Shown: in pieces, positions 1 to 64,000 of the stretch
Layout of the letters: every line of letters starts with the position of its first letter
How positions within the stretch are numbered: the stretch's first letter is position 1
NCBI GenBank assembly: GCA_013297885.1
Contig: JAAFIR010000015.1
Coordinates: 1-64,000, forward strand
Source of the DNA: Leptospirales bacterium
GTDB lineage: Bacteria; Spirochaetota; Leptospiria; Leptospirales; Leptospiraceae
Direction of reading: 5' to 3'
Length of the DNA: 64,000 nucleotides
Notes under the pieces: model-generated
What the model was told of the DNA's origin: nothing
What the model saw: only the letters and a program-made list of their open reading frames with translations
Database searches by the model: none
Position numbers and translations under genes: made by a program

Positions 1-43
1 CTAACAAGATCATTAAAATCATCATCGCGATTATTAAAAGCAA
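1..43 (-). CDS. possible 5' end of a membrane protein running off the window edge
   Basis: Read on the minus strand, a TTG preceded by AAGG opens a frame of purely hydrophobic residues (LLLIIAMMILMILL) that leaves the window still open. It would be the next gene after folP in the same direction. Fourteen codons are too few to identify it, and the AAGG-to-start spacing is short, so this is only a possibility. Confidence 0.22.
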   Translation of the reverse strand, partial: MLLIIAMMILMILL

Positions 44-53
44 CAAACCTTAT

Positions 54-199
54 CTACCTAATTTTGTTTCTATTAACCCAATTTTTAAAAAATGATTTGA
101 CTTTTTGAACCATAGAGTTCGCTAGTTTTGATATAATCTTTTTTTGTAATCTTCCCAATCAGCATCTAAGAAGTCTATTCCAATAAAACCAACACTCAT
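54..199 (-). pseudogene. small frameshifted ORF directly downstream of folP
   Basis: An ATG overlaps the folP stop (ATGA) and opens a 25-codon frame ending at a TAG (122-124). If one A is restored to the CAAAAC run just before that stop, the frame continues smoothly (QKLANSMVQKVKSFFKNW...) to a TAG at 54-56, giving a basic protein of about 48 residues. The stop-overlapping start and the natural continuation argue for a real small gene with a one-base loss. I do not recognise the product. Confidence 0.4.
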
Positions 200-999
200 T
201 TCAAACTATCCAAAACTTTTAAAGCGTGTTTTAATTGTTTTACATTATGAGTTCTAATGTAGGAAATTTGTTTTTTGATTAATTCCAGTTCAAAAATCAA
301 AGTTCCAATTTCTCTTTCTTTTGGTGGAATGCTTCCAAGTAAATTTCCAATAAAAGATTTTCTCGAAACAGAAAGGAGTAGATTTGGAAATTCATTTTGA
401 ATCAAATCGATTTTTTTGATAACCTCAATACTTACTTCATAATCAGGACTTAAAAAAAATCCCATTCCTGTATCAAAAATGATTTTTTCTTTTGGAATAG
501 AAATTTCTAAAAATTCTTTTTCTTTTTTTCTAAAAAAATTTAAAATTTCATCAATCACAGTTTCTTTTTTTAAATTAGAATTTTGAATTGCAATATCTCC
601 AAGATTATGAGAATACATAGAAATCAAATTTGGAAGTTTATTTTTGTATTTTTTTATAATCTCCATGGATTCTTTATTTTCAAAACCATTGATGTTATTG
701 ATATAATCCACATTTGCAAGAATTGATTTTTCAATTACAAATGGCTTAAATGTATCAACTGAAATAGAAATATTTTTTTCTTTTAAAAAAAATATCATTT
801 TTTCAAGTCTATTCCATTCTTCAATTTCAGAAATTTGTTTGGAATTGATATTTGAAGCTTGTGCCCCAAGATCAATTATATCTGCTCCATCTTCGATTAA
901 TTTGATTGCTTGAACTTTTGATTTTTCAAAATCTAAAAATTCTCCACCATCTGAAAAAGAATCTTCAGTGAGATTTAAAATTCCAAAAATTTTTACCAT
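196..999 (-). CDS. folP: dihydropteroate synthase (FolP)
   Basis: Condenses 6-hydroxymethyl-7,8-dihydropterin diphosphate with p-aminobenzoate in folate synthesis, in the cytoplasm. At 267 residues it is a normal single-domain length for this TIM-barrel family. The N-terminal signature GILNLTEDSFSDGG (residues 5-18) is clear, followed by ISVDTFKP, the DTGMGF segment, SVSRKSF and the C-terminal RTHNVKQ block. The second loop reads DLGAQASNIN where most family members have a DIGGESTRPGA-like stretch, so this sulfonamide-site loop is divergent. The ATG has AGGAAG upstream and lies inside the last codons of the pseudouridine synthase gene (7-base overlap), suggesting coupled translation in one minus-strand operon. 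Confidence 0.9.
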   Translation of the reverse strand: MVKIFGILNLTEDSFSDGGEFLDFEKSKVQAIKLIEDGADIIDLGAQASNINSKQISEIEEWNRLEKMIFFLKEKNISISVDTFKPFVIEKSILANVDYINNINGFENKESMEIIKKYKNKLPNLISMYSHNLGDIAIQNSNLKKETVIDEILNFFRKKEKEFLEISIPKEKIIFDTGMGFFLSPDYEVSIEVIKKIDLIQNEFPNLLLSVSRKSFIGNLLGSIPPKEREIGTLIFELELIKKQISYIRTHNVKQLKHALKVLDSLK

Positions 1000-1637
1000 A
1001 AGTCTTCCTTACTAATTTCTACTTGAAAGTAATTTTGAAAAATTTCTGGAACTGAATCAAAAATAATTATTTCTTCGTTTTTAAAATTTCTAAATCGAAT
1101 TGCATATGAATGAAGTAAACATCTTTTTTCTTTTGGAGAAATTTCAGTATAAATTTTTTCCCCAAGAATTGGAAATCCCTCGTTAAAAATTTGAATTCGT
1201 ATTTGGTGTCTTCTTCCAGTGATTAATTTTGCGAGTAAAAGAGACAAATTATTTTTGTGGTCATATTGAATTTTTTTAAATTCTGTAATTGCTTTTTTCC
1301 CACCACTTCTCACGATATTCACTTTTTTGTTACCATCTTTTAAAAAACATTCAGACTTAAATTTTTCATTTGGATTTCCATGAACAATTAACAAATAAAA
1401 TTTTTCAGAATTAGAAATTATTTTATCAATTTCTGAATTTTTAGTATCATCTAAACCAAATACTACAATACCTGAAGTTTCTAGATCAAGCCGATTTACT
1501 GTTCTTAACTGATTTAAAGCAAGTTTTTTTTTTATTTCTTCAGTAAAATTTTTTCGATTTGGGTCTTTTGTTTCATGAACAGGAATTCCTGAAGGTTTTG
1601 AAGCTAGTAAAATTAATTCATCATGGTAAATTATCAT
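993..1637 (-). CDS. RluA-family pseudouridine synthase
   Basis: Isomerises uridine to pseudouridine in rRNA or tRNA; the exact target cannot be read from sequence. The family motif appears as NRLDLETSGIVVFG (residues 48-61) with the catalytic Asp in RLD, and the second conserved block as TGRRHQIRI...GFPILGEKIY (about 140-162). There is no N-terminal S4 domain. At 214 residues it is a compact catalytic-domain-only member. It overlaps folP by 7 bases and the upstream PrsW-like gene by 4 bases (ATGA), so the three are probably one transcript. Confidence 0.87.
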   Translation of the reverse strand: MIIYHDELILLASKPSGIPVHETKDPNRKNFTEEIKKKLALNQLRTVNRLDLETSGIVVFGLDDTKNSEIDKIISNSEKFYLLIVHGNPNEKFKSECFLKDGNKKVNIVRSGGKKAITEFKKIQYDHKNNLSLLLAKLITGRRHQIRIQIFNEGFPILGEKIYTEISPKEKRCLLHSYAIRFRNFKNEEIIIFDSVPEIFQNYFQVEISKEDLW

Positions 1638-2989
1638 CTTTGTTCTTTTAATGATAAATATAAATTTTTAAAACTATGTGTGATTCTTTTATAATTCCAG
1701 AATAAAAATAACTTCCAAGGTGTTGAAATAAAAAAAATAATTGCACCAGAAGTTGGAAGTCTGAAATTTTTTTCTTTAATTTCTTCTTTATTTTCATTTA
1801 CCCAAATTATTCTAGCTGGAACCCTATTAAATTTTTTTCCAGCTATTTCAAAATCTAAAATAATATTTTTATCTAGGTCTTTTGGTTTTTCTAAATTAAC
1901 AAAAAAACCTATATGACTTAAATAAAACAAAACTGAATCTTCAGAATAAGATTTGGATTTTATATTTAAACAACATAAAAAAGGAACTCTCAAAACTTTT
2001 TTTTCAAAAAATTTTGGATTAATAATTCCTCTAAATAAAATACTGATAGAAATTGTAAATGGATAAACTACAAAAATACTTATATATTCGAATTTTTTAA
2101 TTGAAGTTAAAAAGTTCTCAATTAAATTTTTATCAAAGAAATAAACAAGCAGAGAAAGAATACCTAATAGATAAAAAATTACTACAAAAATTTTTCTTTT
2201 AAATTCAATCTCTCTAAAAATTTGAATGTATTTTTTTCTAGTTTTTTGTTGCTCATAAAACCATAATTCATATTTAATAAATTTTTTTAACAATGTGTAT
2301 TCTGAATTATCTAAACCAATTAATTTTAAAATTGAAGCAGGTAGTGTACTCTGTGATGTAGTAATCAAAAATTCTAAATATATATATGAAAAAATAATTA
2401 AAATGGGCATTAACAATTGCCAAAATTCAGATTTTAATAATGAATAATTAAATAACCCGTGAATAAGTATAACTAACAAAATACCATTTAATAAAAATTT
2501 AAATCTTTGTTTTTTTAAGATTAGAAAATAGGTAATAAAATAACCAGCAATACCACCATTAATTAAATGAATTACAACTGAAGTTAAACTTCTTAGTAAG
2601 TTTTCCCAATATTCAATTTTTCTTATATAAAATAAATTTTCAATAAACCCAAAAATTGCACCAATCAAAATACCAAAAAAAATCCCGTCAAAAATATAAT
2701 CGTGAATTTTGAAAAATCTGAAGAATAAATATATAAACAAATATTTAGATATTTCTTCTATTAATGCAGATCTGAAAAAAGAATTAAAAAAAATATCACC
2801 TGTTTGGTAAAATTTAAAAAAAATAATTTGTAAACCAAGTGAAAGTCCAATTGAAGCTAAACCTAAAAAAATAGCCCCAATAAAAAACAATTTATCGTGA
2901 ATTGTTAGAATAGGTGACCAATACCTCACTAAATAGAAGCTCAAAATAGCAAAACTGCTCAAAATTAGAAAAAAAAGCTCAAAATTCAT
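1634..2989 (-). CDS. PrsW-family membrane protease with a C-terminal PilZ-like domain
   Basis: The first ~210 residues are multi-pass membrane with the PrsW metalloprotease pattern: EEISK (about 78-82), DGIFFGILIGAIFGFIEN (about 100-117), an H..NGG motif (about 141-145) and HGLFNY (about 177-182). The Glu, His and Asn residues typical of the intramembrane active site are therefore present. Two more membrane segments follow (about 265-320). The last ~110 residues (KVLRVPFLCCLNIKS ... RVPARIIWVN ... SGAIIFF) look like a PilZ-type beta barrel, though the RxxxR motif needed for c-di-GMP is not clear. PrsW is known for site-1 cleavage of anti-sigma factors; a target here is not visible. First gene of the folP operon. 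Confidence 0.68.
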   Translation of the reverse strand: MNFELFFLILSSFAILSFYLVRYWSPILTIHDKLFFIGAIFLGLASIGLSLGLQIIFFKFYQTGDIFFNSFFRSALIEEISKYLFIYLFFRFFKIHDYIFDGIFFGILIGAIFGFIENLFYIRKIEYWENLLRSLTSVVIHLINGGIAGYFITYFLILKKQRFKFLLNGILLVILIHGLFNYSLLKSEFWQLLMPILIIFSYIYLEFLITTSQSTLPASILKLIGLDNSEYTLLKKFIKYELWFYEQQKTRKKYIQIFREIEFKRKIFVVIFYLLGILSLLVYFFDKNLIENFLTSIKKFEYISIFVVYPFTISISILFRGIINPKFFEKKVLRVPFLCCLNIKSKSYSEDSVLFYLSHIGFFVNLEKPKDLDKNIILDFEIAGKKFNRVPARIIWVNENKEEIKEKNFRLPTSGAIIFFISTPWKLFLFWNYKRITHSFKNLYLSLKEQR

Positions 2990-3047
2990 CTCTGTTAAGG
3001 GTTATACTTTAAAAAACTATTTTTTTTTATAGAAAATAAAAAAAAAA

Positions 3048-3075
3048 TTGTACTTTTTTGCCGATTTATTATTAT
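3048..3075 (+). promoter_or_regulatory. candidate sigma70-type promoter for the flagellar operon
   Basis: TTGTAC (3048-3053) and TATTAT (3070-3075) are separated by 16 bases and lie about 30 bases upstream of the fliF start, after a long A/T tract. The fit is good, but such hexamers arise easily in AT-rich DNA. Confidence 0.3.
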
Positions 3076-3104
3076 GTCACAGTTAGAATTTTCCGAGGAT
3101 ACAT

Positions 3105-4811
3105 ATGCCTGAATCGATACAGAATTTATTAAATCAATCCAAAGAGCTTTTTGGTAAGCTTGACAATACAAAAAAAATCATCCTAGCTGGAGTGATTGCT
3201 GCTGTAATTATTGGAGTCATTGTACTCTCCTCAGTATCCCTTGAAAAGAATAATGTCATTCTATTTAAGGACTTACAGACTAAAGATTTTTCAGAAATAA
3301 CAAAAAAATTAGATGCACTTGGTTACAAATATTCAAGTTCAGATTCTTCCATAGTTTCTGTTGAAGCAGATAAAAGACAAGAAATTATTACTAAACTTGC
3401 GCAAGAGAATTTAATTCCAGTTGGTGTACAAGGTTGGGAACTTTTTGATATGGATAAGTTTACCGAAACCCAGTTTGATAAAGATGTAAAAAAATACCGT
3501 GCCTTAAAAGGTGCAATTGAAAAATCTTTGATGACTTTAAAACCAATTGAAAAAGCTGATGTTAATATCGCTTTTCCAGATAGCACAATTTTTAATGATG
3601 AAAATAAAGATTATAATCAAACTAAAGCTTCAGTGATTTTACATTTTGTTCCAGGTGTAGATACCTTAAGCAAAAAAGAAATTAAAGGGATTGTAAATTT
3701 AATTTCAAGAGGTGTTCCAAATTTAAAACCCGAAAATGTAATTGTTGCTGATTCCTCTGGAAAAAATATTTCTGACTTTGATGATAATTTGGATAAAGAA
3801 AATTTAGAACTAAGAATTGTTCAAGAAAAACTAAGAATTGCTGAAATTGAAAGAGTAAAAAAATTAGTGGATATTAGAAGTACCCTACGTTGGCTAAATG
3901 GTGAAGATAGAGTTGAAATAACAAGATTTGAATATGAATACAACTGGGATAAAGTTAAATACACTCAAAATGAAGTTTCACCAGTTCTTGCAAAAGCTGA
4001 TAATCCTGAAACTCCTTACGATGAAACTGAATTAGTAGAAAATTATTCTTTAAAAGTTTCTGATAAAATGACTTCAGAAGAATTTTTAGGTAAAGGGTTT
4101 ACACCTCAAGGTCCAGCTGGAACAGAACCAAATTCACCACCAGGTTATATGGACTTAGATTACCAAAAAGCAAATTATAAAAAACAAGAAGCAATCTCAA
4201 ATTACGAATTTAATAGAAAAGTTTCTGAAGTAAAAAAACAAGAATGGGATATTAAAAAAATTAACCTTTCAGTTATCATTGATGGAGTTTGGACAAAAGA
4301 AAGAAATGAAGACGGTTATAAATGGGTAAGAAAATATACCCCTGTTAGTGATGAAGATTTAAAGTTAATCAAAAAGAATTTAGAATCTGCAATTGGTTTT
4401 ACAAAAGTAAGAGGTGATACGGTAAATGTCATTACTTTACCAAAAGATAGATCAGCTCAATTTGCAGCAGAAGATGAAGAGCTTGCTCGTCAACAAGCAA
4501 TTAAAAATGCAATCATCATTTCACTTGCAATACTCACTTTTTTAATTTTAGCAATTTTAATTTACCGTGCAATCAAAAAAGAAATCGCAAGAAGAAGAAG
4601 ACTAAAAGAAGAAGAACTTGCTGCTCGTCAACAAATGATGAGAGACGCAGCACTCAGAGTTCTAGAAGAAGGTGGAGCAGACATGGAGCTTTCACCTGAT
4701 GAGAAAATGAGAAAAGAACTTCTTGAAAATGCAATTAATCTTGCAAAAGAAAAACCTGAAGATGTGGCTCAGTTACTTAGAACTTGGTTATCCGAAGAGG
4801 AAGCAAGTTGA
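3105..4811 (+). CDS. fliF: flagellar MS-ring protein FliF
   Basis: Forms the MS ring in the cytoplasmic membrane, the platform on which the rotor and export apparatus assemble. At 568 residues it has the usual FliF length. A first membrane segment (about 26-46, [19 protein letters not shown]) is followed by the ring-building region, where the early part reads [16 protein letters not shown] long periplasmic loop comes next, then a second membrane segment (about 467-487), a basic stop-transfer stretch ([14 protein letters not shown]) and a charged C-terminus that in this family binds FliG. The start is fixed by GAGG ten bases upstream. First gene of a tightly packed plus-strand operon. Confidence 0.96.
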
Positions 4812-5743
4812 TTAAACCGAAATCAAATAATAAAGCAGCTGTTCTATACTCCTTGATCGGGAATTCAATTCCCGATTCTGTTTTATCAAAACTTAGTAAA
4901 AATGAAATAGAAAAATTAGCTTCAAAAGTAGAAAAGCTAAATACAAATTCTGTCGAAGAAAAAAAAGTTTTAACTGACTTTACAAAAAATTTAAAAACAA
5001 AAAAACATAGTAAATTAGAACTTGAATTAGAAAAAATAATCGAAGAAGGAATTGAAAAAGATTATTTTGAAATATTAAAATTGAAAACTAAAAATGAATT
5101 AGAACTTATAGTTAAAGATGAAGAAGCAAAAACAATTGCTTTAGTTATGTGTCATGCAAATCCTGATGAAGCTTCAAGACTAATTGAAAACTATCCAAAC
5201 AGAATTCGTGAAGAAATTATTTCTGAAATACATAAAATTGATTTTCATTCAGTTAGATTAAAAGAAGAACTAGAAAGTTTTTTAAAATTTAAATTTGAAT
5301 TAATCGATTCAAATACTTCTTTATCTAAAATAAAAGAAAGAGGTTCAAAAAAAGCTGTTGAACTTTTAAGTCGTGTTAGCCCAAACACTTCTTCTAAATT
5401 ATTTTCAGGATTAAAAAAACTAAATCCACTTTTTGCTGAAAAAATTAACCAGCAATTTTATAGAATAGAAGATTTACAATTCGCTACAAGAACATCAATT
5501 TCAGAATTTTTCAAAAAACTTCATCCAATAATAATTGCTTCTTCATTAAAAGGAATAGAAACTGAAATGAAAGATAAACTTTTGGAAAGAGCAGAGCCTT
5601 GGCTAGCAAAACAAATTAGTTTAGAAATGGATTCTATGGGTCCAATTTCATTAGCAGAAATAGAAGAAGCACAAACAGCGGTAGTAACTTTATTAAATGA
5701 ATTAATAGAAAACGGAACGATTAAATTATGGAAGGTAGAATAA
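4808..5743 (+). CDS. fliG: flagellar motor switch protein FliG (divergent)
   Basis: Switch-complex protein linking FliF to FliM and contacting the stator. I place the start at TTG 4808, which overlaps the fliF stop as TTGA and has GAGG (4797-4800) seven bases upstream; a longer reading from 4784 would put the ribosome site inside the gene. The 311 residues are slightly short for FliG. The middle domain has [13 protein letters not shown] in place of the usual EHPQTIAL-type block, and the end has [12 protein letters not shown] typical of the FliG C-domain. The torque-helix region reads [16 protein letters not shown], lacking the acidic DD pair that usually precedes this helix. Position between fliF and fliH makes the assignment firm, although the protein is divergent. 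Confidence 0.88.
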
Positions 5744-6679
5744 ATGGCTAAATTAGTTTTTAAACCAATTCAAATTGTAGAAAATGTATTAGCAAATCAA
5801 GATGCGGTGGATGTTGCAATTCCTGAAAAATACAAAAAATTCCATAAGACAGAACAAGAAGAAGAGTTTGAAGTTGACCAAGAAGGTAATGTTATAGAAC
5901 AATACCAAGGTCCTTCTATTGATGAAATTGAAGCAGAACTAGATAGGTATCGGCAAGAGACTGAAGAGCAAGTAAGACTAATTTTAGCAGAAGCTGAAGG
6001 GAAAGCTGAAAAAATTGTTGAAGAAGGAAAGACTAGAGCTTTTCAATTAATTCAAGATTCTAAAGAGAAAGTTAAAAATGAAGAAGATACAGGTAAAGCA
6101 AGAGCTGAACAAATTCTAGATAGAGCCAAACTAGAAGTTGAAAGAATGATCAAAGAAGCTGAAATGAAAGTTACTGAAATTGAACATGAAGCTTATCAAA
6201 AAGGTTATGACGCTGGTCGTGAAGTAGGATTTAAAAAAGGGCAAAGTGAAGTTAGACGATTAATTGATCGGTTAGGAACAATTGTAGGTAAAGCAATTGA
6301 TATTCGTGAAGATATTATCCAAGCTTCAGAAAAACAAATGGTTGAAATGATTTTGATTATTGCTAGAAAAGTTATCAAAGATGAAATCATTGAAAGAAAA
6401 GAAATCGTTTTAAATAATATCCGTGAAGCATTAAAAAGAATTAAAGATAGAGATAGAGTTGATATTCGTGTGAACTTCTCAGATCTTGAAATCACAACTG
6501 CACATAAAGATGAGTTAATCAAACTTATGGAATCTTTACGAAAAGTAAACATCTATGAAGATTCAAGAGTTGATAGAGGTGGTGTAATTATTGAAACTGA
6601 TGTTGGAGCAATTGATGCAAGAATTTCTACTCAGTTAAAAGAAATTGAAGAAGCAATTAGAAACGCTGAGCCAATTTAA
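5744..6679 (+). CDS. fliH: flagellar export ATPase regulator FliH
   Basis: Peripheral stator-like partner of the FliI ATPase in flagellar type III export. The N-terminal third is acidic and variable. Residues ~65-155 form a long charged coiled coil with repeated AEG/EEG segments (RLILAEAEGKAEKIVEEG). A glycine-spaced AYQKGYDAGREVGFKKGQ segment (about 151-168) is the FliH signature linker, and the C-terminal domain (about 190-300) ends in RVDRGGVIIETDVGAIDARI, the conserved FliH/YscL closing block. The start follows the fliG stop with no gap, and fliI follows six bases later. Confidence 0.93.
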   Translation: MAKLVFKPIQIVENVLANQDAVDVAIPEKYKKFHKTEQEEEFEVDQEGNVIEQYQGPSIDEIEAELDRYRQETEEQVRLILAEAEGKAEKIVEEGKTRAFQLIQDSKEKVKNEEDTGKARAEQILDRAKLEVERMIKEAEMKVTEIEHEAYQKGYDAGREVGFKKGQSEVRRLIDRLGTIVGKAIDIREDIIQASEKQMVEMILIIARKVIKDEIIERKEIVLNNIREALKRIKDRDRVDIRVNFSDLEITTAHKDELIKLMESLRKVNIYEDSRVDRGGVIIETDVGAIDARISTQLKEIEEAIRNAEPI

Positions 6680-6685
6680 TAAACC

Positions 6686-8050
6686 ATGATTGAAAAAAAA
6701 TTTACAGAAAAGGTTGATGTTCTTTCTAAATATAAGAATATTTTAACAAAAACAGAACCAATTCGTAAATCAGGAAAAGTACTTAAAGTTGTGGGTAATG
6801 TTATTTATTCCCAAGGTCCACCAGATTCTAGAGTTGGTGAAATTATGGAAATTGAAAGATCTGATAAAGGTTATCTTCAATGCGAGGTGATTGGATTTGA
6901 TGGACATAAATATACATTAATGCCACTTGCTGATGTAAGTGGAATTTACCCAAAAGCTTTTGTTTTTTCTTCAGGAAAAAAATTATCTATTCCAGTAGGT
7001 AAAGCATTGCTTGGAAGAATATTAAATGGTTCGGGGAAACCAATAGATGGAAAAGGAATTATAGTTTCCAATGATGAAAGATTTCCTGAATATGAAATTT
7101 CAAATCCATTAGATAGACCAATCATCAAAGAAACAGTTACAACAGGTGTTAAAGCAATTGACGGAATGTTAAGTCTTGGAAGAGGTCAGAGAGTAGGAAT
7201 CTTTTCTGGTTCTGGTGTGGGCAAATCAACATTACTCGGTATGATAGCAAGATATACAAATGCAGACGTTAATGTGATAGCACTTGTAGGTGAAAGAGGA
7301 AGAGAAGTAAACGAGTTTATTGAAAATGAAATTGGATATGAAGCAATGTCAAAAACTGTTGTATTTGTGGCAACTTCAGATTCACCAAAAATGCAACAAG
7401 TTAATTGTGCTTTACTTGCAACATCAGCTGCAGAATATTTTAGAGAACAAGGTTTACATGTAAATTTAATGATGGACTCGCTTACAAGATATGCACAAGC
7501 AAATAGAGAAATTTCTGTTTCATATGGTGAGCCTTCAATAACAAGAGGATTTTCAGCATCTGTATTTGCAAAATTATCAAAGTTAATCGAAAGAGCAGGA
7601 ACTCATAAATCAGGTGGAAGCATAACTGGGATTTATACTGTGCTTACAGAACCAGATGAAATGAATGATCCAATTGCTGATGCAGTTAGAGGATTTTTAG
7701 ATGGGCATATTGTTCTTTCACGTGACTTAGCAGAAAGAAATCATTTTCCCGCAATTGATATACCATCATCTTTATCCAGAGTTATGCCAAATATAATTGG
7801 TGAAGACCATAAAATGTTTTCTGATTTTGTTAGAGAGCTAATTGCTGTTTATGAAAAATCGGAAGAACTAATTAAATTAAATGCTTATGTTCAAGGCTCT
7901 GATCCAAAAACAGATTTATCAATAAGAAAAAAAGATCAGATAGATAGTTTTTTAAAACAAAGGGTCATCGAAAAATCTACAATGGAAGATGTAATTTCGA
8001 ACTTAAGAGAATTATTCCTCGGTGGTATTGACGATGAGGATATATTATGA
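6686..8050 (+). CDS. fliI: flagellum-specific export ATPase FliI
   Basis: Hexameric ATPase energising flagellar type III export, homologous to F1-beta. Walker A is GIFSGSGVGKST (about 171-182). The family block GERGREVNEFIE follows (about 205-216), with a Walker B region NLMMDSLTRYAQANREI (about 262-278) and PSITRGFSASVFAKL. The length of 454 residues is typical. The stop overlaps the next start (ATGA), consistent with coupling to fliJ. Confidence 0.97.
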   Translation: MIEKKFTEKVDVLSKYKNILTKTEPIRKSGKVLKVVGNVIYSQGPPDSRVGEIMEIERSDKGYLQCEVIGFDGHKYTLMPLADVSGIYPKAFVFSSGKKLSIPVGKALLGRILNGSGKPIDGKGIIVSNDERFPEYEISNPLDRPIIKETVTTGVKAIDGMLSLGRGQRVGIFSGSGVGKSTLLGMIARYTNADVNVIALVGERGREVNEFIENEIGYEAMSKTVVFVATSDSPKMQQVNCALLATSAAEYFREQGLHVNLMMDSLTRYAQANREISVSYGEPSITRGFSASVFAKLSKLIERAGTHKSGGSITGIYTVLTEPDEMNDPIADAVRGFLDGHIVLSRDLAERNHFPAIDIPSSLSRVMPNIIGEDHKMFSDFVRELIAVYEKSEELIKLNAYVQGSDPKTDLSIRKKDQIDSFLKQRVIEKSTMEDVISNLRELFLGGIDDEDIL

Positions 8051-8607
8051 AAAAATTCAAATTTAATTTAGAAACAGTTCTCAAAATTAGGAAACTTTCA
8101 GTTGATAAAGAAATCAAAAATTTATCTATTATTGCTGGAAGTATGAATAAAATCCAAAATGAAATTTTATTAAATCAAAAGAACATTCACTTAACAAGTT
8201 CAAAATATTCAGTAACAGATTTAAAAAATTTAAAATTATATGAAAATTATTTTAAAGGTTTAACACTTCAAAATGAATCTCTACAATCAAAATTAAAAGA
8301 ACAAGAGTCTGTACTTTCTGAAGCAAGAGAAAAACTAATAGTAGTTGAAAAAGAAATGAAAGTGATAGAAATTATTAAAGAAAGAAAATTAAACGAATAC
8401 CATAATCGTTTAGTTAAATTAGAAAATTTGGAAGAAGAAGACCAAACAAATAAAATTCATATAAGAAAAATGGAGGAAGAAAAAAATGAAGAATCCGATA
8501 GAGTTTCTAAACCTATTCCAATTCATAAAGCCAAACCAAAATCAGACAAACCAAAAACTGAATATGAAAAGCTTACAGAATTCATCGAAGCTACAAAACA
8601 AAGATGA
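8047..8607 (+). CDS. fliJ: flagellar export chaperone FliJ
   Basis: Expected to form the two-helix coiled coil that inserts into the FliI ring and escorts export chaperones. FliJ sequences are poorly conserved, but the opening KKFKFNLETVLKIRKLSVDKE (first ~22 residues) matches the usual FliJ start (F-L-VL-R-E pattern), and residues 15-145 are almost entirely heptad-like charged helix. The Lys/Pro-rich tail (KPIPIHKAKPKSDKPK) makes it longer (186 residues) than the ~147 common in other bacteria. Four-base overlap with fliI. Confidence 0.86.
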   Translation: MKKFKFNLETVLKIRKLSVDKEIKNLSIIAGSMNKIQNEILLNQKNIHLTSSKYSVTDLKNLKLYENYFKGLTLQNESLQSKLKEQESVLSEAREKLIVVEKEMKVIEIIKERKLNEYHNRLVKLENLEEEDQTNKIHIRKMEEEKNEESDRVSKPIPIHKAKPKSDKPKTEYEKLTEFIEATKQR

Positions 8608-8611
8608 GAAC

Positions 8612-8758
8612 ATGTATATAAGTCTTGTTCAACACCTTCAATCTGAAAAAAATCCCAAAGACACTAAAATTCAAAAATCTTTAGTGAACTTATCAAATAA
8701 AATTTTAGAACTAGAAGAAATTGCTTCTAGATTAGATCATAGTATTCACAGGAGTTAA
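8612..8758 (+). CDS. small helical protein between fliJ and flbB
   Basis: An ATG four bases after the fliJ stop opens a 48-residue frame (MYISLVQHLQSEKNPKDTKI ... LEEIASRLDHSIHRS) that ends two bases before flbB. It lies in the only gap of an otherwise gapless operon and its codon use looks coding. The same frame is open back into fliJ to 8486, but that part is an out-of-frame shadow of fliJ. A weak GATGAG precedes the start. It looks like one amphipathic helix; I do not recognise the family. Confidence 0.5.
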   Translation: MYISLVQHLQSEKNPKDTKIQKSLVNLSNKILELEEIASRLDHSIHRS

Positions 8759-8760
8759 AC

Positions 8761-9387
8761 ATGTTTAGAGAAAAAGGGAAAATATTTTTATTATTATTAA
8801 TTATTTGTTTTTTGTTAGTGCTTGGATTTTTTACTTTTGATTATTATGGATTGATTGATGGAGATGAAATTTTCCCTTTCCTTGCAAAAAAACCAAGTTT
8901 AGTAAATTGGGACAAAGAATCTCCAACTGAAGTTGAAAAATTGGAATTTAAGAAACAAAGAGAAAAGCTTGATGAAGAGTTTTCTGAAATCGAAAAGATG
9001 AGAGAGAATTTAAAATCTGAACAAGAAAAGATGCAAGCTGATGCAGAAAAAATTGAAGAAATGAAAAAAAGTATCAAAGACAGAGAAAACGAAATTTTAA
9101 TCAAGAAAAAAGATGAAGAAAGTCGTGCAAAAAAACTAAAAGTCTTAGCAAATAAAATTGCAAACATGCCTCCTGTTAAAGCGAAAGAACTTCTTCTCAA
9201 TTGGCCCGACCAAGATATTATTGATGTCTTTAAGCAGATGGATAAAGACGCTGAAGATGAAGGAACAACTTCAATCACAACTTATTTGTTAACTTTGTTT
9301 GATGAAAAAAGAAGAGCAGTAATTTCTAATAAATGGTTAGATCATGAAGCAGATAGAATTCCAGATCCTTACCAAACGGCTAATTAG
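8761..9387 (+). CDS. flbB: FlbB, MotE-like flagellar collar protein
   Basis: In spirochaetes FlbB is the base of the periplasmic collar that helps position stators. The sequence fits: a short cytoplasmic N-terminus, one membrane segment (about 7-28, IFLLLLIICFLLVLGFFTFDY), a long periplasmic coiled coil (about 55-125) and a C-terminal MgtE-N/MotE-like domain (LANKIANMPPVKAKELLLNW...DVFKQMD). Position at the end of the fliJ run is the expected spirochaetal arrangement. The name rests on context plus architecture, because coiled-coil sequence alone is uninformative. Confidence 0.75.
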   Translation: MFREKGKIFLLLLIICFLLVLGFFTFDYYGLIDGDEIFPFLAKKPSLVNWDKESPTEVEKLEFKKQREKLDEEFSEIEKMRENLKSEQEKMQADAEKIEEMKKSIKDRENEILIKKKDEESRAKKLKVLANKIANMPPVKAKELLLNWPDQDIIDVFKQMDKDAEDEGTTSITTYLLTLFDEKRRAVISNKWLDHEADRIPDPYQTAN

Positions 9388-9395
9388 AGTTAAGT

Positions 9396-9540
9396 GGGCG
9401 AATTTTTTCCTCAGCTCGGTTGCGGAATGTAGATATTCGAGCGATAGAGAAGAATGGCTTTAGTCATGAGAATTATGAAGTTTTGTAACTTTTGAAATTA
9501 TAATGCATTTGGAATAATTTCCTTATTTTCAAAAGTTACA
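9396..9540 (-). repeat. degenerate copy of the bipartite palindromic repeat
   Basis: Begins on the plus strand with GGGCGAATTTTTTCC, the characteristic right end of the dispersed repeat family read backwards, just after the flbB stop. It contains a GCTCG/CGAGC hairpin and then a perfect 14-bp inverted repeat (TGTAACTTTTGAAA at 9484-9497 with its complement at 9527-9540). The CTAGCGA end and the central box are not recognisable, so this is the weakest member. The inverted repeat could also act as an operon-end structure. Confidence 0.4.
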
Positions 9541-9801
9541 TTTGAACTTTTAAGAAAAAGTTTTGATGCTTATTTACGAATAAATTCAGCTGATAATAAA
9601 TATTATCATTACTCAGAATTTGTGTGGGCTGAAACAAAACAAAACTTACATGAATGGCTGATATTTAGAAAAGCTGCACTTAGCAAAATTGATATTAGAA
9701 AAAGATGAAAAAAAATTTTAGATGAATATCAAATTCTTCTTAAAGAAAATTACATAAAATTAAAACAGAAATCAATTCCTATCACAATCAAAATAAATTG
9801 A
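9496..9801 (+). pseudogene. decayed ORF remnant with internal stop
   Basis: One frame stays open for about 70 codons with protein-like composition (FELLRKSFDAYLRINSADN ... EFVWAETKQNLHEWLIFRK). It then hits TGA in IRKR-stop-KKILDEYQ and continues another 27 codons. No start or ribosome site is visible, because the 5' part runs into the inverted repeat at 9484-9540. It looks like the 3' end of a lost gene. I cannot assign a family. Its tail overlaps the convergent gene that ends at 9772. Confidence 0.35.
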
Positions 9802-10455
9802 TTGCTTCGCGAATATTTTTAATGTATCAAAAGATTTGACTTTTATTTTATGATTACATTTGGAAATAAATTCAGATTCTTCAATTCCACTTAAACTAAT
9901 ATTTTGAATGTATTTAAAATTATTATTTTCATCGCCTAAATAAACAGAATATTTTATGTAATCACAACATCCACCCTGTATGATTAAATCTATAAAATCA
10001 TCACCATTCAAATATAAAAATGTTGGTTTGTAAAAATTATTTGAATGATTTAAAATTGGTTTCCAAAAATTTTCACTTAAATGCCAAACATCTTCAACCC
10101 GCACCAAATTATCTTTTGAAAAACCAGTTGTGCTTCTATAGATAATCCAAAGTTTATCAGAAAATTTTTTATATTCAAAATCATTTTGAATATTATTAAT
10201 AATTTGATTTATTTTAATTTTTGTAATTTTTTCAATTGATAAATTTCTTTTTTTTAACCAGTAAGATTTATAAAAATTTTCTACATTAAATTTTAAATTT
10301 TCAAAACTATTTCCATTTTGAAAAATAAATGTATTTTTTAAATCGGGATAATCGCTTGAGTTTTGATATTGTGGATAATGTTCTATTTTAAGAATTTCAT
10401 ATTCATTTTCTTTACAATAGAATGTGAATATGAAAATTAAAATAATTTTATTCAC
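9772..10455 (-). CDS. predicted lipoprotein, unknown function
   Basis: 227 residues. The N-terminus (MNKIILIFIFTFYCKENE) is a short signal peptide with a spirochaete-like lipobox, putative lipidated Cys at residue 14. A central FLYLNGDDFIDLIIQGGCCD stretch resembles the Asp-rich D-x-D-G segments of VCBS/FG-GAP-type repeats. A similar segment (YLDIDSDGIFEILESSGG) occurs in the SH3 lipoprotein gene at 20247-21692, so the two may share a domain. It overlaps the upstream membrane-protein gene by 8 bases, making it the last gene of the NSS-transporter operon. Confidence 0.6.
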   Translation of the reverse strand: MNKIILIFIFTFYCKENEYEILKIEHYPQYQNSSDYPDLKNTFIFQNGNSFENLKFNVENFYKSYWLKKRNLSIEKITKIKINQIINNIQNDFEYKKFSDKLWIIYRSTTGFSKDNLVRVEDVWHLSENFWKPILNHSNNFYKPTFLYLNGDDFIDLIIQGGCCDYIKYSVYLGDENNNFKYIQNISLSGIEESEFISKCNHKIKVKSFDTLKIFAKQSIYFDCDRN

Positions 10456-10933
10456 TAAAAAACTTTTCTACCACAAAACTAAAAATTAAATTTCCAATAA
10501 TAAAACTTATCATCATTATTCCCATAAGACCAAAAATTCCAAATAATAAACCTACAATGAGCATTGGAATAAATAAAAATAATGCATTTATTAATGAACT
10601 TTTAAATTGATTAGCAACAATTTCAATTAATTGATTGAATAAAAATTCTCCAAAGATTGTAATTGCTAAAATCAAAATTATAGCAGAAAAAATTCCTGAA
10701 AAAATTATTATCAATGAGTATTTAATAATCGAAAGTGTTCTATCTTTTTCATTTTCAAAAATTTTATACATGATGAATGAACTTAGTAAAATACAGAGAA
10801 TCAAACCTAGTATTGAATTTAAAATTGTATTTAATGGAATATTTTTTGTTATTAAAGAATAAATTCCAGAAACAAAAAAACTTATAAAAATTAAACTTAT
10901 AGATTCTTTAAGAATCTGAATTTTTGTTTTCAT
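10448..10933 (-). CDS. small integral membrane protein, unknown
   Basis: 161 residues starting at ATG 10933, which overlaps the stop of the MetS-like gene as ATGA. A GTG-initiated extension to 10999 would be entirely the out-of-frame shadow of that small gene, so I reject it. About four hydrophobic helices are visible (roughly 12-32, 36-58, 70-95, 118-155) with Ile/Phe/Gly-rich composition. No motif is recognised. Position directly behind the transporter and its small subunit suggests an accessory membrane role, but that is inference. Confidence 0.6.
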   Translation of the reverse strand: MKTKIQILKESISLIFISFFVSGIYSLITKNIPLNTILNSILGLILCILLSSFIMYKIFENEKDRTLSIIKYSLIIIFSGIFSAIILILAITIFGEFLFNQLIEIVANQFKSSLINALFLFIPMLIVGLLFGIFGLMGIMMISFIIGNLIFSFVVEKFFSE

Positions 10934-11025
10934 TTGTTTTTTAACAATTTGTAGACACAAAAAACTGCTAATGAACTCACAATAAATATGGAACTGCACA
11001 TGATTATTAATCCTTCAGTGTTCAT
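10930..11025 (-). CDS. MetS-like small subunit of the NSS transporter
   Basis: A 31-residue protein: MNTEGLIIMCSSIFIVSSLA then VFCVYKLLKNK. Its ATG overlaps the NSS transporter stop (ATGA) and its own TGA overlaps the next gene's ATG (ATGA), so it sits exactly in the reading chain of the operon. A Met-x-Thr start, one membrane helix and a basic end match the MetS pattern. MetS proteins are tiny partners of MetP-type NSS transporters, known from Corynebacterium methionine uptake. The tryptophan/Gly-Gly turn common in MetS is replaced by Ser-Ser here. It is too short for routine gene finders. Confidence 0.72.
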   Translation of the reverse strand: MNTEGLIIMCSSIFIVSSLAVFCVYKLLKNK

Positions 11026-12539
11026 AATTTTTCCTTTTTAAGAGTTTTGTCAACTAGGTAGTATATGAAAAAATAAATCAAAATTATTCCCACAAAAACT
11101 GAAATTGCAATATTCGATTTTTCATCTCCGTTTTGCATTTGTTTTAAATAACCTCTAAATCCATCTTCATCAATTAAATAAGCAATAAAAATAGATAATA
11201 AAAATAATGGTGTGATGTATTTGATTACAAAATTAAATCCAATTGGAAGTTTTATTAGTGAGCCTTTTTCACCTTCTTCTTTTCCAATTTCAGGTCCAAG
11301 TTTCCAACCATAAATTAAAATTTGAATTGTAGATAATGTGAATATCAAAAATGTTCCTACCCAAAAATCAGTATGATCTAGTGCTGTTAAATCTTTATTG
11401 AAATAGACAATAAATAATGTGATAATAAAAGTGAACAAGAATAAAATAGAACTAGATTTTTTTCGTTTTAAATGAAATCCCTCTTCTAAAAAACTAATTC
11501 CTGGTTGAATCATTGTAACTGATGAAGTGATTGCTGCAATAAATAATAGAAAAAACCAAATTCCACCAAAAAAATTTCCCCCAGTCATTTCAGAAAAAAC
11601 AGTTGGTAGTGCAATAAAACCCATACCAAATGTTCCAAACGAAACAATCGAAGCTCCGAGAAATAAAAATCCAACTGGAATTGTAATTAATCCTCCAAAT
11701 ACAACTTCCACAAATTCGTTTAAAGATGCAGCCGAAAGACCAGATAAAATTACATCATCTTTTTTTTCCAAATAACTAGATAGAGTAAGTACAATTCCAA
11801 ATCCAACTGAAAGAGAAAAGAAAATTTGTCCACAAGCAGCAATCCAAACTTTTGGTTTGAGCAAGGCAGACCAATCTGGATTCCACATTCTTCCAAGACC
11901 AGTTGAAATATTATCCAAACTAAAAACTTTAACTAGCATAATTACAGAACAAAATAGCAAAACAGGTACCGCAAACTTTGCAAATTTTTCTAGCCCTTTT
12001 GAAATCCCTTTAAACACCAAATAAAAATTTAATAAATAACATACAAAAACATATGGCAAAATTTTGGAATCAAATGCATCTCCAATATTTTTAGAACCAA
12101 TTATTTTTTGAAAATGAAGTTCAGCAAGTTTTGTGGTTTCAGAAATACTGGAAGCTTTAAAATTCATATTCCCAAAAAAGAAATCCACAGCATAAGCAAG
12201 ACACCATGCCTCAACAAAAACATAATAAGTATAAATCATAATTGGAATTAAAATCGCAAGTGAACTAATAATTCTCAGTGGAATTCCTGACAAAAAATAG
12301 CTAAATACTTTTGGAGAAGAATGTCCTCTTTCACTTGCCATTCTCCCCATTATCCATTCAGATAAACATACTGGTAGACCTAATAATAAAAAGCTGATTA
12401 TGTATGGAATCATAAATGCTCCACCACCAAATTTGGCTGCTTGTCCAGGAAAACGTAAAAAGTTACCAAGACCAATTGCACCACTTGCGACAACTAAAAT
12501 CACTCCAAGTTTACTGCCCCATTTTTCTTTTTCACTCAT
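11022..12539 (-). CDS. sodium:neurotransmitter-symporter (NSS/SLC6) family transporter
   Basis: A LeuT-fold Na+-coupled amino-acid symporter of the cytoplasmic membrane. The N-terminus WGSKLGVILVVASGAIGLGN-FLRFP is the NSS helix-1 signature, with the unwound GxxxGLGN segment that holds Na+ and substrate. About twelve membrane segments follow over 505 residues. The partnership with a MetS-like peptide directly downstream suggests a MetP-like methionine/alanine transporter, which is an inference from context. The gene opens an operon of four overlapping minus-strand genes and is divergent from the PP2C gene 94 bases away. Confidence 0.88.
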   Translation of the reverse strand: MSEKEKWGSKLGVILVVASGAIGLGNFLRFPGQAAKFGGGAFMIPYIISFLLLGLPVCLSEWIMGRMASERGHSSPKVFSYFLSGIPLRIISSLAILIPIMIYTYYVFVEAWCLAYAVDFFFGNMNFKASSISETTKLAELHFQKIIGSKNIGDAFDSKILPYVFVCYLLNFYLVFKGISKGLEKFAKFAVPVLLFCSVIMLVKVFSLDNISTGLGRMWNPDWSALLKPKVWIAACGQIFFSLSVGFGIVLTLSSYLEKKDDVILSGLSAASLNEFVEVVFGGLITIPVGFLFLGASIVSFGTFGMGFIALPTVFSEMTGGNFFGGIWFFLLFIAAITSSVTMIQPGISFLEEGFHLKRKKSSSILFLFTFIITLFIVYFNKDLTALDHTDFWVGTFLIFTLSTIQILIYGWKLGPEIGKEEGEKGSLIKLPIGFNFVIKYITPLFLLSIFIAYLIDEDGFRGYLKQMQNGDEKSNIAISVFVGIILIYFFIYYLVDKTLKKEKL

Positions 12540-12633
12540 GAAGGCAAGTTTTGTAACTTGCTCAAAATTTTCAAACCAAATCGAATAAATTAGACTTGCT
12601 TGGAAAGTTTTTTACAAAATCTTTACATTAAAT

Positions 12634-13401
12634 ATGAAATTAGAGTTATTCGGAGATACTGACGTTGGTTCAGTCAGAGATAATAATGAAGATAATTTTA
12701 TTACCTTCAATTTAAAAACAAAAAAAGAAAATCCATTTTCTGAAATACAAGATACAAATGATATTTTGGCTTTGATAGTTGCAGATGGAATGGGTGGTGC
12801 TGCTGCAGGTGAAACGGCTTCTATAACCCTAATTGAAGAATCGTTATTATATTTAAAAGAAAATCCAAATATTGAAATAGAAAGAATTCCAACAGAATGT
12901 ATGCATCTAGGTCATAAAAAATCTCACGAATTAATTTCAGAAAATTCTGATTTGATGGGTATGGGAACAGTAGCAACAATATGTTTGGTTCAAGATGATT
13001 CAATTTATATTTCTCAAATTGGAGATACAAGGCTTTATATTTATAGAGATAAAACTTTAAAACAAATTACAGAAGACCAAAATTTTGTAACTGAACTTGT
13101 TAAAATCGGAATTATCACTGAAGAACAAGCCCTGATCCATCCTCAAAGAAACGCAGTTACTCAAGCAGTAGGTTCTATGGAGCCAATTTTACCGGTGGAC
13201 TATTTAGAAAAAATTAAAAAAAATGATATAATATTAATTTGTAGTGATGGATTAAATTCCATGCTCACTGATTTAGAAATTCAATTGGTATTAGAAACTA
13301 ATTCAAGCATCAAGGATAAAACAAAAAAATTAATTGATTATTCAAATGAAGCAGGTGGTCATGATAATATCACAATCATTTTAGCAAGAGTAGTTGAATG
13401 A
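12634..13401 (+). CDS. PP2C-type protein serine/threonine phosphatase
   Basis: Stp1/PrpC-like cytosolic metal-dependent phosphatase. Visible motifs in order: GDTDVGSVRDNNEDNF (residues 7-22, metal-binding Asp and RxxNED), VADGMGGAAAGE (about 50-61), GDTRLYIYRD (about 130-139), LTEDQ-type ITEDQNFVTELV, HPQRNAVTQAVGS (about 170-182), ICSDGLNSMLTD (about 203-214) and GGHDNITIILARV at the end. All four family Asp positions are present, so it should be active. No membrane segment or regulatory domain. The last four bases overlap the hydrolase gene. Confidence 0.93.
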   Translation: MKLELFGDTDVGSVRDNNEDNFITFNLKTKKENPFSEIQDTNDILALIVADGMGGAAAGETASITLIEESLLYLKENPNIEIERIPTECMHLGHKKSHELISENSDLMGMGTVATICLVQDDSIYISQIGDTRLYIYRDKTLKQITEDQNFVTELVKIGIITEEQALIHPQRNAVTQAVGSMEPILPVDYLEKIKKNDIILICSDGLNSMLTDLEIQLVLETNSSIKDKTKKLIDYSNEAGGHDNITIILARVVE

Positions 13402-14516
13402 AAACTTATTATGTCGATTCTCATGGAGTAAAACTAAGAGTTTTAGCAGAGGATGAAATTGATAATAAAGAAACAATTCTATTTATACATGGCTATCCCG
13501 ATGACTCATCCAGTTTTTCTAAACAATTTTCTCATTTTAAAAAAAATTATAGAGTTGCGGCATTTGATTTACGTGGAGTAAAAAATTCATTTCAAGAAAC
13601 TCTTCCTGAGAGTTTTAAAATTCTTGAAGTGATAAAAGATATTGAATCTGTAATTTTATTTTTAGTTGGTGAAAATAGGAAAGTTCATTTAGTTGGACAT
13701 GATTGGGGAGCGGTGTTGTCCTGGTGTTTTATTTCCGAAAAAAAATACCAAAATCTAGTTTATTGTTTTACTGCAATTTCTTGCCCTCATCCAAGATTGA
13801 TGTATGACAATTTTGCTAGAAGACTAATAGGTTTTGATTTAAATGAAATATTCGAATCTTTAGATCAGTTTAAAAAATCTTGGTATATTTTTTTATTTCA
13901 AATCCCAAAATTTCCAGAATTTATTTGGAAACTTGTTCCTGAATTTATTTGGAAAACAGTTTTGAAATTCTCAAATATTTCAGAGTCAGATGAAATGTAT
14001 AAATATGATAAAGAAAAAATTTTAAATATGGTAATTGGAAATATCAATTTGTACCGTGCTGTTTTGTCAGGTTTTGATATTCCTGATTTGCCATTTGAAA
14101 AAATAAATTTGCCAATTACTATAATTATTCCTGAAAAAGATGTTATGTTAAATCCAATGATTTATGATCGTACTAATGAATTTTACAAAAACACTGAGGA
14201 ACATAGGCTACAGGCCAATCATTGGGTTCATCGTGAACAACCAGATACTGTAAATCGAATTTTAGAAAGATTTTTTGAATCTTATATTAAAAACTCAGAT
14301 ATTCGTTTCCAAATAGAATGGGATGCAAGTAGAATGAATACAGGAGAGATTCTGATTAACTTAAAAAATCACTTTGCAAGAATGAGTTCTGGTCAAATTT
14401 TAAAATTAATATCTTCAGAAAGAGATTTAAAAGATGCTTTACAATCTTGGGCACATTTAACAGGAAATAAAATATTAAAAATTTCTGAGAAAGAATTTTA
14501 TATCAAAAAGAAATAA
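13398..14516 (+). CDS. alpha/beta hydrolase fused to a TusA-like domain
   Basis: Residues 1-295 form an epoxide-hydrolase/haloalkane-dehalogenase-like alpha/beta hydrolase: oxyanion motif HGYPD (about 31-35), DLRGVKNS, nucleophile elbow GHDWGA (about 101-106, Asp nucleophile) and a late ANHWVHREQPD with the catalytic His. Residues ~305-372 (WDASRMNTGEILINLKNHF ... LKDALQSWAHLTGNKILK) follow the TusA/SirA sulfur-carrier fold pattern. The CPxP Cys that carries sulfur is replaced (NTGE), so sulfur transfer is unlikely. The substrate is unknown. The start overlaps the phosphatase stop (ATGA). Confidence 0.8.
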   Translation: MKTYYVDSHGVKLRVLAEDEIDNKETILFIHGYPDDSSSFSKQFSHFKKNYRVAAFDLRGVKNSFQETLPESFKILEVIKDIESVILFLVGENRKVHLVGHDWGAVLSWCFISEKKYQNLVYCFTAISCPHPRLMYDNFARRLIGFDLNEIFESLDQFKKSWYIFLFQIPKFPEFIWKLVPEFIWKTVLKFSNISESDEMYKYDKEKILNMVIGNINLYRAVLSGFDIPDLPFEKINLPITIIIPEKDVMLNPMIYDRTNEFYKNTEEHRLQANHWVHREQPDTVNRILERFFESYIKNSDIRFQIEWDASRMNTGEILINLKNHFARMSSGQILKLISSERDLKDALQSWAHLTGNKILKISEKEFYIKKK

Positions 14517-14550
14517 AAAAAGCGGATAATTTCTTATCCGCTCTTTAAAA
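14514..14550. terminator. bidirectional intrinsic terminator
   Basis: A perfect 9-bp stem AGCGGATAA/TTATCCGCT with a TTTC loop (14521-14542), flanked by an A tract on the left and CTTTAAAA on the right. On the minus strand it is followed by a seven-base T run, so it should end the small lipoprotein transcript. It can also stop transcription from the hydrolase gene. Confidence 0.8.
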
Positions 14551-14570
14551 CATTTTCATCACTAAAAAAA

Positions 14571-14738
14571 TTACTTTTTTTTAGGTGCAGTTTTAGCTGG
14601 CGTTTTAACATCTTTAACTGGTTCTGATTTTACTTCAGGAGCAGGAGCTGGAGCTTCCTCTACTTTTTCTGAAGATGAGCAGAAACCTAAGCTAAGGATG
14701 AAAAGAACTGCTAATAATGAAGAAACTAATTTGTTCAT
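14571..14738 (-). CDS. small Pro/Ala/Lys-rich lipoprotein
   Basis: 55 residues, with AAGGAG eight bases before the ATG, one of the best ribosome sites in the window. The signal peptide MNKLVSSLLAVLFILSLGFC ends in a lipobox with Cys 20 as lipidation site. The mature part (SSSEKVEEAPAPAPEVKSEP ...) is a disordered acidic-then-basic tail ending in PKKK. It has its own terminator at 14514-14550 and no operon partner. This looks like an abundant small surface or periplasmic lipoprotein. No family name recognised. Confidence 0.82.
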   Translation of the reverse strand: MNKLVSSLLAVLFILSLGFCSSSEKVEEAPAPAPEVKSEPVKDVKTPAKTAPKKK

Positions 14739-14800
14739 ACAGATCTCCTTAAGGGTTTGAAACCATTTTTTTTAATGAATCCATTGTTTCAAGAAATTAA

Positions 14801-17614
14801 TTACAAATACTGTTTTAAATATTTGGCTGTAAATGATTTTTCAACTTTAGAAACTTGTTCCGGTGTGCCTGTTGCAACCACTTCGCCCCCTCCATCTCCC
14901 CCTTCAGGTCCAATATCAATGATATAATCTGCACATTTAATTACATCCAAGTTGTGTTCAATCACAATCATAGAATTTCCTTTATCAACTAATGATTGTA
15001 ATACGCTCATTAATTTTTTTACATCTGCAAAATGAAGACCAGTCGTTGGTTCATCCAAAATATACAAAGTTTTTCCAGTTGGACGTTTTGAAAGCTCAGT
15101 TGCAAGTTTAATTCTTTGAGCTTCACCACCTGAAAATGTAGTCGCGGCTTGTCCTAGTTTGATATAATCCAAACCAACTTCTTTTAATGTGTCTAATTTC
15201 TTTTTCACTGATGGAATTTTATCAAAAAACTCACAACCTTCTTCAACAGTCATTTCCAAAATTTCATAGATATTTTTTCCTTTAAATTTTACTTCAAGGG
15301 TTTCACGATTGTATCTTTTTCCGAAACAAATATCACATTCTACATATACGTCTGGAAGAAAGTGCATCTCAATTTTTAAAATTCCATCTCCACCACATTT
15401 CTCACATCTTCCACCAGGAACATTAAATGAAAATCTACCAGGTCCATAACCTCTCAGTTTTGCTTCTTCTAAAGCTGCAAACAATTCTCTGATCGGAGCA
15501 AAAAGGCCAGTATAAGTTGCAGGGTTTGATCTAGGAGTTCTGCCGATTGCAGATTGGTCAATGTTAATAATTTTGTCTAAAAGTTTTATACCTTCAATTT
15601 TTTTATGTTTACCAGCAATTAATTTGGATTTGTTAATTTTGTGAGCTAACTCGTTGTATAAAATTTCATTAATCAGAGTGGATTTACCTGAACCACTCAC
15701 TCCAGTCACAACAACTAAACAACCAAGAGGAATTTCAACATCTATGTTTTTTAAATTATTATGTGTTGCCCCAATAATTTTTAAACTAGTTCCATTTCCT
15801 TTTCTTCTTTCTTTTGGAATTTCAATTTTTTCTTTCCCAGATAAAAATTTTCCTGTAACTGAATTTTTATTTTTCATCACTTCTTTTGGAGTTCCACTTG
15901 CAACAATATAACCACCGTGAACACCAGCTCCCGGTCCCATATCGATCAAGTAATTTGATTCAAGCATGGTTTCTTCATCATGTTCAATTACAATTACAGT
16001 GTTTCCAAGATCACGAAGCTCTTTTAAAGTGTTTATTAATTTTGTATTATCTCTTTGGTGAAGTCCAATTGAAGGCTCATCCAAAATATAAAGCACTCCC
16101 ATTAGCTTGGAGCCAATTTGGGTTGCGAGTCTAATTCTTTGTGCTTCTCCCCCAGAAAGAGTTCCAGCAGATCTTTCTAAAGTTAAATACCCGACACCCA
16201 CATCGTATAAAAATTTTAAACGTTGGTTAATTTCTTTTAAAATTGGTTTTGCAATAATTTCTTCTGAGCCTTTTACTTTTAATCCATTTACAAAATTTAA
16301 TGCTTTTTCTACTGACATAAAAGTAAATTGGTCAATTGTAACTTTATGAAGTTTCACAGATAAACTTTCTGGTTTTAATCTTTTTCCATTACAAGATGGA
16401 CAAGGATGATTTGTCATATAAGATTCAAACCATTGTCTCATCGAATCAGATTTAGTTTCTTTATATCTTCTTTTTAAATTTGGAAGAACACCTTCATATT
16501 CTCTGCTAAATTCAAAATGAGAATCTTCTTTTCTAAAATCATAATCAATCTTAATTGTTTTATCACCATGTAAAATAATTTTGCGAATATTTTTTGGTAA
16601 ATCTTGCCAGGCTAAATTGTAATCAAAATCTAAAGTTTTTGCAAGAGAATGAATTGTTGCAATGTACCAATATCCTTGGGACTTTCCCCAAACTTCTAAA
16701 CAACCTTCCATCAAAGATAAAGCTGGATCATTTACAATTAATTCTTCATCAAATTCTAAAAGTGTTCCAAGCCCATCACAAGTTGGACAAGCTCCATCAG
16801 GAGAGTTAAAAGAAAACATTTTGGGGCTAAGCTCTGTTATGCGAACTTCATGAAAATTGGGACAAGAAAGTTTTGTGGAATAAATATGATCTTTGTCTCC
16901 TGTATCAATTATCAAACTTCCACCAGATTGTTTTAATGCAGTTTCAATGGAATCAGCAAGTCTAGACCCAAGACCTTCTTTCATGACAAGTCTATCTACA
17001 ACAATTTCAATATTGGTTTTAAAATTTTTCTTTAAAATAATTTCTTCGTCTAGCTCTTTTATTTCACCGTTGATTCGCACCCGATTAAATCCATCTTTAC
17101 GTGCAGTTTCAAAAAGTTCTTTATGTTCTCCTTTTTGCAATCTAATCATCGGTGCAAGGATTTGTAATTTTGTTCCAATTGGAAATTGTTTTACTTGGTC
17201 TATAATTTGATCAATTGACATACCTGAAATTTCTGCATCACAAACAGGACAATGTGGTTTCCCTAGCCTTGCGTATAACAAACGTATATAATCATAAATT
17301 TCAGTAACAGTGCCAACAGTGGAGCGAGGATTTCTATGTGTAGTTTTTTGTTCAATTGAAATTGCTGGGCTTAAACCTTCTATCAAATCCAAATCTGGTT
17401 TTTCCATTTGCCCAAGAAATTGTCTTGCATAAGAAGACAAACTTTCTACATAACGTCTTTGTCCTTCTGCATAAATTGTATCAAAAGCTAACGATGATTT
17501 ACCGCTACCAGATAGCCCAGTGATCACAACCAATTGATCTCTAGGAATATCCAAATTAATATTTTTTAAATTATGCTCTCTTGCACCGCGAATTTTTATA
17601 TGAGTAATAGACAT
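14801..17614 (-). CDS. uvrA: excinuclease ABC subunit A (UvrA)
   Basis: DNA-damage sensor of nucleotide excision repair, acting with UvrB and UvrC. 937 residues, full length. First Walker [15 protein letters not shown] (about 33-46), ABC signature [17 protein letters not shown], second Walker [16 protein letters not shown] (about 640-654), second signature [12 protein letters not shown] and a C-terminal zinc module CEKCGGDG...CDICFGKRY. In the first zinc module the leading pair reads CPNFHE rather than the more common CPxC, followed by an intact CPTCDGLG. Monocistronic on the minus strand. Confidence 0.97.
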
Positions 17615-17662
17615 GAATCTAAGATTTTCAAAATACGTTTGGCTTAAAGTTTTTTTTTGGGA

Positions 17663-17730
17663 GTTCCCCTTCTAAAATGAAGAATGAAAAAAAATTCTAC
17701 TCATACTAACTCATTTTACCAAAAGGGAAC
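17663..17730. repeat. imperfect inverted repeat upstream of uvrA
   Basis: GTTCCCCTTCTAAAATGA pairs imperfectly with TCATTTTACCAAAAGGGAAC around a ~30-base AT-rich loop. It lies between uvrA and the palindromic repeat at 17747-17832. It may be a decayed second hairpin of that repeat family or a structured leader of uvrA. No promoter stands out. Confidence 0.4.
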
Positions 17731-17746
17731 TTCTGGAGGATTTAAA

Positions 17747-17832
17747 GGGCGATTCGCTGCAAGCAGCGACCACGCTACAAAATGGTTCCGTGCTAACGCA
17801 CTCCTTCGGACATTTTGTATCGTTATCGCTAG
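17747..17832 (-). repeat. bipartite palindromic repeat copy
   Basis: Read on the minus strand: CTAGCGATAACGAT, then a hairpin bounded by ACAAAATG/CATTTTGT, then AGCGTGGTC, a perfect GCTGC-TT-GCAGC hairpin and the right end GAATCGCCC. The second hairpin plus right end is essentially identical to that of the copy at 29491-29581, 12 kb away. It directly follows a decayed lipoprotein gene. Confidence 0.8.
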
Positions 17833-17847
17833 TAGAGAAAAATTATT

Positions 17848-18378
17848 TTAGTGTTTTAAAAACTCTTCTGCTTCTTTTTTTAATGCTTCTTTTCCACTAG
17901 GAATATGTAAAAACAAAATACATTCACATTCTTTCCAACCTTAGTCAGGTTTGTTTGGTTCATCTTCATAAAGAGGTTCACATTTTTTGACCTGAGCTTG
18001 GTATTTTTTTTGAAGGTCTTTTCTAAAAGTTTCATCTTGAGTTATTTTTATTTCAAGACTAGATTCATTTTCTTCCCAATAAACATCTCTCAATAGACTA
18101 TAATAAATATTCACAATTGAAGCTACGTTCTGCTCGCAAGTTGTTTTCATTAAAAGATAATTTTTTGATTTAATAGAATTATTGGATGCTCTCCCTTTAG
18201 ATTTAGTATAAAAATAATCAAATGGTTTTTTATTTGGATTTTCTGGAGATCCAGCCCAACGATTATATCAAGACGGAGCATCACATATATGAACTCCCTC
18301 ATCTTTACTCGCACAATAAATCAAATTTAACACAAAACAAATTAGAATTAATTTTTTAAATAATATTTTATATTTCAC
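17848..18378 (-). pseudogene. lipoprotein gene with two in-frame stops
   Basis: A single frame of 177 codons runs from a GTG at 18378 to a TAA at 17848 with a convincing lipoprotein signal peptide (MKYKILFKKLILICFVLNLI followed by YC, Cys 22). It is interrupted by TGA at codon 37 (DAPS-stop-YNRWAGSPENPN, where Trp is the natural residue) and by TAA at 17941-17943 (NKPD-stop-GWKECECILF). The PSWY...G.GRAS pattern is reminiscent of LPP20-type lipoproteins. The internal part 17941-18150 can be mistaken for a 69-residue gene. No frameshift is needed, only two point changes. Confidence 0.7.
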
Positions 18379-18420
18379 TCTTTAAAGAATCATTTATGAT
18401 AAAATCAAATAAAAGTTTCA

Positions 18421-18648
18421 CTATGCTACTTTATATTTATTTTCCAAATCAGCAATGAATGCAAAACAAGCGAGTATATCTTCTTTAGTAATTTCAGGAA
18501 AGTTTTCAATTAACTCATCATACGTTAATCCAGAAGAAAGATGACGAATTATATCATATACAGTAATTCTCATTCCTCGAATGCAAGGTTTACCACTTCT
18601 TTTTCCAGCTTCAATTGTAATTATTTTTTTGTAATCAACTTCATTCAT
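18421..18648 (-). CDS. DUF433-family antitoxin-like protein, orphan
   Basis: 75 residues with the DUF433 core: ITIEAGKRSGKPCIRGMRIT, then VYDIIRHLSSGLTYDELIEN and FPEITKEDILACFAFI. DUF433 proteins are winged-helix antitoxins normally followed by a DUF5615 PIN-like toxin. Here the downstream minus-strand gene is the broken lipoprotein, with no PIN gene, so this is an orphan or the remnant of a pair. The ATG and length are typical of the family. Confidence 0.82.
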   Translation of the reverse strand: MNEVDYKKIITIEAGKRSGKPCIRGMRITVYDIIRHLSSGLTYDELIENFPEITKEDILACFAFIADLENKYKVA

Positions 18649-18761
18649 ATGTTAAAACTAATCTAATCAATAAAGGTTGTCAAATAAATTTTTTAGGTTT
18701 TTGGGATTTAAAATTTAAAATTAAAATCTTGACTTTTTGATTTGATGGATTATTTTTTTAC

Positions 18762-19319
18762 ATGCTTGATGTTTTGGATATTTTAGAAATCAGAAATAAT
18801 TTTGTTCCACTTAGTTTAAAAAATCATAGGGAACTATGTGAACAAGATCCAATTAGGTTTGAAAACACAGAATTCTTTAGAGGATTGGTATTAGAAAAAA
18901 TTACTAAAATGCAAAATATGATTATTATTCACAGATACTAGTTGAAAATTTATACAAAATTATTCCTTCTGATTTTCATTTAAGGACTGAAAAAGGAATT
19001 GAGCTAGAGGACTCTGAATTTGAGCCAGATATTTCAATCATATCCGGTAATAGCAAAGACTATAAATTTCAAAAAACCAACTACTGCTAGATTGGTGGTC
19101 GAAATTTCTGTTAGCTCACTTGTTTATGATAGGAACAAAGCCCTTGATTATTCAAAATCAAATGTGGAAGAATATTGGATTCTTGATATAGAAAATGAAT
19201 TACTGGAAGTTTACTTGATTCCTTCTAAAACTGGTTATAAAGAAAAAAGAATTTATTCAAAAGCTGAGAATCTAGAAATATTTGGAACTAAACTTTATTT
19301 AACAAAATTTTTTAAATGA
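18762..19319 (+). pseudogene. Uma2-family nuclease gene with two frameshifts
   Basis: Three successive frames together make one Uma2 protein. Frame 1 (18762-18941) opens with MLDVLDILEIRNN and ends at a TAG. Frame 2 carries SQILVENLYKIIP and the EFEPDISII motif. Frame 3 carries NFKKPTTARLVVEISVSSLV and KALDYSKSNVEEYWILDIEN. EPDI and the VVEI segment are the PD-(D/E)XK nuclease residues of the Uma2 (DUF820) family. Breaks lie near 18930 and 19060. A 99-residue ORF starting at 19020 is only the tail. The gene is broken in this sequence; its native role is uncertain even in intact members. Confidence 0.75.
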
Positions 19320-19342
19320 TTGATAAATCTAATTTTAGTGTT

Positions 19343-20089
19343 TTAAAGCTCTGTTATTAAAACTGGATAACCTTTTTGAATCACAAGTGTGTGTTCAAAT
19401 TGTGCAACTAAACTTTTATCTGGAGTAACCAATGTCCAACCATCAGATTTTTCGATCACAAAATTTGCTTTTGTTGAAACAAATGGTTCAATTGTAATAA
19501 CCATTCCATCTTTTAAAATCCTTGTATCTTTTTCGTTGTAAAAATTTGCGATAAAATTTGGTTCTTCATGTAGAGCTGATCCAACCCCGTGACCACCTAA
19601 ATTGCGAATTATTGAATAACCATTTCTTTGTGCTGTTTCTTGGACAACTTTTCCGATTTGGTTAATTTTTACTCCTGCTCTTGCAGAGTGAACAGCTCTA
19701 TCTAATGCAGTTCGTGTAATACGAATTAGCCTCTGAGTAGTTTGGTTGTATGGGGGAATTTGAAATGATGCTCCTGTGTCAGCAAAATAACCATCTAGTT
19801 CTGCCGAGACATCAATGTTTACCAAATCACCTTTGGCTAAAATTCTATTGGATGGAATTCCATGTGCTACTTCATCGTTTACAGAAATACAAGTTGAACC
19901 TGGAAAATTATATGTTAATTTTGGAGCAGAGCGTGCACCTTTTTTTTCCAAAAGTTTAGTGCCGATCTCATCAAGTTCAATTGTGCTCATTCCCGGTTTA
20001 GCTTGTTTTTTCATTTCTTTTAAAACTTGAGATACAATTAATCCAATTTTTTTTAAAAGTTTAAGATCGTTTTCTGAATTGATAGACAT
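19343..20089 (-). CDS. map: type I methionine aminopeptidase
   Basis: Removes the initiator Met from nascent proteins. 248 residues from ATG 20089. I prefer this start because GGAG lies nine bases upstream, whereas a TTG at 20104 would place that ribosome site inside the gene. Metal ligands are all visible: the two Asp in VNIDVSAELDGYFADTGASF, His in GGHGVGSALHEEP, Glu in ITIEPF and Glu in QFEHTLVI. Monocistronic on the minus strand. Confidence 0.94.
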   Translation of the reverse strand: MSINSENDLKLLKKIGLIVSQVLKEMKKQAKPGMSTIELDEIGTKLLEKKGARSAPKLTYNFPGSTCISVNDEVAHGIPSNRILAKGDLVNIDVSAELDGYFADTGASFQIPPYNQTTQRLIRITRTALDRAVHSARAGVKINQIGKVVQETAQRNGYSIIRNLGGHGVGSALHEEPNFIANFYNEKDTRILKDGMVITIEPFVSTKANFVIEKSDGWTLVTPDKSLVAQFEHTLVIQKGYPVLITEL

Positions 20090-20246
20090 GTCGTTTTTCT
20101 CCAAGAATTTAATTCAGATTTTTAAATTAGTAAAAAACTGAAATCAAATTTTATTTCTTATTAAAATTTTATATCTCAATTTTTAAGTTATTTAAAATTT
20201 AGTTTTAAATTATTTACAAAAAATATTATCTACATTATTTAAAATC

Positions 20247-21692
20247 ATGAAATTTAAATTTATAATTTTTGCTATATTCAGCTTTCTTTTAACAACCGAT
20301 TGTAAAGAAAAAAGCACTGAAAATGAATTTTCTGTTGATTCTGAAAGTGCATTCTTAATTGGATTTACAGGAATTGATAATTTTTTAATTTTTAAAGATT
20401 ATAAATATGAATCAGAAATAATTTTAAATTTACCTAGAGATTCTGAAATTATAATAACTGGATTTTATAAAATAAAAAAAAATCAAAACATATATGAATG
20501 GATTAAAATCTCTACAAAAGAAATTATAGGTTTTGTTCCTGCATCTTATATACAAAATCAAAGACTAATTTTATTTAATCAATTAACCGAGTTAAGAAAT
20601 GGAGTAATTCTAGCATCTTCACTAAGAGTTCGAGAAAAACCATTTTTGAATTCAAAAGTCATTACTAATCTTCCAAAAAATTCTTTAGTTCAAATTTTAA
20701 ATGAAGGAACCACATTACAAACCATTGAAGGAAGAACAGATAAATGGGTTCAAATTAAAACTGATGATGGAAAAATTGGTTTTTCTTTTAAAGGATTTAT
20801 TCAAGACATGAAAGAGAATAATTTTTATGAATTGTACGATGGTTATATTGAATTAAATCATCCTGAAATGAAATATTGGTTGTACCCTGAAAAAGTTTTA
20901 ATCAAAGAACCAGTTCCCACATGCAAAATGAGTTTAAAATCTTATCCAAAAAAAGGTTCAATATTAAAAGTATCAGGAAAACAATCTATTGGCTCTAAAA
21001 CATATTATAAAATGGAACATCATAATTTTGGTTGAGACTTTGCTTGTCCTTGTGGAAGAGATGAATTTGAAGATACATGGTTTTCTGAAGACCAAGTAAT
21101 TTATATTTCAAAAAAAGATATTTCATCTTATACACTTCCAAAATATGAAAAAACAGAACATCTTGAATTATTAAATGAATATTCAAAAATTGAAAAAGAA
21201 CCAATTAATTTTACATTAATCAAAGTGAAAGAAGTAAAATGGAAAAATAACTCTGGAATTGAAACTGAAATTTATGAAGTAAGAAATGAATTTGAATTTC
21301 AGAGCAAAGTAAAAATTTTTTCAAAAAAAGAAAACCAATATAAACTTTTAGTTATAGGGAATGTATGCAGTGAATACTCTTACTTAGATATTGATTCAGA
21401 TGGAATATTTGAAATTCTTGAAAGTTCAGGTGGCTGGAATGGAAGTGGTGATTCTTATGATCACAAAGTATATTCAATAAAAAAAGGAATTTATAATGAA
21501 GCTTTCCAGTTTGGAACTTCTAGGGATGATACTTATAAAAGTGAATACGAGTTTGCTAATTCTAAATTATATATTTCAAGAAATGAAATGAAATTAGACA
21601 AAAACAATGAAAGAACAGGTGATTTTGAATTAAAATCTATGGAAATTTATCAATTCCAAAAAGGTGAGTTTAAATTGATAAAAGATAAATGA
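20247..21692 (+). pseudogene. SH3-domain lipoprotein gene with a single in-frame TGA
   Basis: One continuous frame of 482 codons broken only by TGA at 21033-21035 (KMEHHNFG-stop-DFACPCGRDEF). Features: signal peptide MKFKFIIFAIFSFLLTTDC with lipobox Cys 19; a first SH3-like segment (about 30-95); a second, clearer bacterial SH3 (ASSLRVREKPFLNSKVITNL ... WVQIKTDDGKIGFS, about 122-188); after the stop, a Cys pair (CPCGRDEF) and a C-terminal domain with YLDIDSDGIFEILESSGG. If the stop is real, the product is a 262-residue lipoprotein keeping both SH3 segments. TGG to TGA (Trp) is the simplest explanation. The internal part 21225-21692 is not a separate gene. Confidence 0.75.
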
Positions 21693-21802
21693 TTCAATTT
21701 CTATTGATATTATTTATTTTTCCTTTTATTATGTTCAAACGAGATAGTGAAGATTATTATTCAGGTTATGGAATAAAAAAGATTTTAAAAAAACTTTTTT
21801 AA
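21689..21802 (+). CDS. possible 37-residue membrane peptide
   Basis: An ATG overlaps the stop of the SH3 gene (ATGA) and opens MIQFLLILFIFPFIMFKRDS followed by EDYYSGYGIKKILKKLF, one hydrophobic helix with a basic tail. It ends three bases before the convergent ATPase gene. The exact stop-start overlap supports translation, but so short and AT-rich a frame could be chance. No family recognised. Confidence 0.33.
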   Translation: MIQFLLILFIFPFIMFKRDSEDYYSGYGIKKILKKLF

Positions 21803-21805
21803 AAA

Positions 21806-22924
21806 TTAAAAGTAAAAACTTTCTATTTCTTTTTCGAGAGGTAGAATTGAAATTCCTTTTTCAAATGATTCAAGTCTAGCATAACGAACTAATTGTTTAA
21901 TTGGAATATTAAATTTATGATTAAACCAAATACAATTTTTTGCAGGATCTGTTTCAGAGGTTTTAATTTCATAAGCGATTAAAATTTTTTCTTTTTCAGT
22001 AAAACAAAAATCTAATTCTTTTCCATCTTTGGTGCGAATGTATTGAAGCTCCATTCTTTTGCCCAAAAAATCATTTGTAGCATAAATATGTTTTAAAGCA
22101 AGAACAGCAAAAAAATTTTCTAGTCTAGCACCTTCATCTTCAATTAAATTCCAATCAAAAAAATAAATTTTTGGTTCTCTTTGAATGGCTCTTTGAATTT
22201 TTTTTGAATAAGGTGTTACTCTAAAAAGTATGTACAAAGTTTCTAAAATTTCTATATATTTTTTTACTGTAATCGCTGAAATTGATAAATCTTCACTAAG
22301 CGACCTGTAAGAAATGGGAGAGCCGATTCTTTTGCGAAGAAGTGCAACTAAAAATTCCATTTGTTTAATTTGAGAAATCATTTCAAAATCTAAAACATCT
22401 TGTCTTACCATTGTATCAATGTATTGGTTTCTCCATCTTTCCCGATGAGTTTTTTCATCAGAATAAAATGGTTCTGGAAATCCACCTCTTTCGAGTAAAT
22501 TTTCCATACTATTATTTTTGCCGATTGAATTTAATTCAACTACACTCAGTGGAAGTTTTCGGATTGAAAAATATCTTCCCGTGAGTGAGTCTCCACCTTT
22601 TTTAAAAGTTTCAAGCCTCGCAGAACCTGTGACCAATATTTTTAATTTTTTTGGTTTTGTATCAAATATACCTTTTAAATAATTTTTCCAATTTTTCTTT
22701 TTATGAATTTCATCAAAAATAATAAAATCAAGATCAGACCTCCAAGATTGTTTATCTATAATTTTTTTGTCTTCTAGTGAATCATAATTTAGATAAATTG
22801 AATTTTTAAAATTTGGCATTAAAGATTTTGCAAATGTAGTTTTACCAACTTGACGTGGTCCACTTAAAAAAATCATTCTTGATTCTAAATCTTTTAATAC
22901 TTTTTCATTATAATCTAAATGCAT
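21806..22924 (-). CDS. AAA-family ATPase with DUF4143 domain
   Basis: Walker A FLSGPRQVGKTTFAKSL (about 19-35), Walker B FIIFDEIHKKKNWKNYLKG (about 68-86), sensor-like KILVTGSARLETFKKGGDSL (about 95-114), then the DUF4143 part with a winged-helix-like LSEDLSISAITVKKYIEIL and a C-terminal nuclease-like ELDFCFTEKEKILIAYEIKT (restriction-fold E-D...E-x-K pattern). 372 residues, complete for the family. These proteins are widespread and often near mobile or toxin-antitoxin loci; the biochemical role is not established. It stands alone on the minus strand. Confidence 0.85.
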   Translation of the reverse strand: MHLDYNEKVLKDLESRMIFLSGPRQVGKTTFAKSLMPNFKNSIYLNYDSLEDKKIIDKQSWRSDLDFIIFDEIHKKKNWKNYLKGIFDTKPKKLKILVTGSARLETFKKGGDSLTGRYFSIRKLPLSVVELNSIGKNNSMENLLERGGFPEPFYSDEKTHRERWRNQYIDTMVRQDVLDFEMISQIKQMEFLVALLRKRIGSPISYRSLSEDLSISAITVKKYIEILETLYILFRVTPYSKKIQRAIQREPKIYFFDWNLIEDEGARLENFFAVLALKHIYATNDFLGKRMELQYIRTKDGKELDFCFTEKEKILIAYEIKTSETDPAKNCIWFNHKFNIPIKQLVRYARLESFEKGISILPLEKEIESFYF

Positions 22925-23231
22925 ATTGACAAATTCATACTATAATTTATATAAGTCAAGACTTTTATACGGGATTGTATTCAATTTATTTGTTTTATAT
23001 AAATTAAAGCTTACAAAAGTCAGGATTAGGAAGATTTAACAAACTTTCAATATTAATGAAAGATAATAATTCCTAATATATAACCTTAAGAATCTAATTT
23101 AATAATCTCTTCTAATATCAAAATTTGATAAAAATTTTTTTAATCAAAAAGTCTAAAATTTGAGATTAGTTTACTCAAATGAATTGACAGATGCAAATAT
23201 TGAATACTCATAGAGGCTGAATAACAAATTG
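22925..23231. other. intergenic region, no gene seen
   Basis: About 300 bases of AT-rich DNA between two divergent genes. TTGACA at 23184-23189 could be a -35 box for the histidine kinase operon, but no convincing -10 follows at 16-18 bases. GAGG at 23213-23216 is a plausible though distant ribosome site. No repeat or RNA gene recognised. Confidence 0.5.
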
Positions 23232-24986
23232 ATGGAAAAGCGATTTATTGAAATAAACTACGACCCTGCAATTAAAGTTCGAAAGGTCACTGAAGAACAT
23301 TTTAATAAACAACCAGAAAATAAATTTATTCTAAAACCTTTTACTATTATCGGTAAAAAAGTATTTAAAAAATTTTCAGATAGAAGTCTTGCATTTAATT
23401 ATTTATTAAATTTTTTAAAAAAGAAATCCAAAGAAGAAAGAAACTTTGAATTGTATATTTTTTCAGAGCCTAAGAATTTAAATAGAAGCTTTTTCTCATT
23501 TTTTAAAGCTGAGTTAAAAAACAACTTGAAGTATGGGTTAATATTTTTTATAGAATTCTTAACAATATTTTTCAAATACATTCCAATTATTAAACTTATA
23601 TTCAGAAAAGAAACTACTATTAATAATATCATGTCTATAACTGTGAAAAAAAAATTACAAATAATCAAAATAGATATTTTTATTCCATTATTATTTTTCT
23701 TAAGTCCTATCCTATTTCGTTTTTCTTCATTTTATTCTTTTTCAATATGGTTTATTTTATTTATTATTTACTTTATTGTAATGTTTATCACATTTATAAA
23801 AATTAAAGTAAATCCAAGAGAGATTAATACAATTTTGGAGATTCAATATAAGTTAAAAAAATTGATTCGTAAAATTGAAAAATCAAAAAAATATAAAAAT
23901 AAAAAAACGGTTCTTATAATCAATTTTGATATTTATTCTTATTATGATTCAACGACTTCATTGAACTTAGCGAAATACTTACTTAATGCAGTTAATGAAA
24001 ATAAAAATTTGAATCTTATTTTTCATATCCAAGATCATGATTATATTAATTTTATAAAAACTGAATTAAAAGAAAATCAATTTGGTTTGGTAAATCTTTT
24101 ATTAGAAAGCAATGATGGTATTCAAGAATTAGAATTCATTGATAATGATGAATTGAAAAAAGAAAATCTTCCAATGAAATTCTTTGATTATGAACTTCAT
24201 CTGCGGCTAGAAAAATTATATGAGCAAAATGAAGAACTAGAAAAAGACAACGAAGAGTTAGAAAAAGAAAAGAATGAACATTTAGCTAGTTTGATTCAAT
24301 CAGCAAAATTAGAGTCTATGAATATTACTACATCTGGAGTTTCTCATGAAATAAGAAATCCATTATCCATCATTCAGCTAGTAATAGAAAATATGAGAAT
24401 TGAGAAAAATTTAAATAAAGAAGTTTTGCTAAAAGATTTAGATAAAATACAAACTCAAATTTCTAGAATCTATAAATTAACAGAAACTTTTCAGAAATTT
24501 TCTACGGGGAAAAATCTAACTAAAAAAAGTATTGATTTTCAAATTACTAATTCTTTGTATTTTTTTGAACAAAGGCTACTAAGTAATAAAATTCTAATAA
24601 ACTACGAAAAGCCTAAAAAACAAATTGGGGACATTGAATTCTCAGAGGAGCTTTCAATTGTGTTTGAAAATTTAATTAGCAATTCTATTGACGCTCTCAA
24701 GGCGAATAAAGATGCAACAATTCGTATAAAGATAAATTTAATGGATACTGAGTTATCTATTAAATTTTCTGATAATGGACATGGAATTCTTGAAGAAGAT
24801 AAAAAAAATATATTTACCCCACTTTTCACAACCAAAGGACCCGGGCAAGGCACTGGTTTAGGTTTATGGCTTTGCCATAAAATTGTAAATGAGAATTTGA
24901 AAGGAAATATTACTGTTGACAGTTTACCAAGCGAATGGACTACTTTTACTATATCACTTCCAGTGAGTGGAGATGAAAATGTATAA
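23232..24986 (+). CDS. membrane sensor histidine kinase, first gene of a kinase-regulator-PIN operon
   Basis: 584 residues from ATG 23232. The first ~95 residues are cytoplasmic and basic, followed by membrane segments at about 100-125 and two between 145 and 195. A ~110-residue soluble stretch of unknown fold (VLIINFDIYSYYDSTTSLNL ...) comes next, then a coiled coil (about 325-350). The HisKA H-box is GVSHEIRNPLSII (His about 371). The ATPase domain has N-box ENLISNSIDAL, G1 FSDNGHGI and the GQGTGLGLWLC G2 loop. All catalytic boxes are present. The C-terminus overlaps the response regulator gene. Confidence 0.88.
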   Translation: MEKRFIEINYDPAIKVRKVTEEHFNKQPENKFILKPFTIIGKKVFKKFSDRSLAFNYLLNFLKKKSKEERNFELYIFSEPKNLNRSFFSFFKAELKNNLKYGLIFFIEFLTIFFKYIPIIKLIFRKETTINNIMSITVKKKLQIIKIDIFIPLLFFLSPILFRFSSFYSFSIWFILFIIYFIVMFITFIKIKVNPREINTILEIQYKLKKLIRKIEKSKKYKNKKTVLIINFDIYSYYDSTTSLNLAKYLLNAVNENKNLNLIFHIQDHDYINFIKTELKENQFGLVNLLLESNDGIQELEFIDNDELKKENLPMKFFDYELHLRLEKLYEQNEELEKDNEELEKEKNEHLASLIQSAKLESMNITTSGVSHEIRNPLSIIQLVIENMRIEKNLNKEVLLKDLDKIQTQISRIYKLTETFQKFSTGKNLTKKSIDFQITNSLYFFEQRLLSNKILINYEKPKKQIGDIEFSEELSIVFENLISNSIDALKANKDATIRIKINLMDTELSIKFSDNGHGILEEDKKNIFTPLFTTKGPGQGTGLGLWLCHKIVNENLKGNITVDSLPSEWTTFTISLPVSGDENV

Positions 24987-25500
24987 TAACAAAGTATTGC
25001 TTATTGATGATGAAAATGAAACTTTAAATGAAGCAAAGAGATTACTCAATAACCATGAATTTATAGTTGATACTTTTGAAAATGGAACTGATGCTTGGGA
25101 AAAATTTCAAAATGATTTTTATCCAGTTGTAGTTACTGATTTGAGGATGTCTAGGAAAAGTTTAGATGGATTAGATGTTCTAGCTAATATAAAAAAAATT
25201 AGTCCAAATACTCAAGTAATTATTATTACTGGAAACGGAACTGAAAAAGATGTTCTTAAGTCCTTAAACCTTCATGCATTTGCTTATTTAATTAAAAGCA
25301 GTGATGAATACATTCAATTGCCTTCAAAAGTTAAAGAAGCTTTTACTGAATTTTCGAAATTGAGTGATATTCTTCTTGATAATTCTACTATTACAACTAA
25401 CCAAAATAAAACTCTTTCAACAGAAGAAGTTAGGGACTTATTAAAAAATTATCCCTCTTGGGGTGAAGCTGTACTTAAGGAAAGAGCAGAAGCAAATTGA
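24979..25500 (+). CDS. response regulator (receiver domain plus short C-terminal tail)
   Basis: I place the start at ATG 24979 because GGAG at 24969-24972 lies six bases before it; it overlaps the kinase stop by 8 bases. The receiver domain has the acidic pair LLIDDEN, the phospho-acceptor Asp in VVVTDLRM (about 52), Thr in IIITGNG and Lys in AYLIKSS. There is no DNA-binding or enzymatic output domain. After residue ~130 there is only a ~45-residue tail ending LSTEEVRDLLKNYPSWGEAV, which looks helical. The stop overlaps the PIN gene start (TTGA), so the natural output may be the neighbouring nuclease, with the tail possibly contacting it. That link is inference. Confidence 0.85.
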   Translation: MYNNKVLLIDDENETLNEAKRLLNNHEFIVDTFENGTDAWEKFQNDFYPVVVTDLRMSRKSLDGLDVLANIKKISPNTQVIIITGNGTEKDVLKSLNLHAFAYLIKSSDEYIQLPSKVKEAFTEFSKLSDILLDNSTITTNQNKTLSTEEVRDLLKNYPSWGEAVLKERAEAN

Positions 25501-25985
25501 AAGAAATCTATTATTTTGATACTAGTGTTTTAGTTCGCTATTATACAAATGAAATCGGTTCAGATGAAGTTAAAAAGATGGTTGATTCTGAATCAACAGA
25601 AATTTTTATTTCAACTTGGGCTATTGTAGAAGCTCACTCAGCATTAAAAGGGAATTTATTCAAACAAGGTTTAGATAAAAAAGAAATTCACCAAAGAAAA
25701 AAAAATTTTGAAGAAATTACAAATACTTTATTTTGGGACATTAACCATAAAAAATTCATTCTTGAAGATTTGCCTAGAAATTATTTTCTGAGAGCTTCCA
25801 GTTTGATTAAAGAATATAGTATTAATCAAGAAAAGAGTTTAAAAAATGGCGATGCTGTTCAAATTGTTGGTTATGAAAAATTACTTATGAATTTTCCTTC
25901 AGCAATATTTGTTTCTTCGGATAGACGTTTAGATAATTTAATAAAAGAGATTTCATATCAGTCTATTTTTATTAGCCCAAATTAA
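25497..25985 (+). CDS. PIN-domain (VapC-like) ribonuclease
   Basis: 162 residues with the four acidic PIN positions: YYFDTSVLVRYYTNE (Asp 8), IVEAHSAL (Glu), KNGDAVQIVG (Asp) and FVSSDRRLDNL (Asp). PIN proteins of this kind are Mg2+-dependent RNases, usually toxins paired with a small antitoxin. No conventional VapB precedes it. Instead TTG 25497 overlaps the stop of the response regulator, giving translational coupling. Either the regulator's C-terminal tail acts as antitoxin or the nuclease is under two-component control. Confidence 0.82.
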   Translation: MKEIYYFDTSVLVRYYTNEIGSDEVKKMVDSESTEIFISTWAIVEAHSALKGNLFKQGLDKKEIHQRKKNFEEITNTLFWDINHKKFILEDLPRNYFLRASSLIKEYSINQEKSLKNGDAVQIVGYEKLLMNFPSAIFVSSDRRLDNLIKEISYQSIFISPN

Positions 25986-26033
25986 AACAAAATTTCCCAA
26001 TAAGAATAATCAATTTAGTTTTTGACTTTAAAT

Positions 26034-26369
26034 TTATTTTAGAATACTTTCGATTTCTTTTTTTAGAATTGGAATTTCTTCTTTTAAAATTAAAAAAATT
26101 CTCTCATAATCAACACCAAAGTATTGATGAATCAAGACATTTCTTAAATCTTTCCAAGATTGCCAATCAATTGAATGCTCTTGATGCCTAATTTCTTCAG
26201 ATAAGGAAGCAGTTGCTTCACCAATAATTTCCAATAGTCTAACAGATGAGTGCTTGTAATATCTATTATTTAAATATTCATCTAGATTCTTTAGAATTGA
26301 AATTAATTCTTCAAGCTCTAAACAAGCATCTAGTATATGGTTTAACCTAATATTATCCTTTAAATTCAT
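26034..26369 (-). CDS. HEPN-domain (HepT/DUF86) toxin
   Basis: 111 residues, all helical, with the RX4-6H RNase motif as RNVLIHQYFGVDY (about 78-90) and the preceding LLEIIGEATASLSEEI helix typical of DUF86. HepT proteins are RNases whose activity is blocked by the partner MNT nucleotidyltransferase, which AMPylates a Tyr near this motif; the Tyr in HQYF is present. It overlaps the MntA-like gene by 17 bases on the same strand. Confidence 0.9.
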   Translation of the reverse strand: MNLKDNIRLNHILDACLELEELISILKNLDEYLNNRYYKHSSVRLLEIIGEATASLSEEIRHQEHSIDWQSWKDLRNVLIHQYFGVDYERIFLILKEEIPILKKEIESILK

Positions 26370-26646
26370 AAATTAATTTAAGATCGTTTTTTATATGCGG
26401 AAAAATTTTTTCAGAAATTGAGTTTGGTGTTAACATATCAACCCTAAAATTTAGTTTGTTTTCTAATAGTCTTTTATATTTTACAATTCTTAATAAATTT
26501 ATATTTTGAGGAAAAAATACTAGAAGATCAATATCACTTGTTTCACTTTCTTGGTGCCTCGCTCTAGAGCCAAATAAATAAACTTTTTCAACCTCGGTAT
26601 CCTTAAAAAAATTTATGATTAATGGGAGCATCTCTTCTGTCTTCAT
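26353..26646 (-). CDS. MNT-domain nucleotidyltransferase antitoxin (MntA-like)
   Basis: 97 residues with the minimal nucleotidyltransferase motif YLFGSRARHQESETSDIDLLVFF: GSxAR followed by the DxD metal site. It pairs with the HEPN gene just downstream. Known HepT-MntA pairs detoxify by adenylylating the HEPN protein. The order (antitoxin first, overlap into toxin) is standard. Intact, unlike the second such pair at 29665-30284. Confidence 0.9.
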   Translation of the reverse strand: MKTEEMLPLIINFFKDTEVEKVYLFGSRARHQESETSDIDLLVFFPQNINLLRIVKYKRLLENKLNFRVDMLTPNSISEKIFPHIKNDLKLIYEFKG

Positions 26647-26712
26647 TTTTTCAATTTAAGTTCCGATTACAAAGAATCAATCTATTTTTTAAAAAACAAA
26701 ATTCCCACAACA

Positions 26713-26866
26713 CTAGCAAAAGGGATTGTAGCGGAAATCCTTTTGTGATTTACTTAGCTTGATTTTTCAAATTAGAATGCATGAAACAAAAGATTGTAGC
26801 GAAAAACCCGGTTTTTTTGTGAGGTGGCTTGAGGCTCTCGAAGCCACCTCACAAAAAAATTTGCCC
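26713..26866 (+). repeat. bipartite palindromic repeat copy (best preserved hairpin)
   Basis: CTAGCAAAAGG, box GATTGTAGCGGAAATCC, first hairpin CTTTTGT...ACAAAAG, second box GATTGTAGCGAAAAACC, then a perfect 19-bp stem (TTTTTTTGTGAGGTGGCTT at 26812-26830 with its complement at 26841-26859) and the right end TTTGCCC. It lies between two divergent genes, so it is not simply a terminator. Confidence 0.85.
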
Positions 26867-26946
26867 GTAATAGAATATTGAGGTTAGAAAATAAATTTAC
26901 AAAATATAGTAGACTTTTTTTAGATTTAAAATTTAATACATAAGAA

Positions 26947-27255
26947 ATGTTTGAATATTTATTTGAAATTAAAACTGTTTTAGGTTTCTCAGTAAGGACG
27001 ACTAAAACTTATTGGGATAAAATATGTTTAAAACATCCTGAGCTAATTGATAAATTGGAATTAATCAAAGAAACTTTATTGCAACCAGATCAAATTAGAA
27101 AAAGTAAAACAGATGACATGGTTTTTCTTTTTTATATAGAAGCCGGAAGATATTGGTTATCAGTTGTAGCAAAAAAGGAAAATGAAATAGGTTTTTTAAT
27201 TACAGCTTATATCACTGATAAAATTAAAGAAGGAGAAATAATATGGCAGAAGTAA
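26947..27255 (+). CDS. putative RNase toxin (DUF4258/BECR-like) paired with DUF2283
   Basis: 102 residues. The pattern SVRTTKTYWDKICLKHPELI, LLQPDQIRKSKTDDMVFLFY, RYWLSVVAKKENEIGFLITA resembles the small barnase/RelE-like proteins (DUF4258, PBECR) encoded just before DUF2283 genes. A diverged relative occurs at 36506-36756, also directly before a DUF2283 gene, which supports the pairing. Overlap with the next gene is 13 bases. The RNase role is inferred from the family, not visible here. Confidence 0.62.
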   Translation: MFEYLFEIKTVLGFSVRTTKTYWDKICLKHPELIDKLELIKETLLQPDQIRKSKTDDMVFLFYIEAGRYWLSVVAKKENEIGFLITAYITDKIKEGEIIWQK

Positions 27256-27470
27256 AAGTATACTATGAACCAGAAACAGATTTACTAACTATTTTTTGGG
27301 ATACTCCACGTAAGAATCAAATATGCACTGAAACAGATGATGGAATTATTGTAATCAAAGATGGATTAAGTTTAACACCCATTGGAATAGAAATCTTATC
27401 ATTTAAACCAGGAGATAAAAGAATTGAAGGAATTACTGTTTCAATCGGGAACCCAATTCTTGAAGCTTAA
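27243..27470 (+). CDS. DUF2283 antitoxin-like protein
   Basis: 75 residues with the DUF2283 layout: KVYYEPETDLLTIFWDTP, DGIIVIKDGLSLTPIGIEIL. DUF2283 proteins are small all-beta partners of BECR-type toxins. GGAG sits seven bases before the ATG, within the 3' end of the toxin gene. Intact pair with the upstream gene. Confidence 0.82.
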   Translation: MAEVKVYYEPETDLLTIFWDTPRKNQICTETDDGIIVIKDGLSLTPIGIEILSFKPGDKRIEGITVSIGNPILEA

Positions 27471-27481
27471 CTGATTAAATA

Positions 27482-27606
27482 AAATTTTCTCACCTCACCC
27501 TATTAATCCCCTTGCTTCGCATTCCCCTTTAAAAAAGGGATTCTGTGATTAATAAATTCTTCTCAAAAACTAAACTCCATTAAATAATACAGTGAGGGGA
27601 AACAGA
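27482..27606 (+). repeat. possible decayed half of the palindromic repeat
   Basis: TTTTCTCACCTCACCC resembles the start of the second hairpin of the copy at 56752-56954, and CAGTGAGGGGAAA near the right end pairs with it only partly. A CCCCTTT/AAAAGGG hairpin lies in between. No CTAGCGA or CGCCC end is found. Listed as a weak relative; no gene is seen between 27471 and 27728. Confidence 0.28.
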
Positions 27607-27728
27607 TTGATTTAGCTTATTCATTAGTTAAAGTTAAAGATTTCACATTTTTAATTCCTTCGCTTAGCGAAGAAAACACTCTTGACTTGGCAAGTTTTCT
27701 TAACATCTTGTTTTTTGAGGATAGAAAA

Positions 27729-28868
27729 TTGGATATAGTTGAGTTAGAAAAAGGTCACACTGAGACTGAAGAAAAAATTAAAAATCTCGCAAAAGAATGC
27801 GGGAATGCTGTTGAAATTATTCGTGGTGGAGCAATTAGCGACACAATTCATTTTATTGGTGACACAAGAAAAATTTCTGATAAGTCTGGTTATGTTAAAG
27901 AACTTTCTGGTGTAACTAGAATTTGGAACGTATCCATTCCTTATAAAAACATCGCAAGAGTTGCAGCTGGAAAAGCAGGGGAAGCAGTTCATCGTGTAGA
28001 TAAAATTGTAGAAGTAAAAGGACTAGACGGACTAGTGCGTAAAATTGGAACTGGAAAACATATCTTCATCGTTGGACCAGATTCTCCTCAAACAATGGAA
28101 CAAACTCTCACAATTGCAAAACAAGCAAAAGCACTTGGTGAAAAATATGGAATCCTTGATCGAATGATCATTCGTGGTGGTGCATTTAAACCAAGAACAA
28201 GACCAACTGATTGGAGAGGACTTGGTTGGGAAGGAATCAAAATGCTTGATAAAGTTCGTGAAGAAACAGGTCTTCCTTATGTAACAGAAGTAATGGATCA
28301 CACAATGGCAGATGAAGTTTCTAAACATGCAGACATGATCCAAATCGGCACAAGAAACGCACAAGATTTTGAGTTACTCGAAGCAGTTGGAAAAACAATG
28401 AAGCCAGTAATTTTAAAACGTGGTTTTGGAAATGAAGCTGAAGAATGGTTCTCTGCAGCAGAATACATTGCAAACCAAGGTAACTTAAACATTGTGCTTT
28501 GTGAGCGTGGAGTAAAAACTTTATTCATCAAAGAAGGATATTGCAGAAACACTCCTGACTTTAATGTAATCACTCATGCAAAGAAAAAAACAATTCTCCC
28601 AACTATTTTTGATCCTTCACATGTAGCTGGAGATGACAAAATAGTTATGCAAAATTTACTTGGATGTTTGCCATTTAAAGCAGATGGTTCAATTACTGAA
28701 ACTTTACATGATGAAGCTTTTAGAAAAGAACAAATGTGTGATGCTGCACAAGCTCTTTCAATGGTTGTGTATGAAAAAGCAATTCAAGCAATTTTAGCTT
28801 ATGAAGAGCATATCAATCCATTTATCGGTGAGATGGACACATATTTCAAGGATAGAGCAAAAGCTTGA
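27729..28868 (+). CDS. aroF: 3-deoxy-7-phosphoheptulonate (DAHP) synthase, type I beta
   Basis: First step of the shikimate pathway: phosphoenolpyruvate plus erythrose-4-phosphate. The start is TTG 27729, giving (M)DIVELEKGHTETEEK, which matches the start of ferredoxin-like regulatory domains in this subfamily. GAGG lies eight bases upstream; the frame is open further upstream to a TTG at 27687 but without a ribosome site. Core motifs: IVGPDSPQT, RGGAFKPRTRP (PEP binding), EVMDHTMADEVSKHADMIQIG-type barrel strands, LKRGFGNEAEEW, LCERGVKTL and DPSHVAGDD. The first ~80 residues are the presumed regulatory domain. The 5' leader contains two small hairpins, including CTTCGCT/AGCGAAG at 27658-27672. 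Confidence 0.9.
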   Translation: MDIVELEKGHTETEEKIKNLAKECGNAVEIIRGGAISDTIHFIGDTRKISDKSGYVKELSGVTRIWNVSIPYKNIARVAAGKAGEAVHRVDKIVEVKGLDGLVRKIGTGKHIFIVGPDSPQTMEQTLTIAKQAKALGEKYGILDRMIIRGGAFKPRTRPTDWRGLGWEGIKMLDKVREETGLPYVTEVMDHTMADEVSKHADMIQIGTRNAQDFELLEAVGKTMKPVILKRGFGNEAEEWFSAAEYIANQGNLNIVLCERGVKTLFIKEGYCRNTPDFNVITHAKKKTILPTIFDPSHVAGDDKIVMQNLLGCLPFKADGSITETLHDEAFRKEQMCDAAQALSMVVYEKAIQAILAYEEHINPFIGEMDTYFKDRAKA

Positions 28869-29473
28869 GTTTTATTTCTAACTTTCCATTTACTTCCATG
28901 ATATTGGGATTTACAGTCCTAATATCACTACTTGCACTTTTTAAAGACGAATCTATTTTTGATAAATTGATTTTACATCCATTTGGGATGATTCGAAATT
29001 CTGAATACTACCGCCTCATTTCCCACTCATTTCTTCACGCTGATATTTGGCATTTATTATTTAATATGTATTCTTTTCATAGTTTTGCTCCACTTTTAGA
29101 AAACTATTTTGGTCCAACACGTTTTCTATTATTGTACTTCGGTGCTGTTTTAGTTTCTGTGTACACCACTGTAATGAAAAATCGTTACAATCCAGCTTAT
29201 CGTTGTCTTGGTGCATCGGGTGGGGTTTCTGGTGTTGTGTTTGCTTTTATATTACTCAAACCAAATGCAAAACTTGGAATTATGTTTATCCCAATTCCAG
29301 CTCCAGCATATATTTTTGGTTTAATTTATTTAGCTTATTCTTATTTCTCTTCCAAAAATGACGACAACATAAACCACGAAGCTCATTTTTATGGAGCCAT
29401 ATTTGGCATTTTTATCACTGCATTATTTTTCCCGGACTCAGTTGGAAATTTTATGAATCAAATTAGGGGATAA
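28865..29473 (+). CDS. rhomboid-family intramembrane serine protease
   Basis: 202 residues with about six membrane helices. Family motifs: HADIWHLLFNMY (about 57-68, loop after helix 1), the catalytic Ser motif GASGGVSGVVFA (about 117-128) and the catalytic His in NHEAHFYGAIFGIF (about 170-183). Both catalytic residues are present. TTG 28865 overlaps the DAHP synthase stop (TTGA), so the two are translationally coupled, although no functional link is evident. Confidence 0.9.
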   Translation: MSFISNFPFTSMILGFTVLISLLALFKDESIFDKLILHPFGMIRNSEYYRLISHSFLHADIWHLLFNMYSFHSFAPLLENYFGPTRFLLLYFGAVLVSVYTTVMKNRYNPAYRCLGASGGVSGVVFAFILLKPNAKLGIMFIPIPAPAYIFGLIYLAYSYFSSKNDDNINHEAHFYGAIFGIFITALFFPDSVGNFMNQIRG

Positions 29474-29490
29474 TTTTTTAATTGTGAATT

Positions 29491-29581
29491 GGGCGATTCG
29501 CTGCAAGCAGCGACCGTGCTTTCCGCTTCAATCTTTTTTAAACTGCAAAAAAGGATTTCCGCTTCAATCACTATCGCTTGT
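29491..29581 (-). repeat. bipartite palindromic repeat copy showing the duplicated box
   Basis: Read on the minus strand: CAAGCGATAGT, box GATTGAAGCGGAAA, hairpin TTTTTTGCAGTTTAAAAAA, an identical second box GATTGAAGCGGAAA, GCACGGTC, hairpin GCTGC-TT-GCAGC, GAATCGCCC. The two perfect direct-repeat boxes make this the clearest view of the family's plan. It starts 18 bases after the rhomboid stop. Confidence 0.88.
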
Positions 29582-29664
29582 GTTGGGGGAATTTTTTATA
29601 AATTTAAAATTCTAAATAAAAAAAGATTGCTAAAAATAAATTAATGTATTAAAAGAAATTATTA

Positions 29665-29957
29665 ATGAAAGAAAATCCTGTCATTTCTATCCTAAAAAAG
29701 AATCTGATTAAAATTCAGTCTTTTGGAATAAATAAAATTGCTTTGTTTGGTTCATATGCTCAAGGTAAACAAACTGAAAATTCGGATATTGATATTTTAA
29801 TCGAATTTGAAGAAGGAAAAAAAATTTTGATAATTATATGGATTTAAAATTTTTCCTTGAAGATTTGTTTAAAATTAAAGTTGATTTAGTAATTAAAGAA
29901 AACATCAAGGAATCTTTGAAAAAATCCATTTTAAATAATTTAATTTATGCTTCGTGA
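29665..29957 (+). pseudogene. MNT nucleotidyltransferase antitoxin gene, frameshifted
   Basis: IALFGSYAQGKQTENSDIDI is an intact MNT motif (GSYAxG...SDIDI). The frame then ends early at ILIIIWI. Restoring one A in the A8 run near 29817-29824 gives EFEEGKKNFDNYMDLKFFLE ... VDLVIKENIKESLKKSILNN, the normal C-terminal half ending at 29955-29957. The next (HEPN) gene starts within its last codons. Broken in this sequence by a single homopolymer loss. Confidence 0.78.
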
Positions 29958-30284
29958 AAATGAAATTTTGATTAAAGATATAATTCAATCTATCGATGAA
30001 ATAGAAAGTTTTATTTATTGGATTGAAACTCTTGAAGATTTTAAGAAAGACTTAAAACGAAAAAAGCGGTCGAAAGAAATTTAGAAATAATTGGAGAAGC
30101 TTCAAAAAAAATTTCTGCTGATTTAAAAATCCTCAATCCAGATATTGAATAAAGAAAAATTGCAGGATTAAGAGATTTTCTTGCTCATGGTTATTTTGAA
30201 ATTGATGATTCAGTTATTTGGGAAGTCACACAAAATAAATTAGCACCATTAAAACTAAAACTTAAAATTATCATTAAAAAGTAA
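29947..30284 (+). pseudogene. HEPN-domain toxin gene with frameshift and stop
   Basis: Opens MLRENEILIKDIIQSIDEIE and matches DUF86/HepT. One base is missing near 30060-30065 (LKRKK to AVERNLEIIGEASKK), and a TAA interrupts NPDIE-stop-RKIAGLRDF at the place where Trp is usual. The RNase motif RDFLAHGYFEIDD is still recognisable. With at least two lesions it cannot yield the full toxin, and its antitoxin gene upstream is also broken. Confidence 0.75.
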
Positions 30285-30376
30285 CAAAAATTTTAGCATT
30301 CCCTCAATTCAAGAGATTCACAAGAATAGTAAAACTTTTTTATTATAATTTTGATTTATAATAATGCCAATCTAAA

Positions 30377-30739
30377 CTAATAATCAAAGTCAACATCCCC
30401 CATATACACAACTGAAGGTCCAGAATAAGAAGCATAATAAGAATTACCTTTTTTTAATTTTTTTAATAAATTTTTTTCTACAATACAACCTTCAAATGGT
30501 TTCCCATATTTAAACTTTGGTGTACCTTTACTTACTTTAGTTGATTTTAAACAATCAAACTCCCAAACTTTTTTTCTATTATTTTTATCTGCTACATAAA
30601 AATACTCAACTTCGGTTTCTTTATCAAAGAAAAAATAAACTTCATTAGAATTTTTGCTGACTTCAGTCCTTAATCCACCGATTAATGAATCACAATTTAT
30701 TATAAATATTAGAATCATATAGAAAAATTTTTCTTTCAT
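30377..30739 (-). CDS. small predicted lipoprotein, unknown function
   Basis: 120 residues. Signal peptide MKEKFFYMILIFIINC with the putative lipidated Cys at residue 16, followed by a short mature domain (VEYFYVADKNNRKKVWEFDC, two further Cys). No family recognised. Monocistronic, and AT-rich like its surroundings. Confidence 0.6.
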   Translation of the reverse strand: MKEKFFYMILIFIINCDSLIGGLRTEVSKNSNEVYFFFDKETEVEYFYVADKNNRKKVWEFDCLKSTKVSKGTPKFKYGKPFEGCIVEKNLLKKLKKGNSYYASYSGPSVVYMGDVDFDY

Positions 30740-30864
30740 AACTCTTAAATATTCTTCTTTAACTTTATTGCAAATAAAAAGTTTATCATTTTAAATCTAT
30801 TAACCATTTTTGTAATTGACTTAAAAAAAATGAGATCTGAAATATAAAAAATGGTTAGCTCTTT

Positions 30865-31356
30865 ATGAAAACTAAAATTATATCTCGTTTAATTCAAATT
30901 TTTGCTCTGTACTTGTTTGTAACAGCGATTTGGAATCTTCTTGGTAAAATAGAAATGATTTATTCTGCTGAAAAAATTAACGGAAAAGTTGTTTCATCCT
31001 ATACTGAATTTGATTATACAAACCAAACTTCTAACAAAAGGTATGGAACTAGTCATTATATCCTTCGACCAAAAATTCAATATACTGTTAACGGAGAAAC
31101 TCATGAAATAAATGGTCAAATATATGGCGAGATGGAATCGGATTACAAACTTGGGCAATTAGTGCAACTTCTTTATCTAACTAATAATCCAAGCTATGCG
31201 ATGATTGACTCACCTTTAGAGTTATGGACTTATCCAGCCAAAAGAATTTCACTTGCAATTGTTTTATTTCTAATTGGATATTATTTCTCTACCCTCTTGC
31301 ATAAAATAAAAGAGAAACTTTTCAAACTGATTCAGAATTTTAATTCTTCTTTCTAA
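30865..31356 (+). CDS. DUF3592-like membrane protein
   Basis: 163 residues: N-terminal membrane helix (about 8-27), an extracytoplasmic or cytoplasmic beta-rich domain (about 38-120, GKVVSSYTEFDY ... LRPKIQYTVNGETHEINGQI ... YLTNNPSYAMID) and a C-terminal helix (about 130-147). The xPxIxYxVxGxxxE / VLYxPxNPxxA-like pattern is that of DUF3592. No partner gene. Function unknown for the family. Confidence 0.65.
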   Translation: MKTKIISRLIQIFALYLFVTAIWNLLGKIEMIYSAEKINGKVVSSYTEFDYTNQTSNKRYGTSHYILRPKIQYTVNGETHEINGQIYGEMESDYKLGQLVQLLYLTNNPSYAMIDSPLELWTYPAKRISLAIVLFLIGYYFSTLLHKIKEKLFKLIQNFNSSF

Positions 31357-31468
31357 AAGATTATATGTTCAAAGTAAAAATTAAATTTCAGATTCAAGAT
31401 TATTTTTATCAAACCTGTTAAATTTTTTTATACTAAGATTATATTTCAATTAAAAAACCAAACGACTT

Positions 31469-31915
31469 TTATCTCTTTCTAGTTTCTAAATATTCTGTAC
31501 ATTGTTTTAAATATTCTTTCGTTTCATACACTTCTGATATTTGTAAACCTTTTTTTTTAAGAGAATTTATAAACTCTATTTTATTCTCAGTTTCAGAAAA
31601 ATAAACATTTAACCTAGATATATTTTTCTCCTCGTCTCTTTTAAACTTTCCTTCAATTGGGTTTATCATCATAAAAGTATAATCTTTTTTTTCACCAAAT
31701 TCAAGAATATCGCAAGTAATAATTGTTAAAAGAACCAATCCAGAACCAACATCCACTTTTGGTCTTACTAAAAAATTTATAGTTACCAAATACAGATTGT
31801 TTTCTAATAATTCTATTTTCATATTATAAGTTTCTTTTCTTTCTTTAGTATAAATACTAGAACAAAATGAAAAAAATAAAATTAGGAGTGAGATTAAAAT
31901 TTTTTTAAAAATCAT
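31469..31915 (-). CDS. predicted lipoprotein, unknown function
   Basis: 148 residues. Signal peptide MIFKKILISLLILFFSFC, lipobox Cys 18, then a mostly beta domain with GSGLVLLTIITCDILEFGEK and a charged C-terminal helix (KEYLKQCTEYLETRKR). No family recognised. Single gene on the minus strand. Confidence 0.6.
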   Translation of the reverse strand: MIFKKILISLLILFFSFCSSIYTKERKETYNMKIELLENNLYLVTINFLVRPKVDVGSGLVLLTIITCDILEFGEKKDYTFMMINPIEGKFKRDEEKNISRLNVYFSETENKIEFINSLKKKGLQISEVYETKEYLKQCTEYLETRKR

Positions 31916-32419
31916 TATGCTAGATTTTACAAATGAATAGTTTTTACTATAAAATAAATCATTAATTTACAATTTGGGAACTATGGATGATATTTATTTT
32001 TTAAAATAGTAAATCCTAATCACCACTTGAAACAATTATTGGTTTAAAAAGAACTTTTAGTAAATTTTATAAAAAATTTACAATTGAAAAATAAATTTCC
32101 CAAAAAAAAAGCTCCAAAGATAGTTTTAAAAAAAAATATTTTGTTATCCAAATGAGTTGTTCTATAATTGGTATTGACTGGAGATTCATTATAAATAAAA
32201 CTTTTAGAAGAAGAATTACTTTCATTGAGAAACTAATTTTTAATTCAACTTGTTCAATTTACTGAATAATTTTAAATAATTTACTAATGAAAGTATTAAA
32301 GCTTTAAATTAACAATCCTTTAGGATTTTAGTTCTTTACAAATAAGAGATTTCTAAATATTTAAAGTTTAAATTAGAATTTATGAATAAGTTTATTTTAA
32401 ATCTAATTATTTTAAATTC
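31916..32419. other. 500-base AT-rich intergenic region, no gene seen
   Basis: Stops occur frequently in all six frames and no ribosome site precedes any longer frame. No copy of the palindromic repeat and no RNA gene was recognised. The cyclase gene that follows has no clear Shine-Dalgarno sequence. The region may hold its promoter, which I could not pin down. Confidence 0.5.
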
Positions 32420-34510
32420 ATGATTAAAAAAAAACAAATCTTACTTAAATTTCTTGTATTCTTATTTTTAGTTAACCAGTTCTTTTGCAAAAAAGAATTG
32501 CTTCTTCCACCTATTGAAGATGGAATTCTTGATTTAAGAAATCTGAGTTTTGAAAATTCCCCTTCTATGGAATTAAAAGGTGAATGGAAGTTTTTGTACA
32601 ATGAATTAATTCCTTATTCAGAAATTCCTTTTGAATTGGAGCGTTTTAAAATTACAAAAATTCCTCATCGTTTTAGTGATGTTAAATTTAAAGAAAGAGA
32701 ATTATCAAATATTGGAGTTGCAACTTATTATTTAAAAATTCTAATAGCAGATTCCACTCAAAAATTGGGTTTAACATTTGGGATTGTAAATACAGCTTAT
32801 AAACTTTTTATCAATGGTGAAGAAGTTTTAAATAAAGGGGAAGTTGGGAAAACAGAAGAAACTTCTAAACCAAAATACTTTCCAACAACAATAGATTTAA
32901 AACCGGGTTTAAAAGAAATTGAAATTCTATTACATGTTTCAAATTTTCACAATCGATTTGGAGGTTTAAGAAACGCACCACGTATTGCACTTTATTCCCA
33001 AATCAAAAAAGAAAGAGAGCTAGGAATTTCTTCTGATCTATTAGTATTTGGTGCATTGTTAATTACATCCATTTACCAATTTACATTGTATTTATTGAGA
33101 AGAAAAGATCGCTCAACTTTGTATTTTGGTTTGTTTGCATTTATTTATACTGTAAAAACATTATTTGAAAACCAAAGAATTTTTTTAGTTTTATTTCCTG
33201 ATTTCCCATGGGAATATGATATAAAAATTTCTTATATAGTTACTTTTTTATCTCCTTATCTTTTTACTGGATTTATGGCTACAGTATTTTCAGGGATTGT
33301 ACCTAAATATTTTTATAGAGTTACTGCTTCAGTAAGTGGAATTCTTTGTTCAATTGTAATTTTTACTCCAGCAATAGTTTATACAAAACTTGCTTTTTAT
33401 AATCAAGTATATATCATCTTTATTGGAGTTTTTGGACTTTGGTATTTAATTAAAGCTTTAAGAGAAAATAGAGAAGGTTCACTTGTTTTTTTACTAGGTT
33501 ATATTGTATATTTTTTACTAGCTGGTGTGAATGATACTTTGTATTCTCTTGGAGTGATTAATTCAATTTATTTATCTTCCTATGCTTTAATGTTATTTGT
33601 GATTGCATTGGGAATTGTGATTTCAATTCGTTTTTCCACTTCGTTTTCAAAAGTTGAAGATTTGAGTTCTGAAATTCAAGAAACAGTTGTGAGTTATGAA
33701 AAATTTGTTCCAAAAGAATTTTTATCTTATTTGAATAAAAAAGATATTCGTAAAATTGAAGTAGGTCGTCAAACTTTAAAAGAGCTTACAATTTTATTTT
33801 CAGATATTCGAGACTTTACAGTTTTATCAGAAAAAATGAATCCACAAGAAAATTTTAATTTTGTAAATTCTTATCTTGCTCGAATGAATCCAATTATCCA
33901 AAAACATAATGGCTTTATAGATAAATTTATTGGGGATGCAATCATGGCAATTTATCCAAAAGCAGATGATGCTTTGAGGTCTGCTTTAGAAATGATTGAT
34001 GAAATTGAAAACTATAATTTCCAAAGAGAAAAATTTAATTATTCCCCACTAAAAATTGGAATTGGATTAAATACTGGAAAGGTGATGATGGGAATTGTTG
34101 GAGACTCTGAAAGAATGAGCACAACAGTAATTGGTGATTCTGTAAACCTTGCTGCAAGAATTGAATCTCTGACCAAAGAATACAAATCTTCAATATTACT
34201 TTCAGATTTTACAGTTAAAGCTTTAGAGCCAGATCATAAATTTGAAGTAAGAGAAATTGATACATTAAATGTAAAAGGAAAATCCATTCCAGTTGCTTTA
34301 TTTGAATGTTTTAATGATGATTCATTAACAATTCGCAAAGCTAAAAGACAAACAAATGATTTGATCATGCTTGGATTGTCTTTCAAAAACGCTGGTGAGT
34401 ATTCATTAGCGATTGAAAAATTTGAAGAAACTTTAAAAATCAATCCTGAAGACAAAGTTGCTAAAATTCAAATTGAAAAATGTTTAAACGCAATGAATTC
34501 TAATAATTAG
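32420..34510 (+). CDS. 7TM-DISM receptor adenylate/guanylate cyclase
   Basis: 696 residues. Lipobox-like signal peptide (LVNQFFC, Cys 23), periplasmic 7TMR-DISMED2-type jelly-roll (about 40-185, ELKGEWKFLYNELI ... TYYLKILI ... LFINGEEVLNKGE), a seven-helix membrane block (about 205-410), a short coiled coil with the YEKFVPKEFLSYL linker, then a class III cyclase domain: metal Asp in ILFSDIRDFTVLSEKM, second metal Asp in FIDKFIGDAIMAI, and GDSVNLAARIES with the transition-state Asn and Arg. A C-terminal helical repeat (SLAIEKFEETLKINPEDKVA) looks like one TPR. Probably makes cAMP in response to a periplasmic ligand. Confidence 0.9.
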   Translation: MIKKKQILLKFLVFLFLVNQFFCKKELLLPPIEDGILDLRNLSFENSPSMELKGEWKFLYNELIPYSEIPFELERFKITKIPHRFSDVKFKERELSNIGVATYYLKILIADSTQKLGLTFGIVNTAYKLFINGEEVLNKGEVGKTEETSKPKYFPTTIDLKPGLKEIEILLHVSNFHNRFGGLRNAPRIALYSQIKKERELGISSDLLVFGALLITSIYQFTLYLLRRKDRSTLYFGLFAFIYTVKTLFENQRIFLVLFPDFPWEYDIKISYIVTFLSPYLFTGFMATVFSGIVPKYFYRVTASVSGILCSIVIFTPAIVYTKLAFYNQVYIIFIGVFGLWYLIKALRENREGSLVFLLGYIVYFLLAGVNDTLYSLGVINSIYLSSYALMLFVIALGIVISIRFSTSFSKVEDLSSEIQETVVSYEKFVPKEFLSYLNKKDIRKIEVGRQTLKELTILFSDIRDFTVLSEKMNPQENFNFVNSYLARMNPIIQKHNGFIDKFIGDAIMAIYPKADDALRSALEMIDEIENYNFQREKFNYSPLKIGIGLNTGKVMMGIVGDSERMSTTVIGDSVNLAARIESLTKEYKSSILLSDFTVKALEPDHKFEVREIDTLNVKGKSIPVALFECFNDDSLTIRKAKRQTNDLIMLGLSFKNAGEYSLAIEKFEETLKINPEDKVAKIQIEKCLNAMNSNN

Positions 34511-34512
34511 TT

Positions 34513-34731
34513 TTAAAATTTAGTAGGTTTTAAGTCTGCATCATTTACAATACTTGCAGATTTTCCAGTTGCTTTGATTGCAAAAAGACCTTTTCGAATT
34601 GCATATAATTTTGCTTCAGATTCAAAACGATGATAAGCAACATTATATTTTCTGAAAATTTTACAAAAATGCGAATTTTTGTGTACAAAATTTCTTTTCG
34701 ATTCTAGCGAGAAGGATTGAAACGGGGTCAA
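34513..34731 (-). pseudogene. gene fragment truncated at its 5' end by a palindromic repeat
   Basis: The frame reads KRNFVHKNSHFCKIFRKYN, AYHRFESEAKLYAIRKG, LFAIKATGKSASIVNDADLK and has convincing coding character. Its only in-frame initiator (TTG 34731) lies inside the palindromic repeat at 34704-34865, and the first codons are repeat sequence. The simplest reading is that the repeat inserted into, or recombined with, the 5' part of a gene. I do not recognise the protein. Confidence 0.5.
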
Positions 34732-34865
34732 TAAATTTCGTTTTAGGATGAGATTCTTTTCAAAACACCTAAATTATTGAAATTTATTGACCAAAGTTGA
34801 AAGCCTGTTTTTTCCTTTCTAAAATATTTGTAATACCAAAACTAATATGTTGGAAAAACTCGCCC
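34704..34865 (+). repeat. bipartite palindromic repeat copy
   Basis: CTAGCGAGAA, box GGATTGAAACG, first hairpin GGGTCAATAAATTTC...GAAATTTATTGACC, second box AAAGTTGAAAGCC, second hairpin GTTTTTTCC...GGAAAAAC, right end TCGCCC. It occupies the divergent space between a gene fragment and the peroxiredoxin gene. Confidence 0.85.
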
Positions 34866-34926
34866 AAAAAAAAATCTATTTAATAGTCTGGGACTGTCTA
34901 AAATATAGATTTAGTTAGGAGTATAT

Positions 34927-35508
34927 ATGCCACAAGTAACATCCCCAGCACCAGATTTTACAGCAGAAGCTGTGATTGGTGAGGAGTTTAAAGAATTAAA
35001 ATTATCACAATACAAAGGAAAATGGGTTGTTCTGTTTTTTTATCCATTAGATTTCACTTTTGTTTGCCCAACAGAAATTGTTGAGTATGATGCAAAACTA
35101 GATGAGTTCAAAAAAATTGGAGCTGAAGTAATTGGAGTTTCTATTGATTCAACATTTTCTCATCTTGCTTGGAAAAAAACCGCACGTAAAGATGGTGGAA
35201 TTGGTGAAATCAAATATCCATTGGTGTCTGATATCACAAAACAAATTTCAAAAGATTTTGGTGTGCTTTTAGATACAGGTGTTGCATTAAGAGGAACATT
35301 CATCATTGATCCACAAGGAATTATTCGTCAAGCAACTGTAAATGATTTACCAGTTGGAAGAAATATTGATGAAGCAATTCGTTTAGTAAAAGCTTTTCAA
35401 TTTAACGAAAAACATGGTGAAGTGTGTCCTGCAAACTGGAATGATGGTGGAAAAACTATGACTCCAGATGTTAAAAAATCTAAAGAATATTTTTCTTCAG
35501 TAAATTAA
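34927..35508 (+). CDS. typical 2-Cys peroxiredoxin (AhpC/Prx1)
   Basis: Thiol peroxidase reducing H2O2 and organic hydroperoxides. 193 residues with the peroxidatic Cys in [14 protein letters not shown] (Cys about 47), Arg in the active site region and the resolving Cys in [16 protein letters not shown] (Cys about 166). The C-terminal extension typical of Prx1/AhpC follows. AGGAG lies seven bases before the ATG. Monocistronic, with a strong hairpin behind it. Confidence 0.95.
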
Positions 35509-35516
35509 CCTTTTAG

Positions 35517-35538
35517 ACAGTGGGTCTTGACCCACTGT
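35517..35538 (+). terminator. perfect hairpin after the peroxiredoxin gene
   Basis: ACAGTGGGTC-TT-GACCCACTGT, a 10-bp GC-rich perfect stem nine bases after the stop codon. No T run follows, so it may protect the 3' end or work as a weak terminator. Confidence 0.6.
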
Positions 35539-35588
35539 TCATCTCCGCTTTTTCTAATCACTAATCCTTAAAAACTAATTACTAGTAA

Positions 35589-35737
35589 GGGCGTTCCTTT
35601 TCATTTACAACTGTCAAGCGATATTAATATCGTTTGTCGATAGTAAATGAAAAGTCGGGCTTAAAAAGGGTTTCGTCCTCACAAAAAAAATGTTCGGACT
35701 TGCTACGCAACCTTTTTAATCCCTAACGCTTGCCTAG
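35589..35737 (-). repeat. bipartite palindromic repeat copy, diverged boxes
   Basis: Read on the minus strand: CTAGGCAAGCGTTAGGGATT, first hairpin AAAAAGG...CCTTTTT, GCCCGA, a long second hairpin bounded by CTTTTCATTTAC/GTAAATGAAAAG, then GAACGCCC. An inner ATATTAATAT palindrome caps the long stem. Lies between the convergent peroxiredoxin and XRE genes. Confidence 0.8.
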
Positions 35738-35757
35738 AAAAACTTATTCGGTTCCAA

Positions 35758-36114
35758 TTACATTTCTAAAAATCTTTCTACTGGCATTTTAAAAATTTTG
35801 GAAAGTTTAATTGCTTTATCTTTGCTTATGGATCTTTTTCCACTTTCCATAGCAGAAATATTTTGTCTGGAAATATTCCCAAGCAAAATTCCCAATTGTT
35901 CTCCGGTCATGTTTCTACTTTCTCTCAAATGTTTCATGTATTTTGAAGGTGACATTTTGGGTTTGGTTTTTTTGTACCAATTTGTTTCTTTGATATTCAT
36001 TTTATCTTCATTAGAATTTTCTGAGATTTTTAAATTTGTTCCATAATTTTTTTTTAAATAAGTTAAAAATCCATTTGGAATTTCACCTTTTACATTAATT
36101 TCAATATGGTGCAT
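35758..36114 (-). CDS. XRE-family helix-turn-helix regulator, likely antitoxin
   Basis: I start at ATG 36114 (MHHIEINVKGEIPNGFLTYL), which matches the usual start of this antitoxin type; an upstream ATG at 36132 adds six non-matching residues. The XRE domain is at about 56-115: MSPSKYMKHLRESRNMTGEQ, LGILLGNISRQNISAMESGK. No toxin gene is adjacent, so it is an orphan or a stand-alone regulator. CTATGT/ACATAG arms overlap the start region and could be an autoregulatory operator. Confidence 0.8.
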   Translation of the reverse strand: MHHIEINVKGEIPNGFLTYLKKNYGTNLKISENSNEDKMNIKETNWYKKTKPKMSPSKYMKHLRESRNMTGEQLGILLGNISRQNISAMESGKRSISKDKAIKLSKIFKMPVERFLEM

Positions 36115-36287
36115 TTTCACGACTGCCAGCATAATTCTATGTTGTCAATAATTGAATACATAGTCAAGAATTAATTTTTACTAAAATACTTAAAATACAA
36201 TTTTTCAGGACATTTGTCTTTTGGAGGTAATTGCATCACAATCAATTTTTAAATGATACATCATAATTTAACTCTCTAGAGTAAAAC

Positions 36288-36509
36288 TCAAGCAACACTC
36301 AAAACTGATAAAACTTCTTTTATGTTTTTAGTGACAATTTGATTTATATTTATATGAGTACTAGCATGTTCAATTTCAATTCCAACAATATTTCCAGATT
36401 CATCCGTATCTATGACAAAATCTTTCATCATTTCTTTCTGGTGTTTTGATTCTTTGTCTGTAAATTCGATGTAAAGCATATCTGATTCCTCAAAATATTC
36501 TATTTTCAT
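36288..36509 (-). CDS. DUF2283 antitoxin-like protein (partner broken)
   Basis: 73 residues: MKIEYFEESDMLYIEF, VIDTDESGNIVGIEIEHAS, the DUF2283 signature. GAGG lies seven bases before the ATG, inside the end of the upstream toxin-like gene, and the ATG overlaps that gene's stop (ATGA). The upstream partner is frameshifted. Second DUF2283 pair in the window after 26947-27470. Confidence 0.82.
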   Translation of the reverse strand: MKIEYFEESDMLYIEFTDKESKHQKEMMKDFVIDTDESGNIVGIEIEHASTHININQIVTKNIKEVLSVLSVA

Positions 36510-36756
36510 AATAACCTCTTTTTTTTGCGAATTATGTAATCTGGATCTTCCATAATATTTAAAATTTCTCCATTTAATTCTTCAACTACTTTAACATATT
36601 GATTAATCTCAAAATAAAAGCATAATATCTCATCCTACCATCTTCTTGTAGCTCTTCAAATTCAGAATTTTGAATTGCATGTTCAACAAATTGAATCAGA
36701 TTAGGTCTTTTTCTAGAAACTATTTCTTTGAAATACCTTGAAAATTTTAATTCCAC
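36506..36756 (-). pseudogene. DUF2283-partner toxin gene, frameshifted
   Basis: Frame 1 from GTG 36756 reads ELKFSRYFKEIVSRKRPNLI ... QEDGRMRYYAF and then runs to a TAG. Adding one T to the TTTT run near 36632 lets it continue as YFEINQYVKVVEELNGEILN ... DPDYIIRKKKRLL to a TGA overlapping the DUF2283 start. DGRxRYxxY...YVKVVEE is the conserved core of this toxin type, and the product resembles the intact gene at 26947-27255 in layout. No separate gene is listed elsewhere for this stretch. Confidence 0.66.
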
Positions 36757-36811
36757 AGAATAATTATTAAAAAGAATAATTTTGAATCAAGAAATTTTTA
36801 TTTTAAAAACC

Positions 36812-37876
36812 CTATCTATCATAATTCACTTTCTTAAGTAGAATTGGTTTTGGATTTTTTAGCACAAATTTAACAGCAAGTTCACATAAATAATTAAAAT
36901 CTTTATCTTCACCATCACCGTTTTTACGAATTTCTTTTATAATTAATTCTAATTTTTTTAATTCATCTGGTTTTAAAAAATTATCTTCAGATATAAAAAT
37001 TAAAAAAGTATCTAACATTTTTTTAAAATCTGAATCCCAGTTACCCCCACCGTTTCTGTAAATTTCATCTCTAACTTTTCCAGCAATACGGACCAATTCA
37101 CCTTGAACAGTTTTAGCAGAACCATTTGAAAGAATCAAAAATTCCCAAAGCTCTTCAAATTGTTTTTGCCAAGTTTTTGCTTTCACTTTAATTAAAGAAA
37201 TTCCATCATGGGTAATACGTTTTTTAACAGGTGTAATACCGAATAGTTTGTAAAGCTGACTTAATGCTTTATCAGTTTGTTTTACATCTGCTTTGTTAAA
37301 ATTTTCTCGATGAAATTCAAAATTTTTTCCAATACTTTCAACTGAGTCTTTCATCTTTTGAGATATATTTTTATTATCCTTGAGAAAGATTTTTGAAATT
37401 TCAACTAAATCTACAATATCAATATTATTTGCTCTACTTAAAGCATATTCCACTGGAGTTTCATTATTAGAATTTAAAAAATTTGCATTTGCACCATATT
37501 TTAATAAATTTTTTACTGAAGAAATATTAAAACCAGAACCAGCTGCAAAATGAAGTGCAGTATTTTTATTTTTATCTATTGCATTTACATTTGCCCCTAG
37601 TTTTAAAAAAATAGTTAAATCAGCATTTCTAGACATTGCATGATTTATAAGAGCTGTTCTGGAATAAATATCCATTGCTTCTAGATTTGCTCCTTGCTCA
37701 AATAACCAAGTTACAAACTCATTTGGAATATTAGAAAAATTAAATGCAGTTCCTTTTGCATAGCCACCTGTTGCATCTAGCTCAGAAGATCCAAAAACTT
37801 TTTTGAGATTTTTAAGATCTTTTTTTTTGATTAATTCATCAAAATTTTTTGGAAGAGTTTTGTTTTTCTTAGGCAT
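36812..37876 (-). CDS. ankyrin-repeat protein with unknown C-terminal domain
   Basis: 354 residues, no signal peptide. About four ankyrin-type repeats between residues 48 and 160, the clearest being ANVNAIDKNKNTALHFAAGS and GANANFLNSNNETPVEYALS. From ~195 to the end comes a helical domain with WQKQFEELWEFLILSNGSAK, VRDEIYRNGGGNWDSDFKKM that I do not recognise. Ankyrin repeats imply protein binding. No partner gene is apparent. Confidence 0.75.
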   Translation of the reverse strand: MPKKNKTLPKNFDELIKKKDLKNLKKVFGSSELDATGGYAKGTAFNFSNIPNEFVTWLFEQGANLEAMDIYSRTALINHAMSRNADLTIFLKLGANVNAIDKNKNTALHFAAGSGFNISSVKNLLKYGANANFLNSNNETPVEYALSRANNIDIVDLVEISKIFLKDNKNISQKMKDSVESIGKNFEFHRENFNKADVKQTDKALSQLYKLFGITPVKKRITHDGISLIKVKAKTWQKQFEELWEFLILSNGSAKTVQGELVRIAGKVRDEIYRNGGGNWDSDFKKMLDTFLIFISEDNFLKPDELKKLELIIKEIRKNGDGEDKDFNYLCELAVKFVLKNPKPILLKKVNYDR

Positions 37877-37908
37877 AATAATTTACAATCCCAAATTTCT
37901 TTTTTATG

Positions 37909-38490
37909 TTAAGAATTTTTTTTACCAAGCTTTTTTATTTTGTTTAACCAATTTATTCTGTATGATTCTTTTGATAACCTTAATGGACCAATACTTGTTA
38001 CTTTAACTGGTTTGATTCCACAAAATTCCAATGTTAATTTTTTCATTGCATTATTACTTGGTTCACGATATATAAGCCAATAGTACCATGCAGGTTGATC
38101 CATTGTAGAAATAATTCTTGCTGATTTACCAGATAGTAATTTGTCCCACCAAACAGAATTTTCTCTTTTTTTAAAAGCAAATCCGGGCAAAAATACTCTA
38201 TCTATAAAACCTTTTAAAATCGCAGGAAGTGAGCCCCACCAAACAGGATAGATCCAAACTATATGCTCTGCCCATTTAATTTTTTCCCAAGCATCAATTA
38301 AATCTGGTTCTAGTTCTGTTCTTTTTCGATAACCGAATTCTAAATTTGGATTAAATTTTAATTCTCGAATGATAATTTCTTTGATTTCTGCACCAGACTG
38401 AATAGCTCCTTCTTTATAAGAATTAAAAATAGCAGAATTAAAACTTTCTTTATCTGGATGACCGTTTATAATTAAAATTTTTTTATTCAT
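37909..38490 (-). CDS. flavodoxin-fold NAD(P)H:quinone oxidoreductase
   Basis: 193 residues of the NQO/KefF/MdaB type: INGHPDKESFNSAIF (FMN phosphate loop, residues 8-22), WAEHIVWIYPVWWGSLPAIL (about 73-92, the diagnostic YPVWW-PA segment), KGFIDRVFLPGFAF and a late GIKPVKVTSIGPL. Reduces quinones or electrophiles with NAD(P)H. Divergent from tetR across a shared 110-base region with a perfect operator palindrome, so it is probably co-regulated with the efflux operon. Confidence 0.88.
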   Translation of the reverse strand: MNKKILIINGHPDKESFNSAIFNSYKEGAIQSGAEIKEIIIRELKFNPNLEFGYRKRTELEPDLIDAWEKIKWAEHIVWIYPVWWGSLPAILKGFIDRVFLPGFAFKKRENSVWWDKLLSGKSARIISTMDQPAWYYWLIYREPSNNAMKKLTLEFCGIKPVKVTSIGPLRLSKESYRINWLNKIKKLGKKNS

Positions 38491-38565
38491 AATTTGAACC
38501 TTTTACAATATAAAGTATATTTAAAATCTAATTTTTAAATTATAATCATTTTGACAATATTTTTA

Positions 38566-38585
38566 TTGACCGAATAGTCGGTCAA
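38566..38585. promoter_or_regulatory. TetR-type operator palindrome
   Basis: TTGACCGAATAGTCGGTCAA: perfect 8-bp arms around ATAG, the classical TetR-family operator shape. It lies 15 bases before tetR and overlaps the region between a TTGACA (38551-38556) and AATAGT, which may be the tetR promoter itself. Its placement suggests autorepression and control of the divergent quinone reductase. Confidence 0.75.
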
Positions 38586-38600
38586 AATAAAATAAATTTA

Positions 38601-39194
38601 ATGCCTAAATTAGTAAATAAAGAACTAAAAAAAGAAGAGATTTTATTTGCAGGAATCAAAACTTTTTCAGAAAAAGGTTTCCACCAATCTACAATTGAAG
38701 ATATTTCTAAAAAAGCAAAAATTGGTAAAGGGACAGTTTACGAATATTTTAAAAGTAAAGAAGATATCGTTTTATTTAGCTTAAATCTATACTCAAATAG
38801 AACAATTAAAAATCTTATCGAGATTAAAAATTCTGATTTTTCTTTTGAAAAAAAAATTCATCAAACAATTGAGCTTCATAAAAAAGATATGGAAGAATAT
38901 GCAGATATGAATCCAGTTTATTTTGAATTATTAAGTAGGAAAAATTCCAGTTTTGGAAAAAAATTTAAAAACAAACTACATAAAATTTATACTGAAATTA
39001 CTTTAATTATAAAACAAATTTTAGAAAAAGAAAGAATTATGAATTCTGAACTTCATTCAATTTTATTTACTGCATCACTAGATGGAATTTGCCAGTCTAA
39101 TTTATTATTTGAATTTAACCAAAAAAAATTAAATCAAGTTTATTTATTATTTGAAAAAAACTTTATCAATTCTATACAAAGGAAAAAATCTTGA
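38601..39194 (+). CDS. TetR-family transcriptional repressor
   Basis: 197 residues. N-terminal HTH: GIKTFSEKGFHQSTIEDISK, KAKIGKGTVYEYFKSKEDIV (about residues 14-54). The C-terminal ligand domain is variable. It is followed by an RND pump gene whose TTG overlaps the tetR stop (TTGA), and it has a perfect operator palindrome upstream. Likely represses its own pump operon and the divergent quinone reductase. Confidence 0.92.
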   Translation: MPKLVNKELKKEEILFAGIKTFSEKGFHQSTIEDISKKAKIGKGTVYEYFKSKEDIVLFSLNLYSNRTIKNLIEIKNSDFSFEKKIHQTIELHKKDMEEYADMNPVYFELLSRKNSSFGKKFKNKLHKIYTEITLIIKQILEKERIMNSELHSILFTASLDGICQSNLLFEFNQKKLNQVYLLFEKNFINSIQRKKS

Positions 39195-42100
39195 GTTCAG
39201 CTATTTCTTTTTTTATCAAACGGCCCCTAATTGCTAATTTAATTATCGTTTTTTTACTCTTGGCAGGTTCTTTAAGTCTTTTATTTATTAAAAGAGAAGC
39301 ATTTCCAAATGTAAATCTCTACCAAGTTCAAATCAAAACAATTTACCCAGGAGCAAGCCCTGCTGATGTTGAACAAAAAGTTACAATTCCAATTGAAGAA
39401 AAATTAAGAGAAGTTACTGGTTTTGGGGCTGTTCGTTCCACATCAAGAAATTCTGAATCTGAAATTGGTATCAAAGTTGATATTGATAATAAAACTCCTG
39501 ATAAAGTAATTGATGATATCAGAAGAGCTGTTGATAAAGTCACAGATTTACCAAAAGAAATCCGTGAAAAACCAATTGTAATTGAACAAAAAAGTAGTGA
39601 CTTTCCAATTATGGATATTGCATTTTATGGTGCTAAAGATGAAATTGAACTCCAAACCAAAGTAAAATTTTTTCAAGATGAACTAAGAAAAGTTTCGGGT
39701 GTTGCTAGAGTCGATGCATTTGGTAAAAGAAAAAAAGAATGGCAAGTTTTAGTAAATCCTGAAATCAAAAAAAGACTTTCAATTGGTCTTCAGGATGTTG
39801 TTCAATCTATTTCAGAAAGAAATGTAAGCATTCCTGGTGGTTCGATTTTTTCAAAGTTTACAAAAGATATACGAATCAGTGGTGAGTTCACAGAAATTTC
39901 TGACCTGAACAAATTGCCGATTCGAGCAAATGATATAGGAAACACAGTTTATCTTTCTCAAATTTCAAGGCTCAAAGATACTTATGAAAAAGAAAGAGTA
40001 ATTGCAAGTATGAATTCTGAAGATGCAATAGTGTTAACAGTTGTAAAAAAAGAATCAGCAGATATAATTCGCACAGTGAAAATTGTAGATGAAAAATTAG
40101 AAATTTTTAAAAATAATCTTCCTCCAAACATGAAAATTTTAAAACTAAATGATGAAGGAATTAAAACTGTAAATCGTTTAAATGTAGTTATCTCAAATTC
40201 AATGCAAGGACTTGGACTAATTCTTGTAGTGTTATTTATATTTTTTAGTTTAAGAGATTCTATCTTAACAAGTTTGTCTCTTCCTCTATCACTGCTTGGT
40301 GCATTGATGTTTTTACCAATTTTAGATGTTTCTTTTAATTTGGTTTCTATGCTCGGAATTATTATTTCACTTGGGATGCTTGTTGATAACTCTATCGTCA
40401 TCTCAGAAAATATTTATTCTTTTAGAATGAAAGGTTATTCTGCGGTAGATGCAGCAATTAAAGGCACAACAGAATTAGTTGTCCCAATTATTGGATCATA
40501 CCTCACAACTGTTGCAGCGTTTATTCCTATGCTTTCCATGTCTGGAATTATGGGGAAATTTATTTATCAAATTCCTTTAATGGTAATTATCACGTTAAGT
40601 TTTAGTTTGCTAGAATCATTTTTTTTACTTCCTGTTAGAATTGCTATGTTTGGAAAAGTTAAAACTGAAGAAGAAAAAAATAATTCTAAAATTGCTAGGT
40701 TAAGAAACAAACTAGATATTTTTTTTGAAAATCGAATTAGAGGATTTGAAAATTTTATCAGAAAAGTTGTTAAATATAAATATATTTCACTAGCTTCAAT
40801 TGTATTTATTTTTGCTGGAACTATGATTATCCAAGCTTTTGTGTTAAGATTTAATTTATTTCCAAAAGAAGGAATTGAACAAGTTTTGATTAAAGCAGAA
40901 TTTCCATCTAATTTTACAAGTAGAGAAACACTTACTAGAATGAGATACCTAAATCCAATTTTAGAAAAAATTTCTAAAAAAGATATGATTGGTTATGTTA
41001 CAAAAATTGGTGTTCAACAAACAGATCCAACAGATCCGCTCGCAAGATATGGAGAAAATTTAGGAATGGTACATTTGTATTTTATTCCAGAAGATAAAAG
41101 AAAAAGAACTACTGAACAAATTATCAAAGAATTTGAATTTGAAATTAAAAATATTCCTGATGCAAAAAATGTTTTTATCGAAGAATTAATTAATGGACCA
41201 CCTGTTGGTGCAGCAGTCACTTTAGCTGTGGAAGGTGGAGATTATAAAAAGCTCAAAGAAATATCACTAGAAATCCAAAAATCTTTAAGTAGTATTAAAG
41301 GTGTAAAAAATATTACTGATGATTATAACATTGGAAGAGAAGAAATTATTGTAAACCTATCACCTGAAAAAGCAACTACTGCTGGTGTGACAGTTGCAAA
41401 TACAGCACAATTTGTTCGAGGAGCATTTGAAGGAATAGAAGCTTCTAGATTTAGAATTGGTAAAGATGAAATTTATATTCGTGTGCTAAATGATGATAAA
41501 TTTAGATCCAATCAAAATGATATAAATAAAATTGATATCCAAAATAGATATGGTCTTCTCACACCGATTTCTTCTATTGCAAATATTAAAACTGAACAAG
41601 GAATTGAAGCTTATTTACATTTTGATTTTGAAAAAGCTGTAACAATTACTGCAAATGTGGATGAAAAAATTACATCATCAGGAATTGTAAATGATCAAAT
41701 CTTAAAAGAATACAAAGACCTAGAAAAAAAACTTCCCGGTTATAGATTAAAATTTAGAGGTGAACAAGAAGATTCTGAAAAATCTATGGCATCTCTTGGT
41801 GTAGCAGGTATAGTTGCAATATTTGGAATTTTTGCAATTCTAGCTTTGATATTTAATAATCTAATTAAGCCACTTATCATTATAGCATCTATTCCACTTG
41901 GTTTGATTGGAGTAGTTTTGGTTTTATGACTTCTGGAAAAGATTTAAGTTTTACTGCAACTATCGGTATAATTGGACTCGCTGGTGTGATTGTAAATACT
42001 TCGATTGTATTAGTTGACTTTATAGATGAAACAATTAAAACTGGTGTTGATAAATATGAAGCATTAGCAATTGCTTCTTCCAATCGTTTTCGTCCAATCC

Positions 42101-42309
42101 TTTTAACAACTGTTACAACTATGGCAGGACTTGTTCCAACTGCATATAGTCTTGGTGGTTCTGATCCTGTTTTAGTTCCAATGACTTTGGCACTTGCTTG
42201 GGGTCTTGGATTTGGTACACTTGGTTCACTAGTTTTTATTCCAACAATTTTTGCAATTGGTTACGAATTAAGAGATTGGATGAAAAAGAAAAGAATTAAG
42301 ATTGAGTGA
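39191..42309 (+). pseudogene. RND-family efflux permease (AcrB-like), frameshifted near 41920
   Basis: Start TTG 39191 with GGA eleven bases upstream. N-terminus FIKRPLIANLIIVFLLLAGS is the first RND helix; helix-4 region LGIIISLGMLVDNSIVISEN and a porter domain with VSIPGGSIFSKF are present. The frame ends at 41929 in [11 protein letters not shown]-stop. The remaining ~125 residues ([20 protein letters not shown] ... to 42309) continue in another frame. Restoring one T to the TTTT run near 41923 gives [13 protein letters not shown], the normal helix-10/11 transition. Without it the pump lacks its last helices. No periplasmic adaptor or outer-membrane gene is adjacent, so partners must lie elsewhere. 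Confidence 0.88.
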
Positions 42310-42318
42310 GGAACTTGA

Positions 42319-42349
42319 AGTAGTAAAAAAAATATTTTTTTTTACTACT
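42319..42349 (+). terminator. long A/T inverted repeat after the RND gene
   Basis: AGTAGTAAAAAAAA and TTTTTTTTTACTACT flank a minimal loop ten bases after the stop. It forms a long all-A/T-plus-GTAGT stem with a built-in T run, a plausible weak intrinsic terminator. Confidence 0.5.
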
Positions 42350-42415
42350 GTTTGACGATAGTATTATTTTTCTAACTTATATGTTTTGATTTATTTTAGG
42401 TTGAGTTTTACAATA

Positions 42416-42551
42416 CTAGCGAAAAACGATCGACTCGATGTCAACTTTTTGAAAGTTTAATCATTTTTGAAAAATATAAATTTAACAAAAAGTTGACAAA
42501 AGAGGAGAGCGTGTTTTTTGCATCCAATTTTTTGGATGCAAAAATTCGCCC
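42416..42551 (+). repeat. bipartite palindromic repeat copy
   Basis: CTAGCGAAAAACGATCGACT, first hairpin GTCAACTTTTT...AAAAAGTTGAC (42440-42498), box AAAAGAGGAGAGCGTG, second hairpin TTTTTGCATCCAA/TTGGATGCAAAAA, right end TTCGCCC. The outer ends form a short imperfect inverted repeat (CTAGCGAA against TTCGCCCTA). Confidence 0.88.
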
Positions 42552-42795
42552 TATTCTAGACAATCGAAGATAGATGTTGAGTGTTAGATTAAACATAGAA
42601 AAATTTTATAATTTTTAAAGATCCAATAATTAAAATAAGTGAACACAATGAAGACTTCCAAAAATTTAAAACCCATAACCAATAAAATCTTTCTTTTAAA
42701 TCTTATGTCACTTAGCTTTATTTTTTTAAAAAAAATCATACAAAATAAGATAATAAAAAAAGATGACATTAATAATTTTTTTAAGTAGGTCCAGA

Positions 42796-43644
42796 GTGTC
42801 AAATTGGGGTTTTTTAAAATCGGAAGTTGAGAAAACAGACTTTGTAATTGATTGCAGGTCAAAAGAAGCATATGAAGAAGAAACCATAAAAGGTGCATAC
42901 AATTTTCCTTTTATAAAAAAAGCTTTTGGAACAGACCCTGATTCTCAAAAAAAAATGTATGGTCCACTTGTTCAACTTTTAGAACTCATAGCTGCTAGTA
43001 AAAAAACTCGTGTAGTAATTTATGATGAAGGAATGGGTATGTTCGCTTCACGTATGTTGTATTTTTTAAGATGTGCTGGGTTTAGAGATTCTTATATGAT
43101 TTCCGGTAAATGGCCGTTAGACGGTTCAACTGAAAAAGGTAAAAACTATACAGAACTAGATCCAAGTAAAAAAGCTGTTAAACCTTTCACTGGAATTGTG
43201 GATCGTGCATATATGGAAAAAAACTTAACTAGACTTCAAATTTTTGATACCAGAACCAAAGAAGAATATGATGGAAAACTTCCAAGACTCACAAGCCCAG
43301 AACAAGGAACTTTATGTGGAAGACTTCCCGGTGCATTTTTATGGGACTGGCAAAGTTTTTACGATGAAGACGGAATTGTAATTTCCAAAGAAGTTTTTAT
43401 CAAAAGATTACAAAGTTTTCCTTTTATGCCAGAACGCACAACTGTCCTTTATGATTATAATGGTGCAAGATCTTGTCTTTGTGCTTTGATGTTAAAAGAA
43501 ATTGGTTACCAAGATGTTCACACCTATCAAGGCTCGTGGTTTGAGTGGAGAAAATCCAATCTTCCAAAACAAGCTGTTTCCATTTATGGAGGAAACCAAA
43601 CTTCAGCAGCAGCTCCTCGAGTTGGTGGAATAGACAAAAAATAA
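42796..43644 (+). CDS. rhodanese-like (sulfurtransferase-family) protein lacking the loop Cys
   Basis: Two rhodanese domains. I prefer GTG 42796 (TAGG six bases upstream, start [20 protein letters not shown]) over ATG 42763, which lacks a ribosome site. Domain 1: [20 protein letters not shown]...[14 protein letters not shown]. Domain 2: [15 protein letters not shown]...[18 protein letters not shown]. The active-site loop of 3-mercaptopyruvate/thiosulfate sulfurtransferases is C-x-x-G-x-[RT]; here that position reads DYNGAR, with Asp in place of Cys and two other Cys just after the loop. It may be inactive, or use a displaced Cys. Confidence 0.8.
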
Positions 43645-43674
43645 TTTCATTCAATTCGTTCATTGATTAAGAAT

Positions 43675-43827
43675 GGGCGAATCGGAATGCTAATACTCCT
43701 GACTAACAATACTATCTTATCTCGATAGCATTCCAGGCATCTTTTTGCCGTCAGGCTCTGCTCTTGTCAAAAAATTGTTTTAACAATTTTTGGACACCGC
43801 TTTGATCCTTTTCGCATCCTCCACTAG
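43675..43827 (-). repeat. bipartite palindromic repeat copy
   Basis: Read on the minus strand: CTAGTGGAGGATGCGAAAAG, box GGATCAAAGCGGTGTCC, first hairpin AAAAATTG...CAATTTTTT, AAGAGCAGAGCCTGACGG, second hairpin GGAATGCTA...TAGCATTCC, right end GATTCGCCC. Starts 30 bases after the rhodanese stop. Confidence 0.82.
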
Positions 43828-43912
43828 TGTTGAAGAAATAGATTATAAAATTTAATAACTAAAATTTATACAAACTGAATTTATTATAATAAAGGAATAA
43901 TATTCAAAAAAA

Positions 43913-44353
43913 ATGAATCACCAAGTAGAAATAAATTCTGCAAAATATATATATATTTCTAAAATATTAGAATATGAATTAAACTGTTTAGAGTTTGAAT
44001 TAACTATCGCAAAAGCTTCCGAAATAAAAGAAGAATTAGAAATTGGAAAAATAAACCTTGGTCAAGTTTCAAGAATTATAACAAATGAACATTCTCCAGT
44101 TTACAAAATTACTTTTGATGCATACATTGGATATTCAGTTTTAAATGAAAGTTATATTAATATAACAAATGGTAAATTTACAGGGAGAAATATTCGAATT
44201 TATACAGAATCATTTTTTTTGGATTATATTAAAAAGGATACTTTTGCTACTAAAGATTATCCAGGTGAATTTTTACATTATATGTTTTTAGGTCAAGATC
44301 ATATAATCAATATTGCTTCAAGTAAAGAACCAAATATTCTCAAGATAAAATAA
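43913..44353 (+). CDS. hypothetical protein, beta-rich
   Basis: 146 residues, no signal peptide or membrane segment. Alternating hydrophobic pattern (YKITFDAYIGYSVLNESYIN, GKFTGRNIRIYTESFFLDYI) suggests a small beta domain. The start has AAAGGAATAA about 17 bases upstream, farther than usual. It precedes the PqqD gene by 124 bases and may or may not belong to that locus. Family not recognised. Confidence 0.6.
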   Translation: MNHQVEINSAKYIYISKILEYELNCLEFELTIAKASEIKEELEIGKINLGQVSRIITNEHSPVYKITFDAYIGYSVLNESYINITNGKFTGRNIRIYTESFFLDYIKKDTFATKDYPGEFLHYMFLGQDHIINIASSKEPNILKIK

Positions 44354-44477
44354 AAATATTAATTTATCTTCATTTAATACCAATTAAACGATTTTTTTTA
44401 TTTGTGAAATTTTTTTGAAATTTATACAAATTTATTTACTAAACTGAAAAAAAAATAAAGCTGTTTGTTATACTATT

Positions 44478-44717
44478 ATGATGATGGATAAAATTAAAAA
44501 CTTGGCTGTTAGTGATACTGGATTCATTTTTGATCCAAATACTGGGAACACTTTTTTGTTAAATGAAACTGCATTGTTTTTATTTAACCAATTAAAAAGA
44601 AATTTATCAAAAGAAGAAATTTTAAATCTTCTTGAAGAAAATTATCTTGTTGAGAAAGACCAAGCTGAAAGGGACTATTCAGATTTTATGATTCAGCTAA
44701 ATGAATTGGGTTTTTAA
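44478..44717 (+). CDS. PqqD-like protein (RRE fold)
   Basis: 79 residues (three consecutive ATGs; the exact start is uncertain by up to two codons). The order TGFIFDPNTGNTFLLNETAL, FLFNQLKRNLSKEEILNLLE, ...DYSDFMIQLNELGF matches PqqD-type proteins, the winged-helix RiPP-recognition fold that binds a leader peptide. First gene of a nearly gapless plus-strand run; the ATP-grasp ATG follows its stop directly. No PqqE-like radical SAM gene is present, so the role differs from PQQ synthesis. No precursor peptide identified. Confidence 0.78.
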   Translation: MMMDKIKNLAVSDTGFIFDPNTGNTFLLNETALFLFNQLKRNLSKEEILNLLEENYLVEKDQAERDYSDFMIQLNELGF

Positions 44718-45752
44718 ATGACTACTGTAGCAATCACTGGACTTTCTGCAAATGATAGTCCAGCTCCTGGGGTTGGAATTTTACGATGTTTAAAAGAATC
44801 TTCACTTGATTTAAAATTAGTTGGTCTTTGTTATGATGTTTTGGACTCAGGAAATTTTATGGATTTAGTTTCCAATTCTTATTTAGTTCCTTATCCAAGT
44901 GCAGGACCAAATGAACTTTTAGAAAGAATCAAATTCATTTTACAAAAAGAAAAAATTGATATTTTGATTCCTTGTCTTGATTCAGAACTTTCAAATTATA
45001 TAGAATTAAAAGACGAACTTGCTAAACTAGGTATCAAAACTTTTTTACCTTCCAAAGAAGAACTTCATTCTAGAGACAAATCAGTGTTAGGTGAAAAGTT
45101 AAATGATACTGAAATTATTTATCCCGAAACTATGACTGTTTCTGATATACCAAGTTTAAAAACTGCACTTGAAAAAATTTCTTATCCTTGTTTGATAAAA
45201 GGAATTTTTTATGAAGCTTATCTTGCATTTAATTATGAAGATGCAGTTGCTTATTTTTATAGACTTGGTTCAAAATGGGGCTTTCCTGTTCTAGTTCAAA
45301 AATACATCAAAGGGGAAGAATGTAATCTAGTCGGTCTTGTAAAAGATGGATCAGTTATTTCTTCTGTGATGATGAAAAAATTATTTCTCACAGATAAAGG
45401 AAAAGCTTGGGCTGGTGTTACTATTTTAAACGAAGAAGTAATGAGGCTTTCCAAAGAAATTTTTAAAAAATTAAACTGGAACGGTGGTGCTGAATTAGAA
45501 TTTATAATAGAACAAAATACAAAAAAAATTTATCTTTTAGAAATGAATCCTCGTTTTCCGGCTTGGATTTATTTAGCAAAAGCTGCAGGTTTAAATTTAC
45601 CTGAAAATTTAGTAAAATATTTATTAGAAAATAAATTTGATACAAAAAATGATTTTGAAATTGGTAAAGTATTTGTTAGACATTCTTGGGATGAAATTAT
45701 TCCGATGAAGTTTATCGAAAATTTAAGCACAATGGGGCAGAGAGAAAAATGA
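44718..45752 (+). CDS. ATP-grasp family ligase-like enzyme
   Basis: 344 residues with a CarB/PylC-like layout: N-terminal Rossmann-like ITGLSANDSPAPGVGILRCL, DILIPCLDSELSNYIEL (about 73-89), ATP-grasp core SYPCLIKGIFYEAYLAFN (Lys, about 155-172), VLVQKYIKGEECNLVGLVKD (about 193-212) and metal-binding LNWNGGAELEFII...KIYLLEMNPRFPAWIYLAKA. ATP-grasp enzymes join a carboxylate to an amine or thiol via acyl phosphate. The substrate is unknown. Sits between the PqqD-like and PLP-enzyme genes, overlapping the latter by four bases. Confidence 0.85.
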   Translation: MTTVAITGLSANDSPAPGVGILRCLKESSLDLKLVGLCYDVLDSGNFMDLVSNSYLVPYPSAGPNELLERIKFILQKEKIDILIPCLDSELSNYIELKDELAKLGIKTFLPSKEELHSRDKSVLGEKLNDTEIIYPETMTVSDIPSLKTALEKISYPCLIKGIFYEAYLAFNYEDAVAYFYRLGSKWGFPVLVQKYIKGEECNLVGLVKDGSVISSVMMKKLFLTDKGKAWAGVTILNEEVMRLSKEIFKKLNWNGGAELEFIIEQNTKKIYLLEMNPRFPAWIYLAKAAGLNLPENLVKYLLENKFDTKNDFEIGKVFVRHSWDEIIPMKFIENLSTMGQREK

Positions 45753-47074
45753 AAAAAGATTATATAAGACCCACTATCAAAAGACAGTTTATGGGAATGG
45801 CAAATAAATTTGGATCCTTAAATTTGCCTCAAGTGATTTCTGAAATTGACGGACATAAAATTGAAGATTTAATAAAAGGATTTGGCTCACCACTATTTAT
45901 TTTTTCGGAAAATTTAATTCGTAAAAAAATTAAAGAATTTAAAAACGCTTTTGAATCAAGGTATCCAAATTTTCAACCAACTTGGTCCTACAAAACAAAT
46001 TATCTAAATTCTATTTGTAAAATTTTTCACGAAGAAGGTTTTTGGGCTGAAGTAGTTTCTTCATTTGAATACCAAAAAGCTCGTTTAAACGGTGTTAGTG
46101 GAAATAAAATCATTTATAACGGTCCAAGCAAATCTTATGATTCTCTAAAACTTGCAATTATTGAAGGTGCTAAAATTCATATAGATCATCTTGATGAGCT
46201 AAATGATATTTTAAAAATCTCTGCTGAGTTAGAAAAAACAGTTTCAGTTTCCTTAAGAATAAATTTAGATACAGGAACTTTTCCAAATTGGAATCGTTTT
46301 GGTTTTAATTTGGAATCTGGACAAGCTCTTGAAGCAGCTAGAAAAATTTCTCATTCAAACGGCAAATTGAAGTTAATCGGAGTTCATGTTCATATCGGCA
46401 CATTTGTTTTAGAAACAAATGCTTATAAAATTGCAGCAAAAAAAATCTCAGACTTTTATATCACTCTCCGAGATGAATTAAAACAGCCTATGAATTATAT
46501 TGATCTAGGTGGAGGTTATCCTTCGAATAGCAAATTAAAATCTCAATATTTGAATACATCTTATCTAATACCAAATTTTGATACTTATGCAGAAATTATT
46601 TGTAAAGAAATTTATGATGCTTTTTCTCCAGACGAACCTCCAACTTTATTCACTGAATCGGGTAGAGCAATGGTTGATGAAGCAGGATTTTTAGCAAGTT
46701 CAGTTGTGGGAACAAAACTTTTACCAAATGGAAAAAGAGCATATATTATGAATGCAGGTGTAAATCTTTTATATACTTCAACTTGGTATGATTATAAAAT
46801 TTCTATTTTAAAAAATTCTGGATTTGGTTATGAAGACTCGATTCTTTATGGACCACTTTGTATGAATATTGATATTATCCGAGAAAATTGTTTATTACCT
46901 AATTTAGTAAAAGGTGATTCTATTTTAATTCATCCAGTTGGAGCATACAATGTTACCCAGTGGATGCAATTTATTGAAATGAGACCTGCAGTTGTATTAA
47001 TAGACTCGAAGCAAAATGTAAAATTGATTCGTAGAAAAGAAACTGTAGAAGATCTAAATTGCTTTGAATCATGA
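45749..47074 (+). CDS. fold-III PLP enzyme, DAP/ornithine-decarboxylase-like
   Basis: 441 residues. PLP-Lys motif TWSYKTNYL (Lys about 81; YxxKxN), HVHIGTFV (about 215-222), glycine loop DLGGGYPS (about 250-257), FTESGRAMVDEAGFL (phosphate and arginine contacts) and the late YGPLCMNIDIIREN, where a Cys from the partner subunit normally sits. It is therefore probably a catalytic amino-acid decarboxylase. A separate lysA-type housekeeping role cannot be excluded, but the setting with PqqD and ATP-grasp genes points to a specialised pathway. Overlaps both neighbours by four bases (ATGA). Confidence 0.86.
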   Translation: MKKDYIRPTIKRQFMGMANKFGSLNLPQVISEIDGHKIEDLIKGFGSPLFIFSENLIRKKIKEFKNAFESRYPNFQPTWSYKTNYLNSICKIFHEEGFWAEVVSSFEYQKARLNGVSGNKIIYNGPSKSYDSLKLAIIEGAKIHIDHLDELNDILKISAELEKTVSVSLRINLDTGTFPNWNRFGFNLESGQALEAARKISHSNGKLKLIGVHVHIGTFVLETNAYKIAAKKISDFYITLRDELKQPMNYIDLGGGYPSNSKLKSQYLNTSYLIPNFDTYAEIICKEIYDAFSPDEPPTLFTESGRAMVDEAGFLASSVVGTKLLPNGKRAYIMNAGVNLLYTSTWYDYKISILKNSGFGYEDSILYGPLCMNIDIIRENCLLPNLVKGDSILIHPVGAYNVTQWMQFIEMRPAVVLIDSKQNVKLIRRKETVEDLNCFES

Positions 47075-49164
47075 ATAAATTTAATTTTATCAACTGGGTA
47101 ATCAATTCCTATTCCAATTTAATTTTTAGTTCCGATAAAAAAATTGGAATTTGTATTTTACTACTAAGTTTTTTAGATCCACATTCAGGACTACTTGGAC
47201 TTGTTTCAACAATTTTGATTTTATCTTTTGCGATAGTATTTGGTGTTCATGAAGATAGAATTTTAAAAGGACCTTATGGGTTAAATGGTTTATTATTTGG
47301 TCTATCTTTAAATTTATATCATGATATTAATTTAAATTTATTTTTAATTTTAACAATTGGTGTAATTTTACTTTTATTTATTTCCATCTTACAAGAAAAT
47401 ATTTTTGGAATATTTTTTAATCTTCCTGTGCTTTCTTTACCATTTGTTACAACTAGTTTAATTGTTTATTTTGCTCAATTAAATTATTCAGGTTTTGCAA
47501 CTAAAACAATTTTTGTTTTTCCATTAAACCAATACTTTCCTGAATTACCTTCTTGGCTGGAATTTTATTTTAAAAGTCTTGGAGGAGTTTTTTTTCAATC
47601 TAGTCCTTGGGCTGGATTTTTTTTATCCTTATTGATTTTAGTATCAAGTAGAATTTTTTTTCTTTTATCTTTATTTGGATTTTTAATTTCAATTTGGTTT
47701 CATTCTAGTTTAAACGGTTCAAGCTTTCAACTTTTAGAAAATCCAATTGGGTTTAATTTTATTTTAACTTCAATTGCAATTGGAGGGTATTTTATTGTTC
47801 CAAGTGGAGCTAGTTTTGTTTTAGCAATTTTAGCAGCTATTGTAAGTGGAATAATTGCATCTTTTGGAAAAATTTTTCTATTACAATACTATTTGCCTGT
47901 ACTTGCTTTTCCATTTAACATAACTGTGCTATTATTTTTATATGTAACAAAACTTTTACACAATAAAAAGTTGATTCCAATTGATTTTACACCGGGCACA
48001 GCTGAAGAAAATTTGGACTATTATAAAACTAGACTAGAAAGATTTGGTGTTCATGGACTTTATATCAGACTTCCTTTTATGGGAAAATGGAAAGTGAGCC
48101 AAGGTTATTCAGGGGAATATACACATAAAGATAAATGGAAAGAAAGCCTCGATTTTGTTGCAGTAAATAATGAAAATCAAATTCGTAAAAATAAATCAGA
48201 CATAAAAGAAGATTATTTTTGTTTTGGTTTACCTGTTCTAGCAACTTGTTCTGGAAAAGTGGTCAAAGTAATTAATCATTTAGAGGATAATGTTTTAAAT
48301 GAAATTGATGCTCAGAACAATTGGGGCAATTTAGTGTTAATCGAACATAGTTTTTATTTGTATTCACAAGTTTCTCATTTACAAAAAAATTCTATTCTTG
48401 TTAAGGAAGGTGAATATATACAAGCTGGAACAAAACTTGGATTAGTTGGAAATTCTGGTAGAAGTCCTTTTCCTCATTTACACTTACATTTTCAAGGCAC
48501 ACCTGAAATTGGTTCTTCAACTATTCCAATTAGTTTTACACAATATTTAGATGAAACTGATAACCCAAAAATAAAATTTAATTCGATTCCAAATGAAAAT
48601 GATTTTATTTCACACTTAAGTTCTGATTATAATTTAAAAAACTTTTTTAATATAATCCCTGAAGAAAAATACAAAATCTTTTTTATAAAAAATGGAAAAG
48701 AACAAATTGATATTTGGAAAGCAAAACTTGATTTTTGGGGTTATCGTTATTTAGAAGATGAACAAAATAATAGATTATATTTTTCCATTAACCAAGATTT
48801 TTTTTCTTGTATTGATTATATTGGAAAATATGATTCTTCTCTATTTTATTTTTTTCTAAGTAGTTATAGAATTCCATTTAGCAAAATTAATTCTTTATGG
48901 GAAGATAAAATCTCTTATAAATTCTTTTCCAATTTTTATGAAAAATTTTTTAAAGATATAATTCAACCTTTTAGTGATAGATTTTCATTTATTTGGAAAG
49001 CAAAACTTGAAGAAACAGTAGAAGGAACTAAAATTATTTCTAATATTATCAATCATAATGGAGATAGAATTGCGTCTGTTTCCATTTTAGTTTCAATTAA
49101 CTTTCCTGGTGAAATTATTTTGAACGTGAATCAATCCAAATTTTATATAAGGAGTGATGAATGA
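47071..49164 (+). CDS. urea-transporter-like membrane protein fused to an M23 (LytM) domain
   Basis: Residues 1-300 are about ten hydrophobic helices with the urea-transporter pattern GPYGLNGLLFGLSLNLYHDI, LPVLSLPFVTTSLIVYF and the duplicated VLAFPFNITVLLFLY. Residues ~325-490 resemble an M23 peptidase: GKWKVSQGYSGEYTHKDKW, LPVLATCSGKVVKVINH, NLVLIEHS, GNSGRSPFPHLHLHFQ (HxH zinc motif about 466-472). The first zinc site is less regular (THKDKWKESLDF). A further ~200 residues have no assigned fold. Similar UT-M23 fusions exist in other Gram-negatives. Probably a channel with a periplasmic domain; the transported solute need not be urea. Confidence 0.8.
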   Translation: MNKFNFINWVINSYSNLIFSSDKKIGICILLLSFLDPHSGLLGLVSTILILSFAIVFGVHEDRILKGPYGLNGLLFGLSLNLYHDINLNLFLILTIGVILLLFISILQENIFGIFFNLPVLSLPFVTTSLIVYFAQLNYSGFATKTIFVFPLNQYFPELPSWLEFYFKSLGGVFFQSSPWAGFFLSLLILVSSRIFFLLSLFGFLISIWFHSSLNGSSFQLLENPIGFNFILTSIAIGGYFIVPSGASFVLAILAAIVSGIIASFGKIFLLQYYLPVLAFPFNITVLLFLYVTKLLHNKKLIPIDFTPGTAEENLDYYKTRLERFGVHGLYIRLPFMGKWKVSQGYSGEYTHKDKWKESLDFVAVNNENQIRKNKSDIKEDYFCFGLPVLATCSGKVVKVINHLEDNVLNEIDAQNNWGNLVLIEHSFYLYSQVSHLQKNSILVKEGEYIQAGTKLGLVGNSGRSPFPHLHLHFQGTPEIGSSTIPISFTQYLDETDNPKIKFNSIPNENDFISHLSSDYNLKNFFNIIPEEKYKIFFIKNGKEQIDIWKAKLDFWGYRYLEDEQNNRLYFSINQDFFSCIDYIGKYDSSLFYFFLSSYRIPFSKINSLWEDKISYKFFSNFYEKFFKDIIQPFSDRFSFIWKAKLEETVEGTKIISNIINHNGDRIASVSILVSINFPGEIILNVNQSKFYIRSDE

Positions 49165-50684
49165 AAAAAATTTTCTTTTGTATATTTTTATCTTATTCCA
49201 TATTTTCTGAAAACTTAAATGAAGCTTTGGATTTAATCAAATCAGAAAATTATGGGGAAGCAAAACAAGTTCTAGAAAAAATTATTGAAAAAGAAAAAGA
49301 TTTTGTTTATGCTTATACAAATCTAGGTTTTGTCTATTATAAACTTGGTGAATATGATAAATCAATTGAAGCATATAAAAAGTCCTATGAACTAAATCCA
49401 AGCTTTGAATCTAAACATGGTCTGGCTTGGTCTTATTTAGAAAAATTAGATTTTGAAAATGCTAAAAAATTTAGTTTAGAAGCATTAGAAATTTATCCCG
49501 GAAATTATTTAGCCAATTTAGCTTTTATAGAAGCAAATTATCGAAGTAAAAACTACAAAGATGCACTGACTGGTTTTAAGAACATGGAAAAATTTTATGG
49601 AAAGAATGAAGTTTTATCCTATAAAATTGCTGTTTGTGAAAAAGAACTTGGTAATGAAGAAAAATCAAATCAAGTAATTGAAGAAATTTATAATAGCGAA
49701 CCAAAAGATAAAGAAATCCGGTATTTACTTGGACTTAGTCCAAAAGTACCCAGTTACAAATTGAATTTGGACTATGGAAATTTTAGCTTTCAAAAATCAG
49801 ATATAATCGGTAGTGGGTTCAGAAAAGGTGCTGGGTTTGAAATTGAATTAAATGATAGTTTTAAATTTAGTGGAAATTTTCACCAATCCAAATCAGATAA
49901 TAAAACAAATCAAAATGGTATTGAAAATTATTTTTTAAATGAATACAATTTGCTTCAATATTCGCTATATAATTTTAATCCAAGTTTAATCAGTAACTAT
50001 TATGGCTTAATTGGAAATAGATACAACTTATACAACATTGTAAAAGAAAAAGATTTTCAAATAAATTATTTTGATTTAAAAACTGATTTTAAATTTGCAT
50101 TCAACCAAAAATTAAAACTACAATATTTTTCTGCAAATGGAAATAATGAATTTTTAAAAAATGCAAATGCATTCAAATTATCTTATGAATATGGACTTGT
50201 ATATAAATTTGGAATTGGACTTTCATCTATTTATAATCCAAATCATTCTGGTGGACAATTGGATATAAATTTTTATTTCCCATTTTTAAAATATTTTTAT
50301 TCTTTTTCAAATATTAGCTTTCAAAGTTTACAAAAAAAAGAAACTGAATATTTACTAATATCTGCTCTTCCTGTTACAACTGTAAAATACAATTATAAGT
50401 TCAATTACCAGTCCACATATTTTGTTCAAGAAATTGGTTTTAACTCTTCTTATTTTTATTCAGGTTTAGGAATTAAAGTTGGAGAGGCTTTAACTCCAAT
50501 AGTTGGCGATTCATGGATTTATACTCCGTTTAGAATTCAAAATGGTGCATATATTTTTATAGGTAAAAATTTATTTGAAAATTTATCAATGAAATTAGAA
50601 TACTCGAAAGATTCTTGGATTGATTCTCTAGATAAAAAAGTTTATTCTGATTTTACAAAATTCCAGCTCCAAATGAGGTTTTAA
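49161..50684 (+). CDS. TPR protein with C-terminal outer-membrane beta barrel
   Basis: 507 residues: signal peptide (about 1-17, MKKIFFCIFLSYSIFSEN), four to five TPRs (about 18-190, e.g. AYTNLGFVYYKLGEYDKSIE), then ~300 residues of alternating Tyr/Phe-rich strands (LNLDYGNFSFQKSDIIGSGF ...) ending in Phe (LQMRF), the usual C-terminal signal of outer-membrane barrels. The plan resembles YaiO-type proteins. Overlaps the UT-M23 gene (ATGA) and abuts the next TPR gene. Probably the outer-membrane component of this locus. Confidence 0.78.
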   Translation: MKKIFFCIFLSYSIFSENLNEALDLIKSENYGEAKQVLEKIIEKEKDFVYAYTNLGFVYYKLGEYDKSIEAYKKSYELNPSFESKHGLAWSYLEKLDFENAKKFSLEALEIYPGNYLANLAFIEANYRSKNYKDALTGFKNMEKFYGKNEVLSYKIAVCEKELGNEEKSNQVIEEIYNSEPKDKEIRYLLGLSPKVPSYKLNLDYGNFSFQKSDIIGSGFRKGAGFEIELNDSFKFSGNFHQSKSDNKTNQNGIENYFLNEYNLLQYSLYNFNPSLISNYYGLIGNRYNLYNIVKEKDFQINYFDLKTDFKFAFNQKLKLQYFSANGNNEFLKNANAFKLSYEYGLVYKFGIGLSSIYNPNHSGGQLDINFYFPFLKYFYSFSNISFQSLQKKETEYLLISALPVTTVKYNYKFNYQSTYFVQEIGFNSSYFYSGLGIKVGEALTPIVGDSWIYTPFRIQNGAYIFIGKNLFENLSMKLEYSKDSWIDSLDKKVYSDFTKFQLQMRF

Positions 50685-51272
50685 ATGCGTTACATTTTAT
50701 TTTTAGTTTTTTCAATTTCGATTTTTTCAGATGATTTATATGATTCTTATATTTTAGAATCAAAAGGAAAATATGCAGATGCTCTTCAACTTGTGGAAAA
50801 ATTATCGAAGTCTGAATCAAATGAATATCTATATCAAATTCGATCTGCTTGGTTGTCTTATCTAAATGCAGAATATACCAAATCAATAGAATATTATAAA
50901 AAAGCTCAAATACTTACTCCAGATTCGATTGAACCAAAACTTGGTTTGATTAAAGTTTATACAGCACTTGGACAAACTAAAAATGTAGAATCAACTTGTA
51001 AAACAATACTAAAACAGGATCCAAAAAATTATATCGCTAGAACAAATTTAGCATATTCAATTTACCAATTAGGTAATTTTAAAGACGCTAGAAAAATTTA
51101 CGAATCTGTATTAGTAGATTACCCAGCAGATTTAGAAATGATTTTGGGACTTGGTTGGTCTTATTTAAAAGAAGGTGAAAAACAGAAATCAAAAGAAAGT
51201 TTTAATCGTGCTTTGAAAATTTCTCCTCAAAATCCGAGAGCTCAAGAAGGATTATGGTATGCAGGAAAATAA
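50685..51272 (+). CDS. periplasmic TPR protein
   Basis: 195 residues: signal peptide MRYILFLVFSISIFSDD and about four TPR units (YTKSIEYYKKAQILTPDSIE, IARTNLAYSIYQLGNFKDAR, LEMILGLGWSYLKEGEKQKS). The start follows the barrel gene's stop with no gap. It resembles the TPR half of the preceding protein, so it may have arisen by duplication. Likely assists the barrel protein in the periplasm. Confidence 0.8.
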   Translation: MRYILFLVFSISIFSDDLYDSYILESKGKYADALQLVEKLSKSESNEYLYQIRSAWLSYLNAEYTKSIEYYKKAQILTPDSIEPKLGLIKVYTALGQTKNVESTCKTILKQDPKNYIARTNLAYSIYQLGNFKDARKIYESVLVDYPADLEMILGLGWSYLKEGEKQKSKESFNRALKISPQNPRAQEGLWYAGK

Positions 51273-51314
51273 AATAGATTTTGACAAATTAGAATCACTT
51301 TTTAAAAGTTAATT

Positions 51315-52190
51315 ATGCTAGATCAACTTATTACAACCATTAATTGGCAAAATTATCATACTAATCAAAAGAGATATAAAGCTGGGACGTTTATTATAGA
51401 ACAAGATTCACCACCGTCCAGTTTATTTATTTTAGTAAAAGGAATGCTTTATACTTATAGAAATAAAACTCTTATTTCAACTGTAGACAAAGCTGGAGAA
51501 TATTTTGGTGAAGTATCTATTCTATTAAACATTCCACATTCAGCTACAGTAGAAACTGTAGTTGAATCAGAAATCATTGAAATTCCTTTTAAAGATGTTA
51601 CTCCTTTTCTAACGAATAGTCCAATAGTTGCAATTTCTCTTGCAAAAAGTTTGGCAGATAGATTAGTAAATCAAAATGCACAACTAGCAAAAAAAATTGT
51701 TGAACCACTAAAAAATTTGGAAGAACAAAAAAATACTAAAAGTAGAACTAGCATTAAAGATAATTTGGATTTAAATGGTTTAAAAAATCACTACAAAGAA
51801 TTTAGACCAAATGTGGAACTAATTTTACAAGGCAGAAAACCAACAGCACTTTATATTTTAGTAAGTGGAAAAGTAGAAATTATAAAAAATAGCAAAGTAA
51901 TTGCTGTAGAAGATGTTCCTGGATATTATTTTGGAGATGTTTCAGTGTTGAGAGATTCTCCTGCAAATGCAACAGTTAAAACTATTGATAAAACAATTTG
52001 TATTGAAATTCCAATATCGAGAGTTTCAGAATTTTTAACTCACTCACCTGATGTAGCAATTAATATTGCTAGAAAATTAGCTGAAAGAGTATTAACAATT
52101 AATGACGAATTTTTACATCTTCAAGAAGAGTTATCAAGAAAAAATATGTTAAAATTTGTAAAAAATAATTTTAATTTTGAAAATTTTTAA
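51315..52190 (+). CDS. double cyclic-nucleotide-binding-fold protein
   Basis: 291 residues with two cNMP-binding domains (about 8-120 and 160-275): GTFIIEQDSPPSSLFILVKG...EYFGEVSILLNIPHSATVET and NVELILQGRKPTALYILVSG...YYFGDVSVLRDSPANATVKT. No DNA-binding or enzymatic domain. The phosphate-binding cassette normally reads FGE..L...PRxA; the Arg is His in domain 1 and Ala in domain 2, so cAMP affinity may be low or the ligand different. It lies 42 bases after the TPR gene and overlaps the cyclase gene that follows, suggesting it works with the second messenger made there. Confidence 0.85.
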   Translation: MLDQLITTINWQNYHTNQKRYKAGTFIIEQDSPPSSLFILVKGMLYTYRNKTLISTVDKAGEYFGEVSILLNIPHSATVETVVESEIIEIPFKDVTPFLTNSPIVAISLAKSLADRLVNQNAQLAKKIVEPLKNLEEQKNTKSRTSIKDNLDLNGLKNHYKEFRPNVELILQGRKPTALYILVSGKVEIIKNSKVIAVEDVPGYYFGDVSVLRDSPANATVKTIDKTICIEIPISRVSEFLTHSPDVAINIARKLAERVLTINDEFLHLQEELSRKNMLKFVKNNFNFENF

Positions 52191-55100
52191 ATTATTTTTT
52201 CTTTTACCAATTTTTTTTTTCTGTTCAAAATTAGAAAAAAATTCTCTAATTCTAAAAGATGGAATTTTAGATATTCAAAACTGGAGTCCAACTAAAAGTT
52301 CTATACTTAAATTATCTGGAGCTTGGGAGTTTTATCCAAAACAATTTTTAATTCCAGAAGATTTTGAAAATAATAAAACAAATTCAGGTAAACTATTCCA
52401 TAAAGTTAACTCCTCTTGGAATGAAATTCTATTTGAAGAAAAAAAACTTGGTTCTGAAGCTTTTGGAACATATAGATTGATAATTTTAACAAAAAAAGAT
52501 TATGAAAATAAAGCGATTTATTTTGCATCTTTTTCAACTGCTAGTAGAATCTGGTTAAATGGGAAAGGAATTTTTGCTTCTGGGAAAGTTTCTAGGGAAG
52601 CAAAAGACCATATCCCAAGTTATAAAAATGGATTTTTTCATTTTCCTGTTGATAAAGAAGAAATAGAAATTATTATACAAGTTTCTAATTTTAATTATCC
52701 CAAAGGTGGAATTGATACTGATATTTTTTTTGGAAATGAAGATGAAATTCAAAGTTTAAGAGACTCGAATCTATTTTCAGATCTATTTTTATTTGGAATT
52801 TTATCTGCTTTATCAGTTTACAATTTAGTAATTTATTTAATTAGAAGAAAAGACAAACAAGCACTTTATTTTGCAATATTTTGTTTTATTTCATCTTTAA
52901 ATATAGGCACACAAAGAGAAAAAATTTTTTCCGAATTTTTTAATCTTTCTTGGTTAATGAATTTAAAATTATTCTATTTAAGTTTTAACTTTGTTGCTTT
53001 TTCTTTATATCTTTATTCAAAAGAAATGATTCAAATTTTATATGAAAAATTTTTTTCAAAATTATTTTTTACTATTATTCCAATTTCTAGTTTAATTATA
53101 CTATTTACTGGTAGTAGTTTTTTTCCGTTAATTTTTGAGCCATTTCTGTTTTTCCAAACAACTCTCGGTGTTTTAGTATTCTTTTTTATGATAACAACTT
53201 TTCTAAAAACAAAATCAAAAGATGATTTTTTATTTATAATATCTTACTCAGTTCTTTTTTTATTTTATTCATATGAACAGTTTCAACGAGATTTTGAAGT
53301 GCAAATTGAAAATCTTCCTCCAATGGGATTGATTTTTTTTAGTTTTGTTCAGGCAATTTTATTAGCTAAAAAATTTTCAAAAGGTTTCCAACTTTCTGAA
53401 AAGTTATCTGAAGAATTAGAACACCAGAATGAAAAACTAAAAAACTTAGATAAATTAAAAGATGAATTTTTATCTAATACCTCCCATGAATTAAAAACAC
53501 CACTTCATGGTATCATTGGAATTACTGAATCATTAATCGATGGAGTTTCTGGAAATTTAAATCATGAAGCAAAAAAAAATCTTTCATTAATTTTGATGAG
53601 TGGAAAAAGGTTAAACAATTTAATTAATGATATATTAGATTTTTCCAAACTTAAAAATCATGATTTGAATATAAAAAAACAATCTTTAGATTTAAAAATG
53701 ATTTTGGAGATGGTTATCACATTATTAAATCCTCTAGCTAAACAAAAAAATTTAATTATCGAATCAAATATTTCTGAAATAAAAGTTCTTGGTGATGAAG
53801 ATAGAATACAACAAATATTTCTAAATTTAATAGGAAATTCAATCAAATTTACAGATGAAGGAAAAATTTCCATTCAAGCTGAAATCAAAAATGATATAGT
53901 CCAAATTCAAGTCAAAGATACTGGAATTGGAATCCCAAAAGAAAAATTAGAAACAATTTTTTTATCTTTTGAACAAGTGGATTCTTCAATTTCAAGAATT
54001 TATGGTGGAACTGGAATTGGTTTGTCTATAGTAAAAAAATTAGTAGAGCTTCATGGTGGAAAAGTTTGGGCTGAATCTGAAGAAGAAAAAGGAACATCTA
54101 TTTTTTTTACTTTAACTTTATCAAATTTGAAAGAAGTGGAAAATAACCCAGAAATAAAAGAAAAATTAATTACTTCTGAACAAGATACATTAGTTTTATC
54201 TAATGAAGCAAAAGAAATTAGTATTCCTCAACCAAATAGAATTAGAATTTTAATTGTGGATGATGAGCCAATTAACTTACAAATTTTAGAAAACCAATTA
54301 TCAATTAATAATTACGAAATTTTTAGATCAATTAACGGAGAAGAAGTAATTGATTTAATTAAAAATAAAAAAATTATTCCTGATTTAATTTTACTCGATG
54401 TTATGATGCCTAAGCTTTCTGGGTATGAAACTTGTAAGATCATTCGAGAAGAATTTTCAGAATCTGAACTACCCATTTTGATGCTTACTGCAAAAAATAG
54501 ACTACAAGATTTAATTGAAGGTTTTTCATCAGGAGCAAATGATTATTTAGCAAAACCATTTTCAAAAGATGAATTACTAACTAGAATTAAATCTCATCTA
54601 AATTTATTAAAAACAAATCGTTCAACAAGAAGATTTTTTCCGAATGAGTATTTAGAATTTTTATCTAAAGAAAGTATTTTAGATATTGAACTGGGAGATC
54701 ATATTAGTAAAGAAATGACTGTGATGTTTTCAGATATTAGATCATTTACAACTATTTCAGAACAAATGACTCCTAAAGAAAATTTCGATTTTGTAAATTC
54801 TTATCTTTCAGAGATGAGTCCAGTTATTCAAAAAAATCAAGGGATTATTGTTAAATTTCTTGGTGATGGTTTTATGGCTTTGTTTCCAAATCAATCTATT
54901 GATGCAATTCTAGCAGCACAGGATTTACAAGTTGCACTTGAAAATTATAATTCCAAAAGAATTTTAGAAAATAAAATTCCAATTCAAGTTGGAATCGGAA
55001 TTCATTATGGAAAAATGATGATGGGACTTGTAGGGAATTCATCTAGGCTTCAAGGTGATGCATTCTCAGATTCTGTAAATTTGGCTGCAAGAGTGGAAAG

Positions 55101-55467
55101 TTTAACAAAACAATATAATGCATCAGTAATTATTACTGAAGATGTAAAAAAAAATATTAGAGAAGAATACCAAACTAGATATTTAGATTATGTAATTGTA
55201 AAAGGAAAAACGGCACCAGTAAAATTATTTGAACTTTTAAATTTAGAAATTGATTTCTTAAAACTGAATTATTTAGAAAATTACAAAGAAGCAGTTTATG
55301 CTTTTTACCAAACTGAATTCATTGAATCCAAAAAATTGTTTTTAGAAATTTCAAAATTAAATCCCGATGATAAAGCAGTTCAAAATTTCCTAAATCGAAT
55401 TAATATTTTTGAAAAAGAAGGCATCCCAGAAAACTGGGATGGAAGAAATTTGATGACTGAGAAATAA
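52177..55467 (+). CDS. 7TM-DISM hybrid histidine kinase-receiver-class III cyclase
   Basis: 1096 residues in order: lipobox-like signal peptide (LLPIFFFCSK), periplasmic DISMED2-type domain (about 30-190), seven-helix block (about 200-400), coiled coil, HisKA FLSNTSHELKTPLHGIIGI (His about 436), ATPase (N-box LIGNSIKF, G1 VKDTGIGIP, G2 YGGTGIGLSIVKKL), receiver (ILIVDDEPIN, phospho-Asp in LLDVMMPKLSG, Lys in YLAKPFS), then a cyclase domain with VMFSDIRSFTTISEQM, IIVKFLGDGFMALF and SDSVNLAARVES, all key residues present. Start TTG 52177 overlaps the cNMP-binding gene by 14 bases. Suggests ligand-controlled phosphorylation gating of cyclic nucleotide synthesis. Confidence 0.9.
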   Translation: MKIFKLFFLLPIFFFCSKLEKNSLILKDGILDIQNWSPTKSSILKLSGAWEFYPKQFLIPEDFENNKTNSGKLFHKVNSSWNEILFEEKKLGSEAFGTYRLIILTKKDYENKAIYFASFSTASRIWLNGKGIFASGKVSREAKDHIPSYKNGFFHFPVDKEEIEIIIQVSNFNYPKGGIDTDIFFGNEDEIQSLRDSNLFSDLFLFGILSALSVYNLVIYLIRRKDKQALYFAIFCFISSLNIGTQREKIFSEFFNLSWLMNLKLFYLSFNFVAFSLYLYSKEMIQILYEKFFSKLFFTIIPISSLIILFTGSSFFPLIFEPFLFFQTTLGVLVFFFMITTFLKTKSKDDFLFIISYSVLFLFYSYEQFQRDFEVQIENLPPMGLIFFSFVQAILLAKKFSKGFQLSEKLSEELEHQNEKLKNLDKLKDEFLSNTSHELKTPLHGIIGITESLIDGVSGNLNHEAKKNLSLILMSGKRLNNLINDILDFSKLKNHDLNIKKQSLDLKMILEMVITLLNPLAKQKNLIIESNISEIKVLGDEDRIQQIFLNLIGNSIKFTDEGKISIQAEIKNDIVQIQVKDTGIGIPKEKLETIFLSFEQVDSSISRIYGGTGIGLSIVKKLVELHGGKVWAESEEEKGTSIFFTLTLSNLKEVENNPEIKEKLITSEQDTLVLSNEAKEISIPQPNRIRILIVDDEPINLQILENQLSINNYEIFRSINGEEVIDLIKNKKIIPDLILLDVMMPKLSGYETCKIIREEFSESELPILMLTAKNRLQDLIEGFSSGANDYLAKPFSKDELLTRIKSHLNLLKTNRSTRRFFPNEYLEFLSKESILDIELGDHISKEMTVMFSDIRSFTTISEQMTPKENFDFVNSYLSEMSPVIQKNQGIIVKFLGDGFMALFPNQSIDAILAAQDLQVALENYNSKRILENKIPIQVGIGIHYGKMMMGLVGNSSRLQGDAFSDSVNLAARVESLTKQYNASVIITEDVKKNIREEYQTRYLDYVIVKGKTAPVKLFELLNLEIDFLKLNYLENYKEAVYAFYQTEFIESKKLFLEISKLNPDDKAVQNFLNRINIFEKEGIPENWDGRNLMTEK

Positions 55468-55468
55468 A

Positions 55469-55897
55469 TCAATTACAACAAGTATTTGTTACTTTTGTAT
55501 CAGAATTTTCAAGAACTACAAACGCTTCCCAAGAGTTTTGGTCTGGATCTTCTATCCAAACTTTATCTTGAATCGCATAACAACAGTTAATAGATTCTTC
55601 TTCTGAATTTTTTATACCTGAATTTTCCCAAATTGATTTTAAAAGTAAAACATCTTTACTAGAAGAAACTTCAATACCAAAATGAGAAACTTTTGATTCA
55701 TTCTTTACAGTTTCAATTTTATTTAATGTTAGATTTAAAGAAGGAAAATCTAAATCAAATTTAGCATAGTCTTCTTTTAATTTAACTGGACTAACTTGAA
55801 ACATTTTTGAATAAAATTCTACTGACTTATTGATGTCTATTACGTTTAAAGAAATATGTGGTTTTTTGATATGGATTAAATTGAATAATGGATTCAT
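55469..55897 (-). CDS. ArsI/CadI-type glyoxalase-fold protein
   Basis: 142 residues of the vicinal oxygen chelate fold: HISLNVIDINKSVEFYSKMF (residues 15-34), YAKFDLDFPSLNLTLN, SHFGIEVSS, then INCCYAIQDKVWIEDPDQNS-WE. The paired Cys in CCYA, the QDKxW-DPDxxxWE ending and a C-terminal Cys pair (TCCN) are hallmarks of ArsI C-As lyases and CadI. ArsI cleaves methyl or aryl groups from trivalent organoarsenicals. Third gene of arsR-arsC-arsI, overlapping arsC by four bases. Confidence 0.82.
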   Translation of the reverse strand: MNPLFNLIHIKKPHISLNVIDINKSVEFYSKMFQVSPVKLKEDYAKFDLDFPSLNLTLNKIETVKNESKVSHFGIEVSSSKDVLLLKSIWENSGIKNSEEESINCCYAIQDKVWIEDPDQNSWEAFVVLENSDTKVTNTCCN

Positions 55898-56307
55898 AGA
55901 ATCTCCTTAATTAATTGTTCTGAAAAATTTTTAATTTCGTCTCGCACTTTTCTAAATAAATTTTCTTTTTCTGATTGGATTGCTTTGGATGGATCTATAA
56001 AATTATGATGAATTCTTTTTGCTTTGGAATGAAAAATTGGACAGTTTTCTTTTGCATGATCACAGACTGTTAGAATCAATGAAAATTCAATATTTTTGTA
56101 TTCTAAAATATTGTTTGAAGTATGATTTGAAATATCTATTCCTGCTTCTTTCATATAGAAAACTGCATCTGGATTTAAGCCATGAGTTTCTATTCCAGCT
56201 GAATATACATTAATATCTTTTTGATATTGATTTGCAAAAAATTTTAGCCAGCCCTCAGCCATTTGAGACCTACAAGAATTTCCTGTACATAAAACTAAAA
56301 TATTCAT
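55894..56307 (-). CDS. arsC: arsenate reductase, thioredoxin-coupled type
   Basis: 137 residues from ATG 56307, which overlaps the arsR stop as TAATG; an upstream frame to 56322 lies within arsR. Low-molecular-weight phosphatase fold with P-loop VLCTGNSCRSQMAEGW (CxxxxxR) and later redox Cys in VCDHAKENCPIF, as in Staphylococcus pI258-type ArsC (three Cys, thioredoxin-dependent). Reduces As(V) to As(III). No As(III) efflux gene (arsB/acr3) is in the window. Confidence 0.9.
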   Translation of the reverse strand: MNILVLCTGNSCRSQMAEGWLKFFANQYQKDINVYSAGIETHGLNPDAVFYMKEAGIDISNHTSNNILEYKNIEFSLILTVCDHAKENCPIFHSKAKRIHHNFIDPSKAIQSEKENLFRKVRDEIKNFSEQLIKEIL

Positions 56308-56645
56308 TAACAACACTCCCATTTAGATTTGTATTTTTTTAATTCAGAAAAAAATTTTAACATTTCAGATTCAAATTCATCTAGTTTTTTCCAATTGATA
56401 CAATAACAACTTTTTAAACCTTCCACTTCACCCTTAATTAACTCAATTTCTTTTAAATCTTTTAAATGTTGAGAAACTGTGCTTTGAGAAAGCGGCAAAA
56501 CTTCTACAATCTCTCCACAAATACAAGTATTTCGTTTTGCTAATTCTTTTAAAATTTCAAGTCTTGCAGGATGTGAAATAGACTTGGCTAATTCACTTAA
56601 TTTCTGTGATTTAATACTAAATTCAAAAGATTTATTTATTGCCAT
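56307..56645 (-). CDS. arsR: ArsR-family arsenic-responsive repressor
   Basis: 112 residues, winged helix: LAKSISHPARLEILKELAKR, PLSQSTVSQHLKDLKEIELI (recognition helix about 53-65). CICGE (about 41-45) corresponds to the ELCVCDL As(III)-binding motif of ArsR, and the C-terminus ends in a further Cys pair (WECC). First gene of arsR-arsC-arsI. A perfect 6-4-6 palindrome lies immediately before the start codon, consistent with autorepression. Confidence 0.92.
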   Translation of the reverse strand: MAINKSFEFSIKSQKLSELAKSISHPARLEILKELAKRNTCICGEIVEVLPLSQSTVSQHLKDLKEIELIKGEVEGLKSCYCINWKKLDEFESEMLKFFSELKKYKSKWECC

Positions 56646-56647
56646 AT

Positions 56648-56663
56648 ATCGTAAATATACGAT
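56648..56663. promoter_or_regulatory. ArsR-type operator
   Basis: ATCGTA-AATA-TACGAT, a perfect palindrome three bases upstream of the arsR ATG, matching the usual shape and position of ArsR/SmtB operators. Binding there would block initiation of the whole operon. Confidence 0.7.
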
Positions 56664-56751
56664 GATATTTTTTTGTAAAGAGTTTTTAATTTTGAATAAA
56701 AATTTTCAAAAAAAACATTATAAAAAAATAATTCCGATTTAGAGCAAGTTA

Positions 56752-56954
56752 CTGCGAAAGGGATTAACTCGGGGTCAAAAAATTGATATAACATGGTTAA
56801 TTGCAACTAAGAAGTAGGGAAAACAATTTTTTGACCGAAGAGGAAAGCCCGGTTTTTTTCTCACCTAACCCAATTTTATTTGAATTAAAAATATTTTTTT
56901 TAGCTCCCTTTCTGTATAGAAAGGAAAAAGGGTTAAGTGAGAAAAAAATTCGCC
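56752..56954 (+). repeat. bipartite palindromic repeat copy, longest
   Basis: CTGCGAAAGGGATTAACTCG, first hairpin GGGTCAAAAAATTG...CAATTTTTTGACC, box GAAGAGGAAAGCCCGG, second hairpin TTTTTTTCTCACC-TAACCC with GGGTTAAGTGAGAAAAAAA, right end TTCGCC. An open frame 56801-57058 across it is not a gene. Lies between the divergent ars operon and the DUF4912 gene. Confidence 0.88.
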
Positions 56955-57050
56955 ATAATAGCTCATACAAAATTTTAGTGTTAAAGTTAAAATCTAAAAC
57001 TAGTTTAAAATTTATCTTTACAGAATTATCTAAAATTTTTTACTTTATAT

Positions 57051-57677
57051 ATGAATGAACCAAGTACCAAAATCTATTTTGATAATGATTTGAACCAATT
57101 GCCAATTTATTACAATCGTGACTTGATTAAAGTTTTGTTTATAAACCCAAAAAATATTTTTGTAATTTGGGGAATATCATCTATAACTTACAAAAAATTA
57201 GAAACTGATTTAAAAACTTCTTCTGAAAATATTAGTTTTGAACTTTTGATTCATTATAAATCGGAAGACAAAAAAAATTTTACAAAAAAAATTTCCTTAC
57301 CAGCATTTAGTACAGATTGGTTTTTTGAATTTTCAGAACCTGTTAAAGATGTTAAAGCTGAACTTATTGGCTTTACTGAATTTTCAAATTCGATTTCTAT
57401 TTTGCATTCATCTGAAATTTCAATTCCTTCCAAAAAACCAAGTTTATCTGTGAATATGGATTGGATTCACCCACATTGGTTAGAATATTCTCAAACAATT
57501 TCTAAACCCGATGAAACAATTTTAATTCCTAAAAATGAATTTGCACAACAACAGCAACTACAAACTGCTCAAGGGTTTTCTTTAGAGTTAAATCCTTTTT
57601 TTGAAAACCAAATTTTTCATTCAGATGGAAGTTCAGGAATACTTAGTTCATTTAGTTCCTCAGGACATAAAAAATGA
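57051..57677 (+). CDS. DUF4912 protein linked to a GH57 enzyme
   Basis: 208 residues. QLPIYYNRDLIKVLFINPKN-IFVIWG (about 16-41) is the DUF4912 opening; this domain is commonly encoded next to GH57 glycoside hydrolases, as here. The C-terminal 60 residues are low complexity (QQQQLQTAQ, SSGILSSFSSSG). It overlaps the branching enzyme gene by four bases. Possibly helps the enzyme bind glucan; not demonstrated. Confidence 0.8.
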   Translation: MNEPSTKIYFDNDLNQLPIYYNRDLIKVLFINPKNIFVIWGISSITYKKLETDLKTSSENISFELLIHYKSEDKKNFTKKISLPAFSTDWFFEFSEPVKDVKAELIGFTEFSNSISILHSSEISIPSKKPSLSVNMDWIHPHWLEYSQTISKPDETILIPKNEFAQQQQLQTAQGFSLELNPFFENQIFHSDGSSGILSSFSSSGHKK

Positions 57678-59278
57678 ATAAAGTTGGATATCAAATCATT
57701 CATCTTCATGCACATTTGCCTTATGTAAGACATCAAGGTTATGATCCAAAATTTTTAGAAGAGAGTTGGTTAAATGAAGCCATTCTTGAAACTTATATTC
57801 CATTAATATTGATGTTTAGGAAATTAAAATTTGAACAGGTAAATTTTAAAATTTCAATGACTTTTACTCCGAGTCTTTTGTCAATGTTGGGGGACGAATA
57901 TTTACAAAAAAATTTTTTAAACTATTTGGAAAAACTAATTGAACTATCAAATAAAGAAGTAAAACGAACAACTTTTGATCCTCATTTAAATTATCTTTCA
58001 AACTATTATTTAGAAAAATTTATTGAATACAAAAAAGTTTTTCTAGATTTGAATCAAAGTATAGTAGAAGGATTTAAAGAATTTGTTTTATCAGGCAATT
58101 TAGAAGTTATTACTTGTACTGCAACCCATTGTTTTCTACCACTTTTTGAAAGTGAACCTTCAACAGTCCATGCTCAAATTAAAATTGGCAAAAAAGTACA
58201 TAAGGAATTTTGGGGAATTGAACCAAGAGGAATCTGGCTAGCAGAATGTGGATATTATTCTGGAGTTGAAAAATTCTTAGCCGACCAAGGGATTCGTTAT
58301 TTTTTTGTGGACACTCATGCAATTGCAAACTCTATACCAAAACCAAAATACAATGTATTTGCTCCTGTAGAAGTTGGTTCTGGAGTTTTTGCTTTTGCAA
58401 GGGATATTCAAAGTTCTTCACAAGTTTGGAGTTCGATTCATGGTTACCCAGGTGATGTTCGTTACAGAGAATATTACAGAGATATTGGTTTTGATTTAGA
58501 ATATGATTATATTAAAAATTATGTTCATCCTTCTGGAATTAGAATCAATACTGGAATTAAATACCAACGTATCACAGGCAAATCCAATTACAAAGAATAT
58601 TATAAACCTGATTGGGCTATTGAAGCATGTGGATTACACGCAGAAGATTTTTTAAAAAGTAGAATTGTGCAATCAGAAAAATTAAAATCAGAAAATGGAC
58701 AAACACCAATTATAGTTTCGCCTTATGACGCAGAACTTTTTGGTCATTGGTGGTATGAAGGTCCAACATTTTTAGAATTTTTATTTAAGAAAATTCATTT
58801 TGATCAAAACAAAATTGAAACAATTCATCCAATGCAAGCAATTGGACAAGTTGGAAAAATTCAATCTGTCAAAATGGGTTTTGCAAGTTGGGGAGAAGAC
58901 GGCTATGCTGATGTTTGGCTTAATCGTGGTAACTCTTGGATTTATCGTCATATGTTTGAATGTACAATTATGATGGAAGCACTTGTTTACCAATATAAAA
59001 ATACAAAAGATGAAACTAAACGAAGAATTTTAAATCAAATGGCAAGAGAACTTTTGCTTTTACAAAGTTCAGATTGGGCATTTATTATGAGAATGGGAAC
59101 AATGGTAAATTATGCTGAGAAGAGAGTAAAAATCCATACCAATTTATTTTTTAAATTACATGAAGAATTAATTTCGTCTTCACCTAATCTTGATTATGTG
59201 GCTGAAATAGAAAAAGAAAATCCCATTTTTCCAAATATTAAATTTGAAGATTTTATTAATAACTCAAATAAGAATTAA
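57674..59278 (+). CDS. GH57 1,4-alpha-glucan branching enzyme
   Basis: 534 residues. IIHLHAHLPYVRHQGYDPKF (residues 8-27), ISMTFTPSLLSMLGDEYLQ, ITCTATHCFLPLF, GIEPRGIWLAECGYYSGVEK (catalytic Glu about 193-196), IVSPYDAELFGHWWYEGPTF (catalytic Asp about 355) and SWGEDGYADVWLNRGNSWIY. These are the five GH57 regions of branching enzymes. Forms alpha-1,6 branches in glycogen. Pair with DUF4912 upstream; the 3' end overlaps the convergent nucleotidyltransferase gene by 23 bases. Confidence 0.92.
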   Translation: MNKVGYQIIHLHAHLPYVRHQGYDPKFLEESWLNEAILETYIPLILMFRKLKFEQVNFKISMTFTPSLLSMLGDEYLQKNFLNYLEKLIELSNKEVKRTTFDPHLNYLSNYYLEKFIEYKKVFLDLNQSIVEGFKEFVLSGNLEVITCTATHCFLPLFESEPSTVHAQIKIGKKVHKEFWGIEPRGIWLAECGYYSGVEKFLADQGIRYFFVDTHAIANSIPKPKYNVFAPVEVGSGVFAFARDIQSSSQVWSSIHGYPGDVRYREYYRDIGFDLEYDYIKNYVHPSGIRINTGIKYQRITGKSNYKEYYKPDWAIEACGLHAEDFLKSRIVQSEKLKSENGQTPIIVSPYDAELFGHWWYEGPTFLEFLFKKIHFDQNKIETIHPMQAIGQVGKIQSVKMGFASWGEDGYADVWLNRGNSWIYRHMFECTIMMEALVYQYKNTKDETKRRILNQMARELLLLQSSDWAFIMRMGTMVNYAEKRVKIHTNLFFKLHEELISSSPNLDYVAEIEKENPIFPNIKFEDFINNSNKN

Positions 59279-59933
59279 TTTTTGATGCCATATTTTCTGG
59301 AACTCTAAAGCCACCATCTTCAACTCGTTCAATATATTTTTTAAATGAATAGGAATGTTGTGAAGAATGAATTAGTCCAAGAAAACAATCTGCTAAAGAC
59401 TTTTCGATAAAATTACAAAGTTCTTCATCAGATTGAAGTCTTTCTTCAAAACTATGTAGTAGTTTTCTATTGATACCACGACAAATAGAACGATAAAATC
59501 CAAATTTAACAAGTGCTAATGAATCAAAGTTTCTAATTTTTATATCATACTCGAGCTGTGTTAAATTAATACAGTCTACAACTTGTATTGCATAAGATTT
59601 ATTTAAATGTTCATAAGCAATAGAGTTAATTAATAAATTTTGGTATAATTCAAGCCTAGAACAATTTTCATGATCACAATCTCCTATTCTACCTTTATCA
59701 CAATGTAGATACATAACAACATCTGTATCTGAGTTTTCCATTGCTTGTCCAAAATTTACAGATCCCATTAAATCAAATGCTATATTATCCCCACTTGATC
59801 CAATCAAATCCACAAATTTTTTGAAGTCCATGATTCTTCTTCTTGATATATCAGTTTCATGTTGTCTAAAAAATTTTTTTAAACCATTAAACTCTTTTAT
59901 GATCGGATGATTTTGAAATCGTTTAATTCCCAT
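59256..59933 (-). CDS. nucleotidyltransferase-fold protein
   Basis: 225 residues. FDLMGSVNFGQAMENSDTDV (about 54-73) is the GS...DxD metal motif of the polymerase-beta nucleotidyltransferase fold, followed by a Cys/His cluster CDKGRIGDCDHENC (about 78-91) that may bind zinc. The third Asp could lie in YAIQVVDCINL. The remainder is helical. Its start abuts the phosphoesterase gene, so it is the last of a three-gene operon. The substrate is unknown. Confidence 0.7.
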   Translation of the reverse strand: MGIKRFQNHPIIKEFNGLKKFFRQHETDISRRRIMDFKKFVDLIGSSGDNIAFDLMGSVNFGQAMENSDTDVVMYLHCDKGRIGDCDHENCSRLELYQNLLINSIAYEHLNKSYAIQVVDCINLTQLEYDIKIRNFDSLALVKFGFYRSICRGINRKLLHSFEERLQSDEELCNFIEKSLADCFLGLIHSSQHSYSFKKYIERVEDGGFRVPENMASKINSYLSY

Positions 59934-60937
59934 TATCTCCTCACAAACTCTTCTTCAGTTATAATAGAGTCATCAGCTATAAAACTGGTTTTTAATTCTT
60001 CTTCAGTGTTCACTGTCATTAAATGAGAAATTTTTCCATCTAAATGACGATGCAGTTTAACTTCGTTAACTTTTTTGTTATTTATTTCTATTTCTGCAAA
60101 AAAACCTCCATGTTGAAATCCATAAACAGAATCAACTGGACCAAAATTGGATGGGTTTAAAAAAACTATATTAGATTTTTTTAATATACCTTGGTCTTCA
60201 TGAACATGACCTGAAACAACTAAAATTGGTTTTGTTTCTGCATCGTCAATATAACGTCTAATACCTTGTGAACCAATGTTGCCATAACCAGGAATTTTAT
60301 CAAAAAATCCATATGCAGGGTTATGAATCATTGCAATATCTGGAAGTTCTTCTTTAAAAAAATCTTCGGGTTCAGAATAAGTTGTTCCATATTTTGTGTA
60401 TTCATGGAATTTTACTGCTAATTTTTCAGGAATTCCAGATGTCACAATTGGTGCACCGCCATAACCAGAAAACTTTAAACTTCCTTCAATGAAACTTTTT
60501 CTATGAATGTCCAATTCATACAAATCGGTATATTGTAAATCAATATCATAATTTCCAGGTAATAAAATACACTTTGCATTTGCATAATTCTCAATTAACT
60601 TTTTGATTAGTTGGTATTTTTCTTTCATCGTTTTTGAAGCTTTATTAAATAATTCTCTATACTTTAAAGATTTATTCATCACTTCTTCAGAATATTTTTC
60701 TGGAAAACGAATTACTCTGGTTGCATAATCAAATGGGGTTGTGTCTTCACCTCCATCTTTAGCAAGTAGATCAAGCTCTTCTTGGTAAGTACAGAAATCA
60801 ATAATTCTATCATAACTAAAAAAAGCCTTATAAATAATATCACCAGACAACATATATAAATCAGGATTAGTTTTTTTAAAAACTTCTTTCATTCCTTTTA
60901 AACCATCATGAATATCAGTTAAGTAAATTAGTTTCAT
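59933..60937 (-). CDS. calcineurin-like metallophosphoesterase
   Basis: 334 residues with all family motifs: LTDIHDG (residues 6-12), LSGDII (about 30-35), LPGNYDID (about 127-134), MIHNPAYG (about 206), VVSGHVHEDQG (about 239-249). A dimetal phosphoesterase in the cytoplasm. The insert between motifs 2 and 3 is longer than usual. Encoded between a nucleotidyltransferase and an unknown protein, with one- and four-base overlaps, so the two enzymes may act on the same nucleotide or nucleic acid substrate. Confidence 0.88.
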   Translation of the reverse strand: MKLIYLTDIHDGLKGMKEVFKKTNPDLYMLSGDIIYKAFFSYDRIIDFCTYQEELDLLAKDGGEDTTPFDYATRVIRFPEKYSEEVMNKSLKYRELFNKASKTMKEKYQLIKKLIENYANAKCILLPGNYDIDLQYTDLYELDIHRKSFIEGSLKFSGYGGAPIVTSGIPEKLAVKFHEYTKYGTTYSEPEDFFKEELPDIAMIHNPAYGFFDKIPGYGNIGSQGIRRYIDDAETKPILVVSGHVHEDQGILKKSNIVFLNPSNFGPVDSVYGFQHGGFFAEIEINNKKVNEVKLHRHLDGKISHLMTVNTEEELKTSFIADDSIITEEEFVRR

Positions 60938-61668
60938 ATTTGAAAATCGCTTTCAGAATATTTTGACAATTCAATTACATTTGTTCCAAAAAAATCTATA
61001 ATAGACCGAATTAGTAAATTGGACTTTACTAAAAAATAAACTTTATGTTTTTCTGCAAAAATTTTTTTTATTTTAATTCTATGTTCAGTATAAACTTTTT
61101 TTAAAAAATAATCTAAATTTACTCTAATTTCATTATTGAGTTTAGTTAAACTTAAAAATTCTGGAAATAATTCAACAATAGTTTTAAGAATATATCTTTT
61201 ATGTAAAACATCAAACTGTGAGATGATTTTTACAATATCAATTTTTTTTGGTATAGTGTTCCAAATTTGAAAGTTAACAATTTTAAATCTAACAGCATTT
61301 TGTTTTACCCAAATTGGTTTTAGCTTAACTCTAAAGTTTACAGACTCAAGTTTAATTAATTTAGCTAAAAAATAATTTTTTGTTATAAATTTGCCTTCTA
61401 AAAAAACAAAGTGATTTTTGGCATCAATTAAAAATGATTCTAATTTTTCTGAATCAGAAACTACTTTTTCAAAGATTAATTTGTTAATATATTCAAGATG
61501 CAAAGATACTTTAAATTCTTCTTCAATTTCATCTGAAGCGTTTAAAATTACATCAATTGATTTATCAGGGTTCATCAATTCCCATATAGGGGTTGCCAAA
61601 ATTTCAGTACTGGCTTTGATCATACCAAACATTCTTTGGCTTGCTTTTATAAAAACCTTATCTATCAT
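60934..61668 (-). CDS. hypothetical protein of a nucleotidyltransferase-phosphoesterase operon
   Basis: 244 residues, Lys/Ile/Phe-rich, no signal peptide or membrane segment. Sequence blocks such as IWELMNPDKSIDVILNASDE and ILKTIVELFPEFLSLTKLNN suggest a mixed alpha/beta protein, but I recognise no motif. First gene of the three-gene overlapping operon 61668-59256. Confidence 0.7.
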   Translation of the reverse strand: MIDKVFIKASQRMFGMIKASTEILATPIWELMNPDKSIDVILNASDEIEEEFKVSLHLEYINKLIFEKVVSDSEKLESFLIDAKNHFVFLEGKFITKNYFLAKLIKLESVNFRVKLKPIWVKQNAVRFKIVNFQIWNTIPKKIDIVKIISQFDVLHKRYILKTIVELFPEFLSLTKLNNEIRVNLDYFLKKVYTEHRIKIKKIFAEKHKVYFLVKSNLLIRSIIDFFGTNVIELSKYSESDFQI

Positions 61669-61756
61669 TTATAATATCAGCTTTAAAATTGGAAAGCTTA
61701 AAATCAATTAAAAATTATTTAATTATCTTTTGTAAATACTTTGTTTTTAAATTTGA

Positions 61757-62116
61757 CTACTCCATTTTTTCTGTTTGTAAAAATAAATAATAACCTATAT
61801 AAATTAAACTTAAACCATAATAAAGTTTAAAAGTTAAAATATAGTTGTAAATTTCAGATCTGAGAATTAATTCGATTAAGACTAAATTGTATAAAAAAAA
61901 AATAAAACCCAAAAAAAATCTTTCATTGTTATCTTTTGGGGTTTGCCATAAATAAAATAAATAAACACCTAAAAAAAAAGAAATTAATCTAATTAAAATT
62001 AATTGAAAATCTGAATTTTGAAATATTAAAAAAAAAGTAAATTTTAATAAAAGTATTGAAAGTGAAATAAGAACAATTGGGATTATAGCTATAAAAATCA
62101 AAAAAAAAGATTTCAA
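61757..62116 (-). CDS. small membrane protein, unknown
   Basis: 119 residues with about four hydrophobic helices (roughly 5-30, 37-57, 68-85, 95-112), Ile/Leu/Phe/Tyr-rich, and no conserved polar motif. It starts five bases after the Hpt gene and is probably the last gene of the OmpA-lipoprotein operon. Confidence 0.6.
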   Translation of the reverse strand: MKSFFLIFIAIIPIVLISLSILLLKFTFFLIFQNSDFQLILIRLISFFLGVYLFYLWQTPKDNNERFFLGFIFFLYNLVLIELILRSEIYNYILTFKLYYGLSLIYIGYYLFLQTEKME

Positions 62117-62121
62117 TAATG

Positions 62122-62484
62122 TTAATTAATTTCAAGAAGTTTTGATTTTATACTAGTTTGAATTTCTTCAAAACATTCATCAGCAATTCTTTTTATATTT
62201 TCTTTCTCCTCCATTGCTATTGTAAAACCTTCTTTTACTTTTAATAAATATTCATTAAATTCATTTATTTCTAATAATCCAAGGCTTGAACTAATTTTAT
62301 GTCTTAATTTTCTATATGCTTCTACATTATTTTCATCTAAAACCGATTTAATTTCTTGGTTATAGTTCAAATATTCGGAAGAAATCTTATTCAACAATTC
62401 TTTATAACTTTGTTTCTCTTCAGAATAAATCTCATTTAATTGTTTGTATGATACATTAATTTTTGGTTTAGTTGAAAATAGCAT
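62122..62484 (-). CDS. single-domain histidine phosphotransfer (Hpt)-like protein
   Basis: 120 residues, all helical. EAYRKLRHKISSSLGLLEIN (about 56-75) matches the Hpt phospho-His motif (H-x-[IL]-[KS]-[GS]-S-x-x-x-[LI]-G), with His about 62. Hpt proteins shuttle phosphate between a hybrid kinase receiver and a final regulator. No kinase is adjacent; hybrid kinases exist elsewhere in the window (52177-55467). Follows the thioesterase gene by eight bases. Confidence 0.68.
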   Translation of the reverse strand: MLFSTKPKINVSYKQLNEIYSEEKQSYKELLNKISSEYLNYNQEIKSVLDENNVEAYRKLRHKISSSLGLLEINEFNEYLLKVKEGFTIAMEEKENIKRIADECFEEIQTSIKSKLLEIN

Positions 62485-62492
62485 TTATCTAC

Positions 62493-62957
62493 CTAATTTT
62501 TGTTTCTTTTTAGAATAAGATTTTGACTAGTCATACTTGCAACTAATTTTCCTTTTTCATCAAATGCTTTTGCTTCAAAAAAAATATTAATTGGACTAAC
62601 TGTAATCGCTTCTGCAATTACTAAAACTTTTTGGTTTTCTCCTACACTTCTTACGTAATTTATATTGAGTGCTGTAGTAACTATTGGGGCTTTTGCAATT
62701 GCATAAGATAAAGGTCCAATAGTATCATCCATGAAAGCAACTAAAATTCCACCTTGTAAAATGTTAATTGGGTTAGTAAATTCAGGCTTAACGGTAAAAA
62801 TTTTTGACAATGATTTTCGATTAATATACTCAACTGTTTTCCCACCCAAAAGAAAGTGGCATTTTGGTGGAATTGTTAAACCTTCAAATTTTTCATCATT
62901 AAAAACTTGTTTAAGCACTTCTTCAGAAATATCTGGTTTTGAAAAATATTCTTTCAT
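62493..62957 (-). CDS. PaaI-like hotdog-fold thioesterase
   Basis: 154 residues. NPINILQGGILVAFMDDTIG (about 62-81) is the hotdog active-site helix (G-G-x-x-x-x-x-x-D), followed by TTALNINYVRSVGENQKVLV and AKAFDEKGKLVASMTSQNLI. Likely hydrolyses an acyl-CoA; the specific substrate is unknown. Overlaps the OmpA-lipoprotein gene by four bases (ATGA). Confidence 0.82.
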   Translation of the reverse strand: MKEYFSKPDISEEVLKQVFNDEKFEGLTIPPKCHFLLGGKTVEYINRKSLSKIFTVKPEFTNPINILQGGILVAFMDDTIGPLSYAIAKAPIVTTALNINYVRSVGENQKVLVIAEAITVSPINIFFEAKAFDEKGKLVASMTSQNLILKRNKN

Positions 62958-63808
62958 TCTGACTCCAATTTTTTTAAATCTTCAAAACCGGGTAATAAAG
63001 ATAAATCAGGAACAACAACAATTTCAATTCTTCTATTCAACTTTTTATTCTCAGATGAATTATTTTCAGCAACTGGTCTAGTTTCACCAAAACTTGCTGC
63101 AGAAATTTTTTCTTTTGGCATTCCAGATTCAACCATTGTGTGTAAAACATTTAATGCACGAAAAGCTGCTAGTTCCCAATTTGTTTGACCATAAACTCGA
63201 TATCTATCTGAATCAGTATGTCCTTCAACTTGAAATTTTCTATCACCAATTTCAGCTAACACTGTGGTCACCTCAGCAATTGCTGTTTTTCCATTTGCAG
63301 AAAGCTCTCTAGAACCCGATGAGAATAAAACATCTGAAGATAAAACCACAACCATTCTTCCATCTTCAATTTTCACTTTTAATTTTCCAGAATCAATAAG
63401 TGATCTAAATTTGGCGAGTAAATTTTTAAACTCAGCTATTCTTAGATCAGTTTCTGCTTTACGTTTGTTCAATTCTTCCATTGCTTTTTCCATTTCAGAT
63501 AAAGAATTTTTCAAATCACCTCTTTCTTTTTTAGCTTTAGAATATTTGGACTTTATATCTTTAAGTTGTTGGTTAAAACTTTCTTCTTTTTCTTTAAGTT
63601 CAATTAGCATTTTTTCTTCATTAGCTTTTGCTTGTTTAGTGATTTCATCAATTTTCGCCTTACAAGTTGTCAATTCTAGATTTAGTTTTTTTTCGTTTTC
63701 TTCACATTTTTTTTCTAAATCAGTATGTTTTTTTTCTAAATCTTCATACTTAGAACTGCTAACACATTTTGTCAAAAATACAAAACTTAATAAAATTAAA
63801 ATCTTCAT
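62954..63808 (-). CDS. OmpA-domain lipoprotein with coiled coil
   Basis: 284 residues: signal peptide MKILILLSFVFLTKC with lipobox Cys 15, a long charged coiled coil (about 20-130) and a C-terminal OmpA/MotB peptidoglycan-binding domain: DVLFSSGSRELSANGKTAIA, FQVEGHTDSDRY (about 196-207), NWELAAFRALNVLHTMVE, SFGETRPVAENNS, NRRIEIVVVP. The key Asp and Arg for diaminopimelate binding are present. Probably tethers the outer membrane to peptidoglycan. First gene of an operon with thioesterase, Hpt and membrane-protein genes. Confidence 0.9.
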   Translation of the reverse strand: MKILILLSFVFLTKCVSSSKYEDLEKKHTDLEKKCEENEKKLNLELTTCKAKIDEITKQAKANEEKMLIELKEKEESFNQQLKDIKSKYSKAKKERGDLKNSLSEMEKAMEELNKRKAETDLRIAEFKNLLAKFRSLIDSGKLKVKIEDGRMVVVLSSDVLFSSGSRELSANGKTAIAEVTTVLAEIGDRKFQVEGHTDSDRYRVYGQTNWELAAFRALNVLHTMVESGMPKEKISAASFGETRPVAENNSSENKKLNRRIEIVVVPDLSLLPGFEDLKKLESE

Positions 63809-64000
63809 AACTTAAATATTTTTTTTTTTATAAAATAGTCAAGACTAAAATATAGTTTTATATTTTATCTTTCTTAAATAATTAAATTTTTCAGATTTGT
63901 GAATTGAATTAAATATTTTTATTAATTAGTTTTTTTGAAATCATTTAATTTATCACAAACAAACCTTTGAAAAACTCTTCTAATAAAATGAAAAGAAAAT
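63809..64000. other. AT-rich upstream region of the OmpA-lipoprotein operon
   Basis: No coding frame seen. On the minus strand TTGACT (about 63839-63844) followed about 18 bases later by TATTTA could be the operon promoter, with a long A tract between. Weak evidence only. Confidence 0.3.

Follow-up and report, generated by a model that had tools for sequence, protein, structure and literature searches.

A kinase-receiver-PIN gene trio in a relative of Leptospira: a likely VapBC variant whose antitoxin would be a response regulator

Closest described systems

It has long been an open question what sets off chromosomal type II toxins. The antitoxins of type II systems normally bear a DNA-binding domain (PMC4803016), and in VapBC11 the C-terminus of VapB runs from a lateral site of VapC to its active site, with peptides of this C-terminus inhibiting the RNase (PMC6265470). 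Here, we describe a gene trio in which a sensor histidine kinase is followed by a receiver-only response regulator and then by a VapC-fold PIN protein. The nearest described system is VapBC, more precisely the VapC subclass with Phd- and DUF2281-like antitoxins, with which the trio shares a four-acid PIN protein, a (proposed) antitoxin gene overlapping the toxin start, and a tail motif. In contrast to VapBC, the proposed antitoxin of the trio is 173 aa long, a receiver takes the place of the DNA-binding domain, and the operon opens with a histidine kinase gene. Because the regulator lacks the DNA-binding domain, one of the defining features of VapB, we file the trio as a variant of VapBC and not as a member.

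Other systems are similar in part. The VapB and RelJK antitoxins of M. tuberculosis are reportedly phosphorylated by the Ser/Thr kinases PknA and PknK, and PfiA by PfkA/PfkB (PMC13048266); these resemble the trio in that a kinase changes (or, for the trio, would change) the antitoxin-toxin interaction, but their kinase is encoded elsewhere and modifies Ser/Thr residues of an antitoxin that is otherwise an ordinary one, whereas the trio has a dedicated His-Asp pair inside the operon. In the PhyR-NepR general stress response, a response regulator captures a protein partner under phospho-control, as the trio regulator would, yet that partner is an anti-sigma factor and not an RNase toxin as proposed for the trio (PMC5964349). 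MrpC of Myxococcus, a signalling-controlled regulator, has been proposed as the antitoxin of MazF, but MrpC is a transcription factor whose role is contested between strains, and no receiver-toxin operon is described there (PMC4880591). Finally, the related bacterium Leptospira has a VapC RNase with VapB as its antidote, although as an ordinary vapB-vapC pair without two-component genes (PMC4105405). Neither a receiver-domain antitoxin nor a kinase-regulator-PIN operon was found described in the open-access literature searched, including Makarova 2009 for the terms searched, and a first reading of the DNA from sequence alone (hereafter the sequence-only reading), which knew of no described system of this form, held in this respect.

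Gene layout of the trio

The window, i.e., the whole stretch of DNA analysed, comprises positions 1 to 64,000 of contig JAAFIR010000015.1 (assembly GCA_013297885.1). The host belongs to the Leptospiraceae and is a little-known relative of Leptospira, whose genus was sampled with four genomes. The features of the trio are as follows, all on the forward strand.

23232-24986, forward strand: sensor histidine kinase ORF, ATG start (TTG at 23229 is an alternative)
about 23670-23815, forward strand: two hydrophobic segments (by inspection) within the N-terminal region of the kinase, whose family is unknown
24345, forward strand: codon of the kinase H-box His (HisKA), with the HATPase_c domain further on
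24979-25500, forward strand: receiver-only response regulator, the proposed antitoxin, ATG start, 173 aa (upstream GTG at 24967 is an alternative)
24994-25305, forward strand: receiver core (Response_reg)
25138-25140, forward strand: codon of the predicted phospho-acceptor Asp54, an invariant receiver residue
25417-25497, forward strand: antitoxin-like C-terminal tail STEEVRDLLKNYPSWGEAVLKERAEAN of the regulator (last 27 residues)
25459-25491, forward strand: tail core motif WGEAVLKERAE with a conserved Arg, resembling the antitoxin motif
25497-25985, forward strand: putative VapC-class PIN ribonuclease, TTG start, 162 aa
25518, 25629, 25851 and 25920, forward strand: PIN active-site acids D8, E45, D119 and D142, intact

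Kinase and regulator overlap by 8 bases, ATGTATAA, which include the regulator ATG at 24979, and regulator and PIN gene overlap by 4, the TTG start of the latter (25497) and the regulator stop sharing TTGA, so that the proposed antitoxin gene lies directly upstream of the toxin and is tightly coupled to it. No separate antitoxin ORF was found between or beside the trio genes in the window. A hidden one was considered as well and ruled out, since no flanking ORF of 20 aa or more recurs between trio copies. Per Pfam, the regulator matches Response_reg alone (3.4e-22), with no output or DNA-binding domain found. The sequence-only reading had asserted both overlaps (borne out by the ORF coordinates), the absence of a VapB-type antitoxin gene and the absence of a DNA-binding domain, and these claims held; its description of a tail of about 45 residues was fair, the relevant part being the last 27.

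Sensor kinase, receiver and PIN protein

The kinase matches HisKA (6.5e-9) and HATPase_c (1.6e-21) in Pfam, its ATP-binding motifs are intact, and its H-box, N box and G box residues are invariant in all three of the trios found (see below). In the receiver, D10, D11, D54, T84 and K106 are invariant across the same three, i.e., the acid pocket, the Asp, the Thr and the Lys are all kept. The two-component motifs of both proteins are thus intact, while phosphotransfer between them is inferred. Even with E-values of up to 10 allowed, Pfam gave no match for the sensor region of the kinase. Its layout had raised the possibility of a degenerate KAP-like NTPase, but with no Pfam match and a model pLDDT of 39 this remained an unsupported hunch and was dropped. 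Searches of NCBIfam retrieved only general similarity for the kinase and receiver and nothing meaningful for the PIN protein, and in PADLOC none of the three was known as a defence protein, the receiver match being marginal only.

The PIN protein matches the Pfam PIN domain (PF01850) at 3.6e-6, above the curated cut-off. Across 11 PIN proteins, the acids D8, E45 and D119 are invariant and D142 is nearly so. An AF2 model (pLDDT 87) matched the fold of 5x3t, a chain from an M. tuberculosis VapBC entry, with Z 14.3 and an rmsd of 2.5 over 134 residues. A PIN profile searched against the sequences of solved structures gave no VapC match; it was the fold search that found VapC. The protein is therefore predicted by its model to have a VapC-type fold with intact acids, and RNase activity and growth arrest are inferred.

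Recurrence, distribution and selection

Full-length relatives of the PIN protein were found in two genus mates, Leptospiraceae bacterium UBA2033 and 336R_metabinner_194 (G007, hereafter 336R), at 45% and 38% identity. Both PIN genes sit behind a receiver gene and a kinase gene (591-592 aa) in the same layout as in the window. The kinase/regulator overlap is 4 bases in both genus mates, and at the regulator/PIN junction there is a 4-base overlap in UBA2033 and a spacing of 2 bases in 336R. The kinase is the first gene in every trio. The genes flanking the trio differ in all three genomes, i.e., the trios occupy three unrelated chromosomal sites, which indicates that the unit has moved. Between the UBA2033 and 336R copies, dN/dS is about 0.17 for the kinase, 0.20 for the regulator and 0.09 for the PIN gene, and all three genes therefore appear to be under purifying selection.

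The 336R genome also carries a decayed fourth copy (G007:C41 17261-18016 and the end of G007:C5; L010 and L009). Here the N-terminus of the kinase is in frame with an antitoxin-like tail, the kinase core and the receiver having been lost, and a PIN start follows the tail near the contig end; the remaining PIN part lies at the end of another contig and is interrupted by stops and a frame change. We read the two remnants as one decaying copy, although the joining of the contig ends is unproven.

In the phylum sample of 392 genomes, the sensor region of the kinase is confined to trio copies, the decayed one included, apart from a faint degraded match in one further genome (G006) that was seen in one search only, and a PIN profile found no close PIN relatives outside trio copies. 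Across 48 genomes of the class, the regulator subfamily is confined to trios. No trio was found in viral contigs, plasmid matches were to ordinary VapC only (almost always beside an annotated antitoxin of the Phd type), and a search of genome contigs gave nothing beyond the UBA2033 and 336R relatives. Within this sample, then, the trio is known from one genus; other phyla were not systematically sampled.

One might object that the three genes are accidental neighbours, i.e., that a PIN gene has merely hitchhiked next to an ordinary kinase-regulator pair, given that many toxin-antitoxin genes lie in this region (per Pfam, and as the sequence-only reading had stated) and that such genes move often. 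Against this, the gene order and tight junctions recur at different sites in the three genomes, the phylum sample shows no case of the kinase sensor and close PIN relatives apart from each other, and the regulator bears an antitoxin-like tail. We consider this explanation very unlikely and largely refuted. The sequence-only reading had proposed a search for conserved trios, and had named beforehand two outcomes that would refute it: a PIN gene not conserved beside the two-component pair in relatives, or a standard antitoxin as the PIN partner. Such trios were found, the PIN gene adjoins the pair in every intact copy, and no standard antitoxin partner was found.

The regulator tail resembles VapB-type antitoxin tails

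The next-nearest PIN proteins of the phylum (E 1e-9 to 1e-5) are ordinary VapC of one class, with a start like DTSxLxKxYxxExGS. Twenty of their loci were taken, one of which lay at a contig end; in all 19 readable loci a small antitoxin gene is directly upstream of the PIN gene, and most of these gene pairs overlap by 4 bases, as in the window. The N-termini of these antitoxins are of unrelated kinds (Phd/YefM, DUF2281 or unnamed), but they share a C-terminal motif, roughly S-x-x-[VI]-[VIL]-x-x-R. An antitoxin/PIN pair from a Rhizobium plasmid has a similar antitoxin end (DSATFIRDMRDTDRY), and antitoxins that go with other VapC classes in the genus have different C-terminal ends. The three trio regulators end in WGEAVLKERAEAN, LSDEVSRMRGNS and LPEEVSNIREG.

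The tail motif was first spotted by eye, and a profile test was made afterwards. The profile was trained on 16 non-redundant antitoxin tails with the regulators excluded. The window regulator scored 11.8 and the UBA2033 regulator 15.2, within the range of 8.3-24.9 obtained for antitoxins left out one at a time. As controls, antitoxins of other classes did not exceed 4.0 and other receivers did not exceed 2.6, and the highest score among about 350 unrelated proteins was 7.0. The Rhizobium antitoxin tail scored 5.1, and the 336R regulator is only a weak match (1.0; shuffle p 0.19 or worse). In pairwise tests against 12 antitoxins, the window tail aligned best with that of locus L028, over 26 residues covering both tail segments (SFQESRQLLRKYKGKLSEAVISERRES vs STEEVRDLLKNYP-SWGEAVLKERAEA; shuffle p 0.001). 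The window and UBA2033 regulators thus carry a VapB-like C-terminal tail in the sense of a motif resemblance beyond all controls; that the tail binds the PIN protein is inferred. A model in which tail and PIN protein are fused through an altered reading of the junction was dropped, as the two frames could be joined only by readings that altered motif residues.

The PIN protein could instead be a mild processing enzyme and no toxin, activated or recruited by the phosphorylated regulator. An RNase under such regulation is plausible as the output of a two-component system, and there are no toxicity data. However, the regulator ends in a tail like those of antitoxins, every one of the nearest PIN relatives belongs to a toxin-antitoxin pair, and we regard this alternative as unlikely.

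Proposed mechanism

The reading that we consider likely is that the regulator is a VapB-like antitoxin in which a receiver has replaced the DNA-binding domain, and that a membrane kinase gates a VapC RNase; binding, toxicity, RNase activity and phospho-control are all inferred. The regulator would neutralise the PIN toxin through its VapB-like tail, an interface that has not been seen. By analogy with VapBC11, the last 27 residues would act like the VapB C-terminus, the first tail helix (STEEVRDLLKNY) lying along the side of the toxin and the second segment (SWGEAVLKERAEAN) bringing its conserved Arg to the acids of the active site. The phosphorylatable receiver would stand in for the usual DNA-binding N-domain, which makes autorepression via the antitoxin unlikely and would place control at the post-translational level, through the kinase. 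On an unidentified signal, the membrane kinase would phosphorylate or dephosphorylate Asp54, and the resulting change in the receiver would alter the grip of the tail and with it the amount of free RNase. Such gating is plausible because toxin binding is reportedly weakened or rearranged when antitoxins are phosphorylated on Ser/Thr (PMC13048266). As an idle system must keep its toxin bound, we lean slightly towards a signal leading to phosphorylation and hence to toxin release over the reverse, although this is a guess. The sequence-only reading had put forward the receiver or its tail as the antitoxin, which is supported in that the tail carries the motif of this VapC class's antitoxins; its suggestion of a phosphorylation-controlled ribonuclease with the kinase as sensor of the trigger remains an inference as regards binding, toxicity, phosphotransfer and the effect of phosphorylation on binding.

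The chief objection is that there is no evidence that phosphorylation matters, as opposed to mere fusion to a receiver scaffold. The regulator could be a constitutive antitoxin with a stabilising or dimerising receiver, the kinase signalling for another purpose or none. In favour of this, the N-domains that precede the antitoxin tails of this VapC class vary widely (Phd, DUF2281 and others), from which it follows that the N-domain is freely swapped. Nevertheless, the phosphorylation residues are invariant, purifying selection acts on both kinase and regulator, and the kinase gene comes first in every trio, so that a scaffold role alone seems unlikely. The bolder form of the kinase-gated reading, that a histidine kinase with an unrecognised membrane sensor directly arms or disarms an RNase toxin via antitoxin phosphorylation and without a transcriptional step, is one that we favour by a narrow margin.

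If the reading is true, the trigger of a toxin is wired into its operon as a membrane kinase, making the activating signal searchable; toxin release should be switchable in the test tube by defined phosphorylation; and RNase inhibition joins the outputs of response regulators. It would also suggest a general design in which antitoxin tails are modules attachable to sensory domains.

Neighbouring genes

The sequence-only reading had mentioned a neighbouring DUF4143 ATPase; this is not part of the system, as neither of the other two trios has it as a neighbour. Directly after the trio in the window, at 26034-26646, lies a convergent nucleotidyltransferase and HepT-like pair, an ordinary HEPN-MNT toxin-antitoxin system, and at 26947-27470 there is an overlapping pair with a toxin-antitoxin-like look, whose matches to DUF4258 and DUF2283 are weak and do not reach the curated cut-offs. 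In G006, the degraded kinase-sensor match lies near three tandem copies of a protein whose start resembles a signal peptide and which has the repeated core CHSAGCYATEYWLSN (L108 2079-4963, G006:C206). The 336R trio is followed by genes for a PtuA-like AAA ATPase (PADLOC E 8e-79) and a PtuB-like HNH nuclease (5.5e-35), which together form a Septu-like defence pair (L008 1898-3981, G007:C39).

Follow-up and report, generated by a model that had tools for sequence, protein, structure and literature searches.

The window analysed is a stretch of 64,000 nucleotides from a Leptospirales bacterium (contig JAAFIR010000015.1, positions 1 to 64,000). Its ORF list holds six contiguous genes at 44478–51272, separated in order by a gap of 0, three overlaps of 4 bases each and a gap of 0, which is exactly the zero or four-base spacing claimed in an earlier sequence-only reading. 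The genes encode a small RiPP recognition element (RRE), an ATP-grasp ligase, a PLP decarboxylase, a urea transporter (UT)–M23 fusion, a TPR porin and a secreted TPR protein (Table 1). Rfam scans and promoter/terminator scans of the operon region gave no signal above chance.

Table 1. Coordinates of the operon genes, their domains and key residues, and of the two genes that follow
Feature	Position	Strand	Evidence or remark
Discrete RRE (PqqD family, lasso B1 type), 79 aa	44478..44717	+	PF05402 47.9 bits
RRE Asn29, equivalent of LppB N33	44562..44564	+	invariant in 7/7 operon RREs examined and TfuB1
RRE Asp66, equivalent of LppB D70	44673..44675	+	invariant in 7/7 operon RREs examined and TfuB1
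ATP-grasp ligase, 344 aa, 'NPRFPAW' subfamily	44718..45752	+	PF15632 37 bits, PF02655
Fold-III (alanine-racemase-fold) PLP decarboxylase, 441 aa	45749..47074	+	nearest N-citrylornithine decarboxylase
Decarboxylase N-terminal tail, putative RRE ligand motif [Y/W]xRPxI, then xxQxMGxANKFG	45749..45832	+	conserved in 8/8 genomes
Decarboxylase Cys371-Met372	46859..46864	+	catalytic Cys then Met, as FigC C354-M355 (alignment)
UT-M23 fusion, 697 aa: UT-fold membrane domain, M23, C-terminal domain	47071..49164	+	PF03253 168 bits, PF01551 50 bits
UT domain, urea filter substituted	47089..47949	+	N/S/A, G/A/T, S, A/T/S replace Q, E, T, T
M23 domain	48067..48570	+	H352, D361, H436, H471, H473 invariant columns
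UT-M23 C-terminal domain, tentatively weakly LolA/LolB/RseB-like	48628..49161	+	Foldseek E 0.02-0.2, TM low
Outer-membrane porin: signal peptide, TPRs, 14-strand beta-barrel	49161..50684	+	AlphaFold pLDDT 82.6
Secreted TPR protein, 195 aa	50685..51272	+	signal-peptide-like start, TPR_19 66 bits
Possible regulator, two cyclic-nucleotide-binding domains	51315..52190	+	PF00027
Possible regulator, histidine kinase - receiver - nucleotide cyclase	52177..55467	+	domain search

On the same strand, the operon is followed by the cNMP-binding gene and then by the histidine kinase–cyclase gene. A homologue of the former adjoins the operon in divergent orientation in two genomes of the same genus, and a homologue of the latter lies immediately downstream of the operon in the relatives L035 and L040.

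In a survey of 393 Spirochaetota genomes, the RRE, ATP-grasp, decarboxylase and fused UT-M23 genes were found together in eight, always the same eight, and their order was kept. Besides the present genome, the cassette gene order was seen in seven further genomes (complete where the contig permits), largely MAGs. One of these seven belongs to a different class of the phylum; its ATP-grasp and decarboxylase share 41–49% identity. The recurrence of the six-gene order exceeds chance. As the same eight genomes carry the genes in the same order, the cassette is a real co-inherited unit; the genes did not scatter in this neighbourhood comparison. The undescribed pathway suggested from the sequence is supported as one encoded by a co-inherited operon, and a literature search on this gene set found no description. 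No relatives of the cassette were found on viral contigs.

The first protein had been read as a leader-binding-type PqqD protein. The PqqD family was confirmed, but lasso-type RREs are closer to the protein than PQQ PqqD is: the best PDB match was TfuB1 (6JX3, E 1.7e-11), compared with 3e-5 for TbiB1 and 0.031 for PQQ PqqD. It is the only PF05402 match in the genome. In LppB, N33 fixes the kink of the leader backbone at the Pro and D70 forms a hydrogen bond with the leader Tyr (PMC13381572). The spacing of the equivalent Asn29 and Asp66 is 37, the same as in LppB, while pocket position F70 is variable (F/M/A/L). By its sequence, the protein is a lasso-type RRE whose YxxP-reading residues are intact.

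A matching motif was found at the N-terminus of the decarboxylase, in a tail that is absent from FigC and LysA. The motif occurs in all eight genomes and in a single copy per genome; within the first 40 aa, it was found in only one of 142 other ORFs. Trp at the first position is permitted by the described RRE ligand motif ([Y/W]xxPx[L/V/I/F/A]). The match extends over few residues, and relative to lasso leaders the Gly is shifted by two positions in the tail. The operon resembles lasso and LPP systems (TfuB1/FusB1, LppB, PbaB1; YxxP/WxxP leaders) in the RRE sequence, in the motif-reading Asn and Asp and in the motif itself. The difference is that the motif is on a precursor peptide in those systems and on an enzyme here. 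Moreover, the operon has no leader peptidase, cyclase or kinase; a B2 leader peptidase and an asparagine-synthetase-like cyclase are also absent from its immediate flanks. The puzzle of a PqqD protein without a peptide is explained because the RRE is of the lasso type and a matching motif is present on the decarboxylase tail.

The earlier statement that there is no obvious precursor peptide holds for the surroundings of the operon: a search of the flanks in six loci for conserved short peptides yielded no small ORF that carries a YxxPxI...G leader. It does not hold for the decarboxylase itself, which carries the leader-like sequence. A RiPP with an unlinked or unannotated precursor is nevertheless conceivable. 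In this case the RRE would hand the peptide to the ATP-grasp enzyme, and the decarboxylase would act on a peptide-bound amino acid; its tail would only let this enzyme share the adaptor. The RRE does belong to the precursor-binding type, and the decarboxylase of MccE acts on a peptide-bound group. The six loci without a leader ORF speak against such a RiPP, as does the finding that the tail sequence occurs nowhere in nine genomes besides the decarboxylase (the search needed the whole tail, not YxxP alone). We consider this explanation unlikely.

A reading in which the RRE docks one enzyme to another within a non-ribosomal pathway, with a 'leader' grafted onto the decarboxylase, is somewhat short of even odds and is offered tentatively. 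Such grafting would mean that the adaptor tethers ligase and decarboxylase rather than delivering a peptide. In Streptomyces zaomyceticus, by comparison, an ATP-grasp homologue is fused to a fold-III decarboxylase with no RRE nearby and no tail, whereas the enzymes of the operon are separate and accompanied by an RRE.

Both enzyme assignments of the sequence-only reading were confirmed, the ligase by its two Pfam matches and the fold-III amino-acid decarboxylase by Orn_Arg_deC_N (111 bits) and Orn_DAP_Arg_deC (45). K161, E261, E275 and N277 of the ATP-grasp ligase are invariant in the alignment, and so are the catalytic K82 and C371 of the decarboxylase. Judged from the sequence, both enzymes are intact. 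The decarboxylase matches PDB 7KH2 with E 4e-75. It scores 249 bits with the FslC model, below the NCBIfam cut-off of 500 for N-citrylornithine decarboxylases, and 206 bits with the lysA model, below the cut-off of 297.9.

The nearest characterised relative is FigC/FslC of the rhizoferrin pathway. In FigC, the catalytic Cys is followed by Met (C354-M355) where ODC/ADC/DAPDC have an Asp (PMC7857480). The operon enzyme shares this Cys-Met in place of Cys-Asp as well as the Thr and Tyr of the specificity helix (T343/W346/Y347), where the Asp/Arg of ODC/ADC/DAPDC are missing. In contrast, I374/Q404/M406 stand where FigC has the citrate-contacting H357/R387/N389, the N-terminal tail is extra, and the operon has an ATP-grasp enzyme instead of an NIS synthetase. 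A rhizoferrin-type siderophore was rejected, as the cassette lacks an NIS synthetase and the decarboxylase the citrate-binding residues. The pocket is similar to those of enzymes whose substrates are amino acids conjugated through the side chain.

An ordinary lysine or polyamine decarboxylase operon would account for the 206 bits of the lysA model. However, the active-site positions that serve free basic amino acids hold other residues (helix T/S/T/W/Y, without the DAP-binding Arg), and the cassette is present in just 8 of 393 genomes. The genome contains two other fold-III decarboxylases, one of them a better match to lysA and the other ODC-like; the decarboxylase is not its sole lysA, and a housekeeping LysA was rejected. 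The probability of a housekeeping role is close to negligible.

BtrI-BtrJ-BtrK of the butirosin side-chain pathway likewise combine an ATP-grasp ligase and a fold-III decarboxylase with a small protein, and ligation precedes decarboxylation there. BtrJ is the ATP-grasp ligase of that pathway, and the likeness is drawn by role. In the operon, the small protein is an RRE rather than an acyl carrier protein with a phosphopantetheine Ser; the cassette contains no other carrier gene, and its membrane and porin genes are extra. The tail could itself serve as carrier: the RRE would present it to the ATP-grasp enzyme, an amino acid would be ligated onto the protein, and the decarboxylase would act on its own tail. 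BtrK is known to use carrier-bound substrates, and the conserved tail runs past YxxP (QxMGxANKFG, with an invariant Lys), like leaders towards the core or modifying-enzyme contact. As the tail is N-terminal, though, the ligase would need a side chain such as Lys20, and we know of no precedent for ligation onto such an N-terminal tail. This self-loading is very unlikely.

The fourth gene had been described as a urea-channel-like membrane protein with a periplasmic M23 domain. Both domains were confirmed; the periplasmic placement was not established, in view of the positive-inside counts. The same fusion was seen in six other genomes. An apparent loss of M23 in genome G002 was rejected, as the assembly has a stretch of unknown bases there. 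The UT domain shares the fold of dvUT and UT-B over a full-length domain alignment (TM 0.84 of target), but differs in its fusion with M23 and one more domain and in its substituted Q/E/T/T filter. The urea filter sites are Q24, E/Q187, T130 and T294 in dvUT numbering (PMC4357013). The filter is changed in the Leptospira-order fusions and retained in five stand-alone UTs of the phylum, which served as control. Urea transport is judged unlikely because these residues are lost. The M23 domain conserves the zinc and catalytic residues of the metallopeptidases (His/Asp and HxH). In the AlphaFold model, the C-terminal domain has a pLDDT of about 64–92 (10-residue blocks); the placement of M23 was not read from this model, as it is weak overall (pLDDT 58.7).

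These conserved M23 residues would fit an envelope modification, in which periplasmic M23 cuts peptidoglycan and an amine product becomes linked to the cell wall. The closest M23 relatives within the order, secreted TPR-M23 proteins, point the same way. However, both termini of the UT fold are cytoplasmic, and the positive-inside counts agree with this for most fusions. The attachment to peptidoglycan suggested earlier was not established, and the cassette has no transpeptidase or other attachment enzyme. We regard attachment as distinctly unlikely; export of a small product accounts for the operon parts at least as well.

The outer-membrane TPR-barrel of the sequence-only reading was borne out by the AlphaFold model, in which ten TPR helices precede 14 predicted strands. 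Foldseek placed BcsC first and OmpG next; a Slam-like barrel was rejected, as the matches listed included these two and no Slam. By the predicted model and the fold matches, the porin agrees with BcsC/PgaA export porins in having TPRs at the N-terminus ahead of an outer-membrane barrel. It differs in the number of strands (14, OmpG-like, instead of 16), in the short TPR part and in the absence of a polysaccharide synthase from the cassette. The secreted TPR protein has 37–50% identity in relatives. The spread of operon parts over several cell compartments is supported, and an amine-type product is supported by the pairing of ligase and decarboxylase.

Our main reading is that a small amine conjugate is made by the operon enzymes and then exported, with the RRE docking the decarboxylase tail to the ligase (probability of roughly 0.48). 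The RRE would grip the tail and bring the decarboxylase to the ATP-grasp ligase, which may link the side chain of an amino acid to an acyl partner or to a carrier. The docked decarboxylase would then strip the alpha-carboxylate to give the amine, in analogy to FigC, BtrK and MccE. Having probably lost its selectivity for urea, the UT-derived membrane protein may let through the product or a small molecule related to it, which the TPR proteins, together with the 14-strand porin, would carry over the periplasm and outer membrane; the export direction is suggested by the types of parts alone. M23 could open peptidoglycan for the conduit or, if cytoplasmic, trim an intermediate.

RiPP clusters are located by using RREs as beacons. 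If an RRE does grip the decarboxylase of its own pathway, that would be a new use for such adaptors. A ligand on a partner enzyme would explain some RRE genes without a precursor peptide, and docking of this kind would alter the reading of 'orphan' RRE clusters. In Leptospira-order bacteria, a new metabolite of amine type is predicted from the operon, together with a dedicated route across the membrane; the prediction also includes a urea-channel fold that has been adapted to a different substrate.

The six ORFs of the operon are spaced by 0-base gaps or 4-base overlaps, exactly where the sequence-only reading had placed them. Pfam matches supported its domain calls: PqqD, ATP-grasp, a two-domain fold-III decarboxylase, UT (urea-transporter fold) plus M23, and TPRs. 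The window is on contig 68 of a 72-contig, 4.6-Mb genome. Each protein family of the operon is already known; no description of the gene set as a whole was found in a literature search.

Features with coordinates in the window and at loci of other genomes
Sequence	Position	Strand	Feature
Window	43913-44353		146-aa ORF that directly precedes the operon; no Pfam or NCBIfam match
Window	44478-51272	+	Operon of six ORFs
Window	51315-55467		After the operon: protein with two cyclic-nucleotide-binding domains; 7TM histidine kinase-receiver-nucleotide cyclase
L071	3259-5466		Upstream of the operon copy of G139 (another class): EF-hand protein genes, membrane regulator gene
L072	8837-9949		ATP-grasp homologue of G208, 26% identical
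L074	8992-11268		Streptomyces zaomyceticus ATP-grasp/fold-III decarboxylase fusion (WP_327166871.1)
L074	11265-11852		Uncharacterised partner gene beside the fusion

By its sequence, the operon 'PqqD' is a lasso-type RRE (RiPP recognition element). The solved structure nearest to the alignment of operon members was TfuB1 (6JX3, a lasso RRE solved together with its leader), at E 1.7e-11; TbiB1 matched at 3e-5 and the PqqD of PQQ at only 0.031. The earlier label 'leader-binding-type PqqD' is corrected accordingly, as the protein resembles lasso-type RREs more than the PqqD of PQQ. According to a 2026 study of LppB and PbaB1 (PMC13381572), LppB reads the leader's YxxP motif through N33 and D70, and the motif recognised by discrete lasso RREs is [Y/W]xxPx[L/V/I/F/A]. 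In the operon RREs, the equivalents N29 and D66 likewise lie 37 residues apart, and neither varied among the seven sequences examined, of which one is the most distant copy.

Such a motif was found on the operon decarboxylases, in an N-terminal tail preceding the region that aligns with FigC or LysA. Minor deviations aside, the tail reads [Y/W]xRPxI..QxMGxANKFG, with Tyr in seven genomes and Trp in one; R7, P8, I10, G16, A18, N19, K20, F21 and G22 were invariant in a seven-row alignment. A search of nine genomes with the tail sequence gave one copy per genome, on the decarboxylase, in eight of them and none elsewhere. Only 1 of 142 other ORFs had the motif in its first 40 residues. The sequence-only reading had noted no obvious precursor peptide. 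Near the operon, six loci yielded no small ORF carrying a leader of this kind, but a leader-like motif does exist on the decarboxylase, so a precursor peptide may not be lacking after all. The RRE ligand is probably the pathway's own enzyme, the decarboxylase; we infer the docking itself.

The gene order RRE, ATP-grasp, decarboxylase, UT-M23, TPR-barrel, TPR was kept in relatives that share the genus, the family, the order or the class (L035, L036, L037, L038/L073, L039, L040). L037 stops after UT-M23, and the cassette of G005 is split over two contigs. In L071, from a genome of another class, the first part has the same order and the contig ends within UT. Among a sample of 393 Spirochaetota genomes, strong RRE, ATP-grasp and decarboxylase matches were found in the same eight. 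The chance of two 8-genome sets coinciding is 1 in C(393,8) (7.6e-17) for independent genomes, and less extreme given shared descent. UT domains occurred in 13 genomes: these eight and five with stand-alone UTs, where the ATP-grasp is absent. In G208, a ninth genome, the only counterpart is a diverged homologue of the ATP-grasp. RRE and decarboxylase are absent near it; genes for an EF-hand protein and an AraC-like membrane regulator are present, as also beside the G139 operon. The cassette is patchily distributed, being absent from one genome of the same genus, and its named holders are Leptospiraceae and Spirochaetes MAGs. When two peptide patterns from UT-M23 were run against the species genomes of GTDB, an approach that would overlook more diverged systems, the only hits were the six known relatives and one unrelated M23 protein.

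Homologues of the two genes following the operon flank it, arranged otherwise, in two same-genus genomes (L035/L042, L040/L046). These cyclic-nucleotide-binding and kinase-cyclase genes suggest signal-controlled operon expression. An NMT1/THI5-type binding-protein gene is also present at L042, and a similar one at L046.

The nearest relative of the decarboxylase was the N-citrylornithine decarboxylase FigC/FslC (7KH2, 256 bits; DAP decarboxylase, 183). In FigC, Met replaces the Asp adjoining the catalytic Cys, and the specificity helix has Thr/Thr/Tyr where other enzymes have residues that bind DAP or free basic amino acids (PMC7857480). In a manual mapping based on the FigC alignment, the operon enzyme has C371-M372 and T343/W346/Y347, which are family-conserved. 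The citrate-contacting H357, R387 and N389 of FigC correspond to I374, Q404 and M406, so the acyl group of the substrate is probably not citrate-like. FigC, SbnH, AcsE, MccE and BtrK are grouped as decarboxylases outside polyamine metabolism, all using conjugated substrates (PMC7857480). A Streptomyces zaomyceticus plasmid protein fuses an ATP-grasp (28% identical, E 1e-37) to a fold-III decarboxylase. No RRE was found within the 18.9 kb read there, and the linker has no YxxP motif; a fatty-acid desaturase gene also lies beside the fusion. Together, the conjugate-using relatives and this pairing support ligation before decarboxylation, which we consider likely.

The UT domain could be aligned with solved urea channels over its full length. 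By alignment, Q24 of dvUT is a filter position. E187, T130 and T294 are further ones (PMC4357013). The four sites (Q24, E187, T130, T294) are Q, Q/E, T and T in the five stand-alone UTs of the phylum. Fusions of the Leptospira order instead have N/S/A, G/A/T, S and A/T/S, and the first Q is retained in G139, whose copy is distant and partial. With these substitutions, urea is an unlikely substrate of the fused domain. The M23 active-site residues are conserved.

Both termini of the UT fold are cytoplasmic. No hydrophobic segment after the UT domain reached the 1.6 cut-off, and the positive-charge distribution favours the canonical orientation in most copies. These points argue against the periplasmic M23 proposed earlier, whereas its closest relatives within the order, secreted TPR-M23 proteins, argue for it. 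Such proteins (L012-L016, L019, L025) occur commonly in both order and class; they begin with TPR-like repeats and end in an M23 domain 33-40% identical to that of the operon. The C-terminal domain of UT-M23 shows a weak but consistent, tentative likeness to LolA/LolB/RseB folds. The TPR-barrel was predicted to have ten TPR helices and 14 strands, with fold matches to BcsC and OmpG.

In the proposed mechanism, the RRE would tether the decarboxylase to the ATP-grasp ligase (probability 0.42-0.5). An amino acid would first be conjugated via its side chain, and decarboxylation of the conjugate would yield an amine. The UT-derived protein would form the way out of the cell together with the TPR porin, and M23 would make room in the wall or trim an intermediate; export is conceivable, at slightly less than even odds. 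We know of no RRE with its leader located on an enzyme, and such an arrangement would be new.
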